Shown here: in pieces, positions 1 to 64,000 of the stretch
How the letters are laid out: each line of letters begins with the position of its first letter
Position numbering within the stretch: the first letter of the stretch is position 1
DNA from: Actinomycetota bacterium
GTDB taxonomy: Bacteria > Actinomycetota > Actinomycetes > JACCUZ01
Length of the DNA: 64,000 nucleotides
Direction of reading: 5' to 3'
NCBI GenBank assembly: GCA_030841035.1
Contig: JAVEDI010000033.1
Coordinates: 1 to 64,000 of the forward strand
Notes under the pieces: model-generated
What the model was told of the DNA's origin: nothing
What the model saw: only the letters and a program-made list of their open reading frames with translations
Database searches by the model: none
Translations under genes and position numbers: made by a program

Positions 1-28
1 CACACTCATCTCCCTCATGTCCAGGGAG

Positions 29-118
29 TGTCAAGAATCAGCCGAAGTAGCTGTCAACCATCAGCCGAAGACCTGTAAAGCCTCAACCGAAGCCCAACTG
101 TCAAGCTTCAGCCGAACC
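29..118. repeat. Four degenerate ~23 bp direct repeats
   Basis: Four copies of a unit close to TGTCAAGNNTCAGCCGAAG begin at 29, 52, 74 and 99, so the spacing is 23, 22 and 25 bp. Copy 3 is the most diverged (TGTAAAG, TCAACCGAAG). The array ends 10 bp before the stop codon of the methyltransferase. Spaced degenerate repeats of this kind are typical of transposase or regulator binding arrays at the end of a mobile element, but no transposase is visible because the window starts here. The function is inferred. Confidence 0.6.
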
Positions 119-127
119 AATACACGC

Positions 128-775
128 TCATCGTCGGAGAACGCTGACCGCGAACTCGGCACCGTCGGTCCACGGGTTGAGGTTCCAGGTCGCAAACCTG
201 TGCTCCAGCACGAAGCCAGCGGTGGTCAGATCGACGTCCAGCCTCTCCAGCGGATAGCCGCGATCGGTGCCCAGACCGATTACGGCCACCCCGCCAGGGA
301 CCAGATGGTCGGCGACGCAGCGCAATACGTCAGCCTCGGTCCCCAGCGCGACGAAGGCCAAGACGTTGCCGGCGATCACGGCGACGTCGAACGCCTCGCG
401 TATGCCAACCGAAGGGAGGTCGAGCACGGCGAGGTCGGCGACCACCCACTGCGGACCGGGATGGTCCTGATGGGCTGCGGCGATGAGCTCGGGGTCGGCA
501 TCAACGCCGACCACGTGATGCCCGCGCGCGTGCAGGATCGCGCCGACGCGACCAGGACCGCATCCGGCGTCGAGGATGCGCGAGCCGGGAGCCGCCAATG
601 CGTCGATGAGGCGTGCCTCGCCCCCCAGGTCGGCTCCCTCGAGGGCCATCGTGCGGAACCGCTCGATGTACCACTGGGAATGACCTGCGGCTGTCTCCGT
701 GACCCACCGCGTCGGGGTCCTCAGTGCATGGTGGTGCCCCGTTGGCGCCGGGCTGCTCGTGCTCGGGGGACTCAT
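128..775 (-). CDS. Class I SAM-dependent methyltransferase
   Basis: About 215 aa. The SAM-binding glycine-rich motif I is clear (ILDAGCGPGRVGAILHARG), followed by an acidic residue at the end of beta 2 (VVGVDADPE) and the motif IV region DVAVIAGNVLAF, so this is a Rossmann-fold methyltransferase of the small-molecule type. The substrate cannot be read from the sequence. The start ATG at 775 overlaps the stop of the upstream hemerythrin gene by 4 bp (ATGA). A longer frame beginning at 847 would run deep inside that gene and was not used. The two genes form an operon pointing away from the nitrate reductase genes. Confidence 0.85.
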   Translation of the reverse strand: MSPPSTSSPAPTGHHHALRTPTRWVTETAAGHSQWYIERFRTMALEGADLGGEARLIDALAAPGSRILDAGCGPGRVGAILHARGHHVVGVDADPELIAAAHQDHPGPQWVVADLAVLDLPSVGIREAFDVAVIAGNVLAFVALGTEADVLRCVADHLVPGGVAVIGLGTDRGYPLERLDVDLTTAGFVLEHRFATWNLNPWTDGAEFAVSVLRR

Positions 776-1281
776 CGGGCGCCACCTCCCACCGTTGTGG
801 CAACGCCGCTGCCGACGCGAAGCCTGACTGCCTCGAGGTGATCCCATTCGGTCGGGTCGAGAGTGGCAAGGGCGGCCGGGAACAATCCGTCCTGTTCCTT
901 GATGATGTGCTCGCGTAACACCGACAAAGCATGCTCGAGCCGCTCGGGCCAGGTCGGGTCGTCGGGCGTCCCGTCTGCGGATTCCGTGAGGACGCCCTCG
1001 ATGAGTCGGTGCTCTGAGAGCAGGTCGTGCACGTGATCGCCGAACTCCGCCGCCATCGCCGGGAAGAGCGCCTCCTCCTCGACGCTGGTGTGCGGGACCA
1101 GGACGGTCGACATGGCACGGGTGAGGTCAGCTGCCGCGTGCAGGTCCCCGGCCAGGAGCGCGCGGCAGGCCCGCCCGCTCAGGTTCACGAGTACATCGTG
1201 CTCGGCGGTGAGGTCCGCGATAGTGACCAGGTCCCGGCAACCGCAGTACTCGCACACGTGGACTCCTTCGGGGGACGACAC
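772..1281 (-). CDS. Hemerythrin HHE-domain protein with N-terminal CxxCxC
   Basis: 169 aa. After a short N-terminal Cys motif (CEYCGC, residues ~10-15) comes a four-helix hemerythrin-like domain carrying the diiron ligand pattern: H in TAEHDVL, HTSVEEE (HxxxE), H in LSEHRLIE and HIIKEQ (HxxxE). Hemerythrin-like proteins bind a diiron centre and act in O2, NO or iron sensing and storage. The Cys cluster could bind Zn or Fe, but this is inference. The gene is translationally coupled to the methyltransferase downstream and diverges from the nar block, which would suit a role in sensing oxygen or nitrogen oxides; the link is only by position. Confidence 0.85.
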   Translation of the reverse strand: MSSPEGVHVCEYCGCRDLVTIADLTAEHDVLVNLSGRACRALLAGDLHAAADLTRAMSTVLVPHTSVEEEALFPAMAAEFGDHVHDLLSEHRLIEGVLTESADGTPDDPTWPERLEHALSVLREHIIKEQDGLFPAALATLDPTEWDHLEAVRLRVGSGVATTVGGGAR

Positions 1282-1368
1282 GGGTCCGTTCCGCTACACG
1301 TCAGGCTCGCGCGGACCCGGTGCCAGCAACAGAGTCCGTGGACGCGCCCGATCGGGACCAAAGGCCCT

Positions 1369-1409
1369 GGTTCACACCAGTGAAGTGGGAGAATTTGTAT
1401 TTGTGAACC
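1369..1409. promoter_or_regulatory. Inverted repeat GGTTCACA-N25-TGTGAACC
   Basis: Perfect 8 bp arms at 1369-1376 and 1402-1409 lie in the divergent region between the hemerythrin gene and the regulator remnant. The right arm overlaps the GTG start at 1403. An autoregulatory operator is plausible, but the 25 bp spacer is long and the cognate regulator looks broken. Confidence 0.4.
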
Positions 1410-1770
1410 CTACCGCTGCGCCGGTCCCCCAGAGCAGCCGCGAGCGCGTCCTGGCCTTTCTGCGAGCCAGCGAGACCCCGCTGGGCGTCGCGGCGGTCAC
1501 CGTTGCGACAGGCCTGTCGGCGAACGCGGTCCGCTTCCACATGCAGAACCTCCTGGGCTCCGGCGCCGTACGAGCGGCGGTCGACACTGGGCGCGCTCCC
1601 TGCCGCCAGCCGGCTGGTCCGAGGCGTCGTACGCAGACCCGATCAATGCCGTGTCCACGCTGTTCGCGAACAGCGGCTTCGACCCGAAACCTGGCATCGA
1701 CGGTCAGACCTTGGAGTTGCACCGGTGCCCGCGCACGTGGCGCCTCCATCACCTCGACCGAGGAGCACTC
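1403..1770 (+). pseudogene. Decayed ArsR-like winged-helix regulator
   Basis: From GTG 1403 the frame encodes an intact-looking helix-turn-helix region (SSRERVLAFLRASETPLGV, then TGLSANAVRFHMQNLLGSG). After about residue 60 the coding sense jumps to another frame. Frame 1 from ~1582 reads GRHWARSLP and then LFANSGFDPKPGIDGQTLEL followed by HRCP, which matches the C-terminal part of the same regulator family. About 70-80 central residues are missing and the last segment after HRCP is lost. The simplest reading is an internal deletion with frameshift, leaving a non-functional remnant just upstream of narK. The original target is unknown, but the position suggests control of the nar genes. Confidence 0.65.
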
Positions 1771-1773
1771 GCC

Positions 1774-2997
1774 GTGTCCACCCACCCGACCGTCTCGCCA
1801 CCAGCCTCAGTCGCCATGTCCTCCCGCACGCCGGCCGTCATGCTGGGGCTGGCCACCGCCGGGTTCGCCGTCAACTTCTGGGCCTGGGCGCTACTGAGCC
1901 CGCTGGCCTCGGGCCTCAAAGACACCCTGCACCTCACCTCATTTCAGCAGGCGCTGACCGTGGCCGTCCCGGTGATCGTGGGGGCACTTGGCCGCATCCC
2001 GGTCGGGGCACTGACCGACCGCCTCGGCGGCCGGGTGATGTTCCCAGCCGTCTCCTTCGCAACGATCCTGCCGGTCCTCTACCTCGGACTCATCGGACAC
2101 AAGTCCTTCGCCGGTCTCCTCGTCGGAGGCTTCTTCCTCGGCATCGCAGGCACCGCCTTCGCCGTGGGAGTGCCCATGGTCAGCGGGTGGTTCGCAGCTG
2201 CCCGGCGCGGCACAGCCATCGGGATCTTCGGTGCCGGGATGGGTGGCACGGCCGTCAGCGCGCTGACGACGGTCAAGCTGTCAACCGCGCACGGCTTCGC
2301 GGCGCCGTTCGTGCTCACCGCCATCGTGCTCGCGGTGTACGGCGTCCTTGCCATGGTGGTGCTGCGTGACGCACCCCACCGCGCCATGCCGACGGGCAAG
2401 TTGGCGGTGCGCCTCGGCGCTGCGTTGCGCCTGCCGATCACCTGGCAGGCCTCGGCGCTCTACGCAGTGACCTTCGGCGGCTACGTCGCGTTCTCGGTGT
2501 ACTTGCCGACCTACCTGAAGAGCGGCTACGCCCTGACTCAGACCGACGCCGCGAACCGGATGGCCGGCTTCGTCCTCGTCGCTGTCCTGCTGCGGCCGAT
2601 CGGTGGCTGGATGTCCGACCGGTTCGGATCGGTCCCCGTGCTCGTCGGCTCGCTCGCGGCCGTCGTGCTCGGCGCCGCACTACAGGCCTCGACACCGGCG
2701 CTCGCCCCGCTCGGGACGATCACGTTCCTTTCGATGGCTGCCGCACTCGGCGCCGGCGCCGGCGCAGTATTCGCCCTGGTCGCGAAGCGCAGCCCCGCGG
2801 ACATGGTCGGCGGCGTGACTGGCGTGGTGGGAGCCGCCGGTGGTCTGGGCGGTTTCATCCCGCCGCTGCTGATGGGCTCGATCTACGGTCGGTCCGGGTC
2901 CTACGCCGTAGGCCTGATGCTGCTCTCGCTGGTCGCGTTGTTCGCTCTGGCCTATACGGTGACCATCGTGCGCCGACCAGTGGTGTCCCCCGCATGA
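1774..2997 (+). CDS. narK: Nitrate/nitrite MFS transporter (NarK type)
   Basis: About 407 aa with 12 predicted membrane segments. The nitrate/nitrite porter signatures are present: GALGRIPVGALTDRLGGR after helix 2 with the substrate-binding Arg, and glycine-rich GAGAGAVFALVAKRSP and GVVGAAGGLGGF in the second half. It should import nitrate or exchange it for nitrite across the cytoplasmic membrane. The start chosen is GTG 1774, which has GAGGAG at 1760-1765 with 8 nt spacing. The open frame extends further upstream only because it runs through the regulator remnant. The stop overlaps the narG start by 4 bp, so the transporter leads the respiratory operon. Confidence 0.93.
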   Translation: MSTHPTVSPPASVAMSSRTPAVMLGLATAGFAVNFWAWALLSPLASGLKDTLHLTSFQQALTVAVPVIVGALGRIPVGALTDRLGGRVMFPAVSFATILPVLYLGLIGHKSFAGLLVGGFFLGIAGTAFAVGVPMVSGWFAAARRGTAIGIFGAGMGGTAVSALTTVKLSTAHGFAAPFVLTAIVLAVYGVLAMVVLRDAPHRAMPTGKLAVRLGAALRLPITWQASALYAVTFGGYVAFSVYLPTYLKSGYALTQTDAANRMAGFVLVAVLLRPIGGWMSDRFGSVPVLVGSLAAVVLGAALQASTPALAPLGTITFLSMAAALGAGAGAVFALVAKRSPADMVGGVTGVVGAAGGLGGFIPPLLMGSIYGRSGSYAVGLMLLSLVALFALAYTVTIVRRPVVSPA

Positions 2998-5900
2998 CCA
3001 AGCGAAGCCGCTCCGCACGTCCGCGCATGGACGACGACATCAGCGAAGCGCTCGTTCGCACCCGCCGGTTCTTCACGAAGGCTGAGGTGTCACCAGACCT
3101 TCGAACCTTGCATCGCAAGGGCGGCCGGGAAGCCGACGCCTTCTACCGGGACCGCTGGAGCCACGACAAGGTCGTGCGCTCGACTCACGGCGTGAACTGC
3201 ACTGGCTCATGCTCGTGGAAGGTCTACGTCAAGGACGGCATCATCACCTGGGAGTCGCAGCAGACCGACTACCCGTCCGTGGGGCCGGACAGCCCAGAGT
3301 ACGAACCGCGCGGCTGCCCTCGCGGCGCTGCCTTCTCCTGGTACACCTACTCCCCCACACGGGTGCGATATCCCTATGTCCGCGGCGTCCTTCTGGAGAT
3401 GTACCGCGAGGCAAAGGCCCGGACCGGCGACCCGGTGCTGGCCTGGGCGGACATCGTGTCCGATCCCCCACGGTCCCGTCGCTACAAGCGCGCTCGCGGC
3501 AAGGGCGGGCTGGTGCGCGCGACGTGGGAGGAAGCAACCGAGATCGTCGCCGCGGCTCACGTCTACACGATCAAGCGGTTCGGCCCGGACCGGGTCGCCG
3601 GTTTCTCGCCGATCCCGGCAATGTCGATGGTCTCCCATGCGTCCGGCTCGCGGTTCGTCTCGCTCATCGGCGGCACGATGCTGTCGTTCTACGACTGGTA
3701 CGCCGACCTTCCCGTTGCCTCTCCACAGGTTTTCGGCGACCAGACCGACGTTCCGGAGTCCGGCGACTGGTGGGACGCGGGCTACCTGATCATGTGGGGC
3801 TCGAACGTCCCCGTCACTCGCACGCCGGACGCGCACTGGATGGCCGAGGCGCGCTACCGCGGACAGAAGGTCGTCGCGGTCGCCCCCGACTACGCCGACA
3901 ACGTGAAGTTCGCCGACGAGTGGCTCGCCGTGCAACCAGGCACCGACGGGGCACTCGCGATGGCCATGGGCCACGTCACATTGAAGGAGTTCTTCGTCGA
4001 CCGGCAGGTCCCCTACTTCACCGAGTATGTGAAGAAGTACACGGACCTGCCGTTCCTTGTTCGGCTCGAGGAGCGTGACGGGACCTATTTCGCTGGGAAG
4101 TTCCTCACCGCGTCCGACCTCACGGACGAGCAGGAGGCCGAGCACGCCGAGTTCAAGACCGTGCTGTTGGATTCCGCGACCGGAGCGCCCGTGGTGCCTA
4201 ACGGCTCGCTCGGCTTCCGCTTCGGCCCGGAGGGGGCCGGGCGCTGGAACCTCGACCTGGCCGAGATCGACCCGTTGCTGTCTGCAGCCGGCGGAGCTCT
4301 GGACGCGGTCGCCGTTCAGCTGCCGCGCTTCGACGCGCCCGACGGCTCCGCGGCGGCCCTCCAGCGCGGTGTGCCGGTCCGACGGGTGAATGGGCATCTG
4401 GTGACGACGGTGTACGACCTGATGCTGGCGCAGTACGGCGTCAAACGCGACGGCCTGCCCGGGACTTGGCCAAGCGGGTATGACGACGCCGACGAGCCCT
4501 ACACACCGGCCTGGCAGGAGACGATCACCGGCGTGCCGGCCGCGAAGGCCGAGCGCATCGGGCGTGAGTTCGCCGCGAACGCCGAGGAGTCCAGAGGCCG
4601 GTCGATGATCCTGATGGGCGCCGGCACCAACCACTGGTTCCACTCCGACACGATCTATCGCGGCTTCCTCGCCCTGACCACGCTCACCGGTTGCCAGGGC
4701 GTCAACGGCGGGGGTTGGGCGCACTATGTCGGGCAGGAGAAGTGCCGGCCGGTCACGGGCTGGGCACAGCTGGCGTCCGCGCTCGACTGGTCCCGTCCAC
4801 CGCGGCAGATGATCCAGACCGCGTTCTGGTACCTGCACACCGACCAGTTCCGCTATGACCAGTTCGGCGCCGACACCCTTGCTGCGACCACCGGCGAGGG
4901 ACAGCTGGCTGGCAAGACGACCGCCGACATCATTGCCCAGTCCGCCCGGATGGGTTGGATGCCGTCCCATCCCACCTTCGACCGGAACCCGCTCACCCTG
5001 GCTGACGACGCCGAGGCTTCGGGCGCGTCGGTCGGCGACTACGTCGTCGACCAGCTCAGGTCCGGTGACCTGCGGTTCGCCTGCGAGGACCCAGACGGGG
5101 AGAACAACTACCCGCGCGTGCTCACGATCTGGCGGGCGAACCTGCTCGGCTCGTCGGGCAAGGGCAGCGAGTACTTCCTCAAGCACCTGCTGGGCACCGA
5201 CTCCTCGGTCCGCGCGACCGAGACCCCACCCGAGGCTCGACCGAAGGACGTCGTCTGGCGCGACGAAGCGCCCGACGGGAAGCTCGACCTCTTGCTGACG
5301 CTGGACTTCAGGATGACCAGCACCACCATCTTCTCCGACGTCGTCCTCCCGGCAGCGACCTGGTACGAGAAGCACGACCTGAACACGACCGACATGCATC
5401 CGTTCATCCACTCGTTCAACCCCGCGATATCGCCTCCGTGGCAGACCCGCACCGACTGGGACGCGTTCCAGGCCATCGCCCAGGCATTCAGCCGTTTGGC
5501 CGAGAAGCATCTGGGTGTCCGGCGCGACGTGGTCGCCGTCCCGCTGCTGCACGACACCCCGGACGCGATGGCCAACCCGCACGGCATCGTCGCCGACTGG
5601 AAGGCAGGCGACTGCGAACCGATCCCCGGCAAGACGATGCCCAAGCTGGTGGTCGTAGAACGGGACTATCCCGCGGTCGCAGCGAAGATGTCGGCACTCG
5701 GGCCGCTCATGGAAACCCTTGGCGCCACGACCAAAGGCGTCACCTACGACGTCAGCAAAGAGGTCGGCTACCTACGGCGCAAGAACGGAGCCGTGCGCGG
5801 TGGGCCGGCGGACGGACGGCCGTCATTGCGACGGGACATCGACGCCTGCGAGATGATCCTCGCGTTGTCGGGCACCACGAACGGTCAGCTGGCGACCCAA

Positions 5901-6695
5901 GGGTTCCGCACCCTTGAGAAGCGAACCGGCCAACCGATGGCCGACCTCGCGGCCGAGCACGAAGGCAAGCAGATCACCTTCGCCGACACCCAGGCCCGGC
6001 CAGTGCCTGTCATCACCTCCCCGGAATGGTCGGGGTCGGAGACGGGCGGGCGCCGATACTCGCCGTTCACCATCAACGTCGAGCGGCTCAAGCCCTGGCA
6101 CACGCTGACCGGTCGGCAGCACTTCTACCTCGACCACGACTGGATGACCGAGCTCGGCGAGGGGCTGCCGGTGTTCCGGCCACCGCTGAACATGAGCATG
6201 TTGTTCGGCGAACCGCGGATCGGTGAGACCGGTGAGCTGGGACTGACGGTTCGTTATCTGACTCCGCACAACAAGTGGTCAATCCACTCCGAATATCAGG
6301 ACAACCTGTTCATGCTCAGCCTGTCCCGCGGTGGGCAGGTCATCTGGATGAGCAAGGAGGACGCCGTCAAGATCGGCGTGCACGACAACGACTGGATCGA
6401 GGCGGTCAACCGCAACGGTGTCGTCGTGGCTCGGGCGATCGTGTCGCACCGGATGCCGGAGGGCACCGTGTATATGCATCACGCGCAGGACCGGCTCATC
6501 GACGTACCGCGCAGCGAGACGAACGGGAAGCGCGGCGGCGTACATAACTCGCTCACCCGGCTGCTTATCAAACCGACCCATCTCGTCGGCGGCTACGCCC
6601 AGCTGTCCTTCGCCTTCAACTACCTCGGGCCAACCGGAAACCAACGTGACGAAGTCACCGTCATCCGCCGACGCAGCCAAGAGGTGGAGTACTGA
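2994..6695 (+). CDS. narG: Respiratory nitrate reductase, alpha subunit
   Basis: 1233 aa, the usual NarG length. It is the molybdenum bis-MGD catalytic subunit that reduces nitrate to nitrite on the cytoplasmic face of the membrane. The FS0 [4Fe-4S] ligand set is visible as His65, Cys69 and Cys73 (HGVNCTGSC) with Cys108 in RGCPRG. Asp252 in the conserved DQTDVPE block corresponds to the Mo-ligating Asp of Escherichia coli NarG. No Tat signal peptide is apparent, as expected for the cytoplasm-facing enzyme. It overlaps narK by 4 bp and meets narH at TGATG. Intact over the full length. Confidence 0.97.
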   Translation: MTKRSRSARPRMDDDISEALVRTRRFFTKAEVSPDLRTLHRKGGREADAFYRDRWSHDKVVRSTHGVNCTGSCSWKVYVKDGIITWESQQTDYPSVGPDSPEYEPRGCPRGAAFSWYTYSPTRVRYPYVRGVLLEMYREAKARTGDPVLAWADIVSDPPRSRRYKRARGKGGLVRATWEEATEIVAAAHVYTIKRFGPDRVAGFSPIPAMSMVSHASGSRFVSLIGGTMLSFYDWYADLPVASPQVFGDQTDVPESGDWWDAGYLIMWGSNVPVTRTPDAHWMAEARYRGQKVVAVAPDYADNVKFADEWLAVQPGTDGALAMAMGHVTLKEFFVDRQVPYFTEYVKKYTDLPFLVRLEERDGTYFAGKFLTASDLTDEQEAEHAEFKTVLLDSATGAPVVPNGSLGFRFGPEGAGRWNLDLAEIDPLLSAAGGALDAVAVQLPRFDAPDGSAAALQRGVPVRRVNGHLVTTVYDLMLAQYGVKRDGLPGTWPSGYDDADEPYTPAWQETITGVPAAKAERIGREFAANAEESRGRSMILMGAGTNHWFHSDTIYRGFLALTTLTGCQGVNGGGWAHYVGQEKCRPVTGWAQLASALDWSRPPRQMIQTAFWYLHTDQFRYDQFGADTLAATTGEGQLAGKTTADIIAQSARMGWMPSHPTFDRNPLTLADDAEASGASVGDYVVDQLRSGDLRFACEDPDGENNYPRVLTIWRANLLGSSGKGSEYFLKHLLGTDSSVRATETPPEARPKDVVWRDEAPDGKLDLLLTLDFRMTSTTIFSDVVLPAATWYEKHDLNTTDMHPFIHSFNPAISPPWQTRTDWDAFQAIAQAFSRLAEKHLGVRRDVVAVPLLHDTPDAMANPHGIVADWKAGDCEPIPGKTMPKLVVVERDYPAVAAKMSALGPLMETLGATTKGVTYDVSKEVGYLRRKNGAVRGGPADGRPSLRRDIDACEMILALSGTTNGQLATQGFRTLEKRTGQPMADLAAEHEGKQITFADTQARPVPVITSPEWSGSETGGRRYSPFTINVERLKPWHTLTGRQHFYLDHDWMTELGEGLPVFRPPLNMSMLFGEPRIGETGELGLTVRYLTPHNKWSIHSEYQDNLFMLSLSRGGQVIWMSKEDAVKIGVHDNDWIEAVNRNGVVVARAIVSHRMPEGTVYMHHAQDRLIDVPRSETNGKRGGVHNSLTRLLIKPTHLVGGYAQLSFAFNYLGPTGNQRDEVTVIRRRSQEVEY

Positions 6696-8383
6696 TGCGG
6701 GTCATGGCCCAGATGGCGATGGTGATGAACCTCGACAAGTGCATCGGCTGTCACACCTGCTCGGTCACCTGCAAGCAAGCGTGGACCAACCGCAGCGGAG
6801 TCGAGTACGTGTGGTTCAACAACGTCGAGACACGCCCCGGCCAGGGCTACCCGCGCCGGTATGAGGACCAGGAGAAGTGGCGCGGCGGCTGGATCCTGAA
6901 CAAGCGCGGCCGCTTGGCACTTAGGGGCGGCGGCCGGCTGCGCAAGCTGCTGACCATCTTCTCCAACCCGACGCTTCCCGGCCTCGACGACTACTACGAG
7001 CCGTGGACCTACGACTACGACACCCTCACGAACGCGCCACTGCAGGAACACACGCCGGTCGCCCGCCCCAAGTCGCTGATCTCCGGCAAGGACATGAAGA
7101 TCGAGTGGTCGGCCAACTGGGACGACGACCTCGGCGGATCACCCGACCACGGCGACAAAGACGTCCTGCTCAAGAACATCGCCGACAAGGTGAAGTTCGA
7201 GTTCGAGCAAACCTTCATGTTCTATCTGCCGCGCATCTGCGAGCACTGCCTGAACCCGTCCTGCGCCGCATCCTGCCCGTCCGGAGCGATCTACAAGAGA
7301 TCCGAGGACGGCATCGTGCTCGTCGACCAGGACCGCTGCCGCGGCTGGCGGCAATGCGTGAGCGGCTGCCCGTACAAGAAGATCTACTTCAACCACCGCA
7401 CCGGAAAAGCAGAGAAGTGCACCTTCTGCTACCCACGCATCGAGGTCGGCATCCCCACGGTGTGCTCCGAGACCTGCGTCGGACGGCTCCGCTACATCGG
7501 CCTGATCCTGTACGACGCCGACAAGGTACTCGAAGCGGCGTCCACCGAGGACGACCACGACCTCTACGAGGCACAACGATCGGTCTTCCTCGACCCCGAC
7601 GACCCCGAGGTAGTCCGCGCCGCCGAACAGGCCGGCATCCCACGCGACTGGATCGACGCAGCCCAGCGCTCGCCCATCCACGCTCTGATCAACACGTTCA
7701 AGGTTGCGCTGCCGCTACATCCGGAGTACCGGACGCTGCCGATGGTCTGGTACATCCCACCCCTGTCGCCGGTCGTCGACGTCATCAAGGACACCGGTTT
7801 CGACGCGGAGGACAAAGGCAACCTGTTCGCCGCGATCGATGCGCTACGCATTCCGATCGAATACCTCGCCGAACTGTTCACAGCAGGAGAGGTCGCCCCA
7901 GTGGACGCGGTGCTGCACAAGCTCGCCGCGATGCGCTCGTACATGCGCGACATCAACATGGGGCGCGATCCCGACGAGAGCATCGCCACTGCGGTCGGCA
8001 TGACAGGCGAGCAGATGTACGACATGTACCGGCTGCTCGCCATCGCGAAGTACGACGAGCGCTACGTCATCCCCCCGGCGCACGCCGAACAGGCACATTC
8101 CCTCGAGGAGCTCGCGACCGAATGCAGCCTCGACTACGACGGCGGCCCCGGGATGGGGGGCTCCGGTCCGTTCGGCGAAGGATCGGGCGCCACGCCGCCG
8201 GTCTCGGTGGAGAACTTCCAGATGCTGCAGGTCCGCCAGACCAGCGACTCGATCGTCGCGCCCGCCGACAAGGCGAGCAGGGTCAACCTGCTCAACTGGG
8301 ACGGGCGTGGTGCCCCCGAAGGGCTCTTCCCGCCTCGAGATCCTGACCCTGACGCAGCTGCGACCGCGGGTGACCGCTCGTGA
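6695..8383 (+). CDS. narH: Respiratory nitrate reductase, beta subunit
   Basis: 562 aa iron-sulfur electron-transfer subunit carrying electrons from NarI haems to NarG. Four ferredoxin-like Cys clusters are seen: CIGCHTC plus a following C at the N-terminus; CEHCLNPSCAASC; CRGWRQC with the third Cys replaced by Trp, the hallmark of the [3Fe-4S] cluster in NarH; and CTFC with a later C. The start ATG 6695 shares its first base with the narG stop and has GGTGGAG 5 nt upstream. A second ATG at 6704 is possible but poorly spaced. The C-terminus ends in a 4 bp overlap with narJ. Confidence 0.97.
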   Translation: MRVMAQMAMVMNLDKCIGCHTCSVTCKQAWTNRSGVEYVWFNNVETRPGQGYPRRYEDQEKWRGGWILNKRGRLALRGGGRLRKLLTIFSNPTLPGLDDYYEPWTYDYDTLTNAPLQEHTPVARPKSLISGKDMKIEWSANWDDDLGGSPDHGDKDVLLKNIADKVKFEFEQTFMFYLPRICEHCLNPSCAASCPSGAIYKRSEDGIVLVDQDRCRGWRQCVSGCPYKKIYFNHRTGKAEKCTFCYPRIEVGIPTVCSETCVGRLRYIGLILYDADKVLEAASTEDDHDLYEAQRSVFLDPDDPEVVRAAEQAGIPRDWIDAAQRSPIHALINTFKVALPLHPEYRTLPMVWYIPPLSPVVDVIKDTGFDAEDKGNLFAAIDALRIPIEYLAELFTAGEVAPVDAVLHKLAAMRSYMRDINMGRDPDESIATAVGMTGEQMYDMYRLLAIAKYDERYVIPPAHAEQAHSLEELATECSLDYDGGPGMGGSGPFGEGSGATPPVSVENFQMLQVRQTSDSIVAPADKASRVNLLNWDGRGAPEGLFPPRDPDPDAAATAGDRS

Positions 8384-9057
8384 GGCGCGACCGCACCGCG
8401 AGCGACGCGGCGACCTGGCAGATCACGTCGGTCCTGCTCGGCTACCCCGACGAAGACCTGCGCGCCACCTTCCCGGTGCTCAGGAATGAGGTGAGCCGAC
8501 TCCCGGCAAGGACCGGCGAGCCATTGACCCGCTTCCTCGCGCACGCCCAGGCCACGCCCGCACTGCAGCTCGCCGAGCACTTCGTCGAGACCTTCGACCA
8601 TCGTCGCCGCTGTTGCCTCTACCTCACCTACTACGCCCACGGCGACACCCGCAAACGGGGCATGGCCCTGCTGGAGTTCAAATCCGCCTACCGGCGCGTC
8701 GGACTCGAGCTCGGGCCTGATGAGCTGCCCGATCACTTGGCGGTCGTCCTGGAGTACGCCGCGACCGACCCGGTCGGCGGGCGCCAACTGCTCCTCGACC
8801 ACCGTGCCGGAATCGAGTTGCTGCGCATGGCACTGGAAGACGCCACGTCGCCGTACGCCGACGTGCTCCGCGCCATCGTCTCTACCCTGCCCGCGCTCGC
8901 CGGCGACGAGCGCGAGGCAGTCCACCGGCTCGCTGTGCAAGGCCCACCCACCGAGGAGGTCGGGCTCGCCCCCTTCGCGCCCCCGGAGTCGATGCCCGTG
9001 GCGCTGCCGTTCCCGACCACCCGCCAGGTTGACCTGACCGGGGGAACGCGCCGATGA
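8380..9057 (+). CDS. narJ: Nitrate reductase assembly chaperone (delta subunit)
   Basis: 225 aa, within the normal range for NarJ/TorD-family chaperones. The all-helical N-terminal signature LLGYPDEDLRATFPVL and the region LYLTYYAHGDTRKRG match NarJ. The protein binds apo-NarG and assists Mo cofactor insertion and membrane anchoring; it is not part of the final enzyme. GTG 8380 overlaps the narH stop (GTGA), and the gene overlaps narI by 4 bp. There is a Pro/Gly-rich tail after residue ~200. Confidence 0.93.
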   Translation: MRRDRTASDAATWQITSVLLGYPDEDLRATFPVLRNEVSRLPARTGEPLTRFLAHAQATPALQLAEHFVETFDHRRRCCLYLTYYAHGDTRKRGMALLEFKSAYRRVGLELGPDELPDHLAVVLEYAATDPVGGRQLLLDHRAGIELLRMALEDATSPYADVLRAIVSTLPALAGDEREAVHRLAVQGPPTEEVGLAPFAPPESMPVALPFPTTRQVDLTGGTRR

Positions 9058-9809
9058 GCACGGCCGAGGCCACCACGAACAGTGGATCAGTCGACCTGTT
9101 GCTGTGGGTCATCTTTCCCTACGTCTGCCTCGCCGTGTTCGCCGTCGGGCACTTCTGGCGCTATCGCTATGACAAGTTCGGGTGGACGACAAGATCGTCA
9201 CAGCTCTACGAGAACCGGCTGCTTCGACTGGGCAGCCCGCTGTTCCACTTCGGCATCCTGTTCGTCTTCGCCGGCCACGTCATGGGCTTGGGAGTACCGG
9301 AGTCCTGGACGAAGAAAGCCGGCGTCTCCGAAAGCATGTATCACGCGACAGCGGTCGGATCAGGGTCGGTCGCCGGGCTCTGCACGCTGGTCGGGCTGGC
9401 CATCCTCATCTACCGTCGCCGCACCGTCGGGCCGGTGTTCTCGGCCACAACCAAGATGGACAAGACGATGTACCTGGTCCTGGCAACCGTCATCGTCCTC
9501 GGCATGGCGAACACAGTGGTTGCGAACCTTGTGGGCCACTATGACTACCGCCTGGGCGTGTCGGTGTGGTTTCGGGGGATCTTGCTGCTCAACCCACATC
9601 CGGCTCTCATGGCGGAGGCACCCTTCGGTTTCCAGGTACACGGACTGGCCGCGTTTCTGCTCTTCGCGCTGTGGCCGTTCACGCGGCTGGTGCACGTGTT
9701 CAGCGCGCCCCTCGGCTACCTGACCCGGCCGTACATCGTCTACCGGTCCCGCGGCGACTCGCTCGGCAGCCGCAAACCGAAGCGCGGCTGGGAACGAGTC
9801 GGCTCATGA
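9054..9809 (+). CDS. narI: Respiratory nitrate reductase, gamma subunit (cytochrome b)
   Basis: 251 aa membrane subunit with five predicted transmembrane helices. It oxidises quinol and passes electrons via two b-type haems to NarH. Candidate haem ligands are His in VGHFWRYRYD, His residues in FHFGILFVFAGHVMG, and His residues in the last helices (VHGLAAFLLF and RLVHVFSAP). Short basic C-terminal tail. Last intact gene of the narKGHJI operon; its stop overlaps the next small ATG frame by 4 bp. Confidence 0.95.
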   Translation: MSTAEATTNSGSVDLLLWVIFPYVCLAVFAVGHFWRYRYDKFGWTTRSSQLYENRLLRLGSPLFHFGILFVFAGHVMGLGVPESWTKKAGVSESMYHATAVGSGSVAGLCTLVGLAILIYRRRTVGPVFSATTKMDKTMYLVLATVIVLGMANTVVANLVGHYDYRLGVSVWFRGILLLNPHPALMAEAPFGFQVHGLAAFLLFALWPFTRLVHVFSAPLGYLTRPYIVYRSRGDSLGSRKPKRGWERVGS

Positions 9810-9970
9810 CGACCGCGTCGCGCCAGCTCTTCGTGCGCGCTGCTGACCACCGCGAGGGGACCGCCCGGCCCAAGGCTCGGTTGCTCACCGCGCAAGCCAC
9901 GCCCCTTCCTGCCCCCGCCCTCGCCCGCAACCAGACAGACCGCTGGCGGAGCTTCGACAAAGTCGACTAG
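9806..9970 (+). CDS. Small hypothetical ORF after narI
   Basis: A 54-codon frame whose ATG overlaps the narI stop (ATGA), so it could be translated by coupling. The product is basic, Pro/Ala-rich, and shows no domain, membrane segment or signal peptide that I recognise. It may be a degraded remnant or simply non-coding. The following stretch to 10133 shows no further gene. Confidence 0.25.
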   Translation: MTTASRQLFVRAADHREGTARPKARLLTAQATPLPAPALARNQTDRWRSFDKVD

Positions 9971-10133
9971 CACCATGATCTTCAGATTCGTCCCCTGCCA
10001 TGCCGCCCGCACCGCGTCGTAGCGTCCGGTGCGTCGCCCGTGACGCCAGCCGCCGACCGGAGCCGGCGCGCGCCGTGACACCAGACGACCTCACACGGCT
10101 GCCGCGCAGCGCGTGGGAAGGAGCAGAAGCGCG

Positions 10134-11048
10134 ATGAGTCCCGAGAACGACCCAGGCACGACCAGCGGCGTGTCACCCGAGCAGCAGGCCCGGGAGGCGG
10201 AGCTCCTCGACCGGGTGCTCGCATCGTTCGACGCCACGCCCGACGCGCGGATGAAGCAGATCATGCGATCCGCGGTCCGTCACCTGCACGCGTTCCTGCG
10301 CGACGTACGGCTGAGCGAGCAGGAGTGGAAGCAGGGCATCGACTTCCTCACGGCGGTCGGTCACCTCACGGACGAGCGGCGCCAGGAGTTCGTCCTGCTG
10401 TCCGACACCCTCGGTGTCTCCATGCAGACCGTCGCGATCAACAACGGGGCGTACGCCGAGGCGACCGAGGCGACCGTCGTCGGGCCGTTCTTCATGCAGG
10501 ACAGTCCCGAGGTCGAGCTCGGTGGCGACATCTCGTTCGGCGCCGCTGGTGAGCCGTGCTGGGTCGGGGGCACCGTCACCGGCGTCGACGGCACTGCCCT
10601 CCCGGGCGCGCGGATCGAGGTGTGGCAGGCCGACGACCAGGGCTTCTACGACGTGCAGTACGGCGACGACCGGGTCGCGGCGCGCGCCCATCTCTTCACC
10701 GACGAGCAAGGCCGCTATGCGTTCTGGGGCATCACCCCCACCCCCTACCCGATCCCGCAGGACGGGCCGGTCGGCCGCATGCTCGAGACCGTCGGGCGCT
10801 CGCCCATGCGGGCATCACACCTGCACTTCATGGTGACGGCGGCAGGCTTCCGCAGGTTGGTGACCCACATCTTCGTCCGAGGCGACGAGCTTCTCGGCAG
10901 AGACAGCGTCTTCGGCGTGAAGGAGTCGCTGGTCAAGGACTTCCTCGAGCAGGCGGCGGGGACGCCCACACCGGACGGACGCGACCTTGGTGCGCGGACG
11001 TGGTCACGGGTCCGGTTCGACATCGTCCTGGCTCCTGCCGGGAGCTGA
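10134..11048 (+). CDS. Intradiol ring-cleavage dioxygenase (hydroxyquinol 1,2-dioxygenase type)
   Basis: About 304 aa. It has the N-terminal helical dimerisation domain of catechol/hydroxyquinol dioxygenases ([20 protein letters not shown]) followed by the beta-sandwich domain ([28 protein letters not shown]). Non-haem Fe(III) ligands are expected at Tyr in GFYDVQY, Tyr in PTPYPIP, and the His pair in ASHLHFMV and VTHIFVRG. The GFYDVQY block fits hydroxyquinol enzymes, which cleave benzene-1,2,4-triol to maleylacetate, but catechol or chlorocatechol as substrate cannot be excluded. The start ATG 10134 has GGAAGGAG at 10116-10123. No maleylacetate reductase lies nearby. Confidence 0.85.
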
Positions 11049-11106
11049 CACCCGGCGCGGTCGCCGGCGAACGGGCCGTGCTGAGGCCCCGTGGGAGAAT
11101 GGCGGA

Positions 11107-11727
11107 ATGGTCGACCCGTCCCCCGCCGCGCCGCCACCGCGACGCGGCCGGCCCGGCTACGACCAGGCGACGGTGCTACGGCGCGCGATCGACCTGTTCA
11201 ACCGCCAGGGGTACGACGGCACCAGCATCGGCGACATCGCCCAGGATCTCGGGCTCACCAAATCGGCGATCTACCACCACGTCCCCAGCAAGGAGCACCT
11301 CCTCTCGGCCGCCCTGGACGAGGCGCTCGATGGTCTGACCGCCGCGATCGACGCCGCGCTGAGCGCCGAGCCGGGGACCAGTGCCTACGACCGGCTGCGC
11401 ACCACCGTCCAGCAGTCGGTGAAGATCCTGATCTACCACCTGCCGGCGGTGACCCTGCTGCTGCGGGTGCGCGGCAACAGCGAGGTCGAGGTTGCCGCGC
11501 TCAAGCGGCGCCGCGTCCTGGACGAGAAGCTCGCAGGACTGGTCGCGGCAGCCGCAGCCGAGGGCGCCGTACGCGAGGACATCGCGCCGGACCTCATCAG
11601 CCGGTTGCTGTTCGGCATGGTCAACTCGCTGGTCGAGTGGTACCGCCCGGGCGGCGCGGCCGACGTCGATGACCTCGCGAGCTCGATCACCGCGATCGCG
11701 TTCGAGGGACTCAACGCGCCTACCTGA
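11107..11727 (+). CDS. paaR: TetR-family regulator, probable PaaR
   Basis: About 206 aa. The N-terminal TetR DNA-binding domain (residues ~15-65) has the recognition helix region in DIAQDLGLTKSAIYHHVPSK, and the C-terminal ligand domain is typical of the PaaR/FadR-like TetR group. It is convergent with the paa operon, and the palindrome upstream of paaA (18255-18266) is of TetR type. It therefore probably represses paa genes and is released by phenylacetyl-CoA. The symbol is assigned from context. ATG 11107 was chosen because it directly precedes the first conserved block. Confidence 0.8.
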   Translation: MVDPSPAAPPPRRGRPGYDQATVLRRAIDLFNRQGYDGTSIGDIAQDLGLTKSAIYHHVPSKEHLLSAALDEALDGLTAAIDAALSAEPGTSAYDRLRTTVQQSVKILIYHLPAVTLLLRVRGNSEVEVAALKRRRVLDEKLAGLVAAAAAEGAVREDIAPDLISRLLFGMVNSLVEWYRPGGAADVDDLASSITAIAFEGLNAPT

Positions 11728-11748
11728 GCTGGAGCGAACCGGCTGCGG

Positions 11749-12189
11749 TCAGGCGCCCTGTTCGAGCGCGGGGTTCGTGCGGCCGATCGACCGGCTCCTG
11801 CCGCGGAACTCAGCCACGACCACGCCGTCACCCGCCCGCGCCACCGTGACGTCGTACAGCCCCGACCGCCCCCGCACGGCCGTCTCGTGGGCCGTCGCCA
11901 CCAGCCGGTCAGCGAGGCGGGCGGGCTCGAGGAACGTGATGTCGAACCCGGAGGCCACGGTCACGTGGCCGCGGGAGTTGCAAGCCACCGCGAACGCGCT
12001 GTCGGCCAGGGATGCGATGAGACCGCCGTGGCACAGGTCCCAGCCGTTGACCATGTCGTCCCGCACGACCATCGACACGACCGCCCGTCCCGGGGCCACG
12101 GAGAGGACGGTCATGCCCAGCATCCGGCTGGCCGCGTCGGCCTCCCACATCGCGTCGATGCTGCGCCGGGCAGCTTCCTGCTCGCTCAC
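11749..12189 (-). CDS. paaI: Hydroxyphenylacetyl-CoA thioesterase, hotdog fold
   Basis: About 146 aa, a normal PaaI length. Hotdog-fold features are the N-terminal helix with LGMTVLSVAPGRAVVSM, the catalytic-loop motif NGWDLCHGGLIASLADSAFA (the HGG motif with an Asp in the following helix) and SGFDITFLEPARLAD. PaaI hydrolyses dead-end hydroxyphenylacetyl-CoA thioesters and recovers CoA. The start is GTG 12189, overlapping the paaH stop as GTGA; an adjacent GTG at 12192 is equally open. Last gene of the paa operon. Confidence 0.9.
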   Translation of the reverse strand: MSEQEAARRSIDAMWEADAASRMLGMTVLSVAPGRAVVSMVVRDDMVNGWDLCHGGLIASLADSAFAVACNSRGHVTVASGFDITFLEPARLADRLVATAHETAVRGRSGLYDVTVARAGDGVVVAEFRGRSRSIGRTNPALEQGA

Positions 12190-13028
12190 CACGAGTAGAA
12201 CCCCTGCCCGCTCTTGCGGCCGAGGTGACCGGCGGCGACCTTGTCGCGGAGCACCTGCGGTGGCGCGAACCGCGGGCCGAGCTCTCGTTCCAGGTGCTCC
12301 GCGATCGCCAGCCGGACGTCGAGACCGACGATGTCGCTGGTCTTCAGCGGCCCCACCGGATGCCGGTAGCCCAGGGTCATCGCCGTATCGATGTCCTCGG
12401 CCGAGGCGACCCCCTCGTCCAGCATCCGCATCGCCTCCAGCGCGATCGCGACTCCGAGCCTGCTGCTGGCGAAGCCGGGTGAGTCGGTGACGGTCACCGC
12501 CGTCCTGCCCAGATCGGCCACCCATGCCCGGGCCCGGGCGACGGTCGCGCCTTCGGTACGAGAACCGACCACGATCTCGACCAGATCGCTGGCGGGGACG
12601 GGGTTGAAGAAGTGCAGACCCAGAAAGCGGCCGGGCTCGGGAAGGCCCTCGGCGAGGGTGTCGATGGACAGCGAACTGGTGTTGCTTGCCAGGACGGCGT
12701 CCGGAGCCGCATCGGCGACGGCTGCGAGCACCTTCCGCTTGAGTGCGCCGTCCTCGGGGACGGCCTCGATGACAAGACCCGCGCCCGCCAGTGCGGCGCA
12801 GTCGGTGCTGACGACGAGCCGCTTCAGCGCCTCGCCGAGCGGTACGTCGAGGTGACCGAGGTCGGCAGCCTTCGCCAACGTGGCAGCGACCCGTTCGTGG
12901 GCCGCCCGGGCGGTCTCGGCACCGGTCTCGATGACCCTCACCTCGGTGCCGGCGAGGATGAAGGCGTGCGCGATGCCCGCGCCCATCCGGCCGCCGCCGT
13001 ACACGCCGCAGACCTGAGGCAGAGACAT
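12186..13028 (-). CDS. paaH: 3-hydroxyacyl-CoA dehydrogenase (3-hydroxyadipyl-CoA type)
   Basis: 280 aa. N-terminal NAD-binding Rossmann domain with GGGRMGAGIAHAF. The catalytic region has LHFFNPVP with its His, SSLSI and NTSS, and the C-terminal dimerisation domain has the GYRHPVGPLKTSDIVGLD motif. In the paa route it oxidises 3-hydroxyadipyl-CoA to 3-oxoadipyl-CoA, feeding the neighbouring thiolase; a 3-hydroxybutyryl-CoA role is the alternative. It lies 62 bp after the thiolase, a gap holding only an 11-codon frame. Confidence 0.88.
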   Translation of the reverse strand: MSLPQVCGVYGGGRMGAGIAHAFILAGTEVRVIETGAETARAAHERVAATLAKAADLGHLDVPLGEALKRLVVSTDCAALAGAGLVIEAVPEDGALKRKVLAAVADAAPDAVLASNTSSLSIDTLAEGLPEPGRFLGLHFFNPVPASDLVEIVVGSRTEGATVARARAWVADLGRTAVTVTDSPGFASSRLGVAIALEAMRMLDEGVASAEDIDTAMTLGYRHPVGPLKTSDIVGLDVRLAIAEHLERELGPRFAPPQVLRDKVAAGHLGRKSGQGFYSW

Positions 13029-13090
13029 CTCAGGCCTTCTTCCTGCGGTCGGGGAACGCGCTCATCGGTTCGGCCTTCGCGGGAGCGTGC

Positions 13091-14281
<1,191 letters not shown>

Positions 14282-14335
14282 GGGTGCTCCTCGGGGTGCT
14301 CGCAGCCCGGTGTCGCGCGCTGCTGATGGGTGGAC

Positions 14336-15475
14336 TCAGGCGTCGAAGTCGACGGTGACCTGATCGCTGACCGGGTGGGTCTGGCAGGTCAGGACGAAGC
14401 CGCGCTGGATCTCGTCGTCGTCCAGAGCGTAGTTGCGGCGCATGTCGACCTCGCCGTTGGTGACCCGGGCCCGGCAGGTGCCGCACACCCCGCCCTTGCA
14501 CGCGAACGGTAGGTCGTTGCGGGTCACCCCGGCCGCGTCGAGGATGGCCTGGGCCTTCGGCATCGCGGCAGTGGAGCTGCGACCGTCGAGCACGATGGTG
14601 ACCTGGCTGACGTCGCCGTCGACGACCGGGTCGGGCCGCACGACCTCCGGCGGCGGCTCGTCGACGTAGAAGAGCTCGAAGTGGACCTTGTCCTTCGCGA
14701 CGCCGGACTCGGCGAGGACCGCGCGGGCGTCGGCGATGAGACCGAACGGTCCGCACAACCACACGTGGTCGATGTCGCGTAACGGCACCAGGGCGGTGAA
14801 CAACCGACGGAGCCGGTCCGCGTCGAGACGTCCGGAGAACAGCTCGACGTCGCGGGGCTCGCGCGAGAGGACGTGGATGAGGGCTAGGCGGGCCCCGTAG
14901 CGGTTCTTGAGGTCGGCGAGCTCCTCGGCGAACATGACCGAGCCGGTCCTGCGGTTGCCGTAGAGCAGGGTGACCTGCGAGTCGGGGTGCGTCAGGACGG
15001 TCGAGGCGATGGAGAGCATAGGGGTGATGCCCGAGCCGGCGGCGATGCACAGGTGCCGGCCGGAGCGGCTCGGATCCGCCTGGAAGCTACCGGTCGGGGT
15101 CTGCACCTGCACGGTGTCACCGACCCTGATGTCCCGGACCAGCCATGAGGAGAAGATCCCACCGGGGATCTCGCGGACCGCGACCCGCGGCCTTGCGCCG
15201 GCCGGTGCGCAGATGGAGTACGAGCGGCGCAGCTCCTTGCCCCCGACCGTGCGGCGCAACGTCAGCGATTGTCCGGCCTTGAAGTCGAAGGCACGCCGCA
15301 GCTCGTCAGGGACCTCGAACGCGACCGCCACGGAGTCGTCGGTGAGCTGTTCGACCGATGCCACACGCAACTCGTGGAACGTCGCGCGTGCCGGGCGAGC
15401 GCTCGGCTCCGGGACTGCGCCGTCCGAGCCGACCACCTGCGCGGACACATCCGCGCCCCCCGTGGTGGTGCTCAT
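14336..15475 (-). CDS. paaE: Phenylacetyl-CoA epoxidase reductase subunit
   Basis: 379 aa. The N-terminal half is a ferredoxin-NADP reductase module (FAD-binding RRSYSICAPAG; pyridine-nucleotide region GSGITPMLSIASTVL). The C-terminal ~90 residues are a plant-type [2Fe-2S] ferredoxin with CKGGVCGTC and a later Cys in VLTCQTHP. It transfers electrons from NADPH to the PaaA diiron centre. The ATG at 15475 lies one base after the paaD stop, so translation is coupled. Confidence 0.95.
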   Translation of the reverse strand: MSTTTGGADVSAQVVGSDGAVPEPSARPARATFHELRVASVEQLTDDSVAVAFEVPDELRRAFDFKAGQSLTLRRTVGGKELRRSYSICAPAGARPRVAVREIPGGIFSSWLVRDIRVGDTVQVQTPTGSFQADPSRSGRHLCIAAGSGITPMLSIASTVLTHPDSQVTLLYGNRRTGSVMFAEELADLKNRYGARLALIHVLSREPRDVELFSGRLDADRLRRLFTALVPLRDIDHVWLCGPFGLIADARAVLAESGVAKDKVHFELFYVDEPPPEVVRPDPVVDGDVSQVTIVLDGRSSTAAMPKAQAILDAAGVTRNDLPFACKGGVCGTCRARVTNGEVDMRRNYALDDDEIQRGFVLTCQTHPVSDQVTVDFDA

Positions 15476-15476
15476 C

Positions 15477-16001
15477 TCAGATCTCCTTCACGTGCTCGAA
15501 AGGCTCGAGGCAGCAAGCGCAGCGATACATCGCCTTGCAGGCGGTCGAGCCGAACTCCGAGACCAGGCTCACCTCGACCGAGTCGCAGCGGGGACACGTC
15601 AGGGCGCGGGGCACGGGGAGGAGGGTGAGCGGGACAGGCCCGTCGTGGCGGGCAGCGGCGCCGGGGACGGAGATGCCGTGCTCCACCAGCGCCGCACGTC
15701 CCCGTGCGCTGATCCAGTCGCTCGACCACGCCGGGTGCAGCCTGACCCGGATCTCCACGTCGTCGAAGCCGTGGTCCCGCAGAGCGTGCAGCAGGTCGTC
15801 GCGCATGGCGCCCATGGCCGGGCACCCGGAGTACGTCGGGGTGATGGTCACCAGGATCTGTCCGCGGTCGCCGGAGCTGACGTCCCGGAGGACGCCGAGG
15901 TCCTCGAGGGTGAGCATCGGCATCTCGGGGTCGGTGACCTGCGCAGCCAGCGCCCGGGCGGTCTCCTCCCGCCTCGTCGTGTCGGTCGACGGCAGGGTCA
16001 C
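15477..16001 (-). CDS. paaD: Phenylacetyl-CoA epoxidase subunit PaaD (MIP18 family)
   Basis: About 174 aa. N-terminal MIP18/DUF59 domain (DPEMPMLTLEDLGVLRDV; TPTYSGCPAMGAM), then a zinc-ribbon-like C-terminus with CPRC and CACC. PaaD is required for epoxidase function, probably in Fe-S or diiron centre maturation. GTG 16001 gives a 4 bp GTGA overlap with paaC; GTG 16004 one codon upstream is an equally open start. Confidence 0.93.
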   Translation of the reverse strand: MTLPSTDTTRREETARALAAQVTDPEMPMLTLEDLGVLRDVSSGDRGQILVTITPTYSGCPAMGAMRDDLLHALRDHGFDDVEIRVRLHPAWSSDWISARGRAALVEHGISVPGAAARHDGPVPLTLLPVPRALTCPRCDSVEVSLVSEFGSTACKAMYRCACCLEPFEHVKEI

Positions 16002-16933
16002 CACCGCCCGCTCGGGTGCGCCCGCGCGACGACCTGCATCTCGGCCAGCAGTGGGCCCATGGCCTCGCTGTGCATGCCGTCACGGCCCATGCCCGTGCCC
16101 ACCGGGCCGGCAGCGGGGACGTCGGGCCGGTCGGTGCCGCTGACGGAGAACACCTGCTCCAGCAGGACGGCGACGTCGTCGGCGACGGCGGCCGGGTCGA
16201 CACCGACGCCCTGCTCGGCGAGGAGAGCCTCCACCGGGTGCGTGCGGAACAGCTCGTCGTACAGCGGCCATACCAGCGTCAGAGCCGCCAGCAGCCTGCG
16301 TCGCGACTCGCCGGTGCCCTGGGCGAGGGTGAGGAACCAGCGACCGGCGTAGTCACGGTGGTAGGTGAGCTCCTTGACGGCCTTGGCGGCAATCGCGGAC
16401 AGCACCGTGTCGTGACTGCCGACCAAGCGCTGCATCACAGCCAGCCGGAAGGTGGAGAACACCAACAGCCGCGCCATGGTGACGGCAAAGTCGCCGTTCT
16501 CGGGCTCGACGAAGCGCACGTTGCGGAACGCCGCCTCGTCACGGAAGAACGCCAGCGCGTCCTCGTCGGGCACCGGGGAGCCTTCGGGCAGCGCCGGCAC
16601 CAGGTCGCCGTCGGCCGCGGCGGCACGCACCAGCAGCAGCCGGGCCTGGCCCAGCAGGTCGAGGGCGACGTTCGCCAGGGCGATGTCCTCCTCCAGGTCC
16701 GGAGCGTTGCTGGCCCACTGAGAGAGCCGGTGGGAGTAGATGAGCGCATCGTCGCCGAGCATCAGGCAGTACTGCGACAGAGCGGCCGCGTCGACACCGT
16801 CGGGGAGGGTGGTGTCGATCCCGGCGAGCGGGTCCTCGAAGTCGGTGCCGAAGGCCCACCGCGAGTCGTCGCCGCCGGTCAGGCCGGCGTAGACCGACTC
16901 GTGGTCGGCGTCGTGGTCGTGCACGTGGCTCAT
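15998..16933 (-). CDS. paaC: Phenylacetyl-CoA epoxidase structural subunit PaaC
   Basis: 311 aa ferritin-like helical protein that pairs with PaaA to form the stable core of the epoxidase. The region DDALIYSHRLSQWASNAPDLEED without its last residues, and KELTYHRDYAGRW, match PaaC; it lacks a complete diiron site and plays a structural role. The C-terminal ~60 residues carry an EAMGPLLAEMQ block conserved in the family. There are 12 bp to paaB upstream and an overlap with paaD downstream. Confidence 0.94.
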   Translation of the reverse strand: MSHVHDHDADHESVYAGLTGGDDSRWAFGTDFEDPLAGIDTTLPDGVDAAALSQYCLMLGDDALIYSHRLSQWASNAPDLEEDIALANVALDLLGQARLLLVRAAAADGDLVPALPEGSPVPDEDALAFFRDEAAFRNVRFVEPENGDFAVTMARLLVFSTFRLAVMQRLVGSHDTVLSAIAAKAVKELTYHRDYAGRWFLTLAQGTGESRRRLLAALTLVWPLYDELFRTHPVEALLAEQGVGVDPAAVADDVAVLLEQVFSVSGTDRPDVPAAGPVGTGMGRDGMHSEAMGPLLAEMQVVARAHPSGRW

Positions 16934-16945
16934 CGCAGGGGGTCC

Positions 16946-17269
16946 TCACATGTGCGGGACGTCGTCGGGGATCGCGTAGAAGGTCGGGTGCCGGTAGATC
17001 TTGTCGTTGGCAGGCGCGAAGAGCGGGTCCTTCTCGTCCGGGCTCGAGGCGGCGACGAGGGCGGCGCGGACAGCCCAGATGCTGACGCCCTCGTTGCGGC
17101 GGGTGTAGACGTCGCGGGCGTGGCGTAGCGCCATCTCGTCGTCGGCCGCGTGCAACGACCCGACGTGCACGTGGTTGAGCCCGCGCTTGCCGCGCACGAA
17201 GATCTCGTACAGCGGCCACTCCGCCTCGACCGGCTCGGCGCCGGCCCGGGGCTGCGCCTGGCCGCTCAT
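16946..17269 (-). CDS. paaB: Phenylacetyl-CoA epoxidase subunit PaaB
   Basis: About 107 aa, as usual for PaaB. Conserved blocks are WPLYEIFVRGKRGLNHVHVG, then HARDVYTRRNEGVSIWAV and KIYRHPTFYAIPDDVPHM. It bridges PaaAC heterodimers and is essential for activity. The ATG at 17269 shares one base with the paaA stop (TGATG). Longer in-frame extensions run through paaA and are not real. Confidence 0.95.
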   Translation of the reverse strand: MSGQAQPRAGAEPVEAEWPLYEIFVRGKRGLNHVHVGSLHAADDEMALRHARDVYTRRNEGVSIWAVRAALVAASSPDEKDPLFAPANDKIYRHPTFYAIPDDVPHM

Positions 17270-18219
17270 CACGCCCCCTTGGCGGCGAACGCCGCGGCGG
17301 CCTCGCGCACCCAGCGGCCCTCGTCGTACGCCCGGCGCCGGTGCGCCAACCGTTGGGCGTTGCACGGGCCGCCGCCCTTGACCACCGCGTAGAACTCGTC
17401 CCAGTCGGGCTGTCCGAAGTCGTGGTGGCCTCGCTCCTCGTTCCAGGCAAGGTCCGGGTCGGGCAGTGTCACGCCGAGAGCCGCGGCCTGCGGCACGGAC
17501 ATGTCCACGAACTTCTGGCGCAGCTCGTCGTTGGTGTCCCGCTTGATCCCCCACCTCATCGACTGCTCCGTGTTCGGCGAGGCCGCGTCCGGGGGGCCGA
17601 ACATCATCAGCGCGGGCCACCAGAACCGGTCCACGGACTCCTGCACCGAGGCACGCTGCTCGTCGGTCCCACGCATCATCGTCGACAGCAGCTCGAAGCC
17701 CTGCCGCTGGTGGAACGACTCCTCCTTGCAGATCCGGATCATGGCCCGGCCGTAGGGCCCGTACGACGTCCGGCACAGCGGCACCTGGTTGCAGATAGCG
17801 GCGCCGTCCACCAGCCAGCCGATCGTTCCCACGTCGGCGTAGGACAGGGTGGGGTAGTTGAAGATCGAGGAGTACTTCTGCTTGCCGTCGATCAGCTTCT
17901 CGGTCAGCTCCCGCCGGGACACTCCCAGCGTCTCGCACGCGGAGTAGAGGTACAGCCCGTGGCCGGCCTCGTCCTGGACCTTCGCCAGCAGGATCGCCTT
18001 GCGCCGCAGGGAGGGCACCCGCGTCAGCCAGTTGCCCTCGGGCTGCATCCCGATGATCTCCGAGTGTGCGTGCTGCGCGATCTGCCGCACCAGCGTCGAC
18101 CGGTACTTCTCCGGCATCCAGTCCCGGGGCTCGATCCGATCGTTGCGCGCGATCGTGCGGTCGAAGGCGGCCAGCAGCGCCTGCTCGCCCTCACGTGACA
18201 CCTCGCTGGCCGCCGTCAT
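17269..18219 (-). CDS. paaA: Phenylacetyl-CoA epoxidase catalytic diiron subunit
   Basis: About 316 aa. It holds the carboxylate-bridged diiron site that epoxidises the ring of phenylacetyl-CoA. Ligand motifs are visible: [13 protein letters not shown] (ExxH) and [11 protein letters not shown] (ExxxH region), and [20 protein letters not shown] matches the family. ATG 18219 was chosen because GGAGGAG at 18222-18228 precedes it, although the spacing is short. An ATG at 18249 just below the TetR palindrome would add 10 residues. First gene of the paa operon. Confidence 0.95.
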
Positions 18220-18254
18220 GGCTCCTCCGAAGGATGTCGTCCCAACCATTTACA

Positions 18255-18266
18255 GACCGATCGGTC
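18255..18266. promoter_or_regulatory. Palindromic TetR-type operator before paaA
   Basis: A perfect 12 bp palindrome, GACCGATCGGTC, sits 36 bp before the paaA start in a notably A/T-richer stretch (18240-18280) that should contain the promoter. TetR regulators of paa and fatty-acid genes bind palindromes of this general shape. The TetR gene at 11107 is the natural candidate; the pairing is inferred. Apart from this site, the divergent region 18267-18481 shows nothing I can assign. Confidence 0.6.
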
Positions 18267-18481
18267 GGAAAGTATTTTGGCATGCTCCTCCAGCGAGCGC
18301 AACGGCGGGCTCGACGCGTGAGCGAGCCGCCGTGAGCCACAGCCGCCTGCGGGGTCGCCCGGCCGACCGGTGCGCAGAAGGTGGCAAACTGTCGTGACGA
18401 CTGGGGCAGCACTGCGGCGTGGCGGACGGCGGCGGCGCGCCTGCCGGTCGCGGTGTGAACGCGGGGAACGGGGCGAGGCAG

Positions 18482-20809
18482 ATGAGCGTACGGGGCGACC
18501 GGGATCACCGGACGGAACATATATCGGACCCTTCCGTCGCGCAGCGCCGCTTCCAGGCGCTGCTCCAGCACGGCTCGGATCTGTCCCTCATCTGTGATCG
18601 GGATCTGGTCATTCGCTTCGCTGGTCCGTCTCTCGCGCAGATGTTCGGCTACCAGGAGGACGAGGTCCTCGGCGTCGCCGGCCTGAGCTTCGTGCACCCG
18701 GACGACGTCGACACGTTCGTCGCGGGCTGGCAGGAGTCCCTCACCGCTCCGGGACGCCACGTGCGGGTGGAGATCCGCGTGCGCCATCGCGACGGTTCCT
18801 GGCGATGGGTGGAAGAGCGGATCACCAACCTGCTCGACGATCCGGACGTCGGCGGCGTCGTTCTCAACGTGCGCGATGTCACGGAGCGTCGGCGAGTGAC
18901 CGAGGCCCTCGCGCAGAGTGAGCAGTGGCACCGTTCCATCCTGGAGGCAGCCCAGGAGGGCATCTGGGTGGTCGACCCCGCGGGGGAAACCCTGTTCGCC
19001 AACCAGCGGATGGCCGAGCTGCTGAAGACGACGCACGCGCAGCTCAGGGCGGGCAATGTGTGGATGTTCAACGACCGGGAGGGGTCCGACATCGTCCGGG
19101 CCCAGATGAACGTGCGCGCGGCCGGTGTGCGGGAGCAGTACGAGATCCCTGTGGTGCGGGGCGACGGTGAGCGACGGTGGCTGCGAATCGCCGGGTCACC
19201 GCTCCATGACGCTGAGGGCCGGCACGTCGCCAATATCGGGATGTGCGTCGACGTCACCGAACGCAAGCAGATGGAACAGGAGCTCGAACGGCTCGCTCTG
19301 TACGACTCGCTGACCGGCCTGCCCAACCGCGCGCTCAAACGCGACCGGATGCAGCAGTTCACCGACGAGCACGAGCGCAACGGGTCGGAGTTCGCGCTGC
19401 TGTTCTGCGACCTCGACCGCTTCAAGATGGTCAACGAGGCATACGGGCACAGGCTCGGGGATCAAGTGTTGATCGCGGTGGCGCAGCGGCTGGAGGAGAC
19501 GGCCCGTGAACATGACACGGTGACGCGGTTCGGCGGCGACGCCTTCATCATCCTGTGTGCAGGGGCCGACTCCTATGTCGGGAGCCGGGTCGCAGAGGAG
19601 CTTCGCAGGGCCATCGAGCTACCCTTCGACATCGCAGGGCAGCAGGTCTACGTGACCATGAGCGTCGGGGTGGCCTCGACCGCCGAAGTGACGCCCGACG
19701 ACCTTCAGCAAGCGGCCGAGATCGCCCTCTACAAGGCGAAGGAGAGTGGCCGCTCACAGGTACTGGTCCACGATGTCGCCACGGCCGCCTCCGGTGCCGA
19801 CCGGCTCCAGCTGGTAACGGAGTTGCGACACGCGTTGGACCGCGGTCAGCTCGAGGTGAGGTACCAGCCGATCGTCCGCCTCGGCGGCGGCAGCCCCGCC
19901 GGTGTCGAGGCGCTGTTGCGCTGGACGCACCCGCAGAAAGGAGCGATCTCCCCGAGCGTCTTCATCCCGCTGGCGGAGAAGAACGGATTGATGCCCCGCC
20001 TGGGTGCCTGGAGCCTGCAGCGCGCCTGCCGGGATGCCGCCGCCGGCGTGCTCAAGGGAGGCGAGGACTGGTATGTGTCGGTGAACCTGTCCGCTACACA
20101 GCTGACGGACCCGGCCGTGGTCGACGTCGTGCGCACGACGTTGCGCGCGACCGGCCTGCCGGCCAGGCGCCTGATGCTCGAGGTCACCGAGACCGCGGTG
20201 CTGGACAACACGGCGCACGCGCTCTCGTCGCTGCACGAGATGAAGGCCCTCGGCGTCCGTGTCGCGCTGGACGACTTCGGGACCGGGTACTCGTCCCTGA
20301 CGTACCTGCGGGAGTTTCCCGTCGACATGATCAAGATCGACCGGTCGTTCGTGGCCGGCCTGGGCACCGACGAGGACGACTCCGCGATCGTGGCAAGTCT
20401 TGTCAGCCTGGCCGCCGCGATCGGGGTGCAGGCCGTCGCCGAAGGCGTCGAGACAGCCACCCAGGAGCAGCTGCTCCGCAGTCTCGGCTGCCCGCTGGGG
20501 CAGGGTTACCTCTGGAGCACGGCAGCGCCGGTGGGTGAGATCGCCGCCGTACTCACCCGGCTGGCGCACGGCCAGGGGCAGGCGCGTCCCGGGCGCGCGC
20601 GGAAACCGTCCGGAGCCCGACCTGTGGCGGAGCCCGACGAGGCGACCGTGGCCCGGATCGTGGCCCTGCACCGGTCCGGCGCCTCGCTCAACACCATCGC
20701 GGCCGTTCTCAACGCCGACGACGTCGCCTCGCCGCGGGGCACCCGATGGCACCGCAACGCCATCGCGCGCATAGTCGCGCGCCGGCAGTTCCCGGACTTG
20801 CGCATCTGA
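18482..20809 (+). CDS. PAS-PAS-GGDEF-EAL cyclic-di-GMP protein with C-terminal HTH
   Basis: About 775 aa, no membrane segment. Two PAS domains (~residues 20-140 and 148-262, each ending in VTER) precede a GGDEF domain. Its signature is GGDAF, with Ala354 replacing the metal-binding Glu, so cyclase activity is doubtful. The RxxD inhibitory site (REHD) five residues upstream is kept. The EAL domain looks complete: Glu476 in EALLRW, Asp597/598 in DDFGTGYSSL, IKIDRSF and AEGVET, so phosphodiesterase activity is likely. After a Pro/Arg linker, residues ~720-775 form a helix-turn-helix-like module (HRSGASLNTIAAVLNADDV; RGTRWHRNAIARIVA) resembling the recombinase-associated domain. ATG 18482 is preceded by a weak GAGG; upstream GTG starts are possible. 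Confidence 0.88.
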   Translation: MSVRGDRDHRTEHISDPSVAQRRFQALLQHGSDLSLICDRDLVIRFAGPSLAQMFGYQEDEVLGVAGLSFVHPDDVDTFVAGWQESLTAPGRHVRVEIRVRHRDGSWRWVEERITNLLDDPDVGGVVLNVRDVTERRRVTEALAQSEQWHRSILEAAQEGIWVVDPAGETLFANQRMAELLKTTHAQLRAGNVWMFNDREGSDIVRAQMNVRAAGVREQYEIPVVRGDGERRWLRIAGSPLHDAEGRHVANIGMCVDVTERKQMEQELERLALYDSLTGLPNRALKRDRMQQFTDEHERNGSEFALLFCDLDRFKMVNEAYGHRLGDQVLIAVAQRLEETAREHDTVTRFGGDAFIILCAGADSYVGSRVAEELRRAIELPFDIAGQQVYVTMSVGVASTAEVTPDDLQQAAEIALYKAKESGRSQVLVHDVATAASGADRLQLVTELRHALDRGQLEVRYQPIVRLGGGSPAGVEALLRWTHPQKGAISPSVFIPLAEKNGLMPRLGAWSLQRACRDAAAGVLKGGEDWYVSVNLSATQLTDPAVVDVVRTTLRATGLPARRLMLEVTETAVLDNTAHALSSLHEMKALGVRVALDDFGTGYSSLTYLREFPVDMIKIDRSFVAGLGTDEDDSAIVASLVSLAAAIGVQAVAEGVETATQEQLLRSLGCPLGQGYLWSTAAPVGEIAAVLTRLAHGQGQARPGRARKPSGARPVAEPDEATVARIVALHRSGASLNTIAAVLNADDVASPRGTRWHRNAIARIVARRQFPDLRI

Positions 20810-20816
20810 GGGCCGA

Positions 20817-20834
20817 GACGCCGGGCCCGGCGTC
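20817..20834. terminator. 18 bp perfect GC palindrome between convergent genes
   Basis: GACGCCGGG followed by its exact complement CCCGGCGTC lies 8 bp after the stop of the GGDEF-EAL gene and 21 bp before the end of the oppositely transcribed hydrolase. A bidirectional hairpin terminator without a U-tract, common in GC-rich actinobacteria, is the simplest explanation. Confidence 0.55.
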
Positions 20835-20854
20835 GTACGCCGCAGCCATGGCGG

Positions 20855-21814
20855 CTAGGTCTGCTGCCGCGTGTCCGCGCCTGTTGTCACTGCTGGCGTC
20901 GACGGGGCCAAGTGCGCCACGAACCACTCGCCAGCCTGGTCCGCGGCCACGGCAAGCTTGGCGCGGTCGCTGTAGAGCGTCATGTGCGTGGTGTGCGGCA
21001 GCACGTGCAGCCGCTTCTTCGCGGTGGGAAGCGCGTTGTACGCGCCGATCTCGAGATCCCACAGGGTGAGGTCGTCACCCTCGGCGACGATCATCAGCAC
21101 CGGTGTGTCGTAGACGCGCCGAGCGAACGGGACGATGTCGTAGTTCAGCAGTAGATCCACCGACTGGACCGTGCTGCTGTTCTCGTACAGGGGCGCGTCC
21201 GTCTCCTTCAGCGCGCGGAACGTGTGGAAGGTCTCAGGGAACGGCCACGTGGACAGGTCCCGGGCTGGCTCGGCGGTCGCGTGAGGGATGTGCAGCCGCG
21301 CCGCTGGGTCGTGGTACCGGGCGGCCCGGTCCTCCAGCACCCGCGACCACAGCGCTCGGTAGCCCATCGTTCCGTGGACCCGTCTCATGTTCTCGTATCC
21401 GTCGACGACCGGGATCTGGCTCACGATGGCCCGCACACGTGGGTCGATCGCGGCGAGCACCACGACGTGGCCCCCGGAGTAGGAGATGCCCCAGGCGCCG
21501 AGGCGAGACGCGTCGACGTCCTCCCGCGTCTCCACGTAGGACAGCGCGCACTGGTAGTCGGTGATCTGCATCCACGGGTCGAGGTGCTGGCGCGGCTCAC
21601 CGTCCGAGACACCGAGGTTGCGGTAGTCGAACACCAGCGCTGCGATCCCCCGCCTCGCGAACTCCTCGGCATAGTGCGGCATGACCAGCTCACGCACATA
21701 GCACCAGCCGCCGGCCAGTACGACCGTCGGATGTGGTCCGGGACCGTCGGGAGCGTAGAACCAGCCACGCACTGTCGTGCCGTCACTGTCGAACTGGACG
21801 TCCTCGCGAGTCAT
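20855..21814 (-). CDS. Alpha/beta hydrolase (dienelactone hydrolase/S15-like)
   Basis: 319 aa. The fold is evident from the oxyanion region VVLAGGWCYVRE, the nucleophile elbow GISYSGGHV (Ser in GxSxGG), a later Asp in VAEGDDLTLWD and the His in HTTHMTLYSD. No signal peptide, so cytoplasmic. The family includes esterases, C-C hydrolases and peptidase S15-like enzymes; the substrate is unknown. It is the last gene of the long minus-strand catabolic array, 9 bp after the aldehyde dehydrogenase, with GAGAGG before the ATG. Confidence 0.82.
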   Translation of the reverse strand: MTREDVQFDSDGTTVRGWFYAPDGPGPHPTVVLAGGWCYVRELVMPHYAEEFARRGIAALVFDYRNLGVSDGEPRQHLDPWMQITDYQCALSYVETREDVDASRLGAWGISYSGGHVVVLAAIDPRVRAIVSQIPVVDGYENMRRVHGTMGYRALWSRVLEDRAARYHDPAARLHIPHATAEPARDLSTWPFPETFHTFRALKETDAPLYENSSTVQSVDLLLNYDIVPFARRVYDTPVLMIVAEGDDLTLWDLEIGAYNALPTAKKRLHVLPHTTHMTLYSDRAKLAVAADQAGEWFVAHLAPSTPAVTTGADTRQQT

Positions 21815-21823
21815 CGATGCCTC

Positions 21824-23293
21824 TCAACGCGGTTTGATGCCGACGTAGCGGGTCTCCAGGTACTCCTCGATGCCTTCGGTCCCGCCCTCCCGACCGAAGC
21901 CGGAGTGCTTGACACCGCCGAATGGCGCCGCCGGGTTGGACACCACTCCCTGGTTGATGCCGACCATGCCCGTGTCCAGACGTTCGGCGAGCTCGAGCGC
22001 GGTCGAGAGGCTCTCGGTGAAGGCGTAGGCCACCAGTCCGTATTCGGTGTCGTTGGCCTTGCGCACAGCCTCGTCGAGCGTGCCGAACGTCGTGATCGGT
22101 GCGACGGGGCCGAAGATCTCCTCCGACAGCAGTGCCGCCTCCTCCGGTACGTCGGCCAGGACCGTCGGCGCGTAGAACCAGCCACGACTGCCGACCGCGC
22201 CGGCGCCGGTCAGCACCCGGGCGCCGCCGTCGACAGCACCTTGCACGAGCTCGGCGACCTTGTCTCTCGAGCTCTCGTCGACGAGCGGACCGACCTGCAC
22301 TCCCTCCTCGGTGCCACGGCCCACCCGCAGCCCGGCCATCCGCGACGCCAGTCCGCGGGAGAACTCCCCCGCGACGCTTTCGTGCACGAGGAACCGGTTC
22401 GCTGCCGTGCAGGCTTCGCCCATGTTGCGCATCTTCGCCAGCACCGCACCGTCGACGGCTACGTCGACATCAGCGTCGGCCATCACGAGGAAGGGTGCGT
22501 TGCCGCCCAGCTCCATCGAGACGCGCAGGAGCTGCTCGGCGGACTGCTCCACGAGTTTCTTGCCCACGGCTGTCGAGCCCGTGAAGGTCAGCTTGCGCAG
22601 GCGCGGGTCACGGATCAGCGGCTCCATGACGCTTCCGCTGCTGCTGGTGGTGACCACGCTGAGGACCCCGTCCGGGAGCCCCGCCTCCTGCAGGATCGCC
22701 GCGAGCGCGTACATCGACAGCGGGGTCTGTGCCGCAGGCTTGACCACCATGGTGCAACCGGCCGCGACGGCTGGGCCGATCTTGCGGGTGCCCATCGCCA
22801 GCGGGAAGTTCCACGGCGTGATCATCAGCGTCGGGCCGACCGGTCGCTTCATCGTCATCAGCCGCGTAGCCCCGTCCGGCGACGTCGACCACCGGCCGGC
22901 GATACGGACGGCCTCCTCGCTGAACCAGCGGAAGAACTCAGCAGCGTAGGCGACCTCACCGCGTGACTCGGCCAGCGGCTTGCCCATCTCCAAGGTCATC
23001 AGCAGGGCCAGGTCCTCGGCGCGCGCCGTCATGAGCTCGAAGGCACGACGCAGGACCTCTGCGCGGGTGCGAGGTGCGGTCGCGGCCCAGGCCTCCTGTG
23101 TGGACACGGCCATGCCCAGCGCATCCATGACGTCCTCGCGCGACGCGTCAGCCACCTCCGCCAAGGGTTCGCCGGTGGACGGGTCGTCCACGACGAGCAC
23201 CGCTCCCCCGCTCGCCGGCTGCGTCGTGCCACCGAGCCACAGGCCCGTGGGTACCTCGTCGACCACCGCGCGCTCGCGGGCACTGGACGACAT
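21824..23293 (-). CDS. NAD(P)-dependent aldehyde dehydrogenase (succinate-semialdehyde type)
   Basis: About 489 aa. Complete ALDH: MITPWNFPLAMGTRKIGPA, nucleotide-binding FTGSTAVGKKL, catalytic Glu in MELGGNAP and catalytic Cys in GEACTAANR, then EIFGPVAP. The pattern is closest to succinate-semialdehyde dehydrogenases, but the substrate is likely whatever semialdehyde or aldehyde this pathway makes. ATG 23293 follows the stop of the TIM-barrel gene by one base and has no clear ribosome site, so translation is coupled. The open frame extends upstream to 23371 only inside that gene. Confidence 0.9.
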   Translation of the reverse strand: MSSSARERAVVDEVPTGLWLGGTTQPASGGAVLVVDDPSTGEPLAEVADASREDVMDALGMAVSTQEAWAATAPRTRAEVLRRAFELMTARAEDLALLMTLEMGKPLAESRGEVAYAAEFFRWFSEEAVRIAGRWSTSPDGATRLMTMKRPVGPTLMITPWNFPLAMGTRKIGPAVAAGCTMVVKPAAQTPLSMYALAAILQEAGLPDGVLSVVTTSSSGSVMEPLIRDPRLRKLTFTGSTAVGKKLVEQSAEQLLRVSMELGGNAPFLVMADADVDVAVDGAVLAKMRNMGEACTAANRFLVHESVAGEFSRGLASRMAGLRVGRGTEEGVQVGPLVDESSRDKVAELVQGAVDGGARVLTGAGAVGSRGWFYAPTVLADVPEEAALLSEEIFGPVAPITTFGTLDEAVRKANDTEYGLVAYAFTESLSTALELAERLDTGMVGINQGVVSNPAAPFGGVKHSGFGREGGTEGIEEYLETRYVGIKPR

Positions 23294-23294
23294 G

Positions 23295-24512
23295 TCAGAC
23301 CGGCAATGCGGGTGCGAGCAACGCGTGGCGGAGCCACTCCAGCTCCCGCGACACGTAGTCGGTGATGTCACCGGTCTTCAGATGAGCAGGCAGGACGTCC
23401 CAGGTGTAGGTCTCGATCTCCACGTGGTCCGAGAGCGGCGTCTCGGCGTGGACCCGCAGCGCCACCTCGATCCCGGAGCGCGTGGTGCGGAACTCGCCGA
23501 GATCGTCGAGGAACACCGGAAGGTGGAAGTGCGTCCGCCACTCGCGCTGGCCGGACGAGTCCGTGCGCCAGGCCGCGATCGCATCGGAGAGGTTGAGGTG
23601 ACGGGTCAGGACGCCGTCGCGCAGCTCGGTGGTCTGGCTCAGATAGATCGTGTCGGTGAACGACTCCAGTGCCGCCACCGCCTCCGGCGTGACCTCCGGG
23701 ACCCACAGCGCGGCCGCCGCCTGAAGCTTGAAGATGGGGATCCCCGCTGCGTAGAACAGGCGCAGCGAGGCACCGATGTCCTCGAACGCCACGGACTGGT
23801 GGCAGATGTCGAACACCACGCCGAGGTGACGGCGCACGAGACCCGCGACCTCGCTCGCCGGCAACCCCGCCAGCCGGGCCAGCCGGGCGGTGCCGGTCGT
23901 CGAGTAGACGTGGTCCTGGAAGTACCGCACCGTCTCCTCGGTCGTCTCGAGGAAGCAGAAGGGCTCCGGCTCGAGCGCCAGCTTCACGCGACGGCCGGTG
24001 CGGCGCTCGAGCTCGATGAGATGAGCCACGACACGCAACAGGTTCTCGGTGAGCCCCTCGACATACTCGGAGGAGGTGACGTTGGGCCGGAACGCCAGCG
24101 GTGCCGTCTGGATCGACGGGTCCACCGAGTCGGGAGTGATCTCGGCGAGGATGTCGGCGACCTGGCAGGTGTAGGCAACCCTGTCCTCGGTCGCCCAGTC
24201 GGGCTCGTAGACCGACTCCATCACCACGCGCCCCTTGAAGGGGCCGTAGGGGAACGCGTTGACCGTGTAGACGTACATGTCGTGCTCGTCGAGCCATGCC
24301 TTCAGCCGCTTGCGCTCCAAGGGGTCGGTCGTCAGCGTCGCGGCCGATGCGGCGGAGATGCGCAACGACAGACCGTAGGGGTCGTCGGGCGACACACGCG
24401 CCTTCACCGCCGGGGCGTAGGTCTCGAGGCTCTCCCGCATCTCCGCCCAGGTGTCACCCGGGTGCACGAGCGTGGAGTAGGCGAGGTGGCCGAGACGGTC
24501 TCCGAGAAACAC
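23295..24512 (-). CDS. EboE-like sugar phosphate isomerase/epimerase-fold protein
   Basis: About 405 aa with a xylose-isomerase-like TIM-barrel pattern. Recognisable blocks are LAYSTLVHPGDTWAEM, YVYTVNAFPYGPFKGR, LALEPEPFCFLETTEETV, HLGVVFDICHQSVAFEDI and VEIETYTWDVLP. These match EboE-type proteins of the bacterial ebo metabolite-transport clusters. Glu, His and Asp residues in EPEP, DICHQ and HFHLP are candidate metal ligands. The other ebo genes are absent, so here it probably acts as an isomerase, epimerase or hydrolase on the pathway intermediate. GTG 24512 with AGGAGA upstream was chosen over an ATG at 24557. Confidence 0.75.
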   Translation of the reverse strand: MFLGDRLGHLAYSTLVHPGDTWAEMRESLETYAPAVKARVSPDDPYGLSLRISAASAATLTTDPLERKRLKAWLDEHDMYVYTVNAFPYGPFKGRVVMESVYEPDWATEDRVAYTCQVADILAEITPDSVDPSIQTAPLAFRPNVTSSEYVEGLTENLLRVVAHLIELERRTGRRVKLALEPEPFCFLETTEETVRYFQDHVYSTTGTARLARLAGLPASEVAGLVRRHLGVVFDICHQSVAFEDIGASLRLFYAAGIPIFKLQAAAALWVPEVTPEAVAALESFTDTIYLSQTTELRDGVLTRHLNLSDAIAAWRTDSSGQREWRTHFHLPVFLDDLGEFRTTRSGIEVALRVHAETPLSDHVEIETYTWDVLPAHLKTGDITDYVSRELEWLRHALLAPALPV

Positions 24513-24568
24513 GGGCTCTCCTGGTTGCTGGCGGCGGTGTGGCTGCGGGCGGTGCAAGCGGGCTGCGG

Positions 24569-25369
24569 TCAGGCGCGGTCGCCGTGCGAGCGACCGGCCT
24601 CGAGCCGGTCCTTCACGGACTTCAGGAAACGGCCGGACTCGGCGGCATCGGCCAGCTGCGGGTCACGGGCGAGCACGAGGTAGGCCATCGAGCGGATGGC
24701 GACAACGCGTTCGCCGTCGGGTCGGCGGACCACCACCGGACGCTCGACCACCGAGCCCAGCCCGAGGGCTGCCGCCTGTCCCGGCGCGAGGGGCGGGGTG
24801 TCCCACAGTGCGCCGTGGCTCCCCGCGTCGGCCAGCGTGAACGTGCCGCCCGGGAGGTCGTCGGTCCTCGACGAGCCGGTGTGAGCGCGGTCGACGAGCT
24901 CCGCCAGGCGGCGGGCCAGCCCCTGCAGGTTCAGGTCACCGGCGTCGGGCACGACGGACACCACCGTGCCCCGCCCGGAGTCGACGGCCAGGCCGAGATG
25001 GACGGTGGCGTCGGTAGAGCCGTCGGTGCCGACCGGCGTGTTCAGTCGCGGGTGCTGCCTCAGCGCCTCGACGGTCGCCTTGGCGACGTACGCCGCCAGC
25101 GGCAGATCACCCTGGTCGTGGCCGACGATCGCCGAGACGTCGACCTCCACGACGCTGGTCAGCGCGGCGGTCGCCGGCTGCGCGGTGCCGGAGCCCGTGG
25201 GCAGCGCGCTCGCGTCGTCGGCGGCGACCTTCGCCCGGCGTACGTCGGCGGTGGTGACCCGCCCGCCCGGTCCGGTGCCGTCGACGGAGGACAGGCCGAC
25301 GCCCACCTCGGCCGCCAGACGGCGTACGCGCGGTGAATGCCGGTGCCGCGCCGCGGTGACCACGCTCAC
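24569..25369 (-). CDS. Degenerate E2-like protein: PSBD plus inactive acyltransferase domain
   Basis: 266 aa against 400-450 for a normal dihydrolipoamide acyltransferase. Residues ~11-45 are a good peripheral subunit-binding domain (SPRVRRLAAEVGVGLSSVDG then PGGRVTTADVRRA). Residues ~75-260 align with the E2 catalytic domain (LPLAAYVAKATVEALRQHP, LGLAVDSGRGTVVSVVPDA, GGTFTLADAGSHG). There is no lipoyl domain. The catalytic motif DHRxxDG reads DPQLADA: His is Pro and Gly is Ala. It is therefore unlikely to be an acyltransferase and may act as an E1-binding scaffold or regulator. GTG 25369 overlaps the E1 beta stop by 4 bp. Confidence 0.85.
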   Translation of the reverse strand: MSVVTAARHRHSPRVRRLAAEVGVGLSSVDGTGPGGRVTTADVRRAKVAADDASALPTGSGTAQPATAALTSVVEVDVSAIVGHDQGDLPLAAYVAKATVEALRQHPRLNTPVGTDGSTDATVHLGLAVDSGRGTVVSVVPDAGDLNLQGLARRLAELVDRAHTGSSRTDDLPGGTFTLADAGSHGALWDTPPLAPGQAAALGLGSVVERPVVVRRPDGERVVAIRSMAYLVLARDPQLADAAESGRFLKSVKDRLEAGRSHGDRA

Positions 25370-26343
25370 GACTGCAGGGCCTTCTCCACGGTGGTGGCGA
25401 CGCTGTCCGCAGACGGCATCACGAGGTCCTCCAGCGAGTCGGCCGACGGGAGCGGGATGTGCGGCGTGGTGATGCGCTGGATCGGGCCGTCGAGGTCCCA
25501 GAAGCCCTCCTCGGCGGCGATCGATGCGATCTCCGCACCCCAGCCGAGCAGCCGAGGGTTCTCCTCCACCGTGAAGAGCCGCCCGGTGCGCGAGAGCGAG
25601 CTCAGGATGGTGGCCGTGTCCAGCGGCACCAGAGACCGCACGTCGATGACCTCGGCGCTGATGCCCCGACCGGCCAGCTGGTCCGCGGCTGCAAGGGCCC
25701 GTGGCACCATCATGCCGAGCGCGAGGATCGTGGCGTCCGTTCCGGGGCGACGGATCTTCGCCGTTCCCAGCGAGTCGACGATGTCGCCGTCGGGCACCTC
25801 GCCTTTCGAGGAGTACAAGCCCTTGTGCTCGAAGAACATGACGGGGTCGTCGCTGCGTACTGCGGCAGCCATCAGGCCCACGACGTCCTCTGGCGTGGAG
25901 GGCGTGACGACCTTGAGGCCGGGCACCGCCATGGCCCAGTTCTCGATCGACTGGGAGTGCTGTGCGCCGAACCGGAGGCCGCCGCCGTTCCCGGTCTTGA
26001 TGACGAGCGGCAGGACCACCTGGCCGTCCGTCATGTAGCGCGTCTTGGCGATCTCGTTGACGACGATGTCCCAGCAGACGGCGAAGAAGTCGGAGAACAT
26101 GATCTCCGCCACCGGCCGCAGTCCCGTCATGGCGGCACCCATTGCCGCGCCCAGGATCGCCTGCTCCGAGATGGGGGTGTCGATCACGCGTTTCGGGCCG
26201 AACTCGGCCAGCAGCCCGACCGTCGTCTTGAAGACGCCCCCGGCGCCGGCGACGTCCTCGCCGATCAGCACGACGCGCTCGTCACGGCGCATCTCCTGCG
26301 CGATGCCTCGCGCGACGGCGTCGCGGTAGGTCAGTTGCGCCAT
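25366..26343 (-). CDS. 2-oxoacid/acetoin dehydrogenase E1 component, beta subunit
   Basis: 325 aa transketolase-like beta subunit. Conserved blocks are LTYRDAVARGIAQEMRRDE, VLIGEDVAGAGGVFK, DTPISEQAILGAAMGAAMTG and the C-terminal transketolase domain LALGMMVPRALAAAD. With E1 alpha it forms the thiamine-diphosphate enzyme that cleaves a 2-oxoacid or, in the AcoAB subgroup, acetoin-like hydroxyketones. The butanediol-type dehydrogenases in the cluster favour the acetoin-like option, but this is inference. ATG 26343 lies inside the end of E1 alpha (13 bp overlap). Confidence 0.92.
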   Translation of the reverse strand: MAQLTYRDAVARGIAQEMRRDERVVLIGEDVAGAGGVFKTTVGLLAEFGPKRVIDTPISEQAILGAAMGAAMTGLRPVAEIMFSDFFAVCWDIVVNEIAKTRYMTDGQVVLPLVIKTGNGGGLRFGAQHSQSIENWAMAVPGLKVVTPSTPEDVVGLMAAAVRSDDPVMFFEHKGLYSSKGEVPDGDIVDSLGTAKIRRPGTDATILALGMMVPRALAAADQLAGRGISAEVIDVRSLVPLDTATILSSLSRTGRLFTVEENPRLLGWGAEIASIAAEEGFWDLDGPIQRITTPHIPLPSADSLEDLVMPSADSVATTVEKALQS

Positions 26344-27395
26344 GACGAACCTCCATCTGCCCAGACGTCGGTGAAGGCGCTCTCCGGTGACGGGAGGTCC
26401 CCGGCGATGGCCTCCTCGGTCGCGAGGTCCACCGCGCCGGCGACCTCCTTGTCGATCAGGTCGAGCTCGGCCTCCTCGACGCCGAGGCGGACGAGTCGCG
26501 CGCGGTAGAGCGGGATCGGGTCGTAGGCCTTCCATGCCGCGACCTCGTGTTCCGGGCGGTACTTGCCCGGGTCGGCCCGTGAGTGACCACCGTGGCGGTA
26601 GGTCAGGGCCTCGACCAGCGACGGGCCCTCGCCGGCGCGGGCGCGCTCGATGGCGGCCGAGGCAGCGAGGTACACCGCGTCGGCGTCGTTGCCGTCGATC
26701 ACCTGTGAACCCAGGCCGTACGCCGACGCGCGGTCCGCGGCGGGATGCTGCACGGCTGTGATGTCGGCGATCGCGGTGTACTCCATGTAGAGGTTGTTCT
26801 CGCAGACGAAGACCACCGGCAGCCGGTAGACCGCCGCGTAGTTGAGCGCTTCGTGGAAGGCGCCGATGTTGGTCGTGCCGTCGCCGAAGAAGCAGACGGC
26901 GACCTGACCCGTGCCGCGGTACTGCGCCGACCAGGCGGCGCCGTTCGCGATGGTCAGGTGTGCACCGATGATCGCGTAGGAGCCCATCATGCCGTGCTCG
27001 ACGCTGGTGAGGTGCATGGAGCCGCCCTTGCCGCTCATCAGGCCGTTGGACCGGCCGAGCAGCTCGGCCATCACCGGCGTCATGGGCACCCCGCGGGCCA
27101 GGGTGTGGGCGTGCCCGCGGTACGTCGCGAACGTGTAGTCGTCGGAGCGCATCGCTGCGCCGAACCCGGCCGCGATCGCCTCCATGCCCAGCGACAGGTG
27201 GCTGGTGCCCTTCACGAGCTGACGCATGAACAGGTCGTAGGCCCGCGACTCGAACTGCCGCATCTCCTGCAGCTTGCGATAGATGCCCGTGCGGACCGCC
27301 AGGTCGATGTCCGCACCGTCGTGCGTGGCGTGGTTCTGTGGCGGCAGCACCGCACCGTGCTCGCCGTACTCGTGATCGGAGAGCGGGAGCTTCAT
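26331..27395 (-). CDS. 2-oxoacid/acetoin dehydrogenase E1 component, alpha subunit
   Basis: 354 aa. The thiamine-diphosphate motif GDGTTNIGAFHEALNYAA ending in a later NN (CENNLYME) is complete. Other blocks are GTSHLSLGMEAIAAGFG, YRGHAHTLARGVP and LTYRHGGHSRADPG, the last being the phosphorylation-loop region. The first step of the complex, decarboxylation or C-C cleavage, happens here. ATG 27395 overlaps the M24 gene stop as ATGA. No lipoyl-bearing E2 or E3 is encoded next to it, unlike most E1 operons. Confidence 0.92.
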   Translation of the reverse strand: MKLPLSDHEYGEHGAVLPPQNHATHDGADIDLAVRTGIYRKLQEMRQFESRAYDLFMRQLVKGTSHLSLGMEAIAAGFGAAMRSDDYTFATYRGHAHTLARGVPMTPVMAELLGRSNGLMSGKGGSMHLTSVEHGMMGSYAIIGAHLTIANGAAWSAQYRGTGQVAVCFFGDGTTNIGAFHEALNYAAVYRLPVVFVCENNLYMEYTAIADITAVQHPAADRASAYGLGSQVIDGNDADAVYLAASAAIERARAGEGPSLVEALTYRHGGHSRADPGKYRPEHEVAAWKAYDPIPLYRARLVRLGVEEAELDLIDKEVAGAVDLATEEAIAGDLPSPESAFTDVWADGGSSWRN

Positions 27396-28741
27396 GAGAT
27401 CTCCCCGTAGTTCGCGCGCCGGGTGTTGATGTGCGATTGACTGTCGCGCTCGGTCGGCAGGTAGCCCCCGGTCGTGTAGTAGCGCTGACCGGCGACGAGC
27501 AGCTCCTCGGCCGGGAACTTGGTGATGACCTCGCAGCCGGTCTCGGTGACGACCAGCTCCTCCTCGATGCGCGCGGCCCCCCACCCGTCGTCGGCCGGCC
27601 AGTAGGTCTCCAGCGCGAAGACCTGGCCGACCTCCAGGGTCTCGGGGTTCTCGATCGACGTCAGGCGGCTGAAGATCGGACGCTCCCAGATGCTCAGGCC
27701 TACGCCGTGGCCGTACTGCAGCGCGAACGCGGCCTCCTCGTCGGCGAAGCCGAACTCCGGCGCGGTCGGCCACACCTGCACGATCTCCGCCGTGGTCGCG
27801 CCGGGTTTCACCAGCTCGATCGCGTTGTCCATCAGCTCACGACAGATCCGGTAGGCGCCGCGCTGCGCGGCAGACGCGCTGCCGACCGCGAACGTGCGGT
27901 AGTAGCACGTGCGGTACCCCTGGTAGCTGTGCAGGATGTCGAAGAAGGCCGGGTCACCGGGCCGGATGAGCCGGTCGGAGAACACGTGCGGGTGCGGCGA
28001 GCACCGCTCGCCCGAGATCGCGTTGACCCCCTCGACATGTTCCGAGCCGAGGTCGAACAGCTTCTTGCTCACGATCCCCACGCACTCGTTCTCCCGCACG
28101 CCGGGGCGCAGGAACGCGTACAGGTCCTCGTAGGCGGCGTCGACCATGGAGGCGGCCGTGGTGAGCAGGCCGATCTCGTCGGCCGTCTTGACGCGTCGGG
28201 CCTCGAGGAACACCTGCTGCCCGTCGACGACCGGGATCCCCTGCTGCTGCAGGGCGAACCACACCGGCGGCTCGATGACGTCGACGCCGACCGGTTGCCC
28301 GGCCAGCCCGAAGTCGGCCATCACGGCCGCGACCTTGGCGGCGAGGTCGCCGGCACGGCCGGCGCCGGGCGAGATCGCTCCCCGCAGGGTGGAGATGCCG
28401 GCGCGGGCGCCGTAGTGCGGGCCGCGACCGGCGGCGTCGTGCGGCTCGTCGAGCCAGGGCGAGTAGAGCTGGTGGTGACGGGCGGCCGACCCGAAGTCCC
28501 ACAGGACCGGGTCACCGCCGCGCGGCAGGAGGGCGAACCGGATCATCTTGTCCATCGCCCAGGTGCCGATGTGGGTGGACGTCATGTAGCGGATGTTGTG
28601 GAAGTCGAACGTCAGCAGTGCGCCGAGGTCTGACTTTTCGAGCTCGCCCTTCAGCCGCTCGAGACGTTCCCGGCGGAGCCGGGGCATGTCGAACCGGCTC
28701 TCCCAGTCGACATCGGTCGGGCCGAAGGTGGGGGACACCAT
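27392..28741 (-). CDS. M24 (creatinase/prolidase-like) family protein
   Basis: 449 aa. N-terminal creatinase-like domain (residues ~20-170) and C-terminal pita-bread domain. Expected metal ligands are Asp268 (FFDILHSY), His345 (YGHGVGLSIWE), Glu378 (ALETYWP) and Glu393 (RIEEEL). The second Asp position, 11 residues after Asp268, is Cys279 (GYRTCYYRTF). This departs from metallo-aminopeptidases and may mean altered or absent dinuclear metal binding, as in the non-peptidase members (creatinase, ectoine hydrolase, DMSP lyase DddP). The substrate is unknown; hydrolysis or lyase action on a small metabolite of this pathway is more likely than peptide cleavage. ATG 28741 has a good GGAGGAAG. Confidence 0.82.
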   Translation of the reverse strand: MVSPTFGPTDVDWESRFDMPRLRRERLERLKGELEKSDLGALLTFDFHNIRYMTSTHIGTWAMDKMIRFALLPRGGDPVLWDFGSAARHHQLYSPWLDEPHDAAGRGPHYGARAGISTLRGAISPGAGRAGDLAAKVAAVMADFGLAGQPVGVDVIEPPVWFALQQQGIPVVDGQQVFLEARRVKTADEIGLLTTAASMVDAAYEDLYAFLRPGVRENECVGIVSKKLFDLGSEHVEGVNAISGERCSPHPHVFSDRLIRPGDPAFFDILHSYQGYRTCYYRTFAVGSASAAQRGAYRICRELMDNAIELVKPGATTAEIVQVWPTAPEFGFADEEAAFALQYGHGVGLSIWERPIFSRLTSIENPETLEVGQVFALETYWPADDGWGAARIEEELVVTETGCEVITKFPAEELLVAGQRYYTTGGYLPTERDSQSHINTRRANYGEIS

Positions 28742-28807
28742 GGGACTTCCTCCTCAGTGCGTTGCATGAAGTGCAGGCCTCCCGGTCAGGCCGGGGAACG
28801 TCCGGGA

Positions 28808-29344
28808 TCAGGGGACGCGGCCCTCGAGGTCAGCGAGTGCGGGGCGGGTTCGCAGGTACGCGGCGGAGTTCTCGTCCCGTTCATCCTTGAGGTAGTAGGC
28901 GACCTCGACAAGCTCGAGAGCCAGGCCGTCGGGGTCGCTGAAGTACACCCACCGCCAACCCGCCAGCGGACCCGAGTCGACGACGTTGACATCGGTGTAG
29001 AACGCCACGCCCTGGCTCTCCAGCTCGGCCTTGGTCGTCCGGACGTCGTCGACCTTGAAGCAGACGTGCGCGGCACCCAGGTGGTTGTTCGGCACAGGCG
29101 CCGTGCTGGTCTGCGGGCGGTTGCCGTACTCGATCAGCTCGATCGTGGAGTGCTCCCCCACCCAGAGCGACACCTGGCGCAGCGTGGCGCCGGGGACGCC
29201 CACGCCCTTCTCCAGCGCCGGCCCCTCGAACCAGGGCGTTGGCTCGTTGGCGAACGGCAAGCCGAGGACGTCGTGGTAGAAGTAGATCGACCGGTCGAGG
29301 TCGCGCACGACGAGACCGACGTGGTGCACTGCCTTGAGTTCCAT
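28808..29344 (-). CDS. VOC-family (glyoxalase/dioxygenase-fold) protein
   Basis: 178 aa. Two beta-alpha-beta-beta-beta modules are seen: VHHVGLVVRDLDRSIYFYHD to IELIEYGN, and AAHVCFKVDDVRTTKAELES to YFSDPDGLALELVEV. His in HHVGL and HVCF and Glu in IELI and LELVE are the expected metal ligands. VOC proteins include lactoylglutathione lyases, epimerases and dioxygenases; the substrate is not readable here. An isomerase or epimerase step on a hydroxyketone would suit the neighbours. ATG 29344 is preceded by AAGGA. Confidence 0.82.
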   Translation of the reverse strand: MELKAVHHVGLVVRDLDRSIYFYHDVLGLPFANEPTPWFEGPALEKGVGVPGATLRQVSLWVGEHSTIELIEYGNRPQTSTAPVPNNHLGAAHVCFKVDDVRTTKAELESQGVAFYTDVNVVDSGPLAGWRWVYFSDPDGLALELVEVAYYLKDERDENSAAYLRTRPALADLEGRVP

Positions 29345-29379
29345 GCGAGTCCTTCGGACGGGTGACGCGGACCGGGCCG

Positions 29380-30450
29380 TCAGGCGACGGGAGTGGGAGA
29401 GGCGAGGACCTTGAGCTCGTCGCCCGTGGGGTGCACGAGCACGTCGAAGCCCTTGGGCACGACGTCCTCCAACGAGATCCGCGCCGTGACGATCTTCTCG
29501 GCGGGGTACTTGCCGGAGGCGATGAGCCGGATGATGCGCGGCCAGTCGGTGATGAGGTAGCACCAGCTCCCGACGAGGCTGATGTCGTTCTCCGACAAGG
29601 CCATTGCATCGATGGTCGCCGGCTTGGTGTGCAGACCGGTCTGGACGACCGAGCCGCGACGGCGCGTGCTGGACAGGGCGGTGGTCAGCCCGGGTGTCGA
29701 TCCGGAGCACTCCGCGGCCACGTCGACGCCGAGCCCGTTCGTGAGGTCGGCGACGAACGCCGCGAGGTCCCCGGTGGTCGGGTCGAGCACCGGGCCGATG
29801 TCCATCGTCCTGGCGAGCGCAGCCCGGTTGGGGTTCGGCTCGGCGATGATGACGGTGGAGGCGCCGACGGCGGATGCGTACATCGCCGACAGGATGCCGA
29901 TGGGGCCGGCACCGGTGACGAGAACCACGTCACCGCCACGTACGCCGACCCGGTCGATGCCGTAGGCGGCGACGCAGGCAGGCTCGACGACCGCTCCCGC
30001 GACGTCGGACACGTCGTCCGGCAACCTGGCGACCTGGTAGTCCTTGAGCAGCGCGAACTGCGCCAGGCCGCCGGTCTCGGCGCTCAGGCCGGTGCAGGCG
30101 AACTTCACGCAGAGGTGGCCGAGTCCACGACGGCAGTAGTGGCACTTGCCGCAGACGATGGCCGGCATGATCGCGACCCGGTCACCGACCGAGATGTCTG
30201 CGACGTCCTTGCCGATCTCCACGACCCGCGCGGAGAACTCGTGGCCGAGCGTCTGCGGGATGGTGACACCGGTCAGCGGGTGAGGCGAGGTCGGGGTGAC
30301 GATCGGCCCGACGACGTACTCGTGCAGGTCCGTCCCGCAGATCCCGCAGTAGAACACCTCCACCAGCACGTCGTCGTCCGCACCGATCGCCGGAGCCTGC
30401 ACGTCCTCGATGCGGATGTCGGACTTGCCGTGGAACCTCGCTGCTCGCAC
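29380..30450 (-). CDS. Zinc-dependent dehydrogenase, 2,3-butanediol dehydrogenase-like
   Basis: About 356 aa medium-chain dehydrogenase. Catalytic zinc region CGICGTDLHEYVVGPI and GHEFSARVVE; structural-zinc Cys quartet CGKCHYCRRGLGHLC; NAD-binding VTGAGPIGILSAMYA. The long HEYVVGPIVTP insert and PHPLTGV are characteristic of (R,R)-butanediol dehydrogenases, so oxidation of a vicinal diol or hydroxyketone reduction is likely. GTG 30450 has AAGGAG about 9 nt upstream. It lies 44 bp after the ATPase-permease gene and 35 bp before the VOC gene, in the same array. Confidence 0.88.
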   Translation of the reverse strand: MRAARFHGKSDIRIEDVQAPAIGADDDVLVEVFYCGICGTDLHEYVVGPIVTPTSPHPLTGVTIPQTLGHEFSARVVEIGKDVADISVGDRVAIMPAIVCGKCHYCRRGLGHLCVKFACTGLSAETGGLAQFALLKDYQVARLPDDVSDVAGAVVEPACVAAYGIDRVGVRGGDVVLVTGAGPIGILSAMYASAVGASTVIIAEPNPNRAALARTMDIGPVLDPTTGDLAAFVADLTNGLGVDVAAECSGSTPGLTTALSSTRRRGSVVQTGLHTKPATIDAMALSENDISLVGSWCYLITDWPRIIRLIASGKYPAEKIVTARISLEDVVPKGFDVLVHPTGDELKVLASPTPVA

Positions 30451-30494
30451 GAGCTGTTCTCCTTCGGATGACGGTCGGTCGGACGTGGGGGGCT

Positions 30495-33002
30495 CTAGCG
30501 GACGCCGGCCCTGCTCCCACGCACCTGGCTGTAGATGACGGCGGCCACGACGATGAGCGCACCCTGGAAGAAGTACTGCCAGGTCTGGGAGAGGTCGAGG
30601 AACACGGTCGCGTTCAGGACCTGCACGATCAGGCCGGCCCCGAACAGCGTCCCGACGAACGTCCCTCGGCCGCCGAGCAGGCTGGTGCCGCCGAGGACGA
30701 CCGCGGTGATGCTGCTCAGCGTGTAGCCGACCCCTTGTGCAGGGTCGCCGATGCCCAGCTGGGCCAGGAGCACGATCGAGCCGAGGCACACGAGGGTCGA
30801 CGTGGCGACATAGGCGAGGACTCCGGTGCGGTCGGTGCGCACACCGACCGCACGCGCGGAGTCCTCGTTGGAGCCCACGGCCCTCAGTCGCAGTCCCCAG
30901 CTCCGGTAGCGCAGGCAGTACTCCATCACCAGCGTCAGGACCACCAGCGCCATGAAGACGACCGGCACGGGGCCGACCTTGGTCAGGATGAGGTTCGTCA
31001 CCGAGCCGGCGATGTTCCCCCCGGGGGCGTCACGCAGCAGCGAGCTGAGCCCTTGCAGTGCGATGTAGGTCACCAGGGTGGCCGCGACCGCTGTGAAGCC
31101 CCCGAACCGGATCAGGCCGCCGTTCACCACGCCGGCGCTCGCCGCTCCCAGGAACATCAGGGCGACTCCGAGGAGCATCACGATGACGGAGCGGCCGTCA
31201 TTGATGAAGAAGGAGGCGATCACGACGAGGAAGCCGGACAACGGGCCGACCGAGAGGTCGATGCCTCCGCTGAGCAGCGCGACAGTCTGGCCCATCGCGA
31301 TGAAACCCAGCGCCGCACAGGAGATCATCACCGAGGTGATGTTGAAGGACGAGAGGTAGCGCGAATTCTGGCTGAGCACGTAGGAGCCGAGCGCGAGCAT
31401 GACCAGCGCGAGGATCACGACCGGCGCGTAGTCGCCCTGCAGGAACCGACCGAGGCGCGTCGACCCGACGACGGGCTTGGCGCCCTGCGTCGAGGCCTGA
31501 CGGCTGTGCCCGGTCGCCCTGACCGCGGCGTTGATCAGCCGCTCCTCGGTGATCTGCTCCCCGAGCAGCGTCTCGACCACGCCGCCGCGCGACATGACGA
31601 TGACGCGATCACAGAGGCCCTCGAGCTCCTTGGCGTCGGAGGAGGCCACCACGACCGGCACCCCACCGTCGGAGACCTCCCGCAGGATCCGGTAGATCTC
31701 GGCGCGCGCCCCGACGTCCACGCCCTGAGTCGGCTCGTCCGCGACGAGGATCGACGGCTGGGACAGCAGCGCGCGGACGAGCACCACCTTCTGCTGGTTG
31801 CCACCGGAGAGGGACGAGACGACTGCCTCACGGGAGGGAGTCTTGACGGCGAGCGACGCCAGCTCGCGGTCGATGTCGGACACCTCCTTGTCGCGGCTGA
31901 GCAGCGGGCCGCGCCTGAACCGCGTCAAGGCGGAGAGGGCGCCGTTCTCCCGCACCGACAGCGACATCATCAGGCCCTCACGATGACGGTCGGCCGGCAT
32001 GTATGCGGAGTGCCTGCGCAGGTCCTTGGTCGTGAACGCGCGCTCGCCGATGTGCACCGTGCCCGTGAAGGACTCGAGACCGGCCAGACCCCGTAGCAGG
32101 GCCGTCTGGCCGTTGCCGACGATGCCGAAGACACCCAGGATCTCACCGCGGCGTGCCGCGAGCGACACATCGGAGAACCCGTTGCCGCTCAGTCCGTCCG
32201 CGATCAGCAGCGGAGCGCCGTCGGCCGCGTCGCCCCGCTTGGGCGGGAAGGTCGAGTCGAGCTGCCGTCCCACGATGAGGGCCAACAGCTCGTCATCGGT
32301 GATCTCCTCGACTCGGGCGGTCCCTCGCACCTTCCCGTCGCGTAGCACCGTGACGCGCGACGCGAGCACCCGCACCTCGGCCAACCGGTGGGTGATGTAG
32401 ACCACGGCCGTCCCGCCGTTGGCGGCCCGCCGCACCCGCTCGAACAGGGTGTCGACCGCTTCCTGTCCCAGCGGCGCGGTCGGCTCGTCCAGGATGAGCA
32501 GGGAGGGCTTGAGGACCAGCGCCTTCGCCAGCTCCAACAGGTGCTTCTGGGCGACGGTCAACGAGCCGACCCGGTCGTCGAGGTGGCCCGTGAAGCCGAC
32601 GTCGGCGAGCATGCGCCGCATCGCCTCGTACTGGTTGCCCGTGTCGTTGAGGAACCTGGCCGGAACCGCGACCCGGATGTTCTCGGCCACGGTCATGTCC
32701 GGCAGGACTGCCGGATGCTGGTGCACGATTGCAATGCCCTGCTCGGTCGCCACGGCGGGAGTCAGGCCCTCCACCAGCTCGCCGTGGACGGTGATCGTGC
32801 CCGCGTCCGACGTTATCGTCCCGGAGGCGACACCCATCAACGTCGACTTGCCCGCGCCGTTCTCGCCCAGCAACGCGTGGACCTCGCCCGGGCGGATGTC
32901 GAGCGAGACGTCGGTGAGGGCCGCTACACCGTCATAGTGCTTGCTGATGCCGAACAGGACCATCGTCGACTCTGCGACGGCCACGGCGGTGTCCTCGGTC
33001 AC
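30495..33002 (-). CDS. Sugar-type ABC transporter: ATPase-ATPase-permease fusion
   Basis: 835 aa single chain. Residues ~1-240 are an ATPase with Walker A GENGAGKS, ABC signature SLTVAQKHLLELAKAL and Walker B LLILDEPTAPL. Residues ~250-500 are a second ATPase with the degenerate Walker A GIVGNGQT but intact SLSGGNQQKV and ADEPTQGVDVGA, as usual in RbsA/MglA-type proteins. Residues ~525-830 are an RbsC-like permease of about 8-10 helices with GQTVALLSGGIDLSVG and VLGGTSLLGGRG. Normally the permease is a separate gene. With the second permease at 34302 it would make an asymmetric importer. GTG 33002 start. Confidence 0.92.
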   Translation of the reverse strand: MTEDTAVAVAESTMVLFGISKHYDGVAALTDVSLDIRPGEVHALLGENGAGKSTLMGVASGTITSDAGTITVHGELVEGLTPAVATEQGIAIVHQHPAVLPDMTVAENIRVAVPARFLNDTGNQYEAMRRMLADVGFTGHLDDRVGSLTVAQKHLLELAKALVLKPSLLILDEPTAPLGQEAVDTLFERVRRAANGGTAVVYITHRLAEVRVLASRVTVLRDGKVRGTARVEEITDDELLALIVGRQLDSTFPPKRGDAADGAPLLIADGLSGNGFSDVSLAARRGEILGVFGIVGNGQTALLRGLAGLESFTGTVHIGERAFTTKDLRRHSAYMPADRHREGLMMSLSVRENGALSALTRFRRGPLLSRDKEVSDIDRELASLAVKTPSREAVVSSLSGGNQQKVVLVRALLSQPSILVADEPTQGVDVGARAEIYRILREVSDGGVPVVVASSDAKELEGLCDRVIVMSRGGVVETLLGEQITEERLINAAVRATGHSRQASTQGAKPVVGSTRLGRFLQGDYAPVVILALVMLALGSYVLSQNSRYLSSFNITSVMISCAALGFIAMGQTVALLSGGIDLSVGPLSGFLVVIASFFINDGRSVIVMLLGVALMFLGAASAGVVNGGLIRFGGFTAVAATLVTYIALQGLSSLLRDAPGGNIAGSVTNLILTKVGPVPVVFMALVVLTLVMEYCLRYRSWGLRLRAVGSNEDSARAVGVRTDRTGVLAYVATSTLVCLGSIVLLAQLGIGDPAQGVGYTLSSITAVVLGGTSLLGGRGTFVGTLFGAGLIVQVLNATVFLDLSQTWQYFFQGALIVVAAVIYSQVRGSRAGVR

Positions 33003-33104
33003 GCGTCATCTCTCTTTCGGCAGACGTCGGCCAGACCGACGACCTCGCGGTGGGCACCGGTCGGGGAGGTCGCTCTCCCGACCGGTGCCCACCTGCGTGC
33101 GGGG

Positions 33105-34229
33105 TTACTTGAGCAGCTTCGCCTGGTCCGGTCCGGCCATCTGCGCGGAGAGGTAGACGTCGCCCGGGAGGTTGCGGTCACAGGTCACGGGGTGCGGCTG
33201 GCCGCTGACGGAGTCCTCGAAGATCGGCGCCTGGAACGTCTTGGACGCCGGCTTGGTCCCGCCGGTGGCGATGGCAACGGCCCAGTCGACTGCGAGGCGA
33301 GCGTTGTCGTTGCCCGTCGCCACCGTGGTCAGCTTGAAGTCCTTGTTCTTGGCCTTGTGGTCCTCGTAGAAGCACGAGAGCACGTTGCCGTCAGAGGTGA
33401 CGATGGCCGGGATGGAGCGGCCGCTCTTCTCGAACGCCGGCAGAGCACCGACGAGCGACGGGCCGAAGTCGGACACGATCACGTCGATCTTCGGGTTCTT
33501 CGCGATGGCCGCGGTCAGCACCTGCTGGGTCAGGGCCGGGTCCCAGTTGGTGACGGCGAACGGCTGCTCACCGATGAACTTGTACTTGCCGCTCGGGTCG
33601 AGGACCGAGTGCAGCGCCTTGCCCTCGGTGATGCCCTGGCTGTTGCCCTTGGGTCCCGAGATGAACAGCACGTTCCCGCCGTCGGGCAGGTTCTTGAGGA
33701 TCCAGTTACCCCAGTTCTTGCCGTCCGTGGTGAAGTCGGCGCCGACCCACACGTCGTAGTCCGTACCGTCGGAGCCGCCCGGGTCGACGCGGTAGGGAAC
33801 CGTGGTGACTCCGGCCTGGTGCGCGCTGCGAAGTGCGGGAAGGACGGCGTTGCCGGCATCCGGGAAGACCACGAGTGCGTTGACGCCCTTCGCCACGAGC
33901 CCCTGGATGTCGGAGATGGCCTTCTGCGTGTTGCCCTGACCATCCGCGTAGGTGAAGCTCGTGACACTGGGGCACTTGGCGACCTCGTCCTTGGCCGCCG
34001 CAGTGGTCACCAGACGCCAGCTATTGCCTCCGAAGCCATCGGTGAGCCCGAGGCTGATCTTCTTCGGACCGCACCACGACGGCGCGTTGGAGTTCCCCGC
34101 GGGCGTGGCCTTGTCGGAACCGGAGGACGAGGCGTTGTTGGACGAGGAGGAGCCACCGCACGCGCTCAACATCAGCGCGACGGCACCCGTTGCCGCCAGC
34201 AGGCGGAGGGTGGTGGACAGTCGGGACAT
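33105..34229 (-). CDS. ABC transporter substrate-binding lipoprotein (RbsB-like)
   Basis: 374 aa. Lipoprotein signal peptide with lipobox LSACGG (Cys ~24), then a Ser/Asn-rich linker and a periplasmic-binding-protein type I fold. Typical blocks are GNTQKAISDIQGLVAKGVNA, VVFPDAGNAVLPALRSAHQAG and VIVSDFGPSLVGALPAFEKS. It captures the transported solute outside the membrane. The binding pocket cannot be assigned, but the family binds pentoses, polyols and furanosyl compounds. Two free Cys-containing segments (SWCGPKK and VTCDRN) may form a disulfide. It lies between the two permease-carrying genes. Confidence 0.92.
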   Translation of the reverse strand: MSRLSTTLRLLAATGAVALMLSACGGSSSSNNASSSGSDKATPAGNSNAPSWCGPKKISLGLTDGFGGNSWRLVTTAAAKDEVAKCPSVTSFTYADGQGNTQKAISDIQGLVAKGVNALVVFPDAGNAVLPALRSAHQAGVTTVPYRVDPGGSDGTDYDVWVGADFTTDGKNWGNWILKNLPDGGNVLFISGPKGNSQGITEGKALHSVLDPSGKYKFIGEQPFAVTNWDPALTQQVLTAAIAKNPKIDVIVSDFGPSLVGALPAFEKSGRSIPAIVTSDGNVLSCFYEDHKAKNKDFKLTTVATGNDNARLAVDWAVAIATGGTKPASKTFQAPIFEDSVSGQPHPVTCDRNLPGDVYLSAQMAGPDQAKLLK

Positions 34230-34301
34230 GCGGTGGACCTTTCTGTTTGCGGGGCTTCGACAGGAAGAACGGGGCAGGGCCCGGCACCCGGACGGAGGGC
34301 C

Positions 34302-35315
34302 TCAGGTGACGGGAAGCGGTGCGGACCCCCGGCGCAACTGGCGCCTGAGCCCGGACCATCGGATGGTGTAGAGCGCAACACCGATCGCCAGCGCAGCCGC
34401 CTGGGTGAGCGTCTGGACGGCAAAGGTGACCCCGAGTGCCAGGACGAACTGGTCGAGCTGGGTGAGGAAGAGAGCGGCCAGCGCAGTGGCCACGAGGTCG
34501 CCCCGGCCACCGAGCAGTGACGTGCCGCCCAGCACCACGGCCGCGACGGAGGCCAGGAGATAGCTGTCCCCCTGGTAGGCGGTGGGCTTGTTGATGATCC
34601 CCGCGAGCAGAACGCCGCCGAGCCAGTAGAGGACCTGTGCCCAGAGGTAGCCGCCGCCCCGGTGCCGCTGCACCATCAGCCCGGTCGCCCAGGCCGCGGC
34701 ACCGTTGGCGCCGACCGCTTCGAACCGGCGGCCGGCGACGGTGCGCTTGACCGCCGTCGTGGTGACGACGACGGCCAGCACCGAGAAGTAGACCGCGTTG
34801 GGGACTCCCAGCGTGGTGCCGCCCGCGATCGAGGCCATCAGGTCGGTGGTCTGCCGCGGGGTGCCGCCGGAGACTCCGAGGACCACGGCATAGAGCAGCG
34901 CATTGGTGCCGAGCGTCGCGACGATGGGGTTGAGCCCGAGCCGGCCGATGAGGACGCCGTTGAGCAGGCCCGCCGCGAGAGCAGCGGCCAGCGCGGCGAG
35001 TGCCGCGGGAAGGACGCGCGCGTCGTTGCCGTAGGCCTCGTGGGTGACGATGACGACCACCATCGACACCGAGCCCGCGACCGAGAGGTCGATGCCGCCC
35101 TGCATGACGACCAGCGTCTGGCCCAGCGCCACGATCGCGAGAACGGCCGCGAAGGGCAGCATGCCGAGTACGGCGCCCTTGCTCAGGCTGCTGGGCGCGA
35201 ACAGCACACCCGCTGCGACCAGGATCATCAGAGCCACGACGACCGTGACCAGCCCGCGTGAGGCCGAGAGGCGGTGACGAGCAGAGGTCGTCGACTGCGC
35301 GATCGTGGCGATCAT
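34302..35315 (-). CDS. ABC transporter permease (RbsC-like)
   Basis: About 337 aa with 8-10 membrane helices. The family signature GQTLVVMQGGIDLSVAGSVS and the C-terminal VVLGGTSLLGGRGDLVATA are present. It is first in the transporter operon and pairs with the permease half of the 835 aa fusion. ATG 35315 follows GAGGAGGGG. The promoter at 35375-35403 gives a leader of about 50 nt. The frame upstream to 35438 has no ribosome site and spans that promoter. Confidence 0.92.
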   Translation of the reverse strand: MIATIAQSTTSARHRLSASRGLVTVVVALMILVAAGVLFAPSSLSKGAVLGMLPFAAVLAIVALGQTLVVMQGGIDLSVAGSVSMVVVIVTHEAYGNDARVLPAALAALAAALAAGLLNGVLIGRLGLNPIVATLGTNALLYAVVLGVSGGTPRQTTDLMASIAGGTTLGVPNAVYFSVLAVVVTTTAVKRTVAGRRFEAVGANGAAAWATGLMVQRHRGGGYLWAQVLYWLGGVLLAGIINKPTAYQGDSYLLASVAAVVLGGTSLLGGRGDLVATALAALFLTQLDQFVLALGVTFAVQTLTQAAALAIGVALYTIRWSGLRRQLRRGSAPLPVT

Positions 35316-35374
35316 GGGACCCCTCCTCGCATCTCGCTCGGTGCGCCCGGCGTGGACCACAGGTGTTGGGCGGG

Positions 35375-35403
35375 ACTGTACAAAAGGAGGGCCTCGTTCA
35401 CAA
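35375..35403 (-). promoter_or_regulatory. Promoter of the ABC transporter operon
   Basis: On the minus strand, TTGTGA (35403-35398) and TACAGT (35380-35375) are separated by 17 bp, a good sigma-70-type promoter. It is flanked by an inverted repeat TGTAC (35377-35381) / GTACA (35407-35411) that could be an operator. No other feature was found in 35316-35477. Confidence 0.55.
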
Positions 35404-35477
35404 GAGGTACACAGGGGCGAAACATCCGCCGTGCCCAAAACGTGATGTGGCCCGGACGCGGCGGGGCAGCAGGCGCG

Positions 35478-36371
35478 TCAGGAAACCCGACGAATCCCTA
35501 GGAACCGGCTCAGCGAGGCCATGTCCTGCGCACCGAAACCGGCGGCACAGGCGGCCTCGACGGCAGCCTCGGCGGCCGCGGTCACCTCCGTCGAGGTCGT
35601 CACGTCGTGGGCATGGGCGGTGATGAGCCGCAGGTCCTTGAGCACGAGGTCGAGGCTCATGGCGACGGGAGTCGCAGGGTCCAGGAACGCCGCGCGCTTG
35701 TAGGCCACGAACGGCGCCCCGACGACACTGTCCTGAAGCACGTCGTAGGCGCTTTCCCGTGTGATTCCACTGCCTTCGGCGAGTATGAGCGCCTCGGAGA
35801 CCGCCGCGTTGAGGTCATGGACGACCAGGTTGACGGCCAGCTTCATGGCCTGCCCCGCTCCCGCGTCGCCGACCCGCACGACGCGTCGCGCGAAGGCCTC
35901 GAGCACCGGCCGGACGGCGTCGATCTGCGCCGGGTCGCCAGCCGCCATGACCAGCAAGGTGCCGGCCTCGACGGCGGGCACGCTGCCCGAGACGGGGGCG
36001 TCCACGAACCCGACGCCGGCCGCACCCAGCCCCGCGGCGAGGTTCCTGGCCGCGCGCACGCCGCTGGTGGCCAGGTCGCACACGATCGCGTCCGTGCGTA
36101 ACGCCGCGACCACGTCGGTGTCAAGCAACACAGCACAGGTGGCGTCGCCGTCGGCGAGCATCGAGAGCACGACGTCACGGCCGCGCACGGCGTCGGCGGG
36201 GCTCGCGGCCACCGCCGCCGCACCGGCCACCTCCGCAGGCAGGCCGGCGACGACCCGGCGCGCTGTGGCCTCCGTCCGGTTCCAGACGGTGAGCCGGTGC
36301 CCCGCCGCAGCCAGCCGCTCGGCCATCGCCGCACCCATCCGCCCGGTGCCGAGGACGGCCACGTCAGCCAT
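35478..36371 (-). CDS. 3-hydroxyisobutyrate dehydrogenase-family oxidoreductase
   Basis: About 297 aa. N-terminal NAD(P)-binding LGTGRMGAAMAERLAAAGH, the family motif FVDAPVSGSVPAVEAGTL, and the catalytic Lys region GAGQAMKLAVNLVVHDLN. Beta-hydroxyacid dehydrogenases oxidise 3-hydroxyacids to semialdehydes or act on tartronate semialdehyde, which would suit the aldehyde dehydrogenase further down the array. ATG 36371 overlaps the end of the preceding dehydrogenase by 8 bp. An in-frame ATG at 36407 lies inside that gene and was rejected. Confidence 0.88.
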   Translation of the reverse strand: MADVAVLGTGRMGAAMAERLAAAGHRLTVWNRTEATARRVVAGLPAEVAGAAAVAASPADAVRGRDVVLSMLADGDATCAVLLDTDVVAALRTDAIVCDLATSGVRAARNLAAGLGAAGVGFVDAPVSGSVPAVEAGTLLVMAAGDPAQIDAVRPVLEAFARRVVRVGDAGAGQAMKLAVNLVVHDLNAAVSEALILAEGSGITRESAYDVLQDSVVGAPFVAYKRAAFLDPATPVAMSLDLVLKDLRLITAHAHDVTTSTEVTAAAEAAVEAACAAGFGAQDMASLSRFLGIRRVS

Positions 36372-37416
36372 GGTCGGGGGCCACCAGGATCTTGCCGTGC
36401 GCGGCACCGGCTGCCAGTGGCTCGAAGCCCTCCGGCACGACGTCCTCCAGTGCGACCACCCGGTCGACCAGCACCGGCGCGAGTGGGCGCGTGGTCAGCA
36501 GGTCCAGTGCCGCCGGAAGGTCCGTGTCGCACACGTGCGCGACCGTGGTCCGGGTGTCGACCTCCCGCAGGACGACGTCGGCGAGCTGCAGGGGCTGCGG
36601 TGCCTGGGTGAGCCCGACGAGCAGCACGGTGCCTCCTCGGGCGGCCAGGGCGTAGGCACGTGCGGCACCGCCGGGCACACCGGAGCACTCGATGACGACG
36701 TCCGCTCCCGCCGGCACCAGGTCACGCAGCTGCCCGGGCGTGGCGTCGCGTTCGATGACCTGCGTCTCGGTCGCACCGAGGCCGCGGGCGACGGCGAGGC
36801 GGCCTTCATCGATGTCGAGCGCAAGGACCGAGGCCTCCCGTCCGCTGAGCCCGGCCAGGATGAAGGTGCCGATGGCCCCGGCGCCGAGCAGGACGAGGTT
36901 GTCGCCGGGCTGCACGCCGGCACGCGCGAGGGCGTGCAGCCCGACTGCGAGCGGCTGCGCGAGAGCGGCGTCGAGGTCGGTGCACCCGGCCGGGATCTCG
37001 CGCAGCGTGCCGGCGGGTGCGGCCACGAGCTGCGCCAGCCCGCCGTGGGTGCTCAGGCCGAGCGTGTAGTAGCGGGCGCACAGGTTGGTCCGGCCGCGCA
37101 GGCACCACGCGCACTCGCCGCACGAGACACCGGCGCCGCTGGCCACGCGCCGGCCCTTCCACTGCTCCGCGCCGGCTCCGGCCTCGACCACCCGCCCGAT
37201 GAACTCGTGGCCGAGTGTGGTCGGGCCGACATGCCCGCTGCCCGGGTGAGGAACGGACAACGGCACCATCATCGGGCCCTTGGTGTACTCCGTCGCATCG
37301 GTGCCGCAGAGCCCGTTGTAGATCACCTCGATGACGACTTCCCCGTCACCGCAGGTGGGTTCCGGGCGGTCCTCGACCCGCAGGTCGTGAGGGGCGTGCA
37401 GAACGGCAGCGCGCAT
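36364..37416 (-). CDS. Zinc-dependent medium-chain dehydrogenase
   Basis: 350 aa. Catalytic zinc segment NGLCGTDATEYTKGPMMVP with GHEFIGRVVEAG; structural zinc Cys CGECAWCLRGRTNLC; NAD motif LLGAGAIGTFILAGLSG. The EYTKGPMMVP insert again recalls butanediol dehydrogenases, so this is a paralogue of the enzyme at 29380 with modest similarity. It may use the epimeric substrate or the next intermediate. It lies 12 bp after the neighbouring dehydrogenase and overlaps the hydroxyacid dehydrogenase. Confidence 0.88.
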   Translation of the reverse strand: MRAAVLHAPHDLRVEDRPEPTCGDGEVVIEVIYNGLCGTDATEYTKGPMMVPLSVPHPGSGHVGPTTLGHEFIGRVVEAGAGAEQWKGRRVASGAGVSCGECAWCLRGRTNLCARYYTLGLSTHGGLAQLVAAPAGTLREIPAGCTDLDAALAQPLAVGLHALARAGVQPGDNLVLLGAGAIGTFILAGLSGREASVLALDIDEGRLAVARGLGATETQVIERDATPGQLRDLVPAGADVVIECSGVPGGAARAYALAARGGTVLLVGLTQAPQPLQLADVVLREVDTRTTVAHVCDTDLPAALDLLTTRPLAPVLVDRVVALEDVVPEGFEPLAAGAAHGKILVAPDHG

Positions 37417-37428
37417 GAGTGGCTCCGG

Positions 37429-38409
37429 TCAGAGACGGGCGTCGGAGGTGATGTGGACCTTGACCTGGGTCTTGTCCGAGAGGACGGCGGAGATGGCGCT
37501 GTCGGCGTCGGACAGCGGGTAGGTAGCGGTCACGAGCGGGGACAGGTCGACGCCACTACGGGAGAGGAAGCGCAGCGTCTGCGGCCACACGCCTGGCGAG
37601 CCGATGATGCCGCGCAGCTGCAGCTCCTTGGACTGGATGAGCCCGAGCCGCGCCGGTACCGAGCCGCCCACGTCGATGCCGATGTAGACCAGACGGGCGC
37701 GGAAGCCCGCGACCTCGAGCGCCGTCGCCATGGCCGCCGGCTTCCCGCTCGCCTCGAAGACGACACTGGCTCCTTCCCCGCCGGTCAGGTCCGCGACGTG
37801 CGCCCGGAAGCCCTCGTCGGTGGGGTCGAGCACGTCGTCTGCACCGAGGGTGCGAGCCAGCTCGCCACGAGCCGCCGACGGCTCGGCGACCAGCACCCGG
37901 GCGCCCCTCCCGGCGGCGGCGGCCACGACTCCGAGGCCGATCGGGCCGGCACCGAGCACGACCACCGTGTCGCTGGCGTCGAGGTTGTCCGCCCGCACCG
38001 TCGCGTAGTAGCCGCAGCTGAAGGGCTCGACCAGCGCACCCTGGGTCCAGGAGAGGTTGTCGGGCAGCCGGTGCAGCCAGGCCGCCTTCGCGACGAAGAA
38101 CTCTGCCGCCGCCCCGCTGATGCTGAAGCCGAAGTGCTCCTGGCCGATGACGCACTCGCCGACCACGCGGTCACCCGCACCGAAGGACGTGACACCCGTC
38201 CCGACCCGGACCACCTCGGCCGCCCACTCGTGACCCGGGACGACGGGGAACTGGAAGGGGATGATGTAGCGGCCGCCCAGCAGCTCGATGTCGCTGTGGC
38301 AGACGCCGACCCGCCGGCTCGCCAGCAGCACCTCGTCGTCGCCGATCGTGGGGACATCGAGCTCGTTGACGGCGCAGCGGTCGTCACCGACGAACTGAAG
38401 GGCCTTCAC
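37429..38409 (-). CDS. Medium-chain dehydrogenase lacking the structural-zinc loop
   Basis: 326 aa. Catalytic zinc ligands are present (GVCHSDIELLGG; PGHEWAAEVVRVG) and the NAD motif is LGAGPIGLGVVAAAAG. The usual four-Cys structural zinc loop is replaced by VGECVIGQEHFGFSISG, so only one zinc is expected, as in some sorbitol/polyol-type dehydrogenases. It is the first gene behind the promoter at 38480-38507 and probably takes the first oxidation of the imported compound; that role is inferred from position. Confidence 0.85.
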   Translation of the reverse strand: MKALQFVGDDRCAVNELDVPTIGDDEVLLASRRVGVCHSDIELLGGRYIIPFQFPVVPGHEWAAEVVRVGTGVTSFGAGDRVVGECVIGQEHFGFSISGAAAEFFVAKAAWLHRLPDNLSWTQGALVEPFSCGYYATVRADNLDASDTVVVLGAGPIGLGVVAAAAGRGARVLVAEPSAARGELARTLGADDVLDPTDEGFRAHVADLTGGEGASVVFEASGKPAAMATALEVAGFRARLVYIGIDVGGSVPARLGLIQSKELQLRGIIGSPGVWPQTLRFLSRSGVDLSPLVTATYPLSDADSAISAVLSDKTQVKVHITSDARL

Positions 38410-38479
38410 GGATCACCTCACGCGGGGGCCGCCCTGGACACAGTTCGGCCGGGGGCGGCCAACCCGGCGCGTTCACAGA

Positions 38480-38507
38480 TGGTTAACGTCTTGGCCCGGG
38501 CTGTCAA
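38480..38507 (-). promoter_or_regulatory. Promoter before the dehydrogenase operon
   Basis: On the minus strand, a consensus TTGACA (38507-38502) and TAACCA (38485-38480) are 16 bp apart; the predicted leader is ~65 nt. The -10 overlaps a GTTAAC palindrome (38482-38487). A closely similar arrangement lies at 40179-40207, suggesting one regulator for both. Confidence 0.6.
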
Positions 38508-38531
38508 GCACAACTCGCAGGACGGCGGGGG

Positions 38532-39248
38532 TCAGGCGTGCGGGTGCCGCACGAACCAGATGCCCCGCGCCGGCGCGTCGGTGCGGTTCGACAGCAGGTG
38601 CGGCGTCGCGCTGTCGAAGCCCAGCGCCTCGCCGGCGTACAGCGTGAAGACCTCGAAGCCCACCGTGATCTCGAGCTCACCCTCCAGCAGGTAGCCGAAC
38701 TCCGATCCGGCGTGCTGCAGCATGCGATTGTCGTTGGTGGAGGTCGAGTGCGGCGGATAGGTGATCTCGATGAAGTCCAGGCCGGTGCCCGTGTTCGTGG
38801 CCAGCTGCTCCCAGACCACGCCGCTGTCCATCTCCAGGCGCACCCGCTGGCCGGGCCGTGTGACGGACAGCCGGGCTGGCGCCTGGTCCCCGGGCCACGC
38901 GTCGGCCGGGGAGCCGAGGTCCGACCGGCTGATCGGCGCCGGCCCGCGCGCGACCATCCGCGCTGCGGGCACGCTCATGGGCGCGGCGGCGGCCTGCTGC
39001 CCGGGAACTGCGTCGTGCTGCGGGGAGAAGAGCTCGTCGATCGACACGTCGAGCAGCTGGGCGATCGAGTACAGCGTGGCCACCGACGGCTGGGACTTGC
39101 CGTTCTCCAGCTGCGACACGAAGGACGGCGAGACGCCCAGCTGACGGGCCACCTCGCGCAACGACATTCCCGACAGCTGCCGGTGATGCTTGAGCCGGGC
39201 GCCGAGGTTCACCACCGGCTCCGTCGCCCCGCCTCGGTCCTGCGACAC
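38532..39248 (-). CDS. XRE-cupin transcriptional regulator
   Basis: About 238 aa. Residues ~15-70 form an XRE helix-turn-helix (LREVARQLGVSPSFVSQLEN, then GKSQPSVATLYSIAQLLDVS). After a Pro/Ala linker, residues ~155-235 form a cupin (GSEFGYLLEGELEITVGFE; GEALGFDSATPHLLSN) expected to sense a small ligand. It is the likely local regulator of the catabolic array. GTG 39248 has a strong GAGGGAG 4 nt upstream. An alternative ATG at 39329 fused to the SDR stop (TGATG) would add 27 low-complexity residues. Confidence 0.88.
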   Translation of the reverse strand: MSQDRGGATEPVVNLGARLKHHRQLSGMSLREVARQLGVSPSFVSQLENGKSQPSVATLYSIAQLLDVSIDELFSPQHDAVPGQQAAAAPMSVPAARMVARGPAPISRSDLGSPADAWPGDQAPARLSVTRPGQRVRLEMDSGVVWEQLATNTGTGLDFIEITYPPHSTSTNDNRMLQHAGSEFGYLLEGELEITVGFEVFTLYAGEALGFDSATPHLLSNRTDAPARGIWFVRHPHA

Positions 39249-39328
39249 AGTTCTCCCTCGCGCGCCCGAGCCCTTCGTGCCCCGAAGACTAGTTCGCGGT
39301 CGCTCCGACGTCGCCGGTTCCCTGGACA

Positions 39329-40126
39329 TCAGACGAGAACCATTCCACCGTCGGCCATGATGACCTGACCGGTGAGGTAGTCGGAGTCCGAGGACGCGAG
39401 GAACATCGCGGTGCCGACCAGGTCCTCCGGAGCGGCGGGTCTGCCGCGCAGGATGCCTGCCGAGAAGTCGGCCATCGCCTGCCCTGGCTCTGCGGCGTCG
39501 CCGATCTCGACAAGGTCGGCGTCGAGCCGGGTCCACAGCGGTGTGTCGACGACTCCCGGCGCGAACGCGTTGCACGTGATGTCGTGCTCGGCGAGCGCCC
39601 GCGCGGCCGCCTGGGTGAGCGCGTTGACCGCGAACTTGCTGGCGCAGTAGGGGGCAAAGCTGGGGTAGCCCTGCCGTCCCGCGATGGACGACGTGTTGAT
39701 GATCTTCCCCGTCCGGTTCGGGATCATCCGCTTGGCGCCCTCCTGGATGCCCAGCAGGGTGCCGAGCGCGTTGACATCCATGATCGAGTGCCAGTTCTCC
39801 TCGGTGACGTCGAGCAGGTGCATCGGCCGGTTCAAGCCGGCGTTGTTGAACAGCACGTCGAGGCGACCGGCGTGCGCGACGAAGGCATCGAGCGCCGCCG
39901 CGAGCTGGTCCCGGTCGCTGACGTCCGCCGAGAGTGCGACCGCGGGCTTCGACCCGCTGGGCGACTCCGACGCGATCTCGGCGCGGACACGCTCGGCCGC
40001 AGCATCGTCGCGGTCGAGGACTCCGAGTGTCGCGCCCTCCCTCGCCAGTGCGAGCGCGAATGCACGACCCATGCCACTGCCCGCGCCGGTGATCACGATG
40101 CCCTTGCCCGCGACGCGTCCTGCCAT
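39329..40126 (-). CDS. Short-chain dehydrogenase/reductase
   Basis: About 265 aa classical SDR. Cofactor motif TGAGSGMGRAFALALAREG, with an Asp at the end of beta 2 (LGVLDRDD) indicating NAD preference; NNAG; the catalytic Ser in INTSSIAG and the YCASK motif. The substrate is unknown; acetoin/diacetyl reductases and polyol dehydrogenases are the likeliest relatives given the cluster. ATG 40126 has GGAGGG upstream and is served by the promoter at 40179-40207. Its stop is adjacent to the regulator. Confidence 0.9.
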   Translation of the reverse strand: MAGRVAGKGIVITGAGSGMGRAFALALAREGATLGVLDRDDAAAERVRAEIASESPSGSKPAVALSADVSDRDQLAAALDAFVAHAGRLDVLFNNAGLNRPMHLLDVTEENWHSIMDVNALGTLLGIQEGAKRMIPNRTGKIINTSSIAGRQGYPSFAPYCASKFAVNALTQAAARALAEHDITCNAFAPGVVDTPLWTRLDADLVEIGDAAEPGQAMADFSAGILRGRPAAPEDLVGTAMFLASSDSDYLTGQVIMADGGMVLV

Positions 40127-40178
40127 GCCCGAGCCCTCCGAAGGTCCTCCGGAGCGAGAGCCGCATCCGTGCGGGCAA

Positions 40179-40207
40179 ATGTTAATCATTACTTGACGCA
40201 CTGTCCA
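40179..40207 (-). promoter_or_regulatory. Promoter for the SDR-regulator operon
   Basis: On the minus strand, TGGACA (40207-40202) and TAACAT (40184-40179) are 17 bp apart, with a predicted leader of ~46 nt. The -10 lies in an A/T-rich imperfect palindrome ATGTTAATCAT. The intergenic region is shared with the divergent PRISE gene, whose own promoter I cannot place confidently. Confidence 0.55.
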
Positions 40208-40281
40208 GCAACAGGCACCATTCGCCGCAGTCATCTCGCCGCCGGTGCTCAGCCGCCGGTCGCGCCCAGGAGGAGCACACG

Positions 40282-41352
40282 ATGGACAAGACGGCACTCG
40301 TGGTCGGTGTGACCGGTATCGCGGGCTACAACACGGCGCAGGCCTTGCTGGCCCGCGGCTGGCGGGTCGTCGGGCTCTCGCGCTCCAAGCGCTACGAGGT
40401 CCCGGGGGTCGAGCACGTCTACGGCGATGTGCTCGAAACCGAGTCCGTCGTGAGCGCCATCGCCGACCGCGGCATCAGCCATCTGTTCTTCACCACGTGG
40501 TCGCGGCAGCTCACCGAGGCCGACAACTGCCGGGTCAACAGCGCGATGCTGGCCAACACCCTCGAGGCGGTCCGCCGGACCACCACGCTGGAGCATGCCG
40601 TGCTGATCACCGGCCTCAAGCACTACCTCGGGCCGTTCGAGGCGTACGCCGCTGCGCCCGCCGACACGCCGTTCCGGGAGAGCCAGGACCGGCTGCCGTT
40701 CCAGAACTTCTACTACGAGCAGGAGGATCTCCTGTTCGCGGCGGCCGCCGCCCAGGGTTTCACCTGGTCGGTGCACCGCCCGCACACCATGATCGGCTAC
40801 GCGCTGGGCAACGTCATGAACATGGGCGTCACGCTCGCGGTCTACGGCAGCATCTGCCGGGCCACCGGCGCACCCTTCGAGTTCCCCGGCACCCCCCAGC
40901 AGTACGGGGGTGTCACCGACATCACCGACGCGCGGCTGCTGGGACGACACGCCGTCTGGTCGGCGACGGAGACCGCTGCTCGCAACCAGGCGTTCAACAC
41001 CGTCAACGGCGACGTCTTCCGCTGGCGGCAGATGTGGACCCGGGTCGCCGAGGGGCTCGGCGTAGAGCCGGCGCCCTATCGCGGACATCCCCGCCCGCTC
41101 GAGGGGCTCATGGGGCATGCTGACAAGGTATGGGCCGAGCTGGTGCGCGAGCACGACCTCGCCGACTTCACGGCCTCGCAGCTCGCCTCCTGGTGGCATA
41201 CCGACGCCGACCTGGGCCGCGAGGTCGAGACCTTCGCGGACATGTCGAAGAGCCGGGCCATGGGCTTCCTGGACTTCCAGGACTCCAGCCGGTCGTTCCT
41301 GGACCTGTTCGACACCCTGCGCGAGCAACGGGTGATCCCGCCTTTGACCTGA
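40282..41352 (+). CDS. PRISE-type SDR (enone 5-beta-reductase/iridoid-synthase-like)
   Basis: 356 aa extended SDR. N-terminal NADP motif VVGVTGIAGYNTAQALLARG and the PRISE signatures FFTTWSRQ, TGLKHYLGPFEAY (catalytic Lys), FQNFYYEQEDLLF (catalytic Tyr) and WSVHRPHTMIGYALGNVMNM. Family members reduce the C=C of enones such as progesterone or 8-oxogeranial; bacterial substrates are mostly unknown. Divergent from the SDR-regulator pair and preceded by AGGAGG, so it may be co-regulated with the array. Confidence 0.85.
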   Translation: MDKTALVVGVTGIAGYNTAQALLARGWRVVGLSRSKRYEVPGVEHVYGDVLETESVVSAIADRGISHLFFTTWSRQLTEADNCRVNSAMLANTLEAVRRTTTLEHAVLITGLKHYLGPFEAYAAAPADTPFRESQDRLPFQNFYYEQEDLLFAAAAAQGFTWSVHRPHTMIGYALGNVMNMGVTLAVYGSICRATGAPFEFPGTPQQYGGVTDITDARLLGRHAVWSATETAARNQAFNTVNGDVFRWRQMWTRVAEGLGVEPAPYRGHPRPLEGLMGHADKVWAELVREHDLADFTASQLASWWHTDADLGREVETFADMSKSRAMGFLDFQDSSRSFLDLFDTLREQRVIPPLT

Positions 41353-41393
41353 CGGGGTCGCCGCCGGCCCCGCTCGACGGTGCGGCCGGCGAG

Positions 41394-42863
41394 ATGCTGA
41401 CCGACGGGTTGGCGCCGCCCACGCCGTCGGGCTGGCCGGCGCGCCGGTGGGGCGGCTGGCGCAGCCGGGAGCGGCTGCTGGCCACCCGCGCAGCCACGAC
41501 TCTGCTCGTCGTCGCCGCCGGTGTCACGGCTACCGTCGTCGCCCTGCGACCCCCGCCCGGGCCGTCACCGGCAGGGCCGCCGCTGGTAGGGGTCTCGGTC
41601 GTGGTGCCGCCACCACCCTCTCTCGGCCCCACCGCCCGCCCGGTGGTGGCGACGTACCGGCTCAGCGCCGCGGGGGCGGCCGCGCGGGTCGCGGTCACCG
41701 GTGTCACCGGGCCGTTCGTCGGGAGCTCCGAGGTACGCCGCGCCTCGCGCCGGGGCGGTGCAACGGTGTTCACGGTCAGCGCCACCCCCGACTGCAGGAG
41801 CGCGGCCAGCCTGGACGCGAGAGGTGGGCGCTACCTCGTCGTGACGACCCGCACCGGGACGGACGGGCGGCCGGCCCGCGCCCGGGTCCGGCTTCCCGGC
41901 AGCCGTGTCGACTGGGCGGCCGCCATCCGGGCGGCCTGCTGGCAGCAGCTGGCCGGCCACGGGATCGAGGTCGCTGCCGTGCGAGCCGCACCCGACCGCG
42001 CCTCGCGACGCGTGGTCCTTGCCGTGTCCCTGCACAGCTCACTGCCACGAGACGTCCAGGTCGGGGCCATCGACGTCGCGGACGTGGCGACCCTCTCCGC
42101 GGCGGACGCCGGGATCCTCCAGGCCGGTTCGGACGCTGTCCTGCACGTCCGTTGGCCGATCGAGGACTGCGCCTCCCCCGCATTGCCGCCGACCGCCTAC
42201 GCCGCGGACGAGGATGCCGTCGACCGGCCCGTCGCCACGCTGGCCTGGTCGGTCGGTCCCGCGGGCAAGGACCCCGCCGCCCTCACCGTGACCGTGCTCT
42301 CGGCCACCCAGCTCGCGACCGTTCGCCACGCGGTGGCAGGGGTGTGCGCGCCACCGGGCACGTCCGTCCGGGTCACCGCCGCGCGTGCGCTGCCGCCGGA
42401 CCGTGTGGTCGTCGACCACGCGGGCGTCGCGATCGCAGTCCGCCTCGCCCTGGTCTCCTCGGCACCTCTCGTCGTCGTCGGGCAGAGCCCGAGGGGGCTC
42501 ACCGCCGACGCACGTGCGGGGATCACGCAGGGACACGTCCACCTCTCCGGTCACCGGGGCAGCACGACCGTCGTCTGGGCGGCCCGGTGTGCCCTGCCCG
42601 ACCCCGCGCCACCGTTGCTGCCGATCCGCATCGGCGACCGCGGCCACCTGGTGGGCTACACGGTCACCCTCGATGACCCGTCGCTTGCATCGACGTACGC
42701 GAGAGCATGTGGGCTCGACCGTCAGCGGCTGCGTGCGGCCGGGTGGTCGGTCGCGGGCCCTCGCGGGCAGCCGCGTCGACTACCTGCCGGTGCGCAGCCC
42801 TTCCTCGATGGCCGCGGCGATGCGGGGACGGATCTCATGGGCGGCGATCACCGCGTCCACTGA
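41394..42863 (+). CDS. Hypothetical membrane-anchored extracytoplasmic protein
   Basis: About 489 aa. A basic N-terminus is followed by one hydrophobic segment (TTLLVVAAGVTATVVAL, ~residues 35-52) and a Pro-rich stretch; the rest has an Ala/Val/Thr-rich beta character with several spaced Cys that may form disulfides outside the cell. I do not recognise a domain. The last 84 bp overlap the 3' end of the carboxylase on the opposite strand. Codon use looks native and the start ATG 41394 is the first after the PRISE stop; upstream in-frame starts lie inside that gene. Real but of unknown function. Confidence 0.6.
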   Translation: MLTDGLAPPTPSGWPARRWGGWRSRERLLATRAATTLLVVAAGVTATVVALRPPPGPSPAGPPLVGVSVVVPPPPSLGPTARPVVATYRLSAAGAAARVAVTGVTGPFVGSSEVRRASRRGGATVFTVSATPDCRSAASLDARGGRYLVVTTRTGTDGRPARARVRLPGSRVDWAAAIRAACWQQLAGHGIEVAAVRAAPDRASRRVVLAVSLHSSLPRDVQVGAIDVADVATLSAADAGILQAGSDAVLHVRWPIEDCASPALPPTAYAADEDAVDRPVATLAWSVGPAGKDPAALTVTVLSATQLATVRHAVAGVCAPPGTSVRVTAARALPPDRVVVDHAGVAIAVRLALVSSAPLVVVGQSPRGLTADARAGITQGHVHLSGHRGSTTVVWAARCALPDPAPPLLPIRIGDRGHLVGYTVTLDDPSLASTYARACGLDRQRLRAAGWSVAGPRGQPRRLPAGAQPFLDGRGDAGTDLMGGDHRVH

Positions 42864-45800
42864 CCCCACGGCAACAGCCCGCTGGATGCTGTGCACGCGG
42901 TCGAACTCGGCTGCGACCTCGCCGAGCTTCTGAGAGCGCACTGCGGCCCGGACCTCTACCAGCTCCGTCGCCAGCGCTGCGCGCACCGCCCCCTCCTCGG
43001 CGGCGACGCGGCGCTCGAGCTCGCGGACTCGCGGATCGGCCACGGTCCGTGCGTCGACCTCGCCGGCGAACACCACTGCAGCGGCGGGTGCTCCCCCGAT
43101 CACCGAGGCGAAGGACCCCTCGACCGCCAGGACGGTCATCCGGTCGTTGAGCGTCTTGGAGAAGACCACGAACGCTCCGCCGTGGTAGCGCGAGACGACG
43201 CAGAAGACGATCGGGCCCTTGAAGTTCACCACGGCCCGGCCGATCTCGGCGCCGTACTCCAGCTGGAGGTTGCGCATCGACTCGGGCGATCCGTCGAAGC
43301 CGGAGAGGTTGGCCAGCACGACCAGGGGACGGTTGCCGCTGGCCGCGCTGACGGCCCGAGCCGTCTTCTTCGACGACCGGGGGAAGAGCGTCCCCGCCGT
43401 CCAGATGTCGGGGCCGTCACTCGGCGGGAAGCCCCGCCGCGAGACGGAGCGGGACTCGATCCCGAGCAGGGATACCGGCCACCCACCGATGTGGGCGTCG
43501 AGCACGACGGACGTCTCGGCATCGGCCATGCCACCCCACCGTTCGAGCACCGGGAGATCCTGGTCCGCCACCGCACGCATCACGGTGCGGATGTCGAAGG
43601 GCTTCTTCCGGTCGGGGTTCGTCTCCCGGGAGAAGATGTCGCCGACCGTGTGGAAGTCGCTGTCCGGCACCTCGTGGGGGAACGTGCGCACGTCACGGTC
43701 CACCGGGTCCGAGCTCGCGGCACGCCGCGGAGACGCCTCGCCGGGGGCGACGTACGTGTGGCCGTAGTGGGTCAGCAGGAGGTCGCAGGCGGCGGCCAGG
43801 TTCGGCACCCAGTACTGCGCCTGGCCGTTCGGTCCCATCACCCGGTCGTAACCGCCGATGCCGAAGTTGTCCTCGGCCGAGACACCGCCCGAGAAGTCCA
43901 GCGACTGCTTGCCGGTGAGCACCATGGCGCTGTCCGGCGTCATCACCAGGATGCCCTTGGTGTGCATCAGCATCGTCGCTTCCGCGTTCCAGTAGGGCTG
44001 CGCGCCGACGTTGATCCCGGCGACGACGACGTTGATCTCGCCGCCGTCCTGGGTGAAGGTCACGATCCGCCGCAAGGCACGGGCCACCCAGTCCATGTTC
44101 TCGGTGCCTGAGTCCATCGAGATCCGCGCGCCGGCGGACAGTGCGAACCACTCGACCGGCACCGACATCGCGTCGGCGAGGTCCAGCGCGGCGACGACGC
44201 GGGCGCACTCGGCCTCCGCCACGGCGCCCAGGGCGCGCGTCGGGTCACCGAGGAGTACGACGCGTGCGATGCCCTCGGGGTGTTCTGCCGTCGGGGTACG
44301 AGCCACCCCGACGACGAGGCCGCAGCGGTTGCCGCCGGGCGGCCGCTGGACGGGGGTGAGCGCTCCGCGGTCGTCGAGGTCGTGCTCGGTGAACGTCCCG
44401 CCCTCCCCCGTCAACAGACCGAGCAGCTCGTAGGGGTAGACGGTGCCGCGCCGCCGCGACCGCAGCACCTTCTGTGCGTAGTCGTCCAGGGGCTGCAGCC
44501 GCTCGGTCGACGGGCCGCTGACCGCGGCGACGACCCCGGCTCCGGGCTGGTAGGAGAAGCGCACCGCAGCGGCCCGGACCTGCCCGTCGGGCGCCACGAT
44601 GCGGCCCTCGGCCACGACCTCCTCGATGCCGGCGCCGGCGGTCAAGGGTGCGAGCGTGCGTTGCAGCGCCGTCAGCTCGTCGAGCGGGGCGTCGATCACC
44701 GGCCACAGGTGCAGGAAGACGTGGTTCATGTCCAGCCGCAGGCCTGCCGACCCGCGGGCGGACCGCGCGCGGCGGATGGCCTCGAGGCAGCCGGCGATCG
44801 CACGCTCGGCGTGCGGCAAGGAGGTCACGTGACCGTCGGCGTCCCGCACCACCGCGAGCTCGCGGACCTGGGCCAGCGCCACCAGCCGCTGGTCGGCGTC
44901 GTTGTCGGGCGCGACGCAGTGGTAGAGCAGCACGTCCTCCGGCGCATCAAGGCGACTGATACGAAAGTCGCGCAGCCGCCACAGGTTCAACCGACGCCCC
45001 ACCATCGGGTGCACGCCGCGGACCAGGTCGTCCTCGACGACGCCCCCGGGTCCCGGACGGAAGGTGAAGTACGAGACCGGCCGACCTGCGCCACGGCAGA
45101 CCGCCACCGCCATCCGCCGCAGGCGGGCCGCGACCGGGACGCCGTCGAGCACCTCCCGCAGGGCGGCGGACAGGGCGTCGGCCGACTCCGGCGCCTCGGG
45201 CCAGGACAGGTACAGGTCCACGACGCTCTGGTGGCCTTCGGGCGCGTCGTCGATCTGCGCCTCGATGTCGGACAGCAGAGCGCTCTCACCGGACGGGTGG
45301 GTCAGCTCCGACATCAGCGCGACGGTGCTGACCAGGTGCGTGGGCCGGTCGTCGAGGGTGTAGTCGGAGACGACGTACGGTCGGTGGCCGGAGGAGATGT
45401 TGCGCAGGCCGTGCAGCTCGTACTCGCGGTAGTGCCGACGGGCGAGCACCTCGAGCATCGGCTCACGTTCGGGCACTCCGGCCTCGAGCCGCTCGGCGAG
45501 GAACCGCACGATCCGCTCGGGGATGGACGCCAGCGCCTCTATCCGCTGCGAGTAGTCGGACGCATCGGGGTTCGCCGCCAGATAGCTCAGCTCGTCGCGC
45601 ACGCCGGAGAGGGCACGGCTACGAGCAGCGTCCACGATGGGCTGGTCGAACCAGCGGAACCGGGCGCTGCGGGCCAGCTCACCGACCACGGGATAGCGCA
45701 GCTGGGTGGCCGCCACCAGCCGGTCGAGCACCTCCCGCACGTCCTCGGCGACCTCGTCGTCCGGGACCGGCTCGCCCATCCACCGCTGCAGCAGCGTGGT

Positions 45801-48308
45801 GATCACGCTCAGATGGGAGCTGCTGCTCTTCTGCGCCAGGAAGATACGGAAGACGGCTTCCTCGAGAGCGGGTGTGCGCTCGAGGTCAGGCACGCCGTAG
45901 TGGGCCAGAACCCGCGTGAGGCGGTCGCGGAACGCCTGCGGCAGGTGCTCCCGCTCGACGTCGAGGCTGTGCAGGTAGGAGTGGAAGTGCTCCCGCGGGC
46001 TGTGCACCCGCTCGTCGGTCGTCTCCTCCACGGCGGGCCGGTTGCGGCTGAGCTCGCAGACGTCGGCGAACGTGCTCAGCAGCCCGAGCTCGGCTCGTAG
46101 CGGGGCCTCACCGAGCGGGGCCAGCTCGTCGCGAGCCTGCAGATAGTCGGTCATCGCCCGCGCCGCGTCGGAGGGGGTCAGGTCGAAGCCGAGCAGCAGG
46201 CCACGCAGGTGGGCGATGGAGCGCTCCGCCCGGGCGGAGGGCGACGTCGCGACGTACGCCGGCAGCTCCAGCCGCTGGACGTCGCCGGCGGCCGGCGCGG
46301 CCGCTCCGGGGGCCGGTCTGCCCTGGGCGTCGAGCTCGAGGGGCTCGAGCCGCACCAGCGGTGTCCCGGTCTCGACCTGGCCTCCGGTGGACACGAGCAG
46401 CTCGCGGACTCGCGCGCGGAACGGCGCCGCGATGACCGTCTCCATCTTCATGCTCTCCAGCACGATCACGGGAACCCCCGCGTCGACCTCGTCCCCCACC
46501 TGCGCCGGCACGGCGACGACGAGCGCGGGCGCCGGCGAGCGCACGACGCCACCTTCGTCGCGGGTGACCCGGTGGGTCGTGCCGTTGACCTCGACGACGT
46601 GAACGGGGCCGTGGGCGGCGCTGACCAGCCGGAACCGCTGGTCACCGATCGTCAGCCGGCCGGCGTACCCGTCGAGGCGCTCGAGCTCCGCGTCGACCTC
46701 CCGCCCGTCGCCGGCCGAGCCGAGGCCGACCCGGAACGTGCTCGGTCCGGTCTGGGCGACCGTGACGCGGTGCGCCTCGCCACGGATCTTCAGGTCGAGG
46801 GTCGGCCCGAGGTCGTGTCGTGCCTGGGGCCGGCCGCCGTGCGCGGTGCTGAGGAAGTGCTGGCGCTCGGCTCCCTCCTGCTCGCGGTAGGCCTCGATCG
46901 CGGCCATCGCGACGGCCACGCCCGAGTGCCGGTGGGCCGCCAGCCGCCCGGTGGTGCGCACCCGGTCGATCCAGCCTGTGTCGGCGCTGCCGTCGATGAT
47001 CTCCGGCTGGTCGAGCAGGTCGAGCAGGAAGGTCTTGTTCGTCGCGCCGCCCTCGATGACAACCGTCGTGTCGGACAGGGCTCGTCGCAACCGCGCCATC
47101 GCCTCGTCGCGGTCCCGTCCGTAGCCGATGATCTTCGCGATCATCGAGTCGAAGTCGGCCGGGATCACGTCACCCTCACTGACGCCTGTGTCGACCCGGA
47201 CGCCCGGTCCCGAGGGCAACCTGAGCAGGGCGATCCTGCCCGGTGAGGGGGCGAAGTCGCGGTCCGGGTCCTCCGCGTTCAGCCGCGCCTCGACGGCATG
47301 GCCGGTCTCGGCGGGCGGATCTCCGAGCAGCCGCCCACCGGCAGCCACGTGCAGCTGCGCCTTGACCAGGTCGACGCCGGTGGTCAGCTCGGTGATGGGG
47401 TGCTCGACCTGCAGGCGGGTGTTCACCTCGAGGAAGGCGAAGCTCTTCTCGTCGGGGTGGTAGAGGAACTCGACCGTGCCCGCACCCCGGTAGTCGACCG
47501 CCAGCGCCAGCCGTCGGGCGGCGCCCTTGAGCTCGCCGACCTGCTCCTGCGACAGCACCGGCGAGGAGGACTCCTCGATCACCTTCTGGTTGCGCCGTTG
47601 CACCGAGCAGTCCCGGACACCGAGCGCCCACGCGCTGCCGTGCCCGTCGGCGATGACCTGGACCTCGACGTGCCGGGCACCGGTGACGAGCTTCTCGAGG
47701 AACACGACGCCGCTGCCGAACGCGCGGGCGGCCTCCTCGCGCGTGTTGTCGAAGACCGCCCGCAGGTCCTGGTCCGAGGTGACGACCCGGATGCCGCGCC
47801 CGCCTCCCCCGGCGGTCGCCTTGAGCATCAGCGGATAGCCGAGCGACTGCCCCACCCCCAGCGCCGACCCGAGGTCCTCGACCGGCCCGCGGCTCCACGG
47901 CGCCACCGGCACGCCGGCCTCCTCCGCGAGCAGCTTTGCGCCGATCTTGTCGCCGAGCCGGCGCATCGCCTCGGCGCTGGGACCGATGAACGTCACACCG
48001 ATCCGGGCGCACAGCTGCGCGAACGCCGGGTCCTCGGCGACGAAGCCCCAACCGACCCAGGCGGCGTCGGCCCCGGTCTCCCGCAGGGCCTGCTCCAGCA
48101 GCGCGTGGTCGAGGTAGGGACGCCGCGACGCGGGTCCGAGGGCGTACGCCGCGTCCGCCTCGCGCACGAACCCGGCCGTGCTCTCGGCATCGGTGTAGAG
48201 CGCCACCGTCTCGATCGGGGTGTGGCCTTGCGCGTTCAGCTCGCGGACGGCGTCGATGAGGCGCATCGCCGCCTCGCCCCGATTGATGATGGCGATTCGC
48301 GACAACAA
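42780..48308 (-). CDS. Single-chain biotin-dependent acyl-CoA carboxylase (BC-BCCP-CT)
   Basis: About 1842 aa. Residues ~1-460 are biotin carboxylase (INRGEAAMRL; KATAGGGGRGIRVV; EVNTRLQVEHP). Residues ~530-650 hold a linker and biotinyl domain with ESMKMETV (biotin Lys ~620). A ~600 residue central region of helical character follows, then residues ~1270-1840 with the carboxyltransferase (VVAGINVGAQPYWNAEA; DFSGGVSAEDNFGIGGYDR; RGFPPSDGPD). The order BC-BCCP-central-CT is that of eukaryotic acetyl-CoA carboxylase, not the split bacterial enzyme. The product is malonyl-CoA or a longer carboxyacyl-CoA. TTG 48308 was chosen because AGGAGG lies 8 nt upstream and the frame starts as in other carboxylases; ATG 48347 has no ribosome site. 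Confidence 0.92.
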   Translation of the reverse strand: MLSRIAIINRGEAAMRLIDAVRELNAQGHTPIETVALYTDAESTAGFVREADAAYALGPASRRPYLDHALLEQALRETGADAAWVGWGFVAEDPAFAQLCARIGVTFIGPSAEAMRRLGDKIGAKLLAEEAGVPVAPWSRGPVEDLGSALGVGQSLGYPLMLKATAGGGGRGIRVVTSDQDLRAVFDNTREEAARAFGSGVVFLEKLVTGARHVEVQVIADGHGSAWALGVRDCSVQRRNQKVIEESSSPVLSQEQVGELKGAARRLALAVDYRGAGTVEFLYHPDEKSFAFLEVNTRLQVEHPITELTTGVDLVKAQLHVAAGGRLLGDPPAETGHAVEARLNAEDPDRDFAPSPGRIALLRLPSGPGVRVDTGVSEGDVIPADFDSMIAKIIGYGRDRDEAMARLRRALSDTTVVIEGGATNKTFLLDLLDQPEIIDGSADTGWIDRVRTTGRLAAHRHSGVAVAMAAIEAYREQEGAERQHFLSTAHGGRPQARHDLGPTLDLKIRGEAHRVTVAQTGPSTFRVGLGSAGDGREVDAELERLDGYAGRLTIGDQRFRLVSAAHGPVHVVEVNGTTHRVTRDEGGVVRSPAPALVVAVPAQVGDEVDAGVPVIVLESMKMETVIAAPFRARVRELLVSTGGQVETGTPLVRLEPLELDAQGRPAPGAAAPAAGDVQRLELPAYVATSPSARAERSIAHLRGLLLGFDLTPSDAARAMTDYLQARDELAPLGEAPLRAELGLLSTFADVCELSRNRPAVEETTDERVHSPREHFHSYLHSLDVEREHLPQAFRDRLTRVLAHYGVPDLERTPALEEAVFRIFLAQKSSSSHLSVITTLLQRWMGEPVPDDEVAEDVREVLDRLVAATQLRYPVVGELARSARFRWFDQPIVDAARSRALSGVRDELSYLAANPDASDYSQRIEALASIPERIVRFLAERLEAGVPEREPMLEVLARRHYREYELHGLRNISSGHRPYVVSDYTLDDRPTHLVSTVALMSELTHPSGESALLSDIEAQIDDAPEGHQSVVDLYLSWPEAPESADALSAALREVLDGVPVAARLRRMAVAVCRGAGRPVSYFTFRPGPGGVVEDDLVRGVHPMVGRRLNLWRLRDFRISRLDAPEDVLLYHCVAPDNDADQRLVALAQVRELAVVRDADGHVTSLPHAERAIAGCLEAIRRARSARGSAGLRLDMNHVFLHLWPVIDAPLDELTALQRTLAPLTAGAGIEEVVAEGRIVAPDGQVRAAAVRFSYQPGAGVVAAVSGPSTERLQPLDDYAQKVLRSRRRGTVYPYELLGLLTGEGGTFTEHDLDDRGALTPVQRPPGGNRCGLVVGVARTPTAEHPEGIARVVLLGDPTRALGAVAEAECARVVAALDLADAMSVPVEWFALSAGARISMDSGTENMDWVARALRRIVTFTQDGGEINVVVAGINVGAQPYWNAEATMLMHTKGILVMTPDSAMVLTGKQSLDFSGGVSAEDNFGIGGYDRVMGPNGQAQYWVPNLAAACDLLLTHYGHTYVAPGEASPRRAASSDPVDRDVRTFPHEVPDSDFHTVGDIFSRETNPDRKKPFDIRTVMRAVADQDLPVLERWGGMADAETSVVLDAHIGGWPVSLLGIESRSVSRRGFPPSDGPDIWTAGTLFPRSSKKTARAVSAASGNRPLVVLANLSGFDGSPESMRNLQLEYGAEIGRAVVNFKGPIVFCVVSRYHGGAFVVFSKTLNDRMTVLAVEGSFASVIGGAPAAAVVFAGEVDARTVADPRVRELERRVAAEEGAVRAALATELVEVRAAVRSQKLGEVAAEFDRVHSIQRAVAVGSVDAVIAAHEIRPRIAAAIEEGLRTGR

Positions 48309-48395
48309 GCGCTTCGCCTCCTGCTGGATCCGAGAAAGCCTCACCATAGGGGCGGGCGTACCTGCCCGGGCAAGTCGCAGCAGGGCTGCGGCGCG

Positions 48396-49766
48396 TCAGG
48401 CTCCGAGGTCCTTGAGCGCGTCGAGCACGCCGCGGTGGAACGTCGGATAGGCGTAGACCATCGTCCGCAGCGTCGTCACGGGCACCCGCGCATGTACCGC
48501 GAGGGTGAGCATCGAGAGCACTTCACCGCCCCAGGGTCCGCACGAGGTCGCACCCACCAGGACACCCTCCTCGACGTCCTCGACGAGCTTGATCATGCCG
48601 TCGCCGCCGGGACCGTGGATCCAGCCCCGGGAGGTGCGGGGCACCTGCACCAGACCGGTGCGGACCGTGCGACCCGCCTCGCGGGCGGCACGTTCGGTCA
48701 GTCCGACGGAGCCCACCTCCGGATCGGTGAACGTGACGCGGGACAGGCCGCGGTAGTCGGCGGGCTGCCCTCGTCTGCCGAGGATGTCGCCGACGGCGAT
48801 CTCCGCCTGGTACATCGCCATGTGGGTGAACGGGCCGACGCCGGTCACGTCACCGACGGCCCAGATCCCGTCGGCCGCGCGCATCCACTCGTCGACCTCG
48901 ATCGCGGTGGCCGTGGGGTCCAGACCCACCGACTCCAGACCGACCTCCGCGACCCGGGCCCGCCGCCCGACACTGACGAGCAGCTCCGACGCGCGGACCT
49001 GGGTGCCGTCGTCGAGGGTCACCGTCACGGTCCCGTCGGCGCGCGACACACGGACGGCCTTGGCCGACGTACGCAGCTCCAGGCCCTCGGCCTGCAGGAC
49101 GTGCGACACGATCTCGCTCGACTCCGGCTCCTCAGGTGCGAGCACCCGGTCGGCCGCCTCGATGATCGTGACCTGGGACCCGAACCGGCAGAAGGCCTGC
49201 GCCAGCTCCAGCCCGACCGCGCCGCCCCCCAGGACGGCGAGCGACTCGGGCGCCGACGTGGCCGCGATCGCCTCGCGGTTCGTCCACGGCCGGGCCTCCT
49301 TCAGCCCTTCGATCGGCGGTACGACGGGTCCGGAGCCGGTCGCGACCACGACGCCCCGTCGGGCCCGGAAGACGTCGTCGCCGACCCGCACCCGGCCCGG
49401 TCCGTCAAGACGAGCCGGCCCGCGGACCAGCCGGCCGCCCTTGCTGACGAAGCGGTCGGCCGCGACCTTGTCGTCCCAGTTGTCGGTGGCCTCGTCACGG
49501 ATCCGCCGGGCCACGGGCCCGAGGTCGCGGGTGACCGTGGCCCTGCCCGCAAGCTTGTCGACGCGGCGCGCCTCGGCGAGCAGGTTCGCACCCCTGATGA
49601 TCATCTTGCTGGGGATGCACCCCCAGTACGGACACTCGCCGCCGACCAGCTCCCGCTCCACCCCGACCACCGACAGGCCGGCCTCGGCCAGCCGGCCCGC
49701 GACCTCCTCGCCACCGGGGCCCATCCCGATGACGACGACGTCCACCTGCTCCTCGTGCTGCGCCAT
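48396..49766 (-). CDS. FAD-dependent pyridine nucleotide-disulfide oxidoreductase
   Basis: 456 aa, of the lipoamide dehydrogenase/mercuric reductase family. FAD motif VVVIGMGPGGEEVAGRLAEAG, redox-active GGECPYWGCIPSK (CxxxxC), NAD motif VLGGGAVGLELAQAFCRFG, FAD-binding IWAVGDVTG, and dimerisation domain. The usual C-terminal His-Glu pair of lipoamide dehydrogenase (HPT/E) is replaced by YPTFHRG, so it is probably not a canonical E3. It may reduce a quinone or another disulfide. Divergent from the phosphatase gene. Confidence 0.85.
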   Translation of the reverse strand: MAQHEEQVDVVVIGMGPGGEEVAGRLAEAGLSVVGVERELVGGECPYWGCIPSKMIIRGANLLAEARRVDKLAGRATVTRDLGPVARRIRDEATDNWDDKVAADRFVSKGGRLVRGPARLDGPGRVRVGDDVFRARRGVVVATGSGPVVPPIEGLKEARPWTNREAIAATSAPESLAVLGGGAVGLELAQAFCRFGSQVTIIEAADRVLAPEEPESSEIVSHVLQAEGLELRTSAKAVRVSRADGTVTVTLDDGTQVRASELLVSVGRRARVAEVGLESVGLDPTATAIEVDEWMRAADGIWAVGDVTGVGPFTHMAMYQAEIAVGDILGRRGQPADYRGLSRVTFTDPEVGSVGLTERAAREAGRTVRTGLVQVPRTSRGWIHGPGGDGMIKLVEDVEEGVLVGATSCGPWGGEVLSMLTLAVHARVPVTTLRTMVYAYPTFHRGVLDALKDLGA

Positions 49767-49787
49767 GCCTCCGTTCTACCCGCTGGC

Positions 49788-49793
49788 TAGCGT
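49788..49793 (+). promoter_or_regulatory. -10 element for a leaderless start at 49800
   Basis: TAGCGT ends 6 nt before GTG 49800, the spacing expected when transcription starts at the first base of the start codon. No ribosome site precedes that GTG. Leaderless mRNAs are common in actinobacteria. Confidence 0.5.
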
Positions 49794-49799
49794 GTACGC

Positions 49800-50393
49800 G
49801 TGACCGGGGCGAGTGACTCCCAGCTGTGGTTGGTGCGCCACGGCGAGACGCAGTGGAGCGCGGCCGGGCGGCACACCAGCCGGACCGACCTCCCCCTGAC
49901 CGACGACGGTCGGGGCGCGGCGACCGCGCTGGGCGAGCGGCTGGGCGGCCTGACGTTCGACCAGGTGCTCGCCAGCCCCCGGCTGCGGACCCGGACCACC
50001 GCCGAGCTCGCCGGGCTCGGCGACCGCGCGACGCTCGACCCGGACCTGGTCGAGTGGGACTACGGGCAGGACGAGGGCCTGACCTCGGCCCAGATCCGTG
50101 CGGAGCGCCCCGGCTGGTCGGTCTGGCGCGAGGGCCCGCGCGGCGGCGAGACGGCCGAGCAGGTGGCCGCCCGTGCCGACCGTGTCATCGCCCGGGTCCG
50201 AGCGGCCGGCGGCCGTACGATCGCGTTCTCCCACGGCCACTTCTGCCGCGTGCTCGGTGCCCGGTGGATCGACCTCGCCGTCGAGGAGGGCGCTCACCTG
50301 CGCCTGGACACCGCCGCCGTGTCGGTGCTCGGGTGGGAGCGCGAGACGCCGGCGCTGCTGCGGTGGAACGACACCGGCGTCCTGCCGCGGTGA
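49800..50393 (+). CDS. Histidine phosphatase / phosphoglycerate mutase-like protein
   Basis: 197 aa. Catalytic RHGE at residues ~13-16 (LWLVRHGETQWSAAGRHTSR), second-site SPRLRTRTTAE, Glu in VEWDYGQDEG and the second His in IAFSHGHFCRVLGARW. Small broad-specificity phosphatases of this family act on phosphosugars or nucleotides; the exact substrate is unknown. Read from a leaderless GTG. Ends 11 bp before the convergent rsgA stop. Confidence 0.9.
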   Translation: MTGASDSQLWLVRHGETQWSAAGRHTSRTDLPLTDDGRGAATALGERLGGLTFDQVLASPRLRTRTTAELAGLGDRATLDPDLVEWDYGQDEGLTSAQIRAERPGWSVWREGPRGGETAEQVAARADRVIARVRAAGGRTIAFSHGHFCRVLGARWIDLAVEEGAHLRLDTAAVSVLGWERETPALLRWNDTGVLPR

Positions 50394-50404
50394 CCGGCGC
50401 AGGG

Positions 50405-51499
50405 TCAGGGGCGGATCCGTCCGCCGGAGCGGACGGCCTGGTGGATGCGCCGCCACCGGGCCCGCTCCTGCGCTTTCAGCCGGGCGTCGTGGCGCATCGC
50501 CATCCAGCGGGCCTCGCGGCCCAGCTTGAGGTAGCTCTGCCAGCGCCGCTGCGGCAGCTCACCCGAGTCGAGCGCGGCCAGCACGGCGCAGTCGGGCTCG
50601 GTGCGGTGCTCGCAGTCGTTGAAGCGGCACTTCTGCGCGAGGGCCTCGACGTCGGCGAAGACCATCTCGAGCGACTCGGCGACGTCGGTGAGGCCGACAC
50701 TGCGCAGGCCTGGGGTGTCCATGACCAGCGCGCCCGAGGGCAGGATCACCAGCTCGCGGTGCGCCGTGGTGTGGCGACCCTTGCCGTCGGCCCGCAGCTC
50801 GCGGGTCACCATCAGCGCCGCGCCGGCGAGCCTGTTGGTCAGCGTCGACTTGCCGGAGCCCGACGGGCCCAGCAGGGCGAGCGTGCGGCCGGGGGCCAGG
50901 TACGGCGCCAGGTCCTGCATGCCCTGCCCGGTGGCGGCGCTCACCGCGAGCACGTCGACGCCGGGCGCGGCGGCCGCGACGACGTCACGCAGCTGCGCGG
51001 GATCGGGCACCGTGTCGGCCTTCGTCAGGACCACGAGCGGCGTCGCGCCGCTCTCCCAGGCGAGGGCGAGAAACCGCTCGATGCGCGAGAGGTCGGGCTC
51101 GGGGTGCAGTCCTTCGGTGACGACGGCCAGGTCGACGTTGGCGGCCAGCACCTGGCCGTGCGAGGCACCGGGCGTGACGGAGGCACGCACGAAGGCGGTA
51201 CGTCGCCCCAGCACCGCCTCGACGGTGGTGCGGTCGTCGGACCAGTCGCGCAGCACGACCCAGTCACCGACACAGGGTGCGGCCACGGGGTCCTCGGCGA
51301 CCGTGGACAGCAGGGCGCCGGAGAACGTCGCCCGCACGGGACCGGCGAGGTCCTGGGCGTCGCAGGCGCCGCGGTCGACGCGGGTGACGCGCGCCGGCCG
51401 TTGGCCGGCGTGGTCGTAAGCCGCGAACGCGGTGCGGTACTGCTCGTCCCAGCCCAGGGAGGACAGGTCGTGCAGGGTGGGGCGGGTGGACTCGTTCAC
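50405..51499 (-). CDS. rsgA: Ribosome biogenesis GTPase RsgA
   Basis: 364 aa circularly permuted GTPase that matures the 30S subunit. OB-fold N-terminus, then G motifs in permuted order: VLTKAD (G4), SAATGQG (G5), GPSGSGKSTL (G1), RHTTAHRE (G2) and DTPGLR (G3). The C-terminal zinc site is CRFNDCEHRTEPDC. GTG 51499 has only a weak ribosome site, within a possible hairpin (about 51508-51528), and a 15-codon frame lies upstream (51561-51608). Confidence 0.95.
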   Translation of the reverse strand: MNESTRPTLHDLSSLGWDEQYRTAFAAYDHAGQRPARVTRVDRGACDAQDLAGPVRATFSGALLSTVAEDPVAAPCVGDWVVLRDWSDDRTTVEAVLGRRTAFVRASVTPGASHGQVLAANVDLAVVTEGLHPEPDLSRIERFLALAWESGATPLVVLTKADTVPDPAQLRDVVAAAAPGVDVLAVSAATGQGMQDLAPYLAPGRTLALLGPSGSGKSTLTNRLAGAALMVTRELRADGKGRHTTAHRELVILPSGALVMDTPGLRSVGLTDVAESLEMVFADVEALAQKCRFNDCEHRTEPDCAVLAALDSGELPQRRWQSYLKLGREARWMAMRHDARLKAQERARWRRIHQAVRSGGRIRP

Positions 51500-51560
51500 T
51501 TCGGGACGCCCTTCGCGAGGCGGAAGGCGCCGGACGCGCTCTCGGGCTGTGACGAGAGGG

Positions 51561-51608
51561 TCAACGGGCGCCGGGGAGAAGGTTCCGGACAGCCTGCTCG
51601 ACGGTCAT
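51561..51608 (-). CDS. 15-codon upstream ORF before rsgA
   Basis: ATG 51608 is preceded by GGAGG-rich sequence (GAGAGGAGGG) at optimal spacing and encodes MTVEQAVRNLLPGAR, then stops 61 nt before the rsgA start. The strong ribosome site contrasts with the weak one of rsgA, so a leader peptide or coupled translation is conceivable. It could equally be chance. Confidence 0.3.
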   Translation of the reverse strand: MTVEQAVRNLLPGAR

Positions 51609-51672
51609 CGGGTTCCCTCCTCTCCTGGCGCGGCCACTCGTCGTCGCGACGGGCGGGCCGTGCGGCAGGACG

Positions 51673-52725
51673 CTAGCCCTTGTCGGGGAACTGGGCCAAC
51701 GGGTTTTCGGCGGGCGAGCGGTTGGGTGGCAGGTCGATCTCTCCGGTGTCCAGGCCGGGCCGCTTCAGGCGGGTGCGGCCGTGCACCTTCTCGGCCTCCC
51801 GCTCGGCCCGCACCTTCTGCCGGGCGATGGTGACCTCGCGACAGGGCCACACCTCTTCGATGGCGGCGTTCAGCGCCGCACCGATCAGCATGGCGATCGC
51901 GAGGACGTAGAGCCAGATGAGCAGCACGATGGGCGCGGCGAGCGGTCCGTAGATCGAGGTGCCGCCGACCGAGACGTCGATGACCCAGCGCACGACATAG
52001 CTGCCGAGGAACCAGATGGTCAGGGTGAGCAGAGCGCCGGGAAGGTCACGTCGCCACGGCGTCCGGACGGGAGCGCTGATGTGGTAGAGCGAGGTGAGAG
52101 ACAGCACGGACAGCACCGAGGCGACCGGCCAGTACAGCGAGTCGACGAACCCGACCTGGTCGGGCAGCAGCTTGCCGAGCAGCGTCGGGCCGAGCAGCAC
52201 CAGCGGCACCACGAACGAGCCGATCAGGACCGCTGCGACGTACAGCGAGAACGACAGGAGGCGGGTGCGGATGATGCCGCGTCGGCCGCCGAGGCCGTAC
52301 ATGATCGAGATCGTGTCGATGAACACGTTGAGGGCGCGGGAGCCCGACCACAAGGCGATGACGAAGCCGATCGAGATGATGTCCACCCGGCCACCGTGGA
52401 AGACGTCGCGCAGCGTCTTCCTGATGACCTCGTTGACCACGTCTGAGGTCAGGACCTGGGCAGAATCCTCGATGATCTTGTTCTGGACCTGCGTGACCAC
52501 GTCCTGGCCGACCCAGTTGCCGAAGTAGCCGATCGCGCCTACCAGGCCCAGCAGCAGGGGTGGCAGCGACAGCAGCGCGAAGAATCCTGCCTCCGCCGCC
52601 AGCCCCGTGACCCGGTAGCGGAAGCAGATGGCGGTGGTCTGGCGGATCAGCTGCCACAGCACCGACAGGGCGCGGGCACGCGCGATCCTGCCTACCGTGT
52701 CGGTGCGAACGATCCCCGCGGCCAC
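51673..52725 (-). CDS. YihY/BrkB-family inner-membrane protein
   Basis: About 350 aa with six predicted helices. The family blocks GLAAEAGFFALLSLPPLLLG, LWSGSRALNVFIDTISIMYG, the segment from YGPLAAPIVLLIWLYV, and the charged cytoplasmic tail after residue ~300 fit YihY/BrkB. The family is a predicted transporter group without a settled substrate. GTG 52725 was chosen because TACCGT lies 7 nt upstream, giving a leaderless transcript; a start at 52749 would place that -10 inside the gene. Confidence 0.87.
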   Translation of the reverse strand: MAAGIVRTDTVGRIARARALSVLWQLIRQTTAICFRYRVTGLAAEAGFFALLSLPPLLLGLVGAIGYFGNWVGQDVVTQVQNKIIEDSAQVLTSDVVNEVIRKTLRDVFHGGRVDIISIGFVIALWSGSRALNVFIDTISIMYGLGGRRGIIRTRLLSFSLYVAAVLIGSFVVPLVLLGPTLLGKLLPDQVGFVDSLYWPVASVLSVLSLTSLYHISAPVRTPWRRDLPGALLTLTIWFLGSYVVRWVIDVSVGGTSIYGPLAAPIVLLIWLYVLAIAMLIGAALNAAIEEVWPCREVTIARQKVRAEREAEKVHGRTRLKRPGLDTGEIDLPPNRSPAENPLAQFPDKG

Positions 52726-52732
52726 ACCCGCT

Positions 52733-52738
52733 ACGGTA
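52733..52738 (-). promoter_or_regulatory. -10 element for leaderless YihY-family gene
   Basis: TACCGT (minus strand, 52738-52733) ends 7 nt before GTG 52725, the leaderless arrangement also seen at 49788. The rest of 52739-52982 contains no gene or structure I can support. Confidence 0.4.
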
Positions 52739-52982
52739 GGCCACCGCACGCGCCGGAGGGGTCAGGCGACGCGGCTGCCTCGTCCGGGCGAGCACCGGGC
52801 GGCTGCCGTGCGGGAATGCTCGGGCGACCCGGCCGGTTGCGCGAGCCATGACCCGGACCCGGCTGATGCCATCCAGCCCGGCACCCGCCGAGTTGTCCAC
52901 GTTGTCACCGGAGTTACCGGCGAGGTTTCAGATGCTGGCACCGGATGGACGCTCCCATGAGACGAGTGTCACCCTAGGACGC

Positions 52983-53066
52983 ATGACTGCCCACGACGCG
53001 CATCTGGTTGCGCGGCTCCACGTCGACCACGGTCACGTGTCGAGCGCGGTCTGTATGGCCGGCTGA
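52983..53066 (+). CDS. Short Cys-containing leader peptide upstream of sirA
   Basis: 27 codons: MTAHDAHLVARLHV, then DHGHVSSAVCMAG and stop. The pattern RLHVD..RVSSAVC resembles putative leader peptides found before actinobacterial sulfur-assimilation operons, where ribosome stalling at Cys codons during cysteine shortage switches downstream RNA structure. Here a single Cys codon (TGT) lies four codons before the stop, and hairpins follow at 53071-53127. AGGA precedes the ATG closely. Assignment is by pattern and position. Confidence 0.6.
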   Translation: MTAHDAHLVARLHVDHGHVSSAVCMAG

Positions 53067-53070
53067 CCCC

Positions 53071-53127
53071 GCCGTCCCCTGTCCGACGGCGCGCGGTCGC
53101 GCCGGGCTGAGCCGTCACCCACGGTTC
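53071..53127 (+). promoter_or_regulatory. Candidate attenuator hairpins between leader peptide and sirA
   Basis: Two mutually exclusive stems share bases: GCCGTC 53071-53076 with GACGGC 53085-53090, and GGCGCG 53088-53093 with CGCGCC 53098-53103. A third stem, GAGCCGT 53109-53115 with ACGGTTC 53121-53127 (one G-U), follows. Starting 5 nt after the leader peptide stop, these could couple ribosome position to sirA expression. No poly-U terminator is seen. Confidence 0.4.
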
Positions 53128-53174
53128 CTCCGGGGCGCACCTGCGTGTCACAGCCCCCCGGAAGAGCCTCTCTC

Positions 53175-54842
53175 ATGCCCCCCGCATCACGCCGGACCTC
53201 CGCCCACAAGGGCCAAGGTCAGTGGGCGCTCGGCCATCTGGAGCCGCTGACGCCCAACGAGCGTGTCAAGAAGGACGACGACGGGCTCAACGTGCGTGCG
53301 CGCGTCGAGAACATCTACTCCAAGGCCGGCTTCGCCTCGATCGACCCCGCTGACCTGCGCGGCCGGCTGCGCTGGTGGGGCCTGTACACCCAGCGCAGGC
53401 CCGGCATCGACGGCGGCAAGACCGCCATCCTGGAGCCGCACGAGCTCGACGACGAGTTCTTCATGCTCCGGGTGCGCATCGACGGCGGCCAGCTGTCCAC
53501 CGAACAGCTGCGGGTCGTGGCCGAGATCGCACAGGAGTTCGCCCGCGACACCGCCGACGTCACCGACCGGCAGAACGTCCAGCTGCACTGGATCCGCATC
53601 GAGGACGTCCCCGAGATCTGGCGGCGCCTGGAGGCCGTCGGACTGTCCACGACGGAGGCCTGCGGGGACACACCCCGGGTCATCCTGGGCTCCCCCGTCG
53701 CGGGCATCGCCGCCGACGAGATCATCGACGGCACCGGGGCGATCGAGGCGATCGAGGAGCGGTACATCGGCTCCAAGGAGTTCTCCAACCTGCCCCGCAA
53801 GTTCAAGACAGCCATCAGCGGCTCACCGCTGCAGGACGTCGCCCACGAGGTCAACGACGTCTCGTTCATCGGCGTCGTGCACCCCCAGCACGGCGCGGGC
53901 TTCGACGTCTGGGTCGGCGGTGGCCTCTCGACCAACCCGATGCTCGCCCAGCGGCTCGGCGTCTTCGCCACGATCGATGAGATCCCCGACATCTGGGCCG
54001 GCATCGTCGGCGTCTTCCGCGACTACGGCTACCGCCGGCTGCGGACCCGGGCCCGCATCAAGTTCCTCGTCGCCGACTGGGGCGCCGAGGAGTTCCGCCG
54101 GGTCCTCGAGGAGGAGTACGTCGGCCGCCGGCTCACCGACGGACCGGCGCCGCCCGTCCCCTACGGCCCGAGCGACCACATCGGCGTACACCGCCAGAAG
54201 GACGGCCGTTACTACGTCGGCCTCGCGCCCACCGCCGGGCGGGTGTCGGGCACGATCCTCGCGCGGCTCGCCGACATCGCCGAGCAGCACGGCTCGCGGC
54301 GGGTGCGCACGACTCCACACCAGAAGCTGCTGGTGCTCGACGTACCCGCCGACCGGGTCGACTCCTTGGTCGCCGCCGCCGACACGCTCGGCCTGCGGGC
54401 CCGCCCGACGACGTTCCGGCGCAACACGATGGCCTGCACCGGCATCGAGTTCTGCAAGCTGGCGATCGTCGAGACGAAGGCTCGCGCCACCAAGATCATC
54501 GACGAGCTGGAGCGACGGCTGCCCGACTTCGACGAGCCGCTGACCGTCAACGTCAACGGCTGCCCCAACTCCTGCGCACGGGTCCAGGTCGCCGACATCG
54601 GCCTCAAGGGCCAGCTGGTCATGGACGCCGACCGCAACCAGGTCGAGGGTTTCCAGGTCCACCTCGGCGGCGGCCTCGGCCTGGACGCCGGGTTCGGGCG
54701 CAAGCTGCGGGGTCACAAGGTCACCGCCGACGAGGTGCCCGACTACATCGAGCGCGTCGTGCGCAACTTCGCCGAACAGCGGCACACGGGTGAGCGGTTC
54801 GCCCAGTGGGTCGCCCGAGCAGACGAGGAGGCACTCCTGTGA
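53175..54842 (+). CDS. sirA: Ferredoxin-dependent assimilatory sulfite (nitrite) reductase
   Basis: About 555 aa with two nitrite/sulfite reductase repeats: residues ~60-330 (ferredoxin-like half, RRPGIDGGKTAILEPHELDD, then DVTDRQNVQLHWIRIED) and ~335-550. The sirohaem/[4Fe-4S] ligands are in TMACTGIEFCKLAIVE and NGCPNSCARVQ (four Cys). It reduces sulfite to sulfide with six electrons from ferredoxin. The nitrite reductase NirA is very similar, but cysX/cysH downstream favour sulfite. ATG 53175 has GGAAGAG upstream. Confidence 0.93.
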   Translation: MPPASRRTSAHKGQGQWALGHLEPLTPNERVKKDDDGLNVRARVENIYSKAGFASIDPADLRGRLRWWGLYTQRRPGIDGGKTAILEPHELDDEFFMLRVRIDGGQLSTEQLRVVAEIAQEFARDTADVTDRQNVQLHWIRIEDVPEIWRRLEAVGLSTTEACGDTPRVILGSPVAGIAADEIIDGTGAIEAIEERYIGSKEFSNLPRKFKTAISGSPLQDVAHEVNDVSFIGVVHPQHGAGFDVWVGGGLSTNPMLAQRLGVFATIDEIPDIWAGIVGVFRDYGYRRLRTRARIKFLVADWGAEEFRRVLEEEYVGRRLTDGPAPPVPYGPSDHIGVHRQKDGRYYVGLAPTAGRVSGTILARLADIAEQHGSRRVRTTPHQKLLVLDVPADRVDSLVAAADTLGLRARPTTFRRNTMACTGIEFCKLAIVETKARATKIIDELERRLPDFDEPLTVNVNGCPNSCARVQVADIGLKGQLVMDADRNQVEGFQVHLGGGLGLDAGFGRKLRGHKVTADEVPDYIERVVRNFAEQRHTGERFAQWVARADEEALL

Positions 54843-55000
54843 GCGAGCAACGTGCGGTGCCCTTCTACTGCCCGTTCTGCGGCGACGAGGACCTGCGTCC
54901 CCATGAGGACCAGCACGGCGCCTGGCACTGCCGGTCGTGCGCGCGGGTCTTCTCCCTCAAGCTCGTCGGTCTGCAGCTCGGCTCAGGAGCGACCCGATGA
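54839..55000 (+). CDS. cysX: Small zinc-ribbon/ferredoxin-like protein CysX
   Basis: 53 aa with two CxxC motifs (Cys11/14 in YCPFCGDED and Cys31/34 in HCRSCARVF), a knuckle pair able to bind Zn or an Fe-S cluster. Corynebacterium glutamicum has an equivalent small gene cysX between cysI and cysH, proposed as an electron carrier for sulfite reductase. GTG 54839 overlaps the sirA stop (GTGA) and its stop overlaps cysH by 4 bp, so it is an integral operon member. Confidence 0.85.
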   Translation: MSEQRAVPFYCPFCGDEDLRPHEDQHGAWHCRSCARVFSLKLVGLQLGSGATR

Positions 55001-55755
55001 CCGCCGAGCTGCTCAGCCTGGTGCCTTTCGAGGTACGCGAGCCGGTGAGCCTCGCCGAGCACCGTCAGGCCCTCGCCCGCCGTGCCGCGTGGCGGCTCGA
55101 GGACGCGCCCGCCGAGGTCGTCATCCGTTGGGCCGCCCGCACCTTCGGCGCGCGCCTCGCGCTGACCTCGTCGATGTCCGACGCGGTGGTCATCGACCTG
55201 TTCGCCAAGCACGCACCCGGCACCGACGTGGTCTTCCTCGACACCGGTTACCACTTCCCCGAGACGATCGGCATGCGCGACGCCGTCGCCGCGACCTACC
55301 GCGGCCGCATCAACGTCGTGACCGTGCAGCCCGAGCAGACGGTCGCGCAGCAGGACGCCACCCACGGCCGCGACCTGTTCGCGACCAACCCTGACGGCTG
55401 CTGCGCGCTGCGCAAGGTCGCGCCGCTGGATGCGGCACTGGCGCCGTACGACGCCTGGGCCAGCGGCCTGCGCCGCGACGAGTCGTTCGCCCGCTCGATC
55501 ACGCCCGTCGTCGACTGGGACAAGCGCAACGGCAAGGTGAAGATCAACCCGATCGCGCGCTGGACCCAGGACAAGGTCGACGCCTACATCGAGAAGAACA
55601 ACGTGCTCGTCAACACGCTGCTGATGGACGGCTACGCCTCGATCGGCTGCTTCCCGTGCACCCGGCGGGTCTCCGACGGCGAGGGCACCCGCGACGGCCG
55701 ATGGGCCGGCACGGGCAAGTCCGAGTGCGGCATCCACCTGGTCTCCTCGAGCTGA
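54997..55755 (+). CDS. cysH: Adenylylsulfate (APS) reductase
   Basis: About 252 aa. The PAPS-reductase fold is shown by LTSSMSDAVVIDLFAKHAPG, VFLDTGYHFPET and INPIARWTQDKVDAYI. Cys pairs in DGCCALRKVAPL and IGCFPCTRRV are the [4Fe-4S] ligands that mark APS rather than PAPS reductases, and the catalytic Cys is in KSECGIHL at the C-terminus. It makes sulfite for SirA. No ATP sulfurylase (CysDN) is encoded in the window. Confidence 0.94.
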   Translation: MTAELLSLVPFEVREPVSLAEHRQALARRAAWRLEDAPAEVVIRWAARTFGARLALTSSMSDAVVIDLFAKHAPGTDVVFLDTGYHFPETIGMRDAVAATYRGRINVVTVQPEQTVAQQDATHGRDLFATNPDGCCALRKVAPLDAALAPYDAWASGLRRDESFARSITPVVDWDKRNGKVKINPIARWTQDKVDAYIEKNNVLVNTLLMDGYASIGCFPCTRRVSDGEGTRDGRWAGTGKSECGIHLVSSS

Positions 55756-56951
55756 TGGGCGAGCCCACCTACCCCATCACCCTCGACGTCGCCGGCCGGC
55801 GCGTCGTCGTCGTCGGTGGTGGGCCGGTGGCGGCGCGACGGGCGCGGGCGCTGGTCGCCGCCCGGGCCGCCGTGCACGTCGTGGCGCCTGCGGTGTGTGA
55901 GGACCTGGCCGAGCTGGTGCGAGAAGGTGCGCTCGGCTGGGAGCCGCGCGACTACGTGACCGGTGACCTGTCCGGCGCCTGGCTGGTGCACACCGCGACC
56001 GGTGACCGAGCGACCGACGACGTGGTGGCCGCCGATGCGGAGGCCGAGCGGGTCTGGTGCGTGCGGGCCGACCACGCGGCGCGATCGGCGGCCTGGATGC
56101 CGGCGGTGAGCCGGAGCGGGACGGTGACGGTCGCAGTGACCGCCGGCGGTGACCCGCGCCGCGCCACCACCCTGCGCGACGCGATCGCGCTCGCCCTGGA
56201 CACCGGCTCCCTGCCGGTGCGCCACCACCGGGCGACGACCGGCAGCGTGGCGCTGGTGGGCGGCGGGCCGGGCGACCCGGGCCTGATCACCACCCGGGGT
56301 CGGCGGCTGCTGGCCGAGGCCGACGTGGTGCTGGCGGACCGGCTGGCTCCCCGCGAGCTGCTGGAGGAGCTCGACCCGGCGGTCGTGATCGTCGACGTCG
56401 GCAAGACACCGGGGCACCACCCGCTTCCCCAGGAGGAGATCAACCGGCTGCTGGTGTCGCACGCGCAGCAGGGCCGGCGCGTCGTGCGGCTCAAGGGCGG
56501 CGACCCCTTCCTGCTGGGTCGCGGCGGCGAGGAGGCGCTGGCCTGTCTCGCGGCGGGTGTGCCCGTCGAGGTCGTGCCGGGCGTCACCAGCGCGGTCGCC
56601 GTACCGGCGGCAGCCGGGATCCCCGTCACGCACCGCGGACTTGCCAAGCAGGTGACGATCGTCTCCGGTCACGAGGGCCTCGACTGGCCGTCGCTGGCGG
56701 CGGTCGAGGGCACCCTGGTGCTGCTGATGGGCGTGAGCACGCTCGGCGAGGCGACCGCCGCTCTGACCGCGTGCGGCAAGCCCGCCGACACGCCGGCGGC
56801 CGTGGTCGAGTCGGGCTGCACCGACCGGCAGCGCACGACGACCGGCACGCTCGCCACCATCGCCGGGCTGGCCCGGGCCCGTGGTGTCCGCCCCCCGGCG
56901 GTGGTCGTCATCGGCGACGTGGTCGCCTTGCACACGGCCCTCTCGTCGTGA
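55755..56951 (+). CDS. cysG: Sirohaem synthase: precorrin-2 dehydrogenase/uroporphyrinogen-III methyltransferase
   Basis: About 398 aa fusion. Residues ~1-150 are a CysG-N-like NAD-dependent dehydrogenase (RRVVVVGGGPVAARRARALV). Residues ~155-395 are the SAM-dependent methyltransferase (ALVGGGPGDPGLITTRGRRL; RLKGGDPFLLGRGGEE; VPGVTSAVAVPAAAGIPVTH). It makes sirohydrochlorin for SirA; iron insertion probably falls to the next gene. ATG 55755 shares a base with the cysH stop. Confidence 0.94.
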   Translation: MGEPTYPITLDVAGRRVVVVGGGPVAARRARALVAARAAVHVVAPAVCEDLAELVREGALGWEPRDYVTGDLSGAWLVHTATGDRATDDVVAADAEAERVWCVRADHAARSAAWMPAVSRSGTVTVAVTAGGDPRRATTLRDAIALALDTGSLPVRHHRATTGSVALVGGGPGDPGLITTRGRRLLAEADVVLADRLAPRELLEELDPAVVIVDVGKTPGHHPLPQEEINRLLVSHAQQGRRVVRLKGGDPFLLGRGGEEALACLAAGVPVEVVPGVTSAVAVPAAAGIPVTHRGLAKQVTIVSGHEGLDWPSLAAVEGTLVLLMGVSTLGEATAALTACGKPADTPAAVVESGCTDRQRTTTGTLATIAGLARARGVRPPAVVVIGDVVALHTALSS

Positions 56952-57673
56952 CGGCGACCCTGCTGGCCGTCGCCCACGGAAGCCGCGACCCGGCGGCGCG
57001 CGAGACGCTGGAGGCACTCCTCGCCGAGGTCCACCGCCAGCGCCCGCAGCTCGAGGTGGGCGCCGCCTACCTCGACCATGCCGAGCCGACCGTCGCGCAG
57101 GCACTGGGGGCCCTCGGCGGCCCGGCTGTCGTGGTACCGCTGCTGCTGAGCGCCGCCTTCCACACCGACGTCGACCTGCCCGCCCGGCTGGCGGCCTCGC
57201 CGGTGCCCGTGACCCAGGCGGCAGCGCTCGGGCCGCACCCTCGGCTGCTGCGGGCGCTGGAGCGGCGACTGGCCCAGGTCGGTGTGGCCGTCGGGGACCC
57301 GGAGGTCGGCGTCGTGCTCGCTGCCGCCGGCTCGAGCAGCGCCGGGGCCCTCGCCACGGTGGCCGCCCTCGCGCGGGACTGGTCGGCTGCGTGGTGGTGC
57401 GACGTCGTGGCCGCCTACGCGTCGTCGGCCGCACCGACCCCGGCGGAGGCCGTCGCCGCGCTGCGCCGGCGCGGCGTACGGCGGGTCGCGGTGGCCAGCT
57501 ACCTGCTCTGCCCCGGGGTCTTCGCCGATGCCCTGCACGACAGCGGTGCCGACGTCGTCAGCGCCCCGCTCGGCGCCGCCCCCGAGGTGGCCGCCGTGAT
57601 CCTCGAACGGTACGACGACGCGGTCCGGGCCCTGCCCGCGGCGGCCCGTGACCTGTCGGGCTCCCGACCGTAA
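56948..57673 (+). CDS. sirB: Sirohydrochlorin ferrochelatase (SirB/CbiX type)
   Basis: About 241 aa, two repeats of the class II chelatase fold. Metal-binding His residues are in AVAHGSRDPAARET and SAAFHTDVDLPARL. It inserts Fe2+ into sirohydrochlorin, completing sirohaem for SirA. GTG 56948 overlaps the cysG stop by 4 bp. Last gene of the sulfur operon. Co2+ chelation is an alternative, but no cobalamin genes are near. Confidence 0.9.
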   Translation: MTATLLAVAHGSRDPAARETLEALLAEVHRQRPQLEVGAAYLDHAEPTVAQALGALGGPAVVVPLLLSAAFHTDVDLPARLAASPVPVTQAAALGPHPRLLRALERRLAQVGVAVGDPEVGVVLAAAGSSSAGALATVAALARDWSAAWWCDVVAAYASSAAPTPAEAVAALRRRGVRRVAVASYLLCPGVFADALHDSGADVVSAPLGAAPEVAAVILERYDDAVRALPAAARDLSGSRP

Positions 57674-57710
57674 AGCCCGGCCAGCCGGACTGACGCGAGG
57701 ACGGCGCGGC

Positions 57711-57716
57711 TAGCCT
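57711..57716 (+). promoter_or_regulatory. Probable -10 element of glyA
   Basis: TAGCCT lies 41 bp before the glyA ATG in the short gap after sirB. The -35 is not clear (GGACTG at 57687-57692 gives 18 bp spacing). No glycine riboswitch structure is apparent in the short leader. Confidence 0.35.
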
Positions 57717-57756
57717 GGGCGGCGACCGACGTACGCGGCCCCTCCCCGGAGACGAC

Positions 57757-59031
57757 ATGCCTGAGCACGCACAGCCCGCCGACCCCGACCTGCACACCGC
57801 CGACCCGGAGATAGCCGGCCTGGTCGAGGCGGAGCGCACGCGCCAGCGCGACACGGTGCGGCTGATCGCCTCGGAGAACTACGCGTCGGCAGCCGTGCTC
57901 CAGGCGACGGGCACGGTGCTGACGAACAAGTACTCCGAGGGCTACCCCGGCAAGCGCTACTACGAGGGCCAGCAGGTCATCGACCAGGTCGAGGCGCTGG
58001 CCATCGAGCGGGCCAAGGCGCTGTTCGGTGTCGCGCACGCCAACGTGCAGCCCTACTCCGGGTCGCCGGCCAACCTCGCCGTCTACCTGGCGTTCCTCGC
58101 GCCCGGCGAGACCGTGATGGGCATGGCGCTGCCGGCCGGCGGTCACCTCACGCACGGCTGGAGCGTCTCGGCGACCGGCAGGTGGTTCCGCCCGGTGCGC
58201 TACGGCGTGCGCAAGGAGACGGGCCGGGTGGACATGGACGAGGTGCGCGACCTGGCACGGGCCGAGCAGCCGAAGATCATCTTCTGCGGCGGCACGGCCA
58301 TCCCGCGCACCATCGACTTTCCGGCGTTCGCCGAGATCGCGCGCGAGGTCGGCGCCGTGCTGGTGGCCGACATCGCGCACATCGCCGGCCTGGTGGCCGG
58401 TGGCGCCCACCCCTCACCTGTCGGGCACGCCGACGTCATCACGACGACGACCCACAAGACGCTGCGCGGCCCGCGTGGTGCGATGATCATGAGCACTGAG
58501 GAGCACGCCCGGGCGCTGGACAAGGCGGTGTTCCCCGGCCTGCAGGGCGGACCGCACAACCACACGACCGCAGCGATCGCCGTCGCCCTCAAGGAGGCGT
58601 CGACCGACGGGTTCCGCGCCTACGCGCACGCGGTCGTGGACAACGCGAAGGCGCTCGCCGAGGGACTGATCTCACGCGGGTTCGACCTGGTGTCCGGGGG
58701 CACCGACAACCACCTGCTGCTCGTCGACCTCGAGAACAAGTCGCTGCCCGGCAAGCAGGCCGCCAAGGCACTCGACCGCGCCGGCATCGAGCTCAACTAC
58801 AACACCGTGCCGTTCGACCCGCGCAAGCCATTCGACCCGTCGGGCGTACGCCTCGGCACCCCTGCCGTCACGTCGCGCGGAATGGGCACGGCCGACATGG
58901 ACCGGATCGCCGGCTGGATCGACCAGGTCATCGAGGCCGAGAAGGCCGGCGACGAGGCGGGCGTCGAGAAGGTCGCCGCCGAGGTGCACGAGTTCGCGCG
59001 CGCCTTCCCCATGCCGGGGCTGCACGCCTGA
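57757..59031 (+). CDS. glyA: Serine hydroxymethyltransferase
   Basis: 424 aa PLP enzyme interconverting serine plus tetrahydrofolate with glycine plus methylene-tetrahydrofolate. Conserved blocks are LIASENYASAAVLQATGTVL, TNKYSEGYPGKRYYEGQQVI, PYSGSPANLAVYLAFLAPGE, the PLP-Lys motif TTTTHKTLRGPRGAMI and ELNYNTVPFDPRKPF. Complete, single gene behind its own promoter. The sequence from its stop to that of the convergent synthetase gene can form a TGACCG/CGGTCA stem. Confidence 0.95.
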   Translation: MPEHAQPADPDLHTADPEIAGLVEAERTRQRDTVRLIASENYASAAVLQATGTVLTNKYSEGYPGKRYYEGQQVIDQVEALAIERAKALFGVAHANVQPYSGSPANLAVYLAFLAPGETVMGMALPAGGHLTHGWSVSATGRWFRPVRYGVRKETGRVDMDEVRDLARAEQPKIIFCGGTAIPRTIDFPAFAEIAREVGAVLVADIAHIAGLVAGGAHPSPVGHADVITTTTHKTLRGPRGAMIMSTEEHARALDKAVFPGLQGGPHNHTTAAIAVALKEASTDGFRAYAHAVVDNAKALAEGLISRGFDLVSGGTDNHLLLVDLENKSLPGKQAAKALDRAGIELNYNTVPFDPRKPFDPSGVRLGTPAVTSRGMGTADMDRIAGWIDQVIEAEKAGDEAGVEKVAAEVHEFARAFPMPGLHA

Positions 59032-59054
59032 CCGGTGACGCGTCGGTCCGGCGG

Positions 59055-60356
59055 TCACGGGGAGAGGCGCTGCAGGTCGCGGGGGAAGAGGGTCACTTCC
59101 CGGACGTTGGATGCCCCCGTCAGTCGGGCGACCCAGCGCTCCAGCCCGATGGCGAAGCCGCCGTGCGGCGGCATGCCGTGGCGGAACGCCTCGAGGTAGC
59201 CGGCGTACGGCTCCGGCGACTCCCCCCGGGCGGCCAGCGCAGCCAGGTAGTCGGCGTAGCGATGCAGGCGCTGCCCGCCGGTCACCAGCTCCAGCCCGCG
59301 GAAGAGCAGGTCGAAGCTGTTGGAGTACTCGGGGCGCCCCGGCTGGGGGTGGGTGTAGAACGGCCGCTTGGCCATCGGGTAGCCCGTCACCACCACGAAG
59401 TCGCTGCCGTGTTCGCGCCGCGCCCACTCGCCCAGCCACCGCTCGTGCGCGGGCGAGAGGTCGGGTTCGCCCGAGGGGTCGACGCCGGTGCCCTCGGCGA
59501 TCAGCCGCTGGGCGTCGGCGAAGTGCAGCGAAGGCATCTCGGCAGGTACGTCGGGCAGTGGCTCGGCGAGAGCGCGCTCGTAGTCCGCGACGCGCGTGCG
59601 GATCCAGTCCAGCATGCCGGCGACGACGTCGCGCAGCACGACCAACACGTCGCGATGGTCATCGATGAAGCCCAGCTCCGCGTCCAGCGACGTGTAGCTC
59701 GCGAGGTGCCGCGCCGTGTCGTGCGGTTCGGCGCGAAACACCGGGCCGGTCTCGTAGACCCGCTCGAAGACCCCGACCATCATCTGCTTGTAGAACTGGG
59801 GGCTCTGGGCCAGAAATGCCGGGCGCCCGAAGTAGTCGAGGCCGAACACGGTGGCGCCCGACTCGGTGGCCGCGGCCACGATCTTGGGTGTCGTGACCTC
59901 CGTGAACCCGGCCGCGTCGAGCGTGGCCCGGAAGCCGGCAACCGACGCGGCGGCCATCCGGAAGACAGCCGCCCGGGCCGGATGGCGCAGCGTCACAGCC
60001 GCATGGTCGAGCAGCGTCGGAAGGGAGACCGACAGCGCCGGGCGCCACAGCTCGACCGGTGGCGGCTGTGCCGGCCCGAGCACGTCGACCACCGGGTCGA
60101 CCACCTCGACACCGCCCGGGGCCGCAGGGTTGGCGACCGCTGCACCGCGGGCGGTGACGACGGTCTCCTCGGCGAGGCGGCGTACCTGCTCGCGCCGCGT
60201 CGGCTCGCGCAGCACCAGCTGAGCCAGCCCGCTGCGGTCGCGCAGCACCACGAACGTCACCGCGGGCAGCTCGCGGACCCGATGCACCCAGCCGGACAGC
60301 GACACGCCTTCACCGGCATGGTGGCCCAGCTCGCTGGTCAACACGCGCATCGTCAT
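59055..60356 (-). CDS. aspS: Aspartyl-tRNA synthetase, archaeal/non-discriminating type
   Basis: About 433 aa, much shorter than the ~590 aa bacterial AspRS because the bacterial insertion domain is absent. N-terminal OB-fold anticodon domain (SLSGWVHRVRELPAVTFVVL), then the class II core: AQSPQFYKQMMV, motif 2 VFRAEPHDTARHLASYTSLD, and motif 3 GGFAIGLERWVARLTG with REVTLFPRD. Archaeal-type AspRS/AsnRS-like enzymes may charge both tRNA-Asp and tRNA-Asn. ATG 60356 has GGAGG 8 nt upstream, and the leader is a T-box riboswitch. Confidence 0.87.
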   Translation of the reverse strand: MTMRVLTSELGHHAGEGVSLSGWVHRVRELPAVTFVVLRDRSGLAQLVLREPTRREQVRRLAEETVVTARGAAVANPAAPGGVEVVDPVVDVLGPAQPPPVELWRPALSVSLPTLLDHAAVTLRHPARAAVFRMAAASVAGFRATLDAAGFTEVTTPKIVAAATESGATVFGLDYFGRPAFLAQSPQFYKQMMVGVFERVYETGPVFRAEPHDTARHLASYTSLDAELGFIDDHRDVLVVLRDVVAGMLDWIRTRVADYERALAEPLPDVPAEMPSLHFADAQRLIAEGTGVDPSGEPDLSPAHERWLGEWARREHGSDFVVVTGYPMAKRPFYTHPQPGRPEYSNSFDLLFRGLELVTGGQRLHRYADYLAALAARGESPEPYAGYLEAFRHGMPPHGGFAIGLERWVARLTGASNVREVTLFPRDLQRLSP

Positions 60357-60360
60357 GTGG

Positions 60361-60563
60361 TCCGCCTCCGCACCCGCACGTCGTCCTCGACTGACTGGCG
60401 TGTGCGGGCGGAGCAGGCTCCGCGGTGCCACCGCACTTCACCGTGCCCGGCGTGCGCACGGCCTCATGTGGCCCGGTGTCGGGGGCCGGTCGGCGGGTTC
60501 TAGTGAGGGCGGCGTCGCCGCCCCGTTCTTCCCGCTGCTCGGGAGTGTCTGCTCCGTCAACGC
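60361..60563 (-). promoter_or_regulatory. Translational T-box riboswitch controlling aspS
   Basis: The antisequestrator is complete: lower helix GTGCGG 60436-60431 with CCGCAC 60407-60402, the 7-nt T-box bulge TGGCACC 60430-60424, and upper helix GCGGAG 60423-60418 with CTCCGC 60413-60408 closed by a 4-nt loop. Its 3' strand can instead pair with the ribosome site: CCCGCAC 60408-60402 with GTGCGGG 60379-60373, and CTCCG 60413-60409 with CGGAG 60370-60366. That makes it a translational switch. The bulge UGGC matches NCCA with discriminator G73, as in tRNA-Asp and tRNA-Asn. A short upstream hairpin (60523-60507) carries GAC, an Asp codon, at its apex. The rest of 60576-60701 holds nothing else I can assign. 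Confidence 0.85.
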
Positions 60564-60569
60564 GGCGGC

Positions 60570-60575
60570 AGCCTA
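60570..60575 (-). promoter_or_regulatory. -10 element for the T-box-aspS transcript
   Basis: TAGGCT (minus strand) would place the transcript start near 60563 and give a ~207 nt leader. A -35 is not obvious. Confidence 0.4.
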
Positions 60576-60701
60576 GCCCCGCTACCCGGCTGGGCGCCGC
60601 CGGATTTCTGCGCCTGACGCGCCGGCACCGGGGAAGCTCGCTTCGAGCAGCCGGTGGGCCCCGCCGAGAGCTGAACCAACCCGATCCGTGAGAATGGCCC
60701 G

Positions 60702-62831
60702 ATGGAAATCTGGCCGGGCACGGCATACCCGCTGGGCGCGACCTTCGACGGGGCGGGCACCAACTTCGCGCTGTTCTCCGAGGTCGCCGATCGCGTGGAG
60801 CTCTGCCTCTTCGAGTCGGCGGGCGGCAAGGGCAGCCGCCTCAACGAGACGCGCATCGAGCTGCCGGAGGTCGACGGCTTCGTCTGGCACGGCTACCTGC
60901 CGAGGGTGGGGCCGGGTCAGCGCTACGGCTTCCGGGTGCACGGACCGCGCGACCCGGCACGGGGGCTGCGGGCCAACCCGTCCAAGCTGCTGCTCGACCC
61001 CTACGCCAAGGCTGTCGAGGGACAGGTCGACTGGGCCGAGTCGCTCTTCGACTACCGCTTCGCGGCCCCGGGCCGGATCAACCAGCTCGACTCCGGGCGC
61101 CAGGCGCCCAAGTCGGTGGTCATCAACCCTTTCTTCGACTGGCAGAACGACCGCCACCCGCGCACGCCGTACCACGAGACGCTCATCTACGAGGCGCACG
61201 TGCGCGGGCTCACGATGACCCACCCCGAGCTGCCGCCCGAGATCCGCGGGACGTACGCCGGCATCGCGCACCCCGCGATCATCGCGCACCTGCACCGCAT
61301 CGGGGTGACCGCGATCGAGCTCATGCCGGTGCACCAGTTCGTGCAGGACCACCACCTCGTCCAGCGTGACCTGGCGAACTACTGGGGCTACAACACGATC
61401 GGCTTCTTCGCACCGCACAACGCCTACTCGGGCAGCGGACAGCGCGGCGAGCAGGTGCTCGAGTTCAAGTCGATGGTCCGCGAGCTGCACGCCGCCGGGA
61501 TCGAGGTCATCCTCGACGTGGTCTACAACCACACTGCCGAGGGCAACGAGATGGGACCGACGCTGTCCTTCCGGGGCATCGACAACGAGGCCTACTACCG
61601 GCTCGTCGACGACAGCAAGGAGCACTACTACGACACGACGGGCACCGGCAACACGCTGCTGATGCGCCACCCCCACGTGCTGCAGCTCATCATGGACTCG
61701 CTGCGCTACTGGGTCCTCGAGATGCACGTCGACGGGTTCCGCTTCGACCTCGCCTCGACCCTGGCGCGCCAGTTCCACGAGGTCGACCGGCTGTCGGCGT
61801 TCTTCGACCTGGTGCAGCAGGACCCGGTCATCTCCCAGGTCAAGCTGATCGCCGAGCCCTGGGACGTCGGTGAGGGCGGCTACCAGGTCGGCAACTTCCC
61901 GCCGCTGTGGACGGAGTGGAACGGCAAGTACCGCGACACCGTCCGGGACTTCTGGCGCGGCGAGCCCTCGGCGTTGCCGGAGTTCGCCTCGCGGCTGACC
62001 GGGTCTGCCGACCTCTACCAGGAGGACGGTCGCCGCCCGATCGCATCGGTCAACTTCGTCACCGCCCACGACGGGTTCACCCTGCACGATCTGGTGTCCT
62101 ACAACGAGAAGCACAACGAGGCCAACGGGGAGGGCAACGCCGACGGCGAGAGCCACAACCGCTCGTGGAACAGCGGCGTCGAAGGTCCCACGGACGATCT
62201 GGAGATCATCAGCCTGCGGGAGCGACAGAAGCGCAACCTGCTCACGACGCTGTTCGTGTCGCAGGGGGTCCCGATGCTGCTGCACGGCGACGAGTTCGGT
62301 CGCACCCAGGGTGGCAACAACAACGTCTACTGCCAGGACAACCCCATCTCGTGGGCCGACTGGGCCGAGGCGCGCGAGAACTGGGCCCTCACCGACTTCG
62401 TCGCGGCCGTCTCCCGGCTGCGCCGTGACCACCCCGTGTTCCGTCGCCGGCGGTTCTTCCAGGGTGACCCCAGCCGGGGGTCCGAGAGCGAGCTCGGTGA
62501 CATCGCGTGGTTCACGCCCGGCGGCGACCACATGCGCGAGGCCGACTGGCAGGTCGGGTTCGCCAGGTCGGTTGCGGTCTTCCTCAACGGCGAGGCGATC
62601 GCCGAGCCGGACACCCGCGGCGGGCGCACCGTCGACGACTCGTTCCTGCTGTTCTTCAACGCCCATCACGAGGACATGGCGTTCACCGTGCCCGAGGAGA
62701 TCTACGGCGAGCGCTGGGAGGTCGTCCTGGACACGGCGGCGCCCCTGGTCGACGACCGACCGTCGGCCAAGGCCGGCGAAGCGGTGACGGTCGAGTCCCG
62801 GTCGATCCTGATCCTGCGGCGGGTCCACTGA
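60702..62831 (+). CDS. glgX: Glycogen debranching enzyme GlgX
   Basis: 709 aa, isoamylase-type GH13. N-terminal CBM48 domain (PLGATFDGAGTNFALFSEVA) and (beta/alpha)8 barrel with the GH13 motifs DVVYNHT, the nucleophile Asp in DGFRFDLAS, acid/base Glu in LIAEPWD and Asp in VTAHDGFTL. It removes alpha-1,6 branches from glycogen limit dextrins, supplying maltodextrins to TreY downstream. The ATG is preceded by a weak GAGAATGG. Confidence 0.95.
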   Translation: MEIWPGTAYPLGATFDGAGTNFALFSEVADRVELCLFESAGGKGSRLNETRIELPEVDGFVWHGYLPRVGPGQRYGFRVHGPRDPARGLRANPSKLLLDPYAKAVEGQVDWAESLFDYRFAAPGRINQLDSGRQAPKSVVINPFFDWQNDRHPRTPYHETLIYEAHVRGLTMTHPELPPEIRGTYAGIAHPAIIAHLHRIGVTAIELMPVHQFVQDHHLVQRDLANYWGYNTIGFFAPHNAYSGSGQRGEQVLEFKSMVRELHAAGIEVILDVVYNHTAEGNEMGPTLSFRGIDNEAYYRLVDDSKEHYYDTTGTGNTLLMRHPHVLQLIMDSLRYWVLEMHVDGFRFDLASTLARQFHEVDRLSAFFDLVQQDPVISQVKLIAEPWDVGEGGYQVGNFPPLWTEWNGKYRDTVRDFWRGEPSALPEFASRLTGSADLYQEDGRRPIASVNFVTAHDGFTLHDLVSYNEKHNEANGEGNADGESHNRSWNSGVEGPTDDLEIISLRERQKRNLLTTLFVSQGVPMLLHGDEFGRTQGGNNNVYCQDNPISWADWAEARENWALTDFVAAVSRLRRDHPVFRRRRFFQGDPSRGSESELGDIAWFTPGGDHMREADWQVGFARSVAVFLNGEAIAEPDTRGGRTVDDSFLLFFNAHHEDMAFTVPEEIYGERWEVVLDTAAPLVDDRPSAKAGEAVTVESRSILILRRVH

Positions 62832-62864
62832 TGCTCCCGGCACCGACGCGCACCTGATCCTGCG

Positions 62865-64000
62865 ATGACCGCGCGCCCAGCACCCACCTCGACGTACCGG
62901 CTGCAGCTGCGGCCGGGCTTCGGCTTCGCCGACGCCGCGTCCGTGCTCGACTACCTGCACGACCTCGGGGTGTCCCACGTCTACCTCTCCCCCGTGCTGC
63001 AGGCCGTGCCGGGCTCGGAGCACGGCTACGACGTCATCGACCACGCGCACCTCAACGGCGACCTCGGCGGCGCCCAGGCCTTCTACGACCTGTCCGACCG
63101 GGCGCACGAGCGGGGCATGGGCGTGGTGGTCGACGTCGTGCCCAACCACATGGCCGTGCCGACCCCCGTGAGCCAGAACACCGCCCTGTGGTCGGTGCTG
63201 CGCGACGGCCCGGCATCGGCGTTCGCGCACTGGTTCGACGTCGACTGGGCCGCCCAGGAGCGCGCGATCCTCATGCCGGTGCTCGGGCGGCGCATCGGCG
63301 AGGTGGTCGCCGACGGCGAGATCACGGTCGACCGCTCGGGCGCGGAGCCGGTCGTGCGGTACTTCGACAAGGTGTTCCCCGTCCGCGCGGGCACGGAGGA
63401 CCTGCCGCTCGCCGAGCTGCTCGACCGGCAGTTCTACCGTCTCGCGCACTGGCGGGTCGGCGACGAGGAGCTGAACTACCGCCGCTTCTTCGACATCGAC
63501 ACGCTGGTCGCCATCCGAGTCGAGGACGAGCGGGTGTTCGCCGAGACCCACGCGGTGCTGCTCGCCCTGGTCGCCGAGGGCTGCATCGACGGGCTGCGCA
63601 TCGACCACCCCGACGGGCTGGCCGCGCCGCGGGCCTACCTGCGGGCGCTGGACGCAGCGACCGACGGCGCCTGGGTCGTGGTGGAGAAGATCCTCGAGGG
63701 CGACGAGCAGCTGCCGGTCGACTGGCCCTGCGCCGGCACGACCGGGTACGACGCGCTGCTGCGGGTCGGCGGCCTGTTCGTCGACCCTGCGGGCGCCGAG
63801 CCGCTGGGCGCGCTGTACACGTCCCTGACCGGCGAGCCGTCGGACTTCGGCCCGGTCGTCGAGCAGGCCAAGCGCTGGGTGGTCGAGCACGGGCTGCACG
63901 CCGAGGTCCACCGCCTGGTGGAGGTGGCGGCGTCGATCTGCCACGAGCACCTCGAGCTGCGCGACCACACCCAGCGCGGGCTGCGCGAGGCGCTGGTCGA
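62865..64000 (+). CDS. treY: Maltooligosyl trehalose synthase TreY (5' part only)
   Basis: 378 codons and no stop before the window ends; the full protein is usually 750-800 aa. The N-terminus TSTYRLQLRPGFGFADAASV, YLSPVLQAVPGSEHGYDVID, VVDVVPNHMAV, the nucleophile Asp in GLRIDHPDGLAAP and VVEKILEGDEQLP are all TreY hallmarks. It isomerises the reducing end of maltooligosaccharides to a trehalose unit. ATG 62865 starts 33 bp after glgX, and treZ is expected beyond the window. Confidence 0.95.
   Translation, partial: MTARPAPTSTYRLQLRPGFGFADAASVLDYLHDLGVSHVYLSPVLQAVPGSEHGYDVIDHAHLNGDLGGAQAFYDLSDRAHERGMGVVVDVVPNHMAVPTPVSQNTALWSVLRDGPASAFAHWFDVDWAAQERAILMPVLGRRIGEVVADGEITVDRSGAEPVVRYFDKVFPVRAGTEDLPLAELLDRQFYRLAHWRVGDEELNYRRFFDIDTLVAIRVEDERVFAETHAVLLALVAEGCIDGLRIDHPDGLAAPRAYLRALDAATDGAWVVVEKILEGDEQLPVDWPCAGTTGYDALLRVGGLFVDPAGAEPLGALYTSLTGEPSDFGPVVEQAKRWVVEHGLHAEVHRLVEVAASICHEHLELRDHTQRGLREALV

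Follow-up and report, generated by a model that had tools for sequence, protein, structure and literature searches.

The question raised by this locus is whether the leader of aspS2, ~220 nt long, GC-rich and lying on the minus strand (60575-60357) between aspS2 (start 60356) and the divergent glgX (start 60702), is a T-box riboswitch, and if so which tRNA it reads and how it acts on its gene. Positions are those of the window, that is, the whole 64,000-nt stretch of actinobacterial DNA analyzed here. Translational T-boxes in Actinobacteria have been described on ileS (Seliverstov 2005, PMC1262725; review PMC7583486), in some cases with an ultrashort Stem I (Mycobacterium, Nocardia; PMC1262725, PMC7583486), and his T-boxes are also reported in Actinobacteria (PMC9413887). 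By sequence comparison, the aspS2 leader is almost certainly a T-box, and we regard the fuller reading, a translational, tRNA-Asp-specific T-box with an ultrashort Stem I that controls aspS2, as highly likely. Its predicted structure and specificity are well supported by comparison with relatives; tRNA-dependent switching and a reserve role for AspRS2 are what we infer. The features are collected in Table 1.

Table 1. Predicted features of the aspS2 leader and gene, in window positions.
Feature	Position	Strand	Basis
Possible -10 element TAGGCT, just 5' of Stem I	60570..60575	-	Sequence; weak inference
Ultrashort Stem I hairpin GGAG-CAGACA-CUCC, K-turn-like flanks UUGAC / CGAGC	60542..60555	-	Alignment with relatives
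Specifier GAC (Asp), predicted pairing with anticodon GUC of tRNA-Asp	60547..60549	-	Conserved register
Stem II: lower helix GCGGG/CCCGC, S-turn internal loop AAGAAC/CACUAGAA, upper helix GGGCGGC-GAC-GCCGCCC	60493..60535	-	MFE fold
Stem II tip GGGCGGC-GAC-GCCGCCC, loop GAC 60516-60514	60523-60507	-	Comparison with relatives
Stem IIA/B pseudoknot	60470..60492	-	Recovered in many relatives
Stem III CCGUGC/GCACGG	60441..60461	-	Sequence and MFE fold
Antisequestrator: A1, T-box bulge and A2	60402..60436	-	Covariance model R1 built without the window; covariation in relatives
Helix A1, 6 bp	GUGCGG 60436-60431 with CCGCAC 60407-60402	-	Sequence
Bulge UGGCACC, 7 nt	60430-60424	-	Sequence
Helix A2, 6 bp	GCGGAG 60423-60418 with CUCCGC 60413-60408	-	Sequence
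Competing sequestrator: A2/A1 3' strand (60413-60402) with GUGCGGGUGCGGAG (60379-60366)	60366..60413	-	Energies, Shine-Dalgarno accessibility, helix search
Shine-Dalgarno GGAGG, 8 nt 5' of ATG at 60356	60365..60369	-	Sequence
aspS2, archaeal-type AspRS, 433 aa, probably non-discriminating	59055..60356	-	NCBIfam NF003483; nearest solved structure

The gene itself is indeed of a second type, as the initial annotation had it: it is archaeal-type and distinct from the bacterial-type AspRS encoded on contig C77 of the same genome. Its product scores 533 bits against NF003483 (cut-off 353), a match that places it in the aspartate--tRNA(Asn) ligase family. Among solved structures the closest is that of T. 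thermophilus AspRS2, an enzyme labelled non-discriminating and archaeal-type. The two proteins share a His where Thermococcus AspRS has Trp (GWVW), as well as the Pro of an APGG stretch, and both residues we take to be marks of a non-discriminating AspRS. Given that no AsnRS scores above the family cut-off in the window's genome and that GatB is found there, the indirect route is presumably the source of asparaginyl-tRNA.

Antisequestrator candidates (UGGNACC flanked by helices) were sought upstream of ~75 aspS2 orthologues in other genomes, and a covariance model, R1, was built from 39 relatives with the window and its sister leader L005 left out. Because this window-free model matches positions 60439-60400 with 50.5 bits (E 1.9e-14), and the next-best site within the 64 kb reaches only 11.4 bits, the predicted antisequestrator is real well beyond chance. 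Every part that had been proposed for it (a 6-bp lower helix, a UGGCACC bulge and a GC-rich upper helix) is found on the minus strand, and the covariation in orthologous leaders that the initial annotation had named as a test is present in both helices: across 40 aligned copies, 9 of 11 pairs vary on both strands. In the same alignment 95.7% of cells are paired, compared with 35-57% when one side is slid, a percentage that is inflated because the rows were chosen by a script requiring some pairing; the two-sided changes are the stronger part of the covariation evidence. The fold of the whole leader is no more stable than those of shuffles (z -0.84) and its MFE structure lacks the antisequestrator, both in tests that the high GC content weakens. 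Elsewhere in the window's genome, model matches on contigs C14 (24.8 bits) and C99 (18.8 bits) have no leader context and resemble chance, and a third, on C49 (19.6 bits), is the ileS T-box (L088, G000:C49:8552-8593, minus strand), which is ultrashort and carries AUC and UGGU.

Which tRNA is read depends on the specifier. In alignment, the Stem I hairpin of the window falls on the base and the specifier loop of the full-length Stem I of relatives (L005, L007, L018 and others); it also aligns with GAGG-CCAUCA-CCUC in the ileS leader of the same genome. The specifier loop is GAA-GAC-C/A-CUCCCGAG in full-length relatives and GGAG-CA-GAC-A-CUCCCGAG in the window, with an identical 3' half. At the homologous register, GAC is present in 53 leaders (assigned by pattern, L065 left out), GAU in one (L060), and AAC in one Anaerolineales leader and several clostridial ones; the same register holds UCC where the gene is serS (L125) and AUC where it is ileS (L088). 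The triplet tracks the downstream gene, and on this comparison it is therefore fixed as the specifier, in line with the conservation that the initial annotation had said should be found. The same annotation had pointed to an apical GAC in a short upstream hairpin. There are two apical-GAC hairpins in the leader, neither of which it named; the GAC of the ultrashort Stem I stands, and the other was rejected as specifier, its hairpin being the tip of Stem II by comparison with relatives.

The bulge points the same way. ARAGORN finds tRNA-Asp (GTC), tRNA-Asn (GTT) and tRNA-Ile (GAT) in the window's genome, and the discriminators read from their sequences are G73 for the first two and A73 for tRNA-Ile. 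The variable bulge base matches accordingly, C in the window (UGGC) with G73 and U in the ileS leader (UGGU) with A73, just as had been proposed. G73 is common to tRNA-Asp and tRNA-Asn, and a leader that reads tRNA-Asn, as would suit a non-discriminating AspRS making Asp-tRNA-Asn for GatCAB, has to be weighed. The ligase family of AspRS2, the absence of AsnRS and presence of GatB in this genome, the G73 of tRNA-Asn (with U1-A72), and the AAC specifiers of clostridial aspS2 leaders and one from Anaerolineales are in keeping with it, but we consider it very improbable: GAC, rather than AAC or AAU, is the triplet of the window and of almost every actinobacterial or chloroflexotal leader, the tRNA-Asn anticodon GUU would mispair at the first codon position, and the same element also occurs before bacterial-type aspS. 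Thus, of the Asp/Asn match originally left open, the Asp part holds and the Asn alternative is disfavored by the GAC specifier; judged from sequence, specificity for tRNA-Asp is very likely indeed. As a separate observation, the AAC (Asn) specifier occurs in clostridial leaders L073, L076, L077, L080, L084 and L085 and in Anaerolineales L054; with AAC in some leaders and GAC in others, aspS2 T-boxes differ, some sensing tRNA-Asn and others tRNA-Asp.

The Stem II internal loop, AAGAAC/CACUAGAA, is nearly identical in the ileS leader of the same genome (AAGAAC and CACUAGA are common to both), and the two leaders have the same Stem I/Stem II layout; a four-sequence whole-leader alignment with ileS was poor in Stem I (the ileS stretch was too short), and the sequences were compared directly. 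In the Stem IIA/B pseudoknot, the first helix (CGA 60492-60490 with CCG 60482-60480) forms 2 of 3 bp in the window, and the second (GGCCC 60487-60483 with GGGCC 60474-60470) is perfect. Compensatory changes occur in the second helix across many relatives. Because an automatic search for this pseudoknot returned false solutions where a leader had no clear F-box, the counts it gave are a rough guide only. At the place equivalent to the possible -10 element, relatives have TAG-containing hexamers akin to TAGGCT.

A search with the Rfam T-box model, which the initial annotation had recommended, succeeds for the relatives and fails for the window. RF00230, a model that expects a long Stem I, gives no match in the window at curated or lax thresholds, local search included; two weak matches to other Rfam models (P5, CcsR1) were dismissed as chance. 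The same model aligns end to end with the full-length relatives L017 (E 2.8e-17), L060, L018 and L021, with E-values from 2.8e-17 to 2.9e-7, all under the gathering score, and this support is independent of the script's row selection. RF00230 leaders and the Asp T-boxes of TBDB (PMC7778990) share with the window copy the specifier register, the antiterminator/antisequestrator and a putative F-box pseudoknot, and L017, L018, L021 and L060 match RF00230 from one end of the model to the other; the difference is that the window copy lacks the distal Stem I and goes undetected. The ileS T-box L088 is likewise unreported by RF00230. Because the curated Rfam model overlooks such copies, the number of actinobacterial synthetase genes under T-box control is probably underestimated.

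How would the leader act on aspS2? The 3' strand of the antisequestrator can re-pair at the GGAGG region, as had been suggested, in a 9-bp competing helix (CGCCCGCAC, 60410-60402, with GUGCGGGUG, 60379-60371) that is the strongest competitor in the window and adjoins GGAGG (60369-60365) but does not cover it, a point against full masking; alternatively, CUCC may pair with GGAG of the Shine-Dalgarno (SD) sequence. The MFE structure of the 3' part mixes both helices, and constrained ensembles were compared instead. In these models, the probability that the SD sequence is unpaired is 0.80 when the antisequestrator is imposed but 0.39 once its 5' strand is left out, and the difference drops to 0.08 when the spacer is shuffled. 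Across 43 actinobacterial leaders the median difference in SD accessibility is 0.12, with 29 rising and 3 falling (Wilcoxon p 6e-6, which is optimistic given that the leaders are related); most Streptosporangiaceae leaders show no change. The SD sequestration proposed by the initial annotation therefore works, as a model, in the window and most actinobacterial relatives. Most studied T-boxes are transcriptional, and many relatives from Chloroflexota and some from Bacillota have a longer competing hairpin followed by T-rich sequence, terminator-like in many of the chloroflexotal aspS2 leaders. That transcription arrest, and not occlusion of the ribosome site, is the main output of the window copy too is nonetheless a slim prospect, since there is no U-tract (zero T in the 9 bases 3' of the competing helix, whose end lies next to the SD sequence) and modelled SD accessibility depends on the antisequestrator. 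A translational mode is thus the probable one, on the strength of these models.

Taken as a mechanism, the anticodon GUC of uncharged tRNA-Asp would pair with the specifier, and the S-turn of Stem II and the IIA/B pseudoknot would brace this pairing. The free tRNA 3' end (G73-CCA) would then pair with UGGC of the bulge and stabilize the antisequestrator, which would occupy the CUCCGCCCGCAC strand that otherwise pairs with the region at GGAGG; with that strand occupied, the SD site would open and AspRS2 would be made. Charged tRNA would be unable to stabilize the antisequestrator, and the SD site would stay masked. AspRS2 may thereby serve as a reserve synthetase that comes into play once charging of tRNA-Asp falls behind, e.g., through failure of the resident bacterial-type AspRS or a shortage of aspartate.

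The sister locus L005, from the same family, encodes an AspRS2 that is 77% identical and is joined to the window with SH-aLRT 99, and its leader has a full-length Stem I with an AGAGA-type distal motif and GAC. In the window, only six loop bases lie between the C-stem strands, there is no AGAGA-type distal motif 5' of the specifier, and the elbow-binding distal Stem I is absent. Mapping full-length versus ultrashort Stem I onto a quick tree of 71 AspRS2 proteins requires five changes, of which well-supported branches force four; the tree has two long branches (L124, L070), neither touching the window-L005 pair. The window leader has probably lost its distal Stem I recently, a direction suggested by the wide spread of the full-length form, Chloroflexota included. 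Could the T-box simply be decaying, with tRNA binding now poor? The preserved specifier, C-stem, S-turn sequence and perfect antisequestrator speak against this despite the truncation, as do the layout, which reproduces the ileS T-box of the same genome, the repeated origin of the same shortening elsewhere, and the intact aspS2 reading frame. We therefore hold decay to be quite unlikely, even though upper Stem I is gone relative to L005, one pseudoknot helix is weakened, and AspRS2 has a patchy distribution, occurring in 2 of 8 genomes of the family.

Within the class, AspRS2 occurs in 19 of 346 genomes, and all 19 have a T-box element upstream on the same contig. An Asp T-box before a second AspRS, which had been thought unusual, is thus the usual arrangement for aspS2 in this class. 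Six further genomes of the 346 match the model. In G127 (L126) and G305 (L129), the gene behind the same antisequestrator and an ultrashort GAC hairpin is bacterial-type aspS, which encodes the usual synthetase. The matches in G145 and G257 look like chance. G181 (L124, minus strand, 8.7-Mb genome) has a full-length GAC T-box before the gene of a highly divergent protein resembling AspRS2 (38% identity with that of the window), which could be a resistance-type synthetase. In G225 (L125, minus strand, 9.4-Mb actinobacterial genome), a T-box with a full-length Stem I and specifier UCC (Ser) precedes serS (1441-152; TIGR00414), an apparent re-targeting from Asp to Ser.

These observations suggest a broader scenario, for which we judge the case evenly balanced: aspS2 and its T-box may form a patchy, tRNA-Asp-sensing reserve module in Actinomycetota and Chloroflexota, whose output has shifted between terminator and SD masking and whose distal Stem I has been lost in several independent events, one of them separating the window from its sister; a related leader would have been re-targeted to serine before serS. 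If this is true, nature provides pairs of full-length and ultrashort leaders of the same specificity.

T-boxes are well known; this one would be aspartate-specific and ultrashort, and it lies in an informative evolutionary setting. The window leader has in common with actinobacterial ileS T-boxes a specifier in a short Stem I loop, a predicted S-turn Stem II, a candidate pseudoknot, Stem III, a 7-nt-bulge antisequestrator and modelled SD sequestration; it differs in having GAC rather than AUC, UGGC rather than UGGU, aspS2 as its gene, and a Stem I apparently shortened from that of a full-length aspS2 leader. In the literature searched, ultrashort translational T-boxes are described on ileS, which makes isoleucine-specific features hard to tell; the same minimal layout would read aspartate in the same genome, and differs in specifier and bulge base. 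With a sister that keeps a long Stem I, matched pairs found in nature make it possible to test what the distal Stem I does and which features are the minimum required for tRNA choice. The T-box of the Clostridium acetobutylicum aspS2-gatCAB operon reportedly binds tRNA-Asn and tRNA-Glu (Saad 2012 and 2013, cited in PMC4206432). It resembles that of the window in standing before an archaeal-type AspRS gene, and differs in its Asn/Glu specifiers, transcriptional mode and gatCAB operon, as against GAC, a probably translational mode and aspS2 alone. The actinobacterial reference genomes of NCBI have been scanned for TBDB using a class II model (PMC7778990), and such aspS leaders may already be listed there; text searches of the accessible literature, which lacks the main subscription papers, turned up no description of an Asp T-box, miniature or full-length, in this phylum.

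Two further observations concern other aspS2 loci. In G014 (C895, L134), aspS2 starts directly after the T-box and the match to the remainder (from residue 90) lies ~3.4 kb further, so the gene seems to be split by an insertion. Finally, aspS2 leaders from Nocardioidaceae, Microbacteriaceae and Promicromonosporaceae (L015, L024, L025, L030, L031, L050 and L106-L110) combine an ultrashort Stem I with a strongly conserved block like GCGCGUCCGGCGUACCGACGAGAGGCC, which stands where Stem II would normally be; they are possibly a divergent T-box subtype without the S-turn stem.
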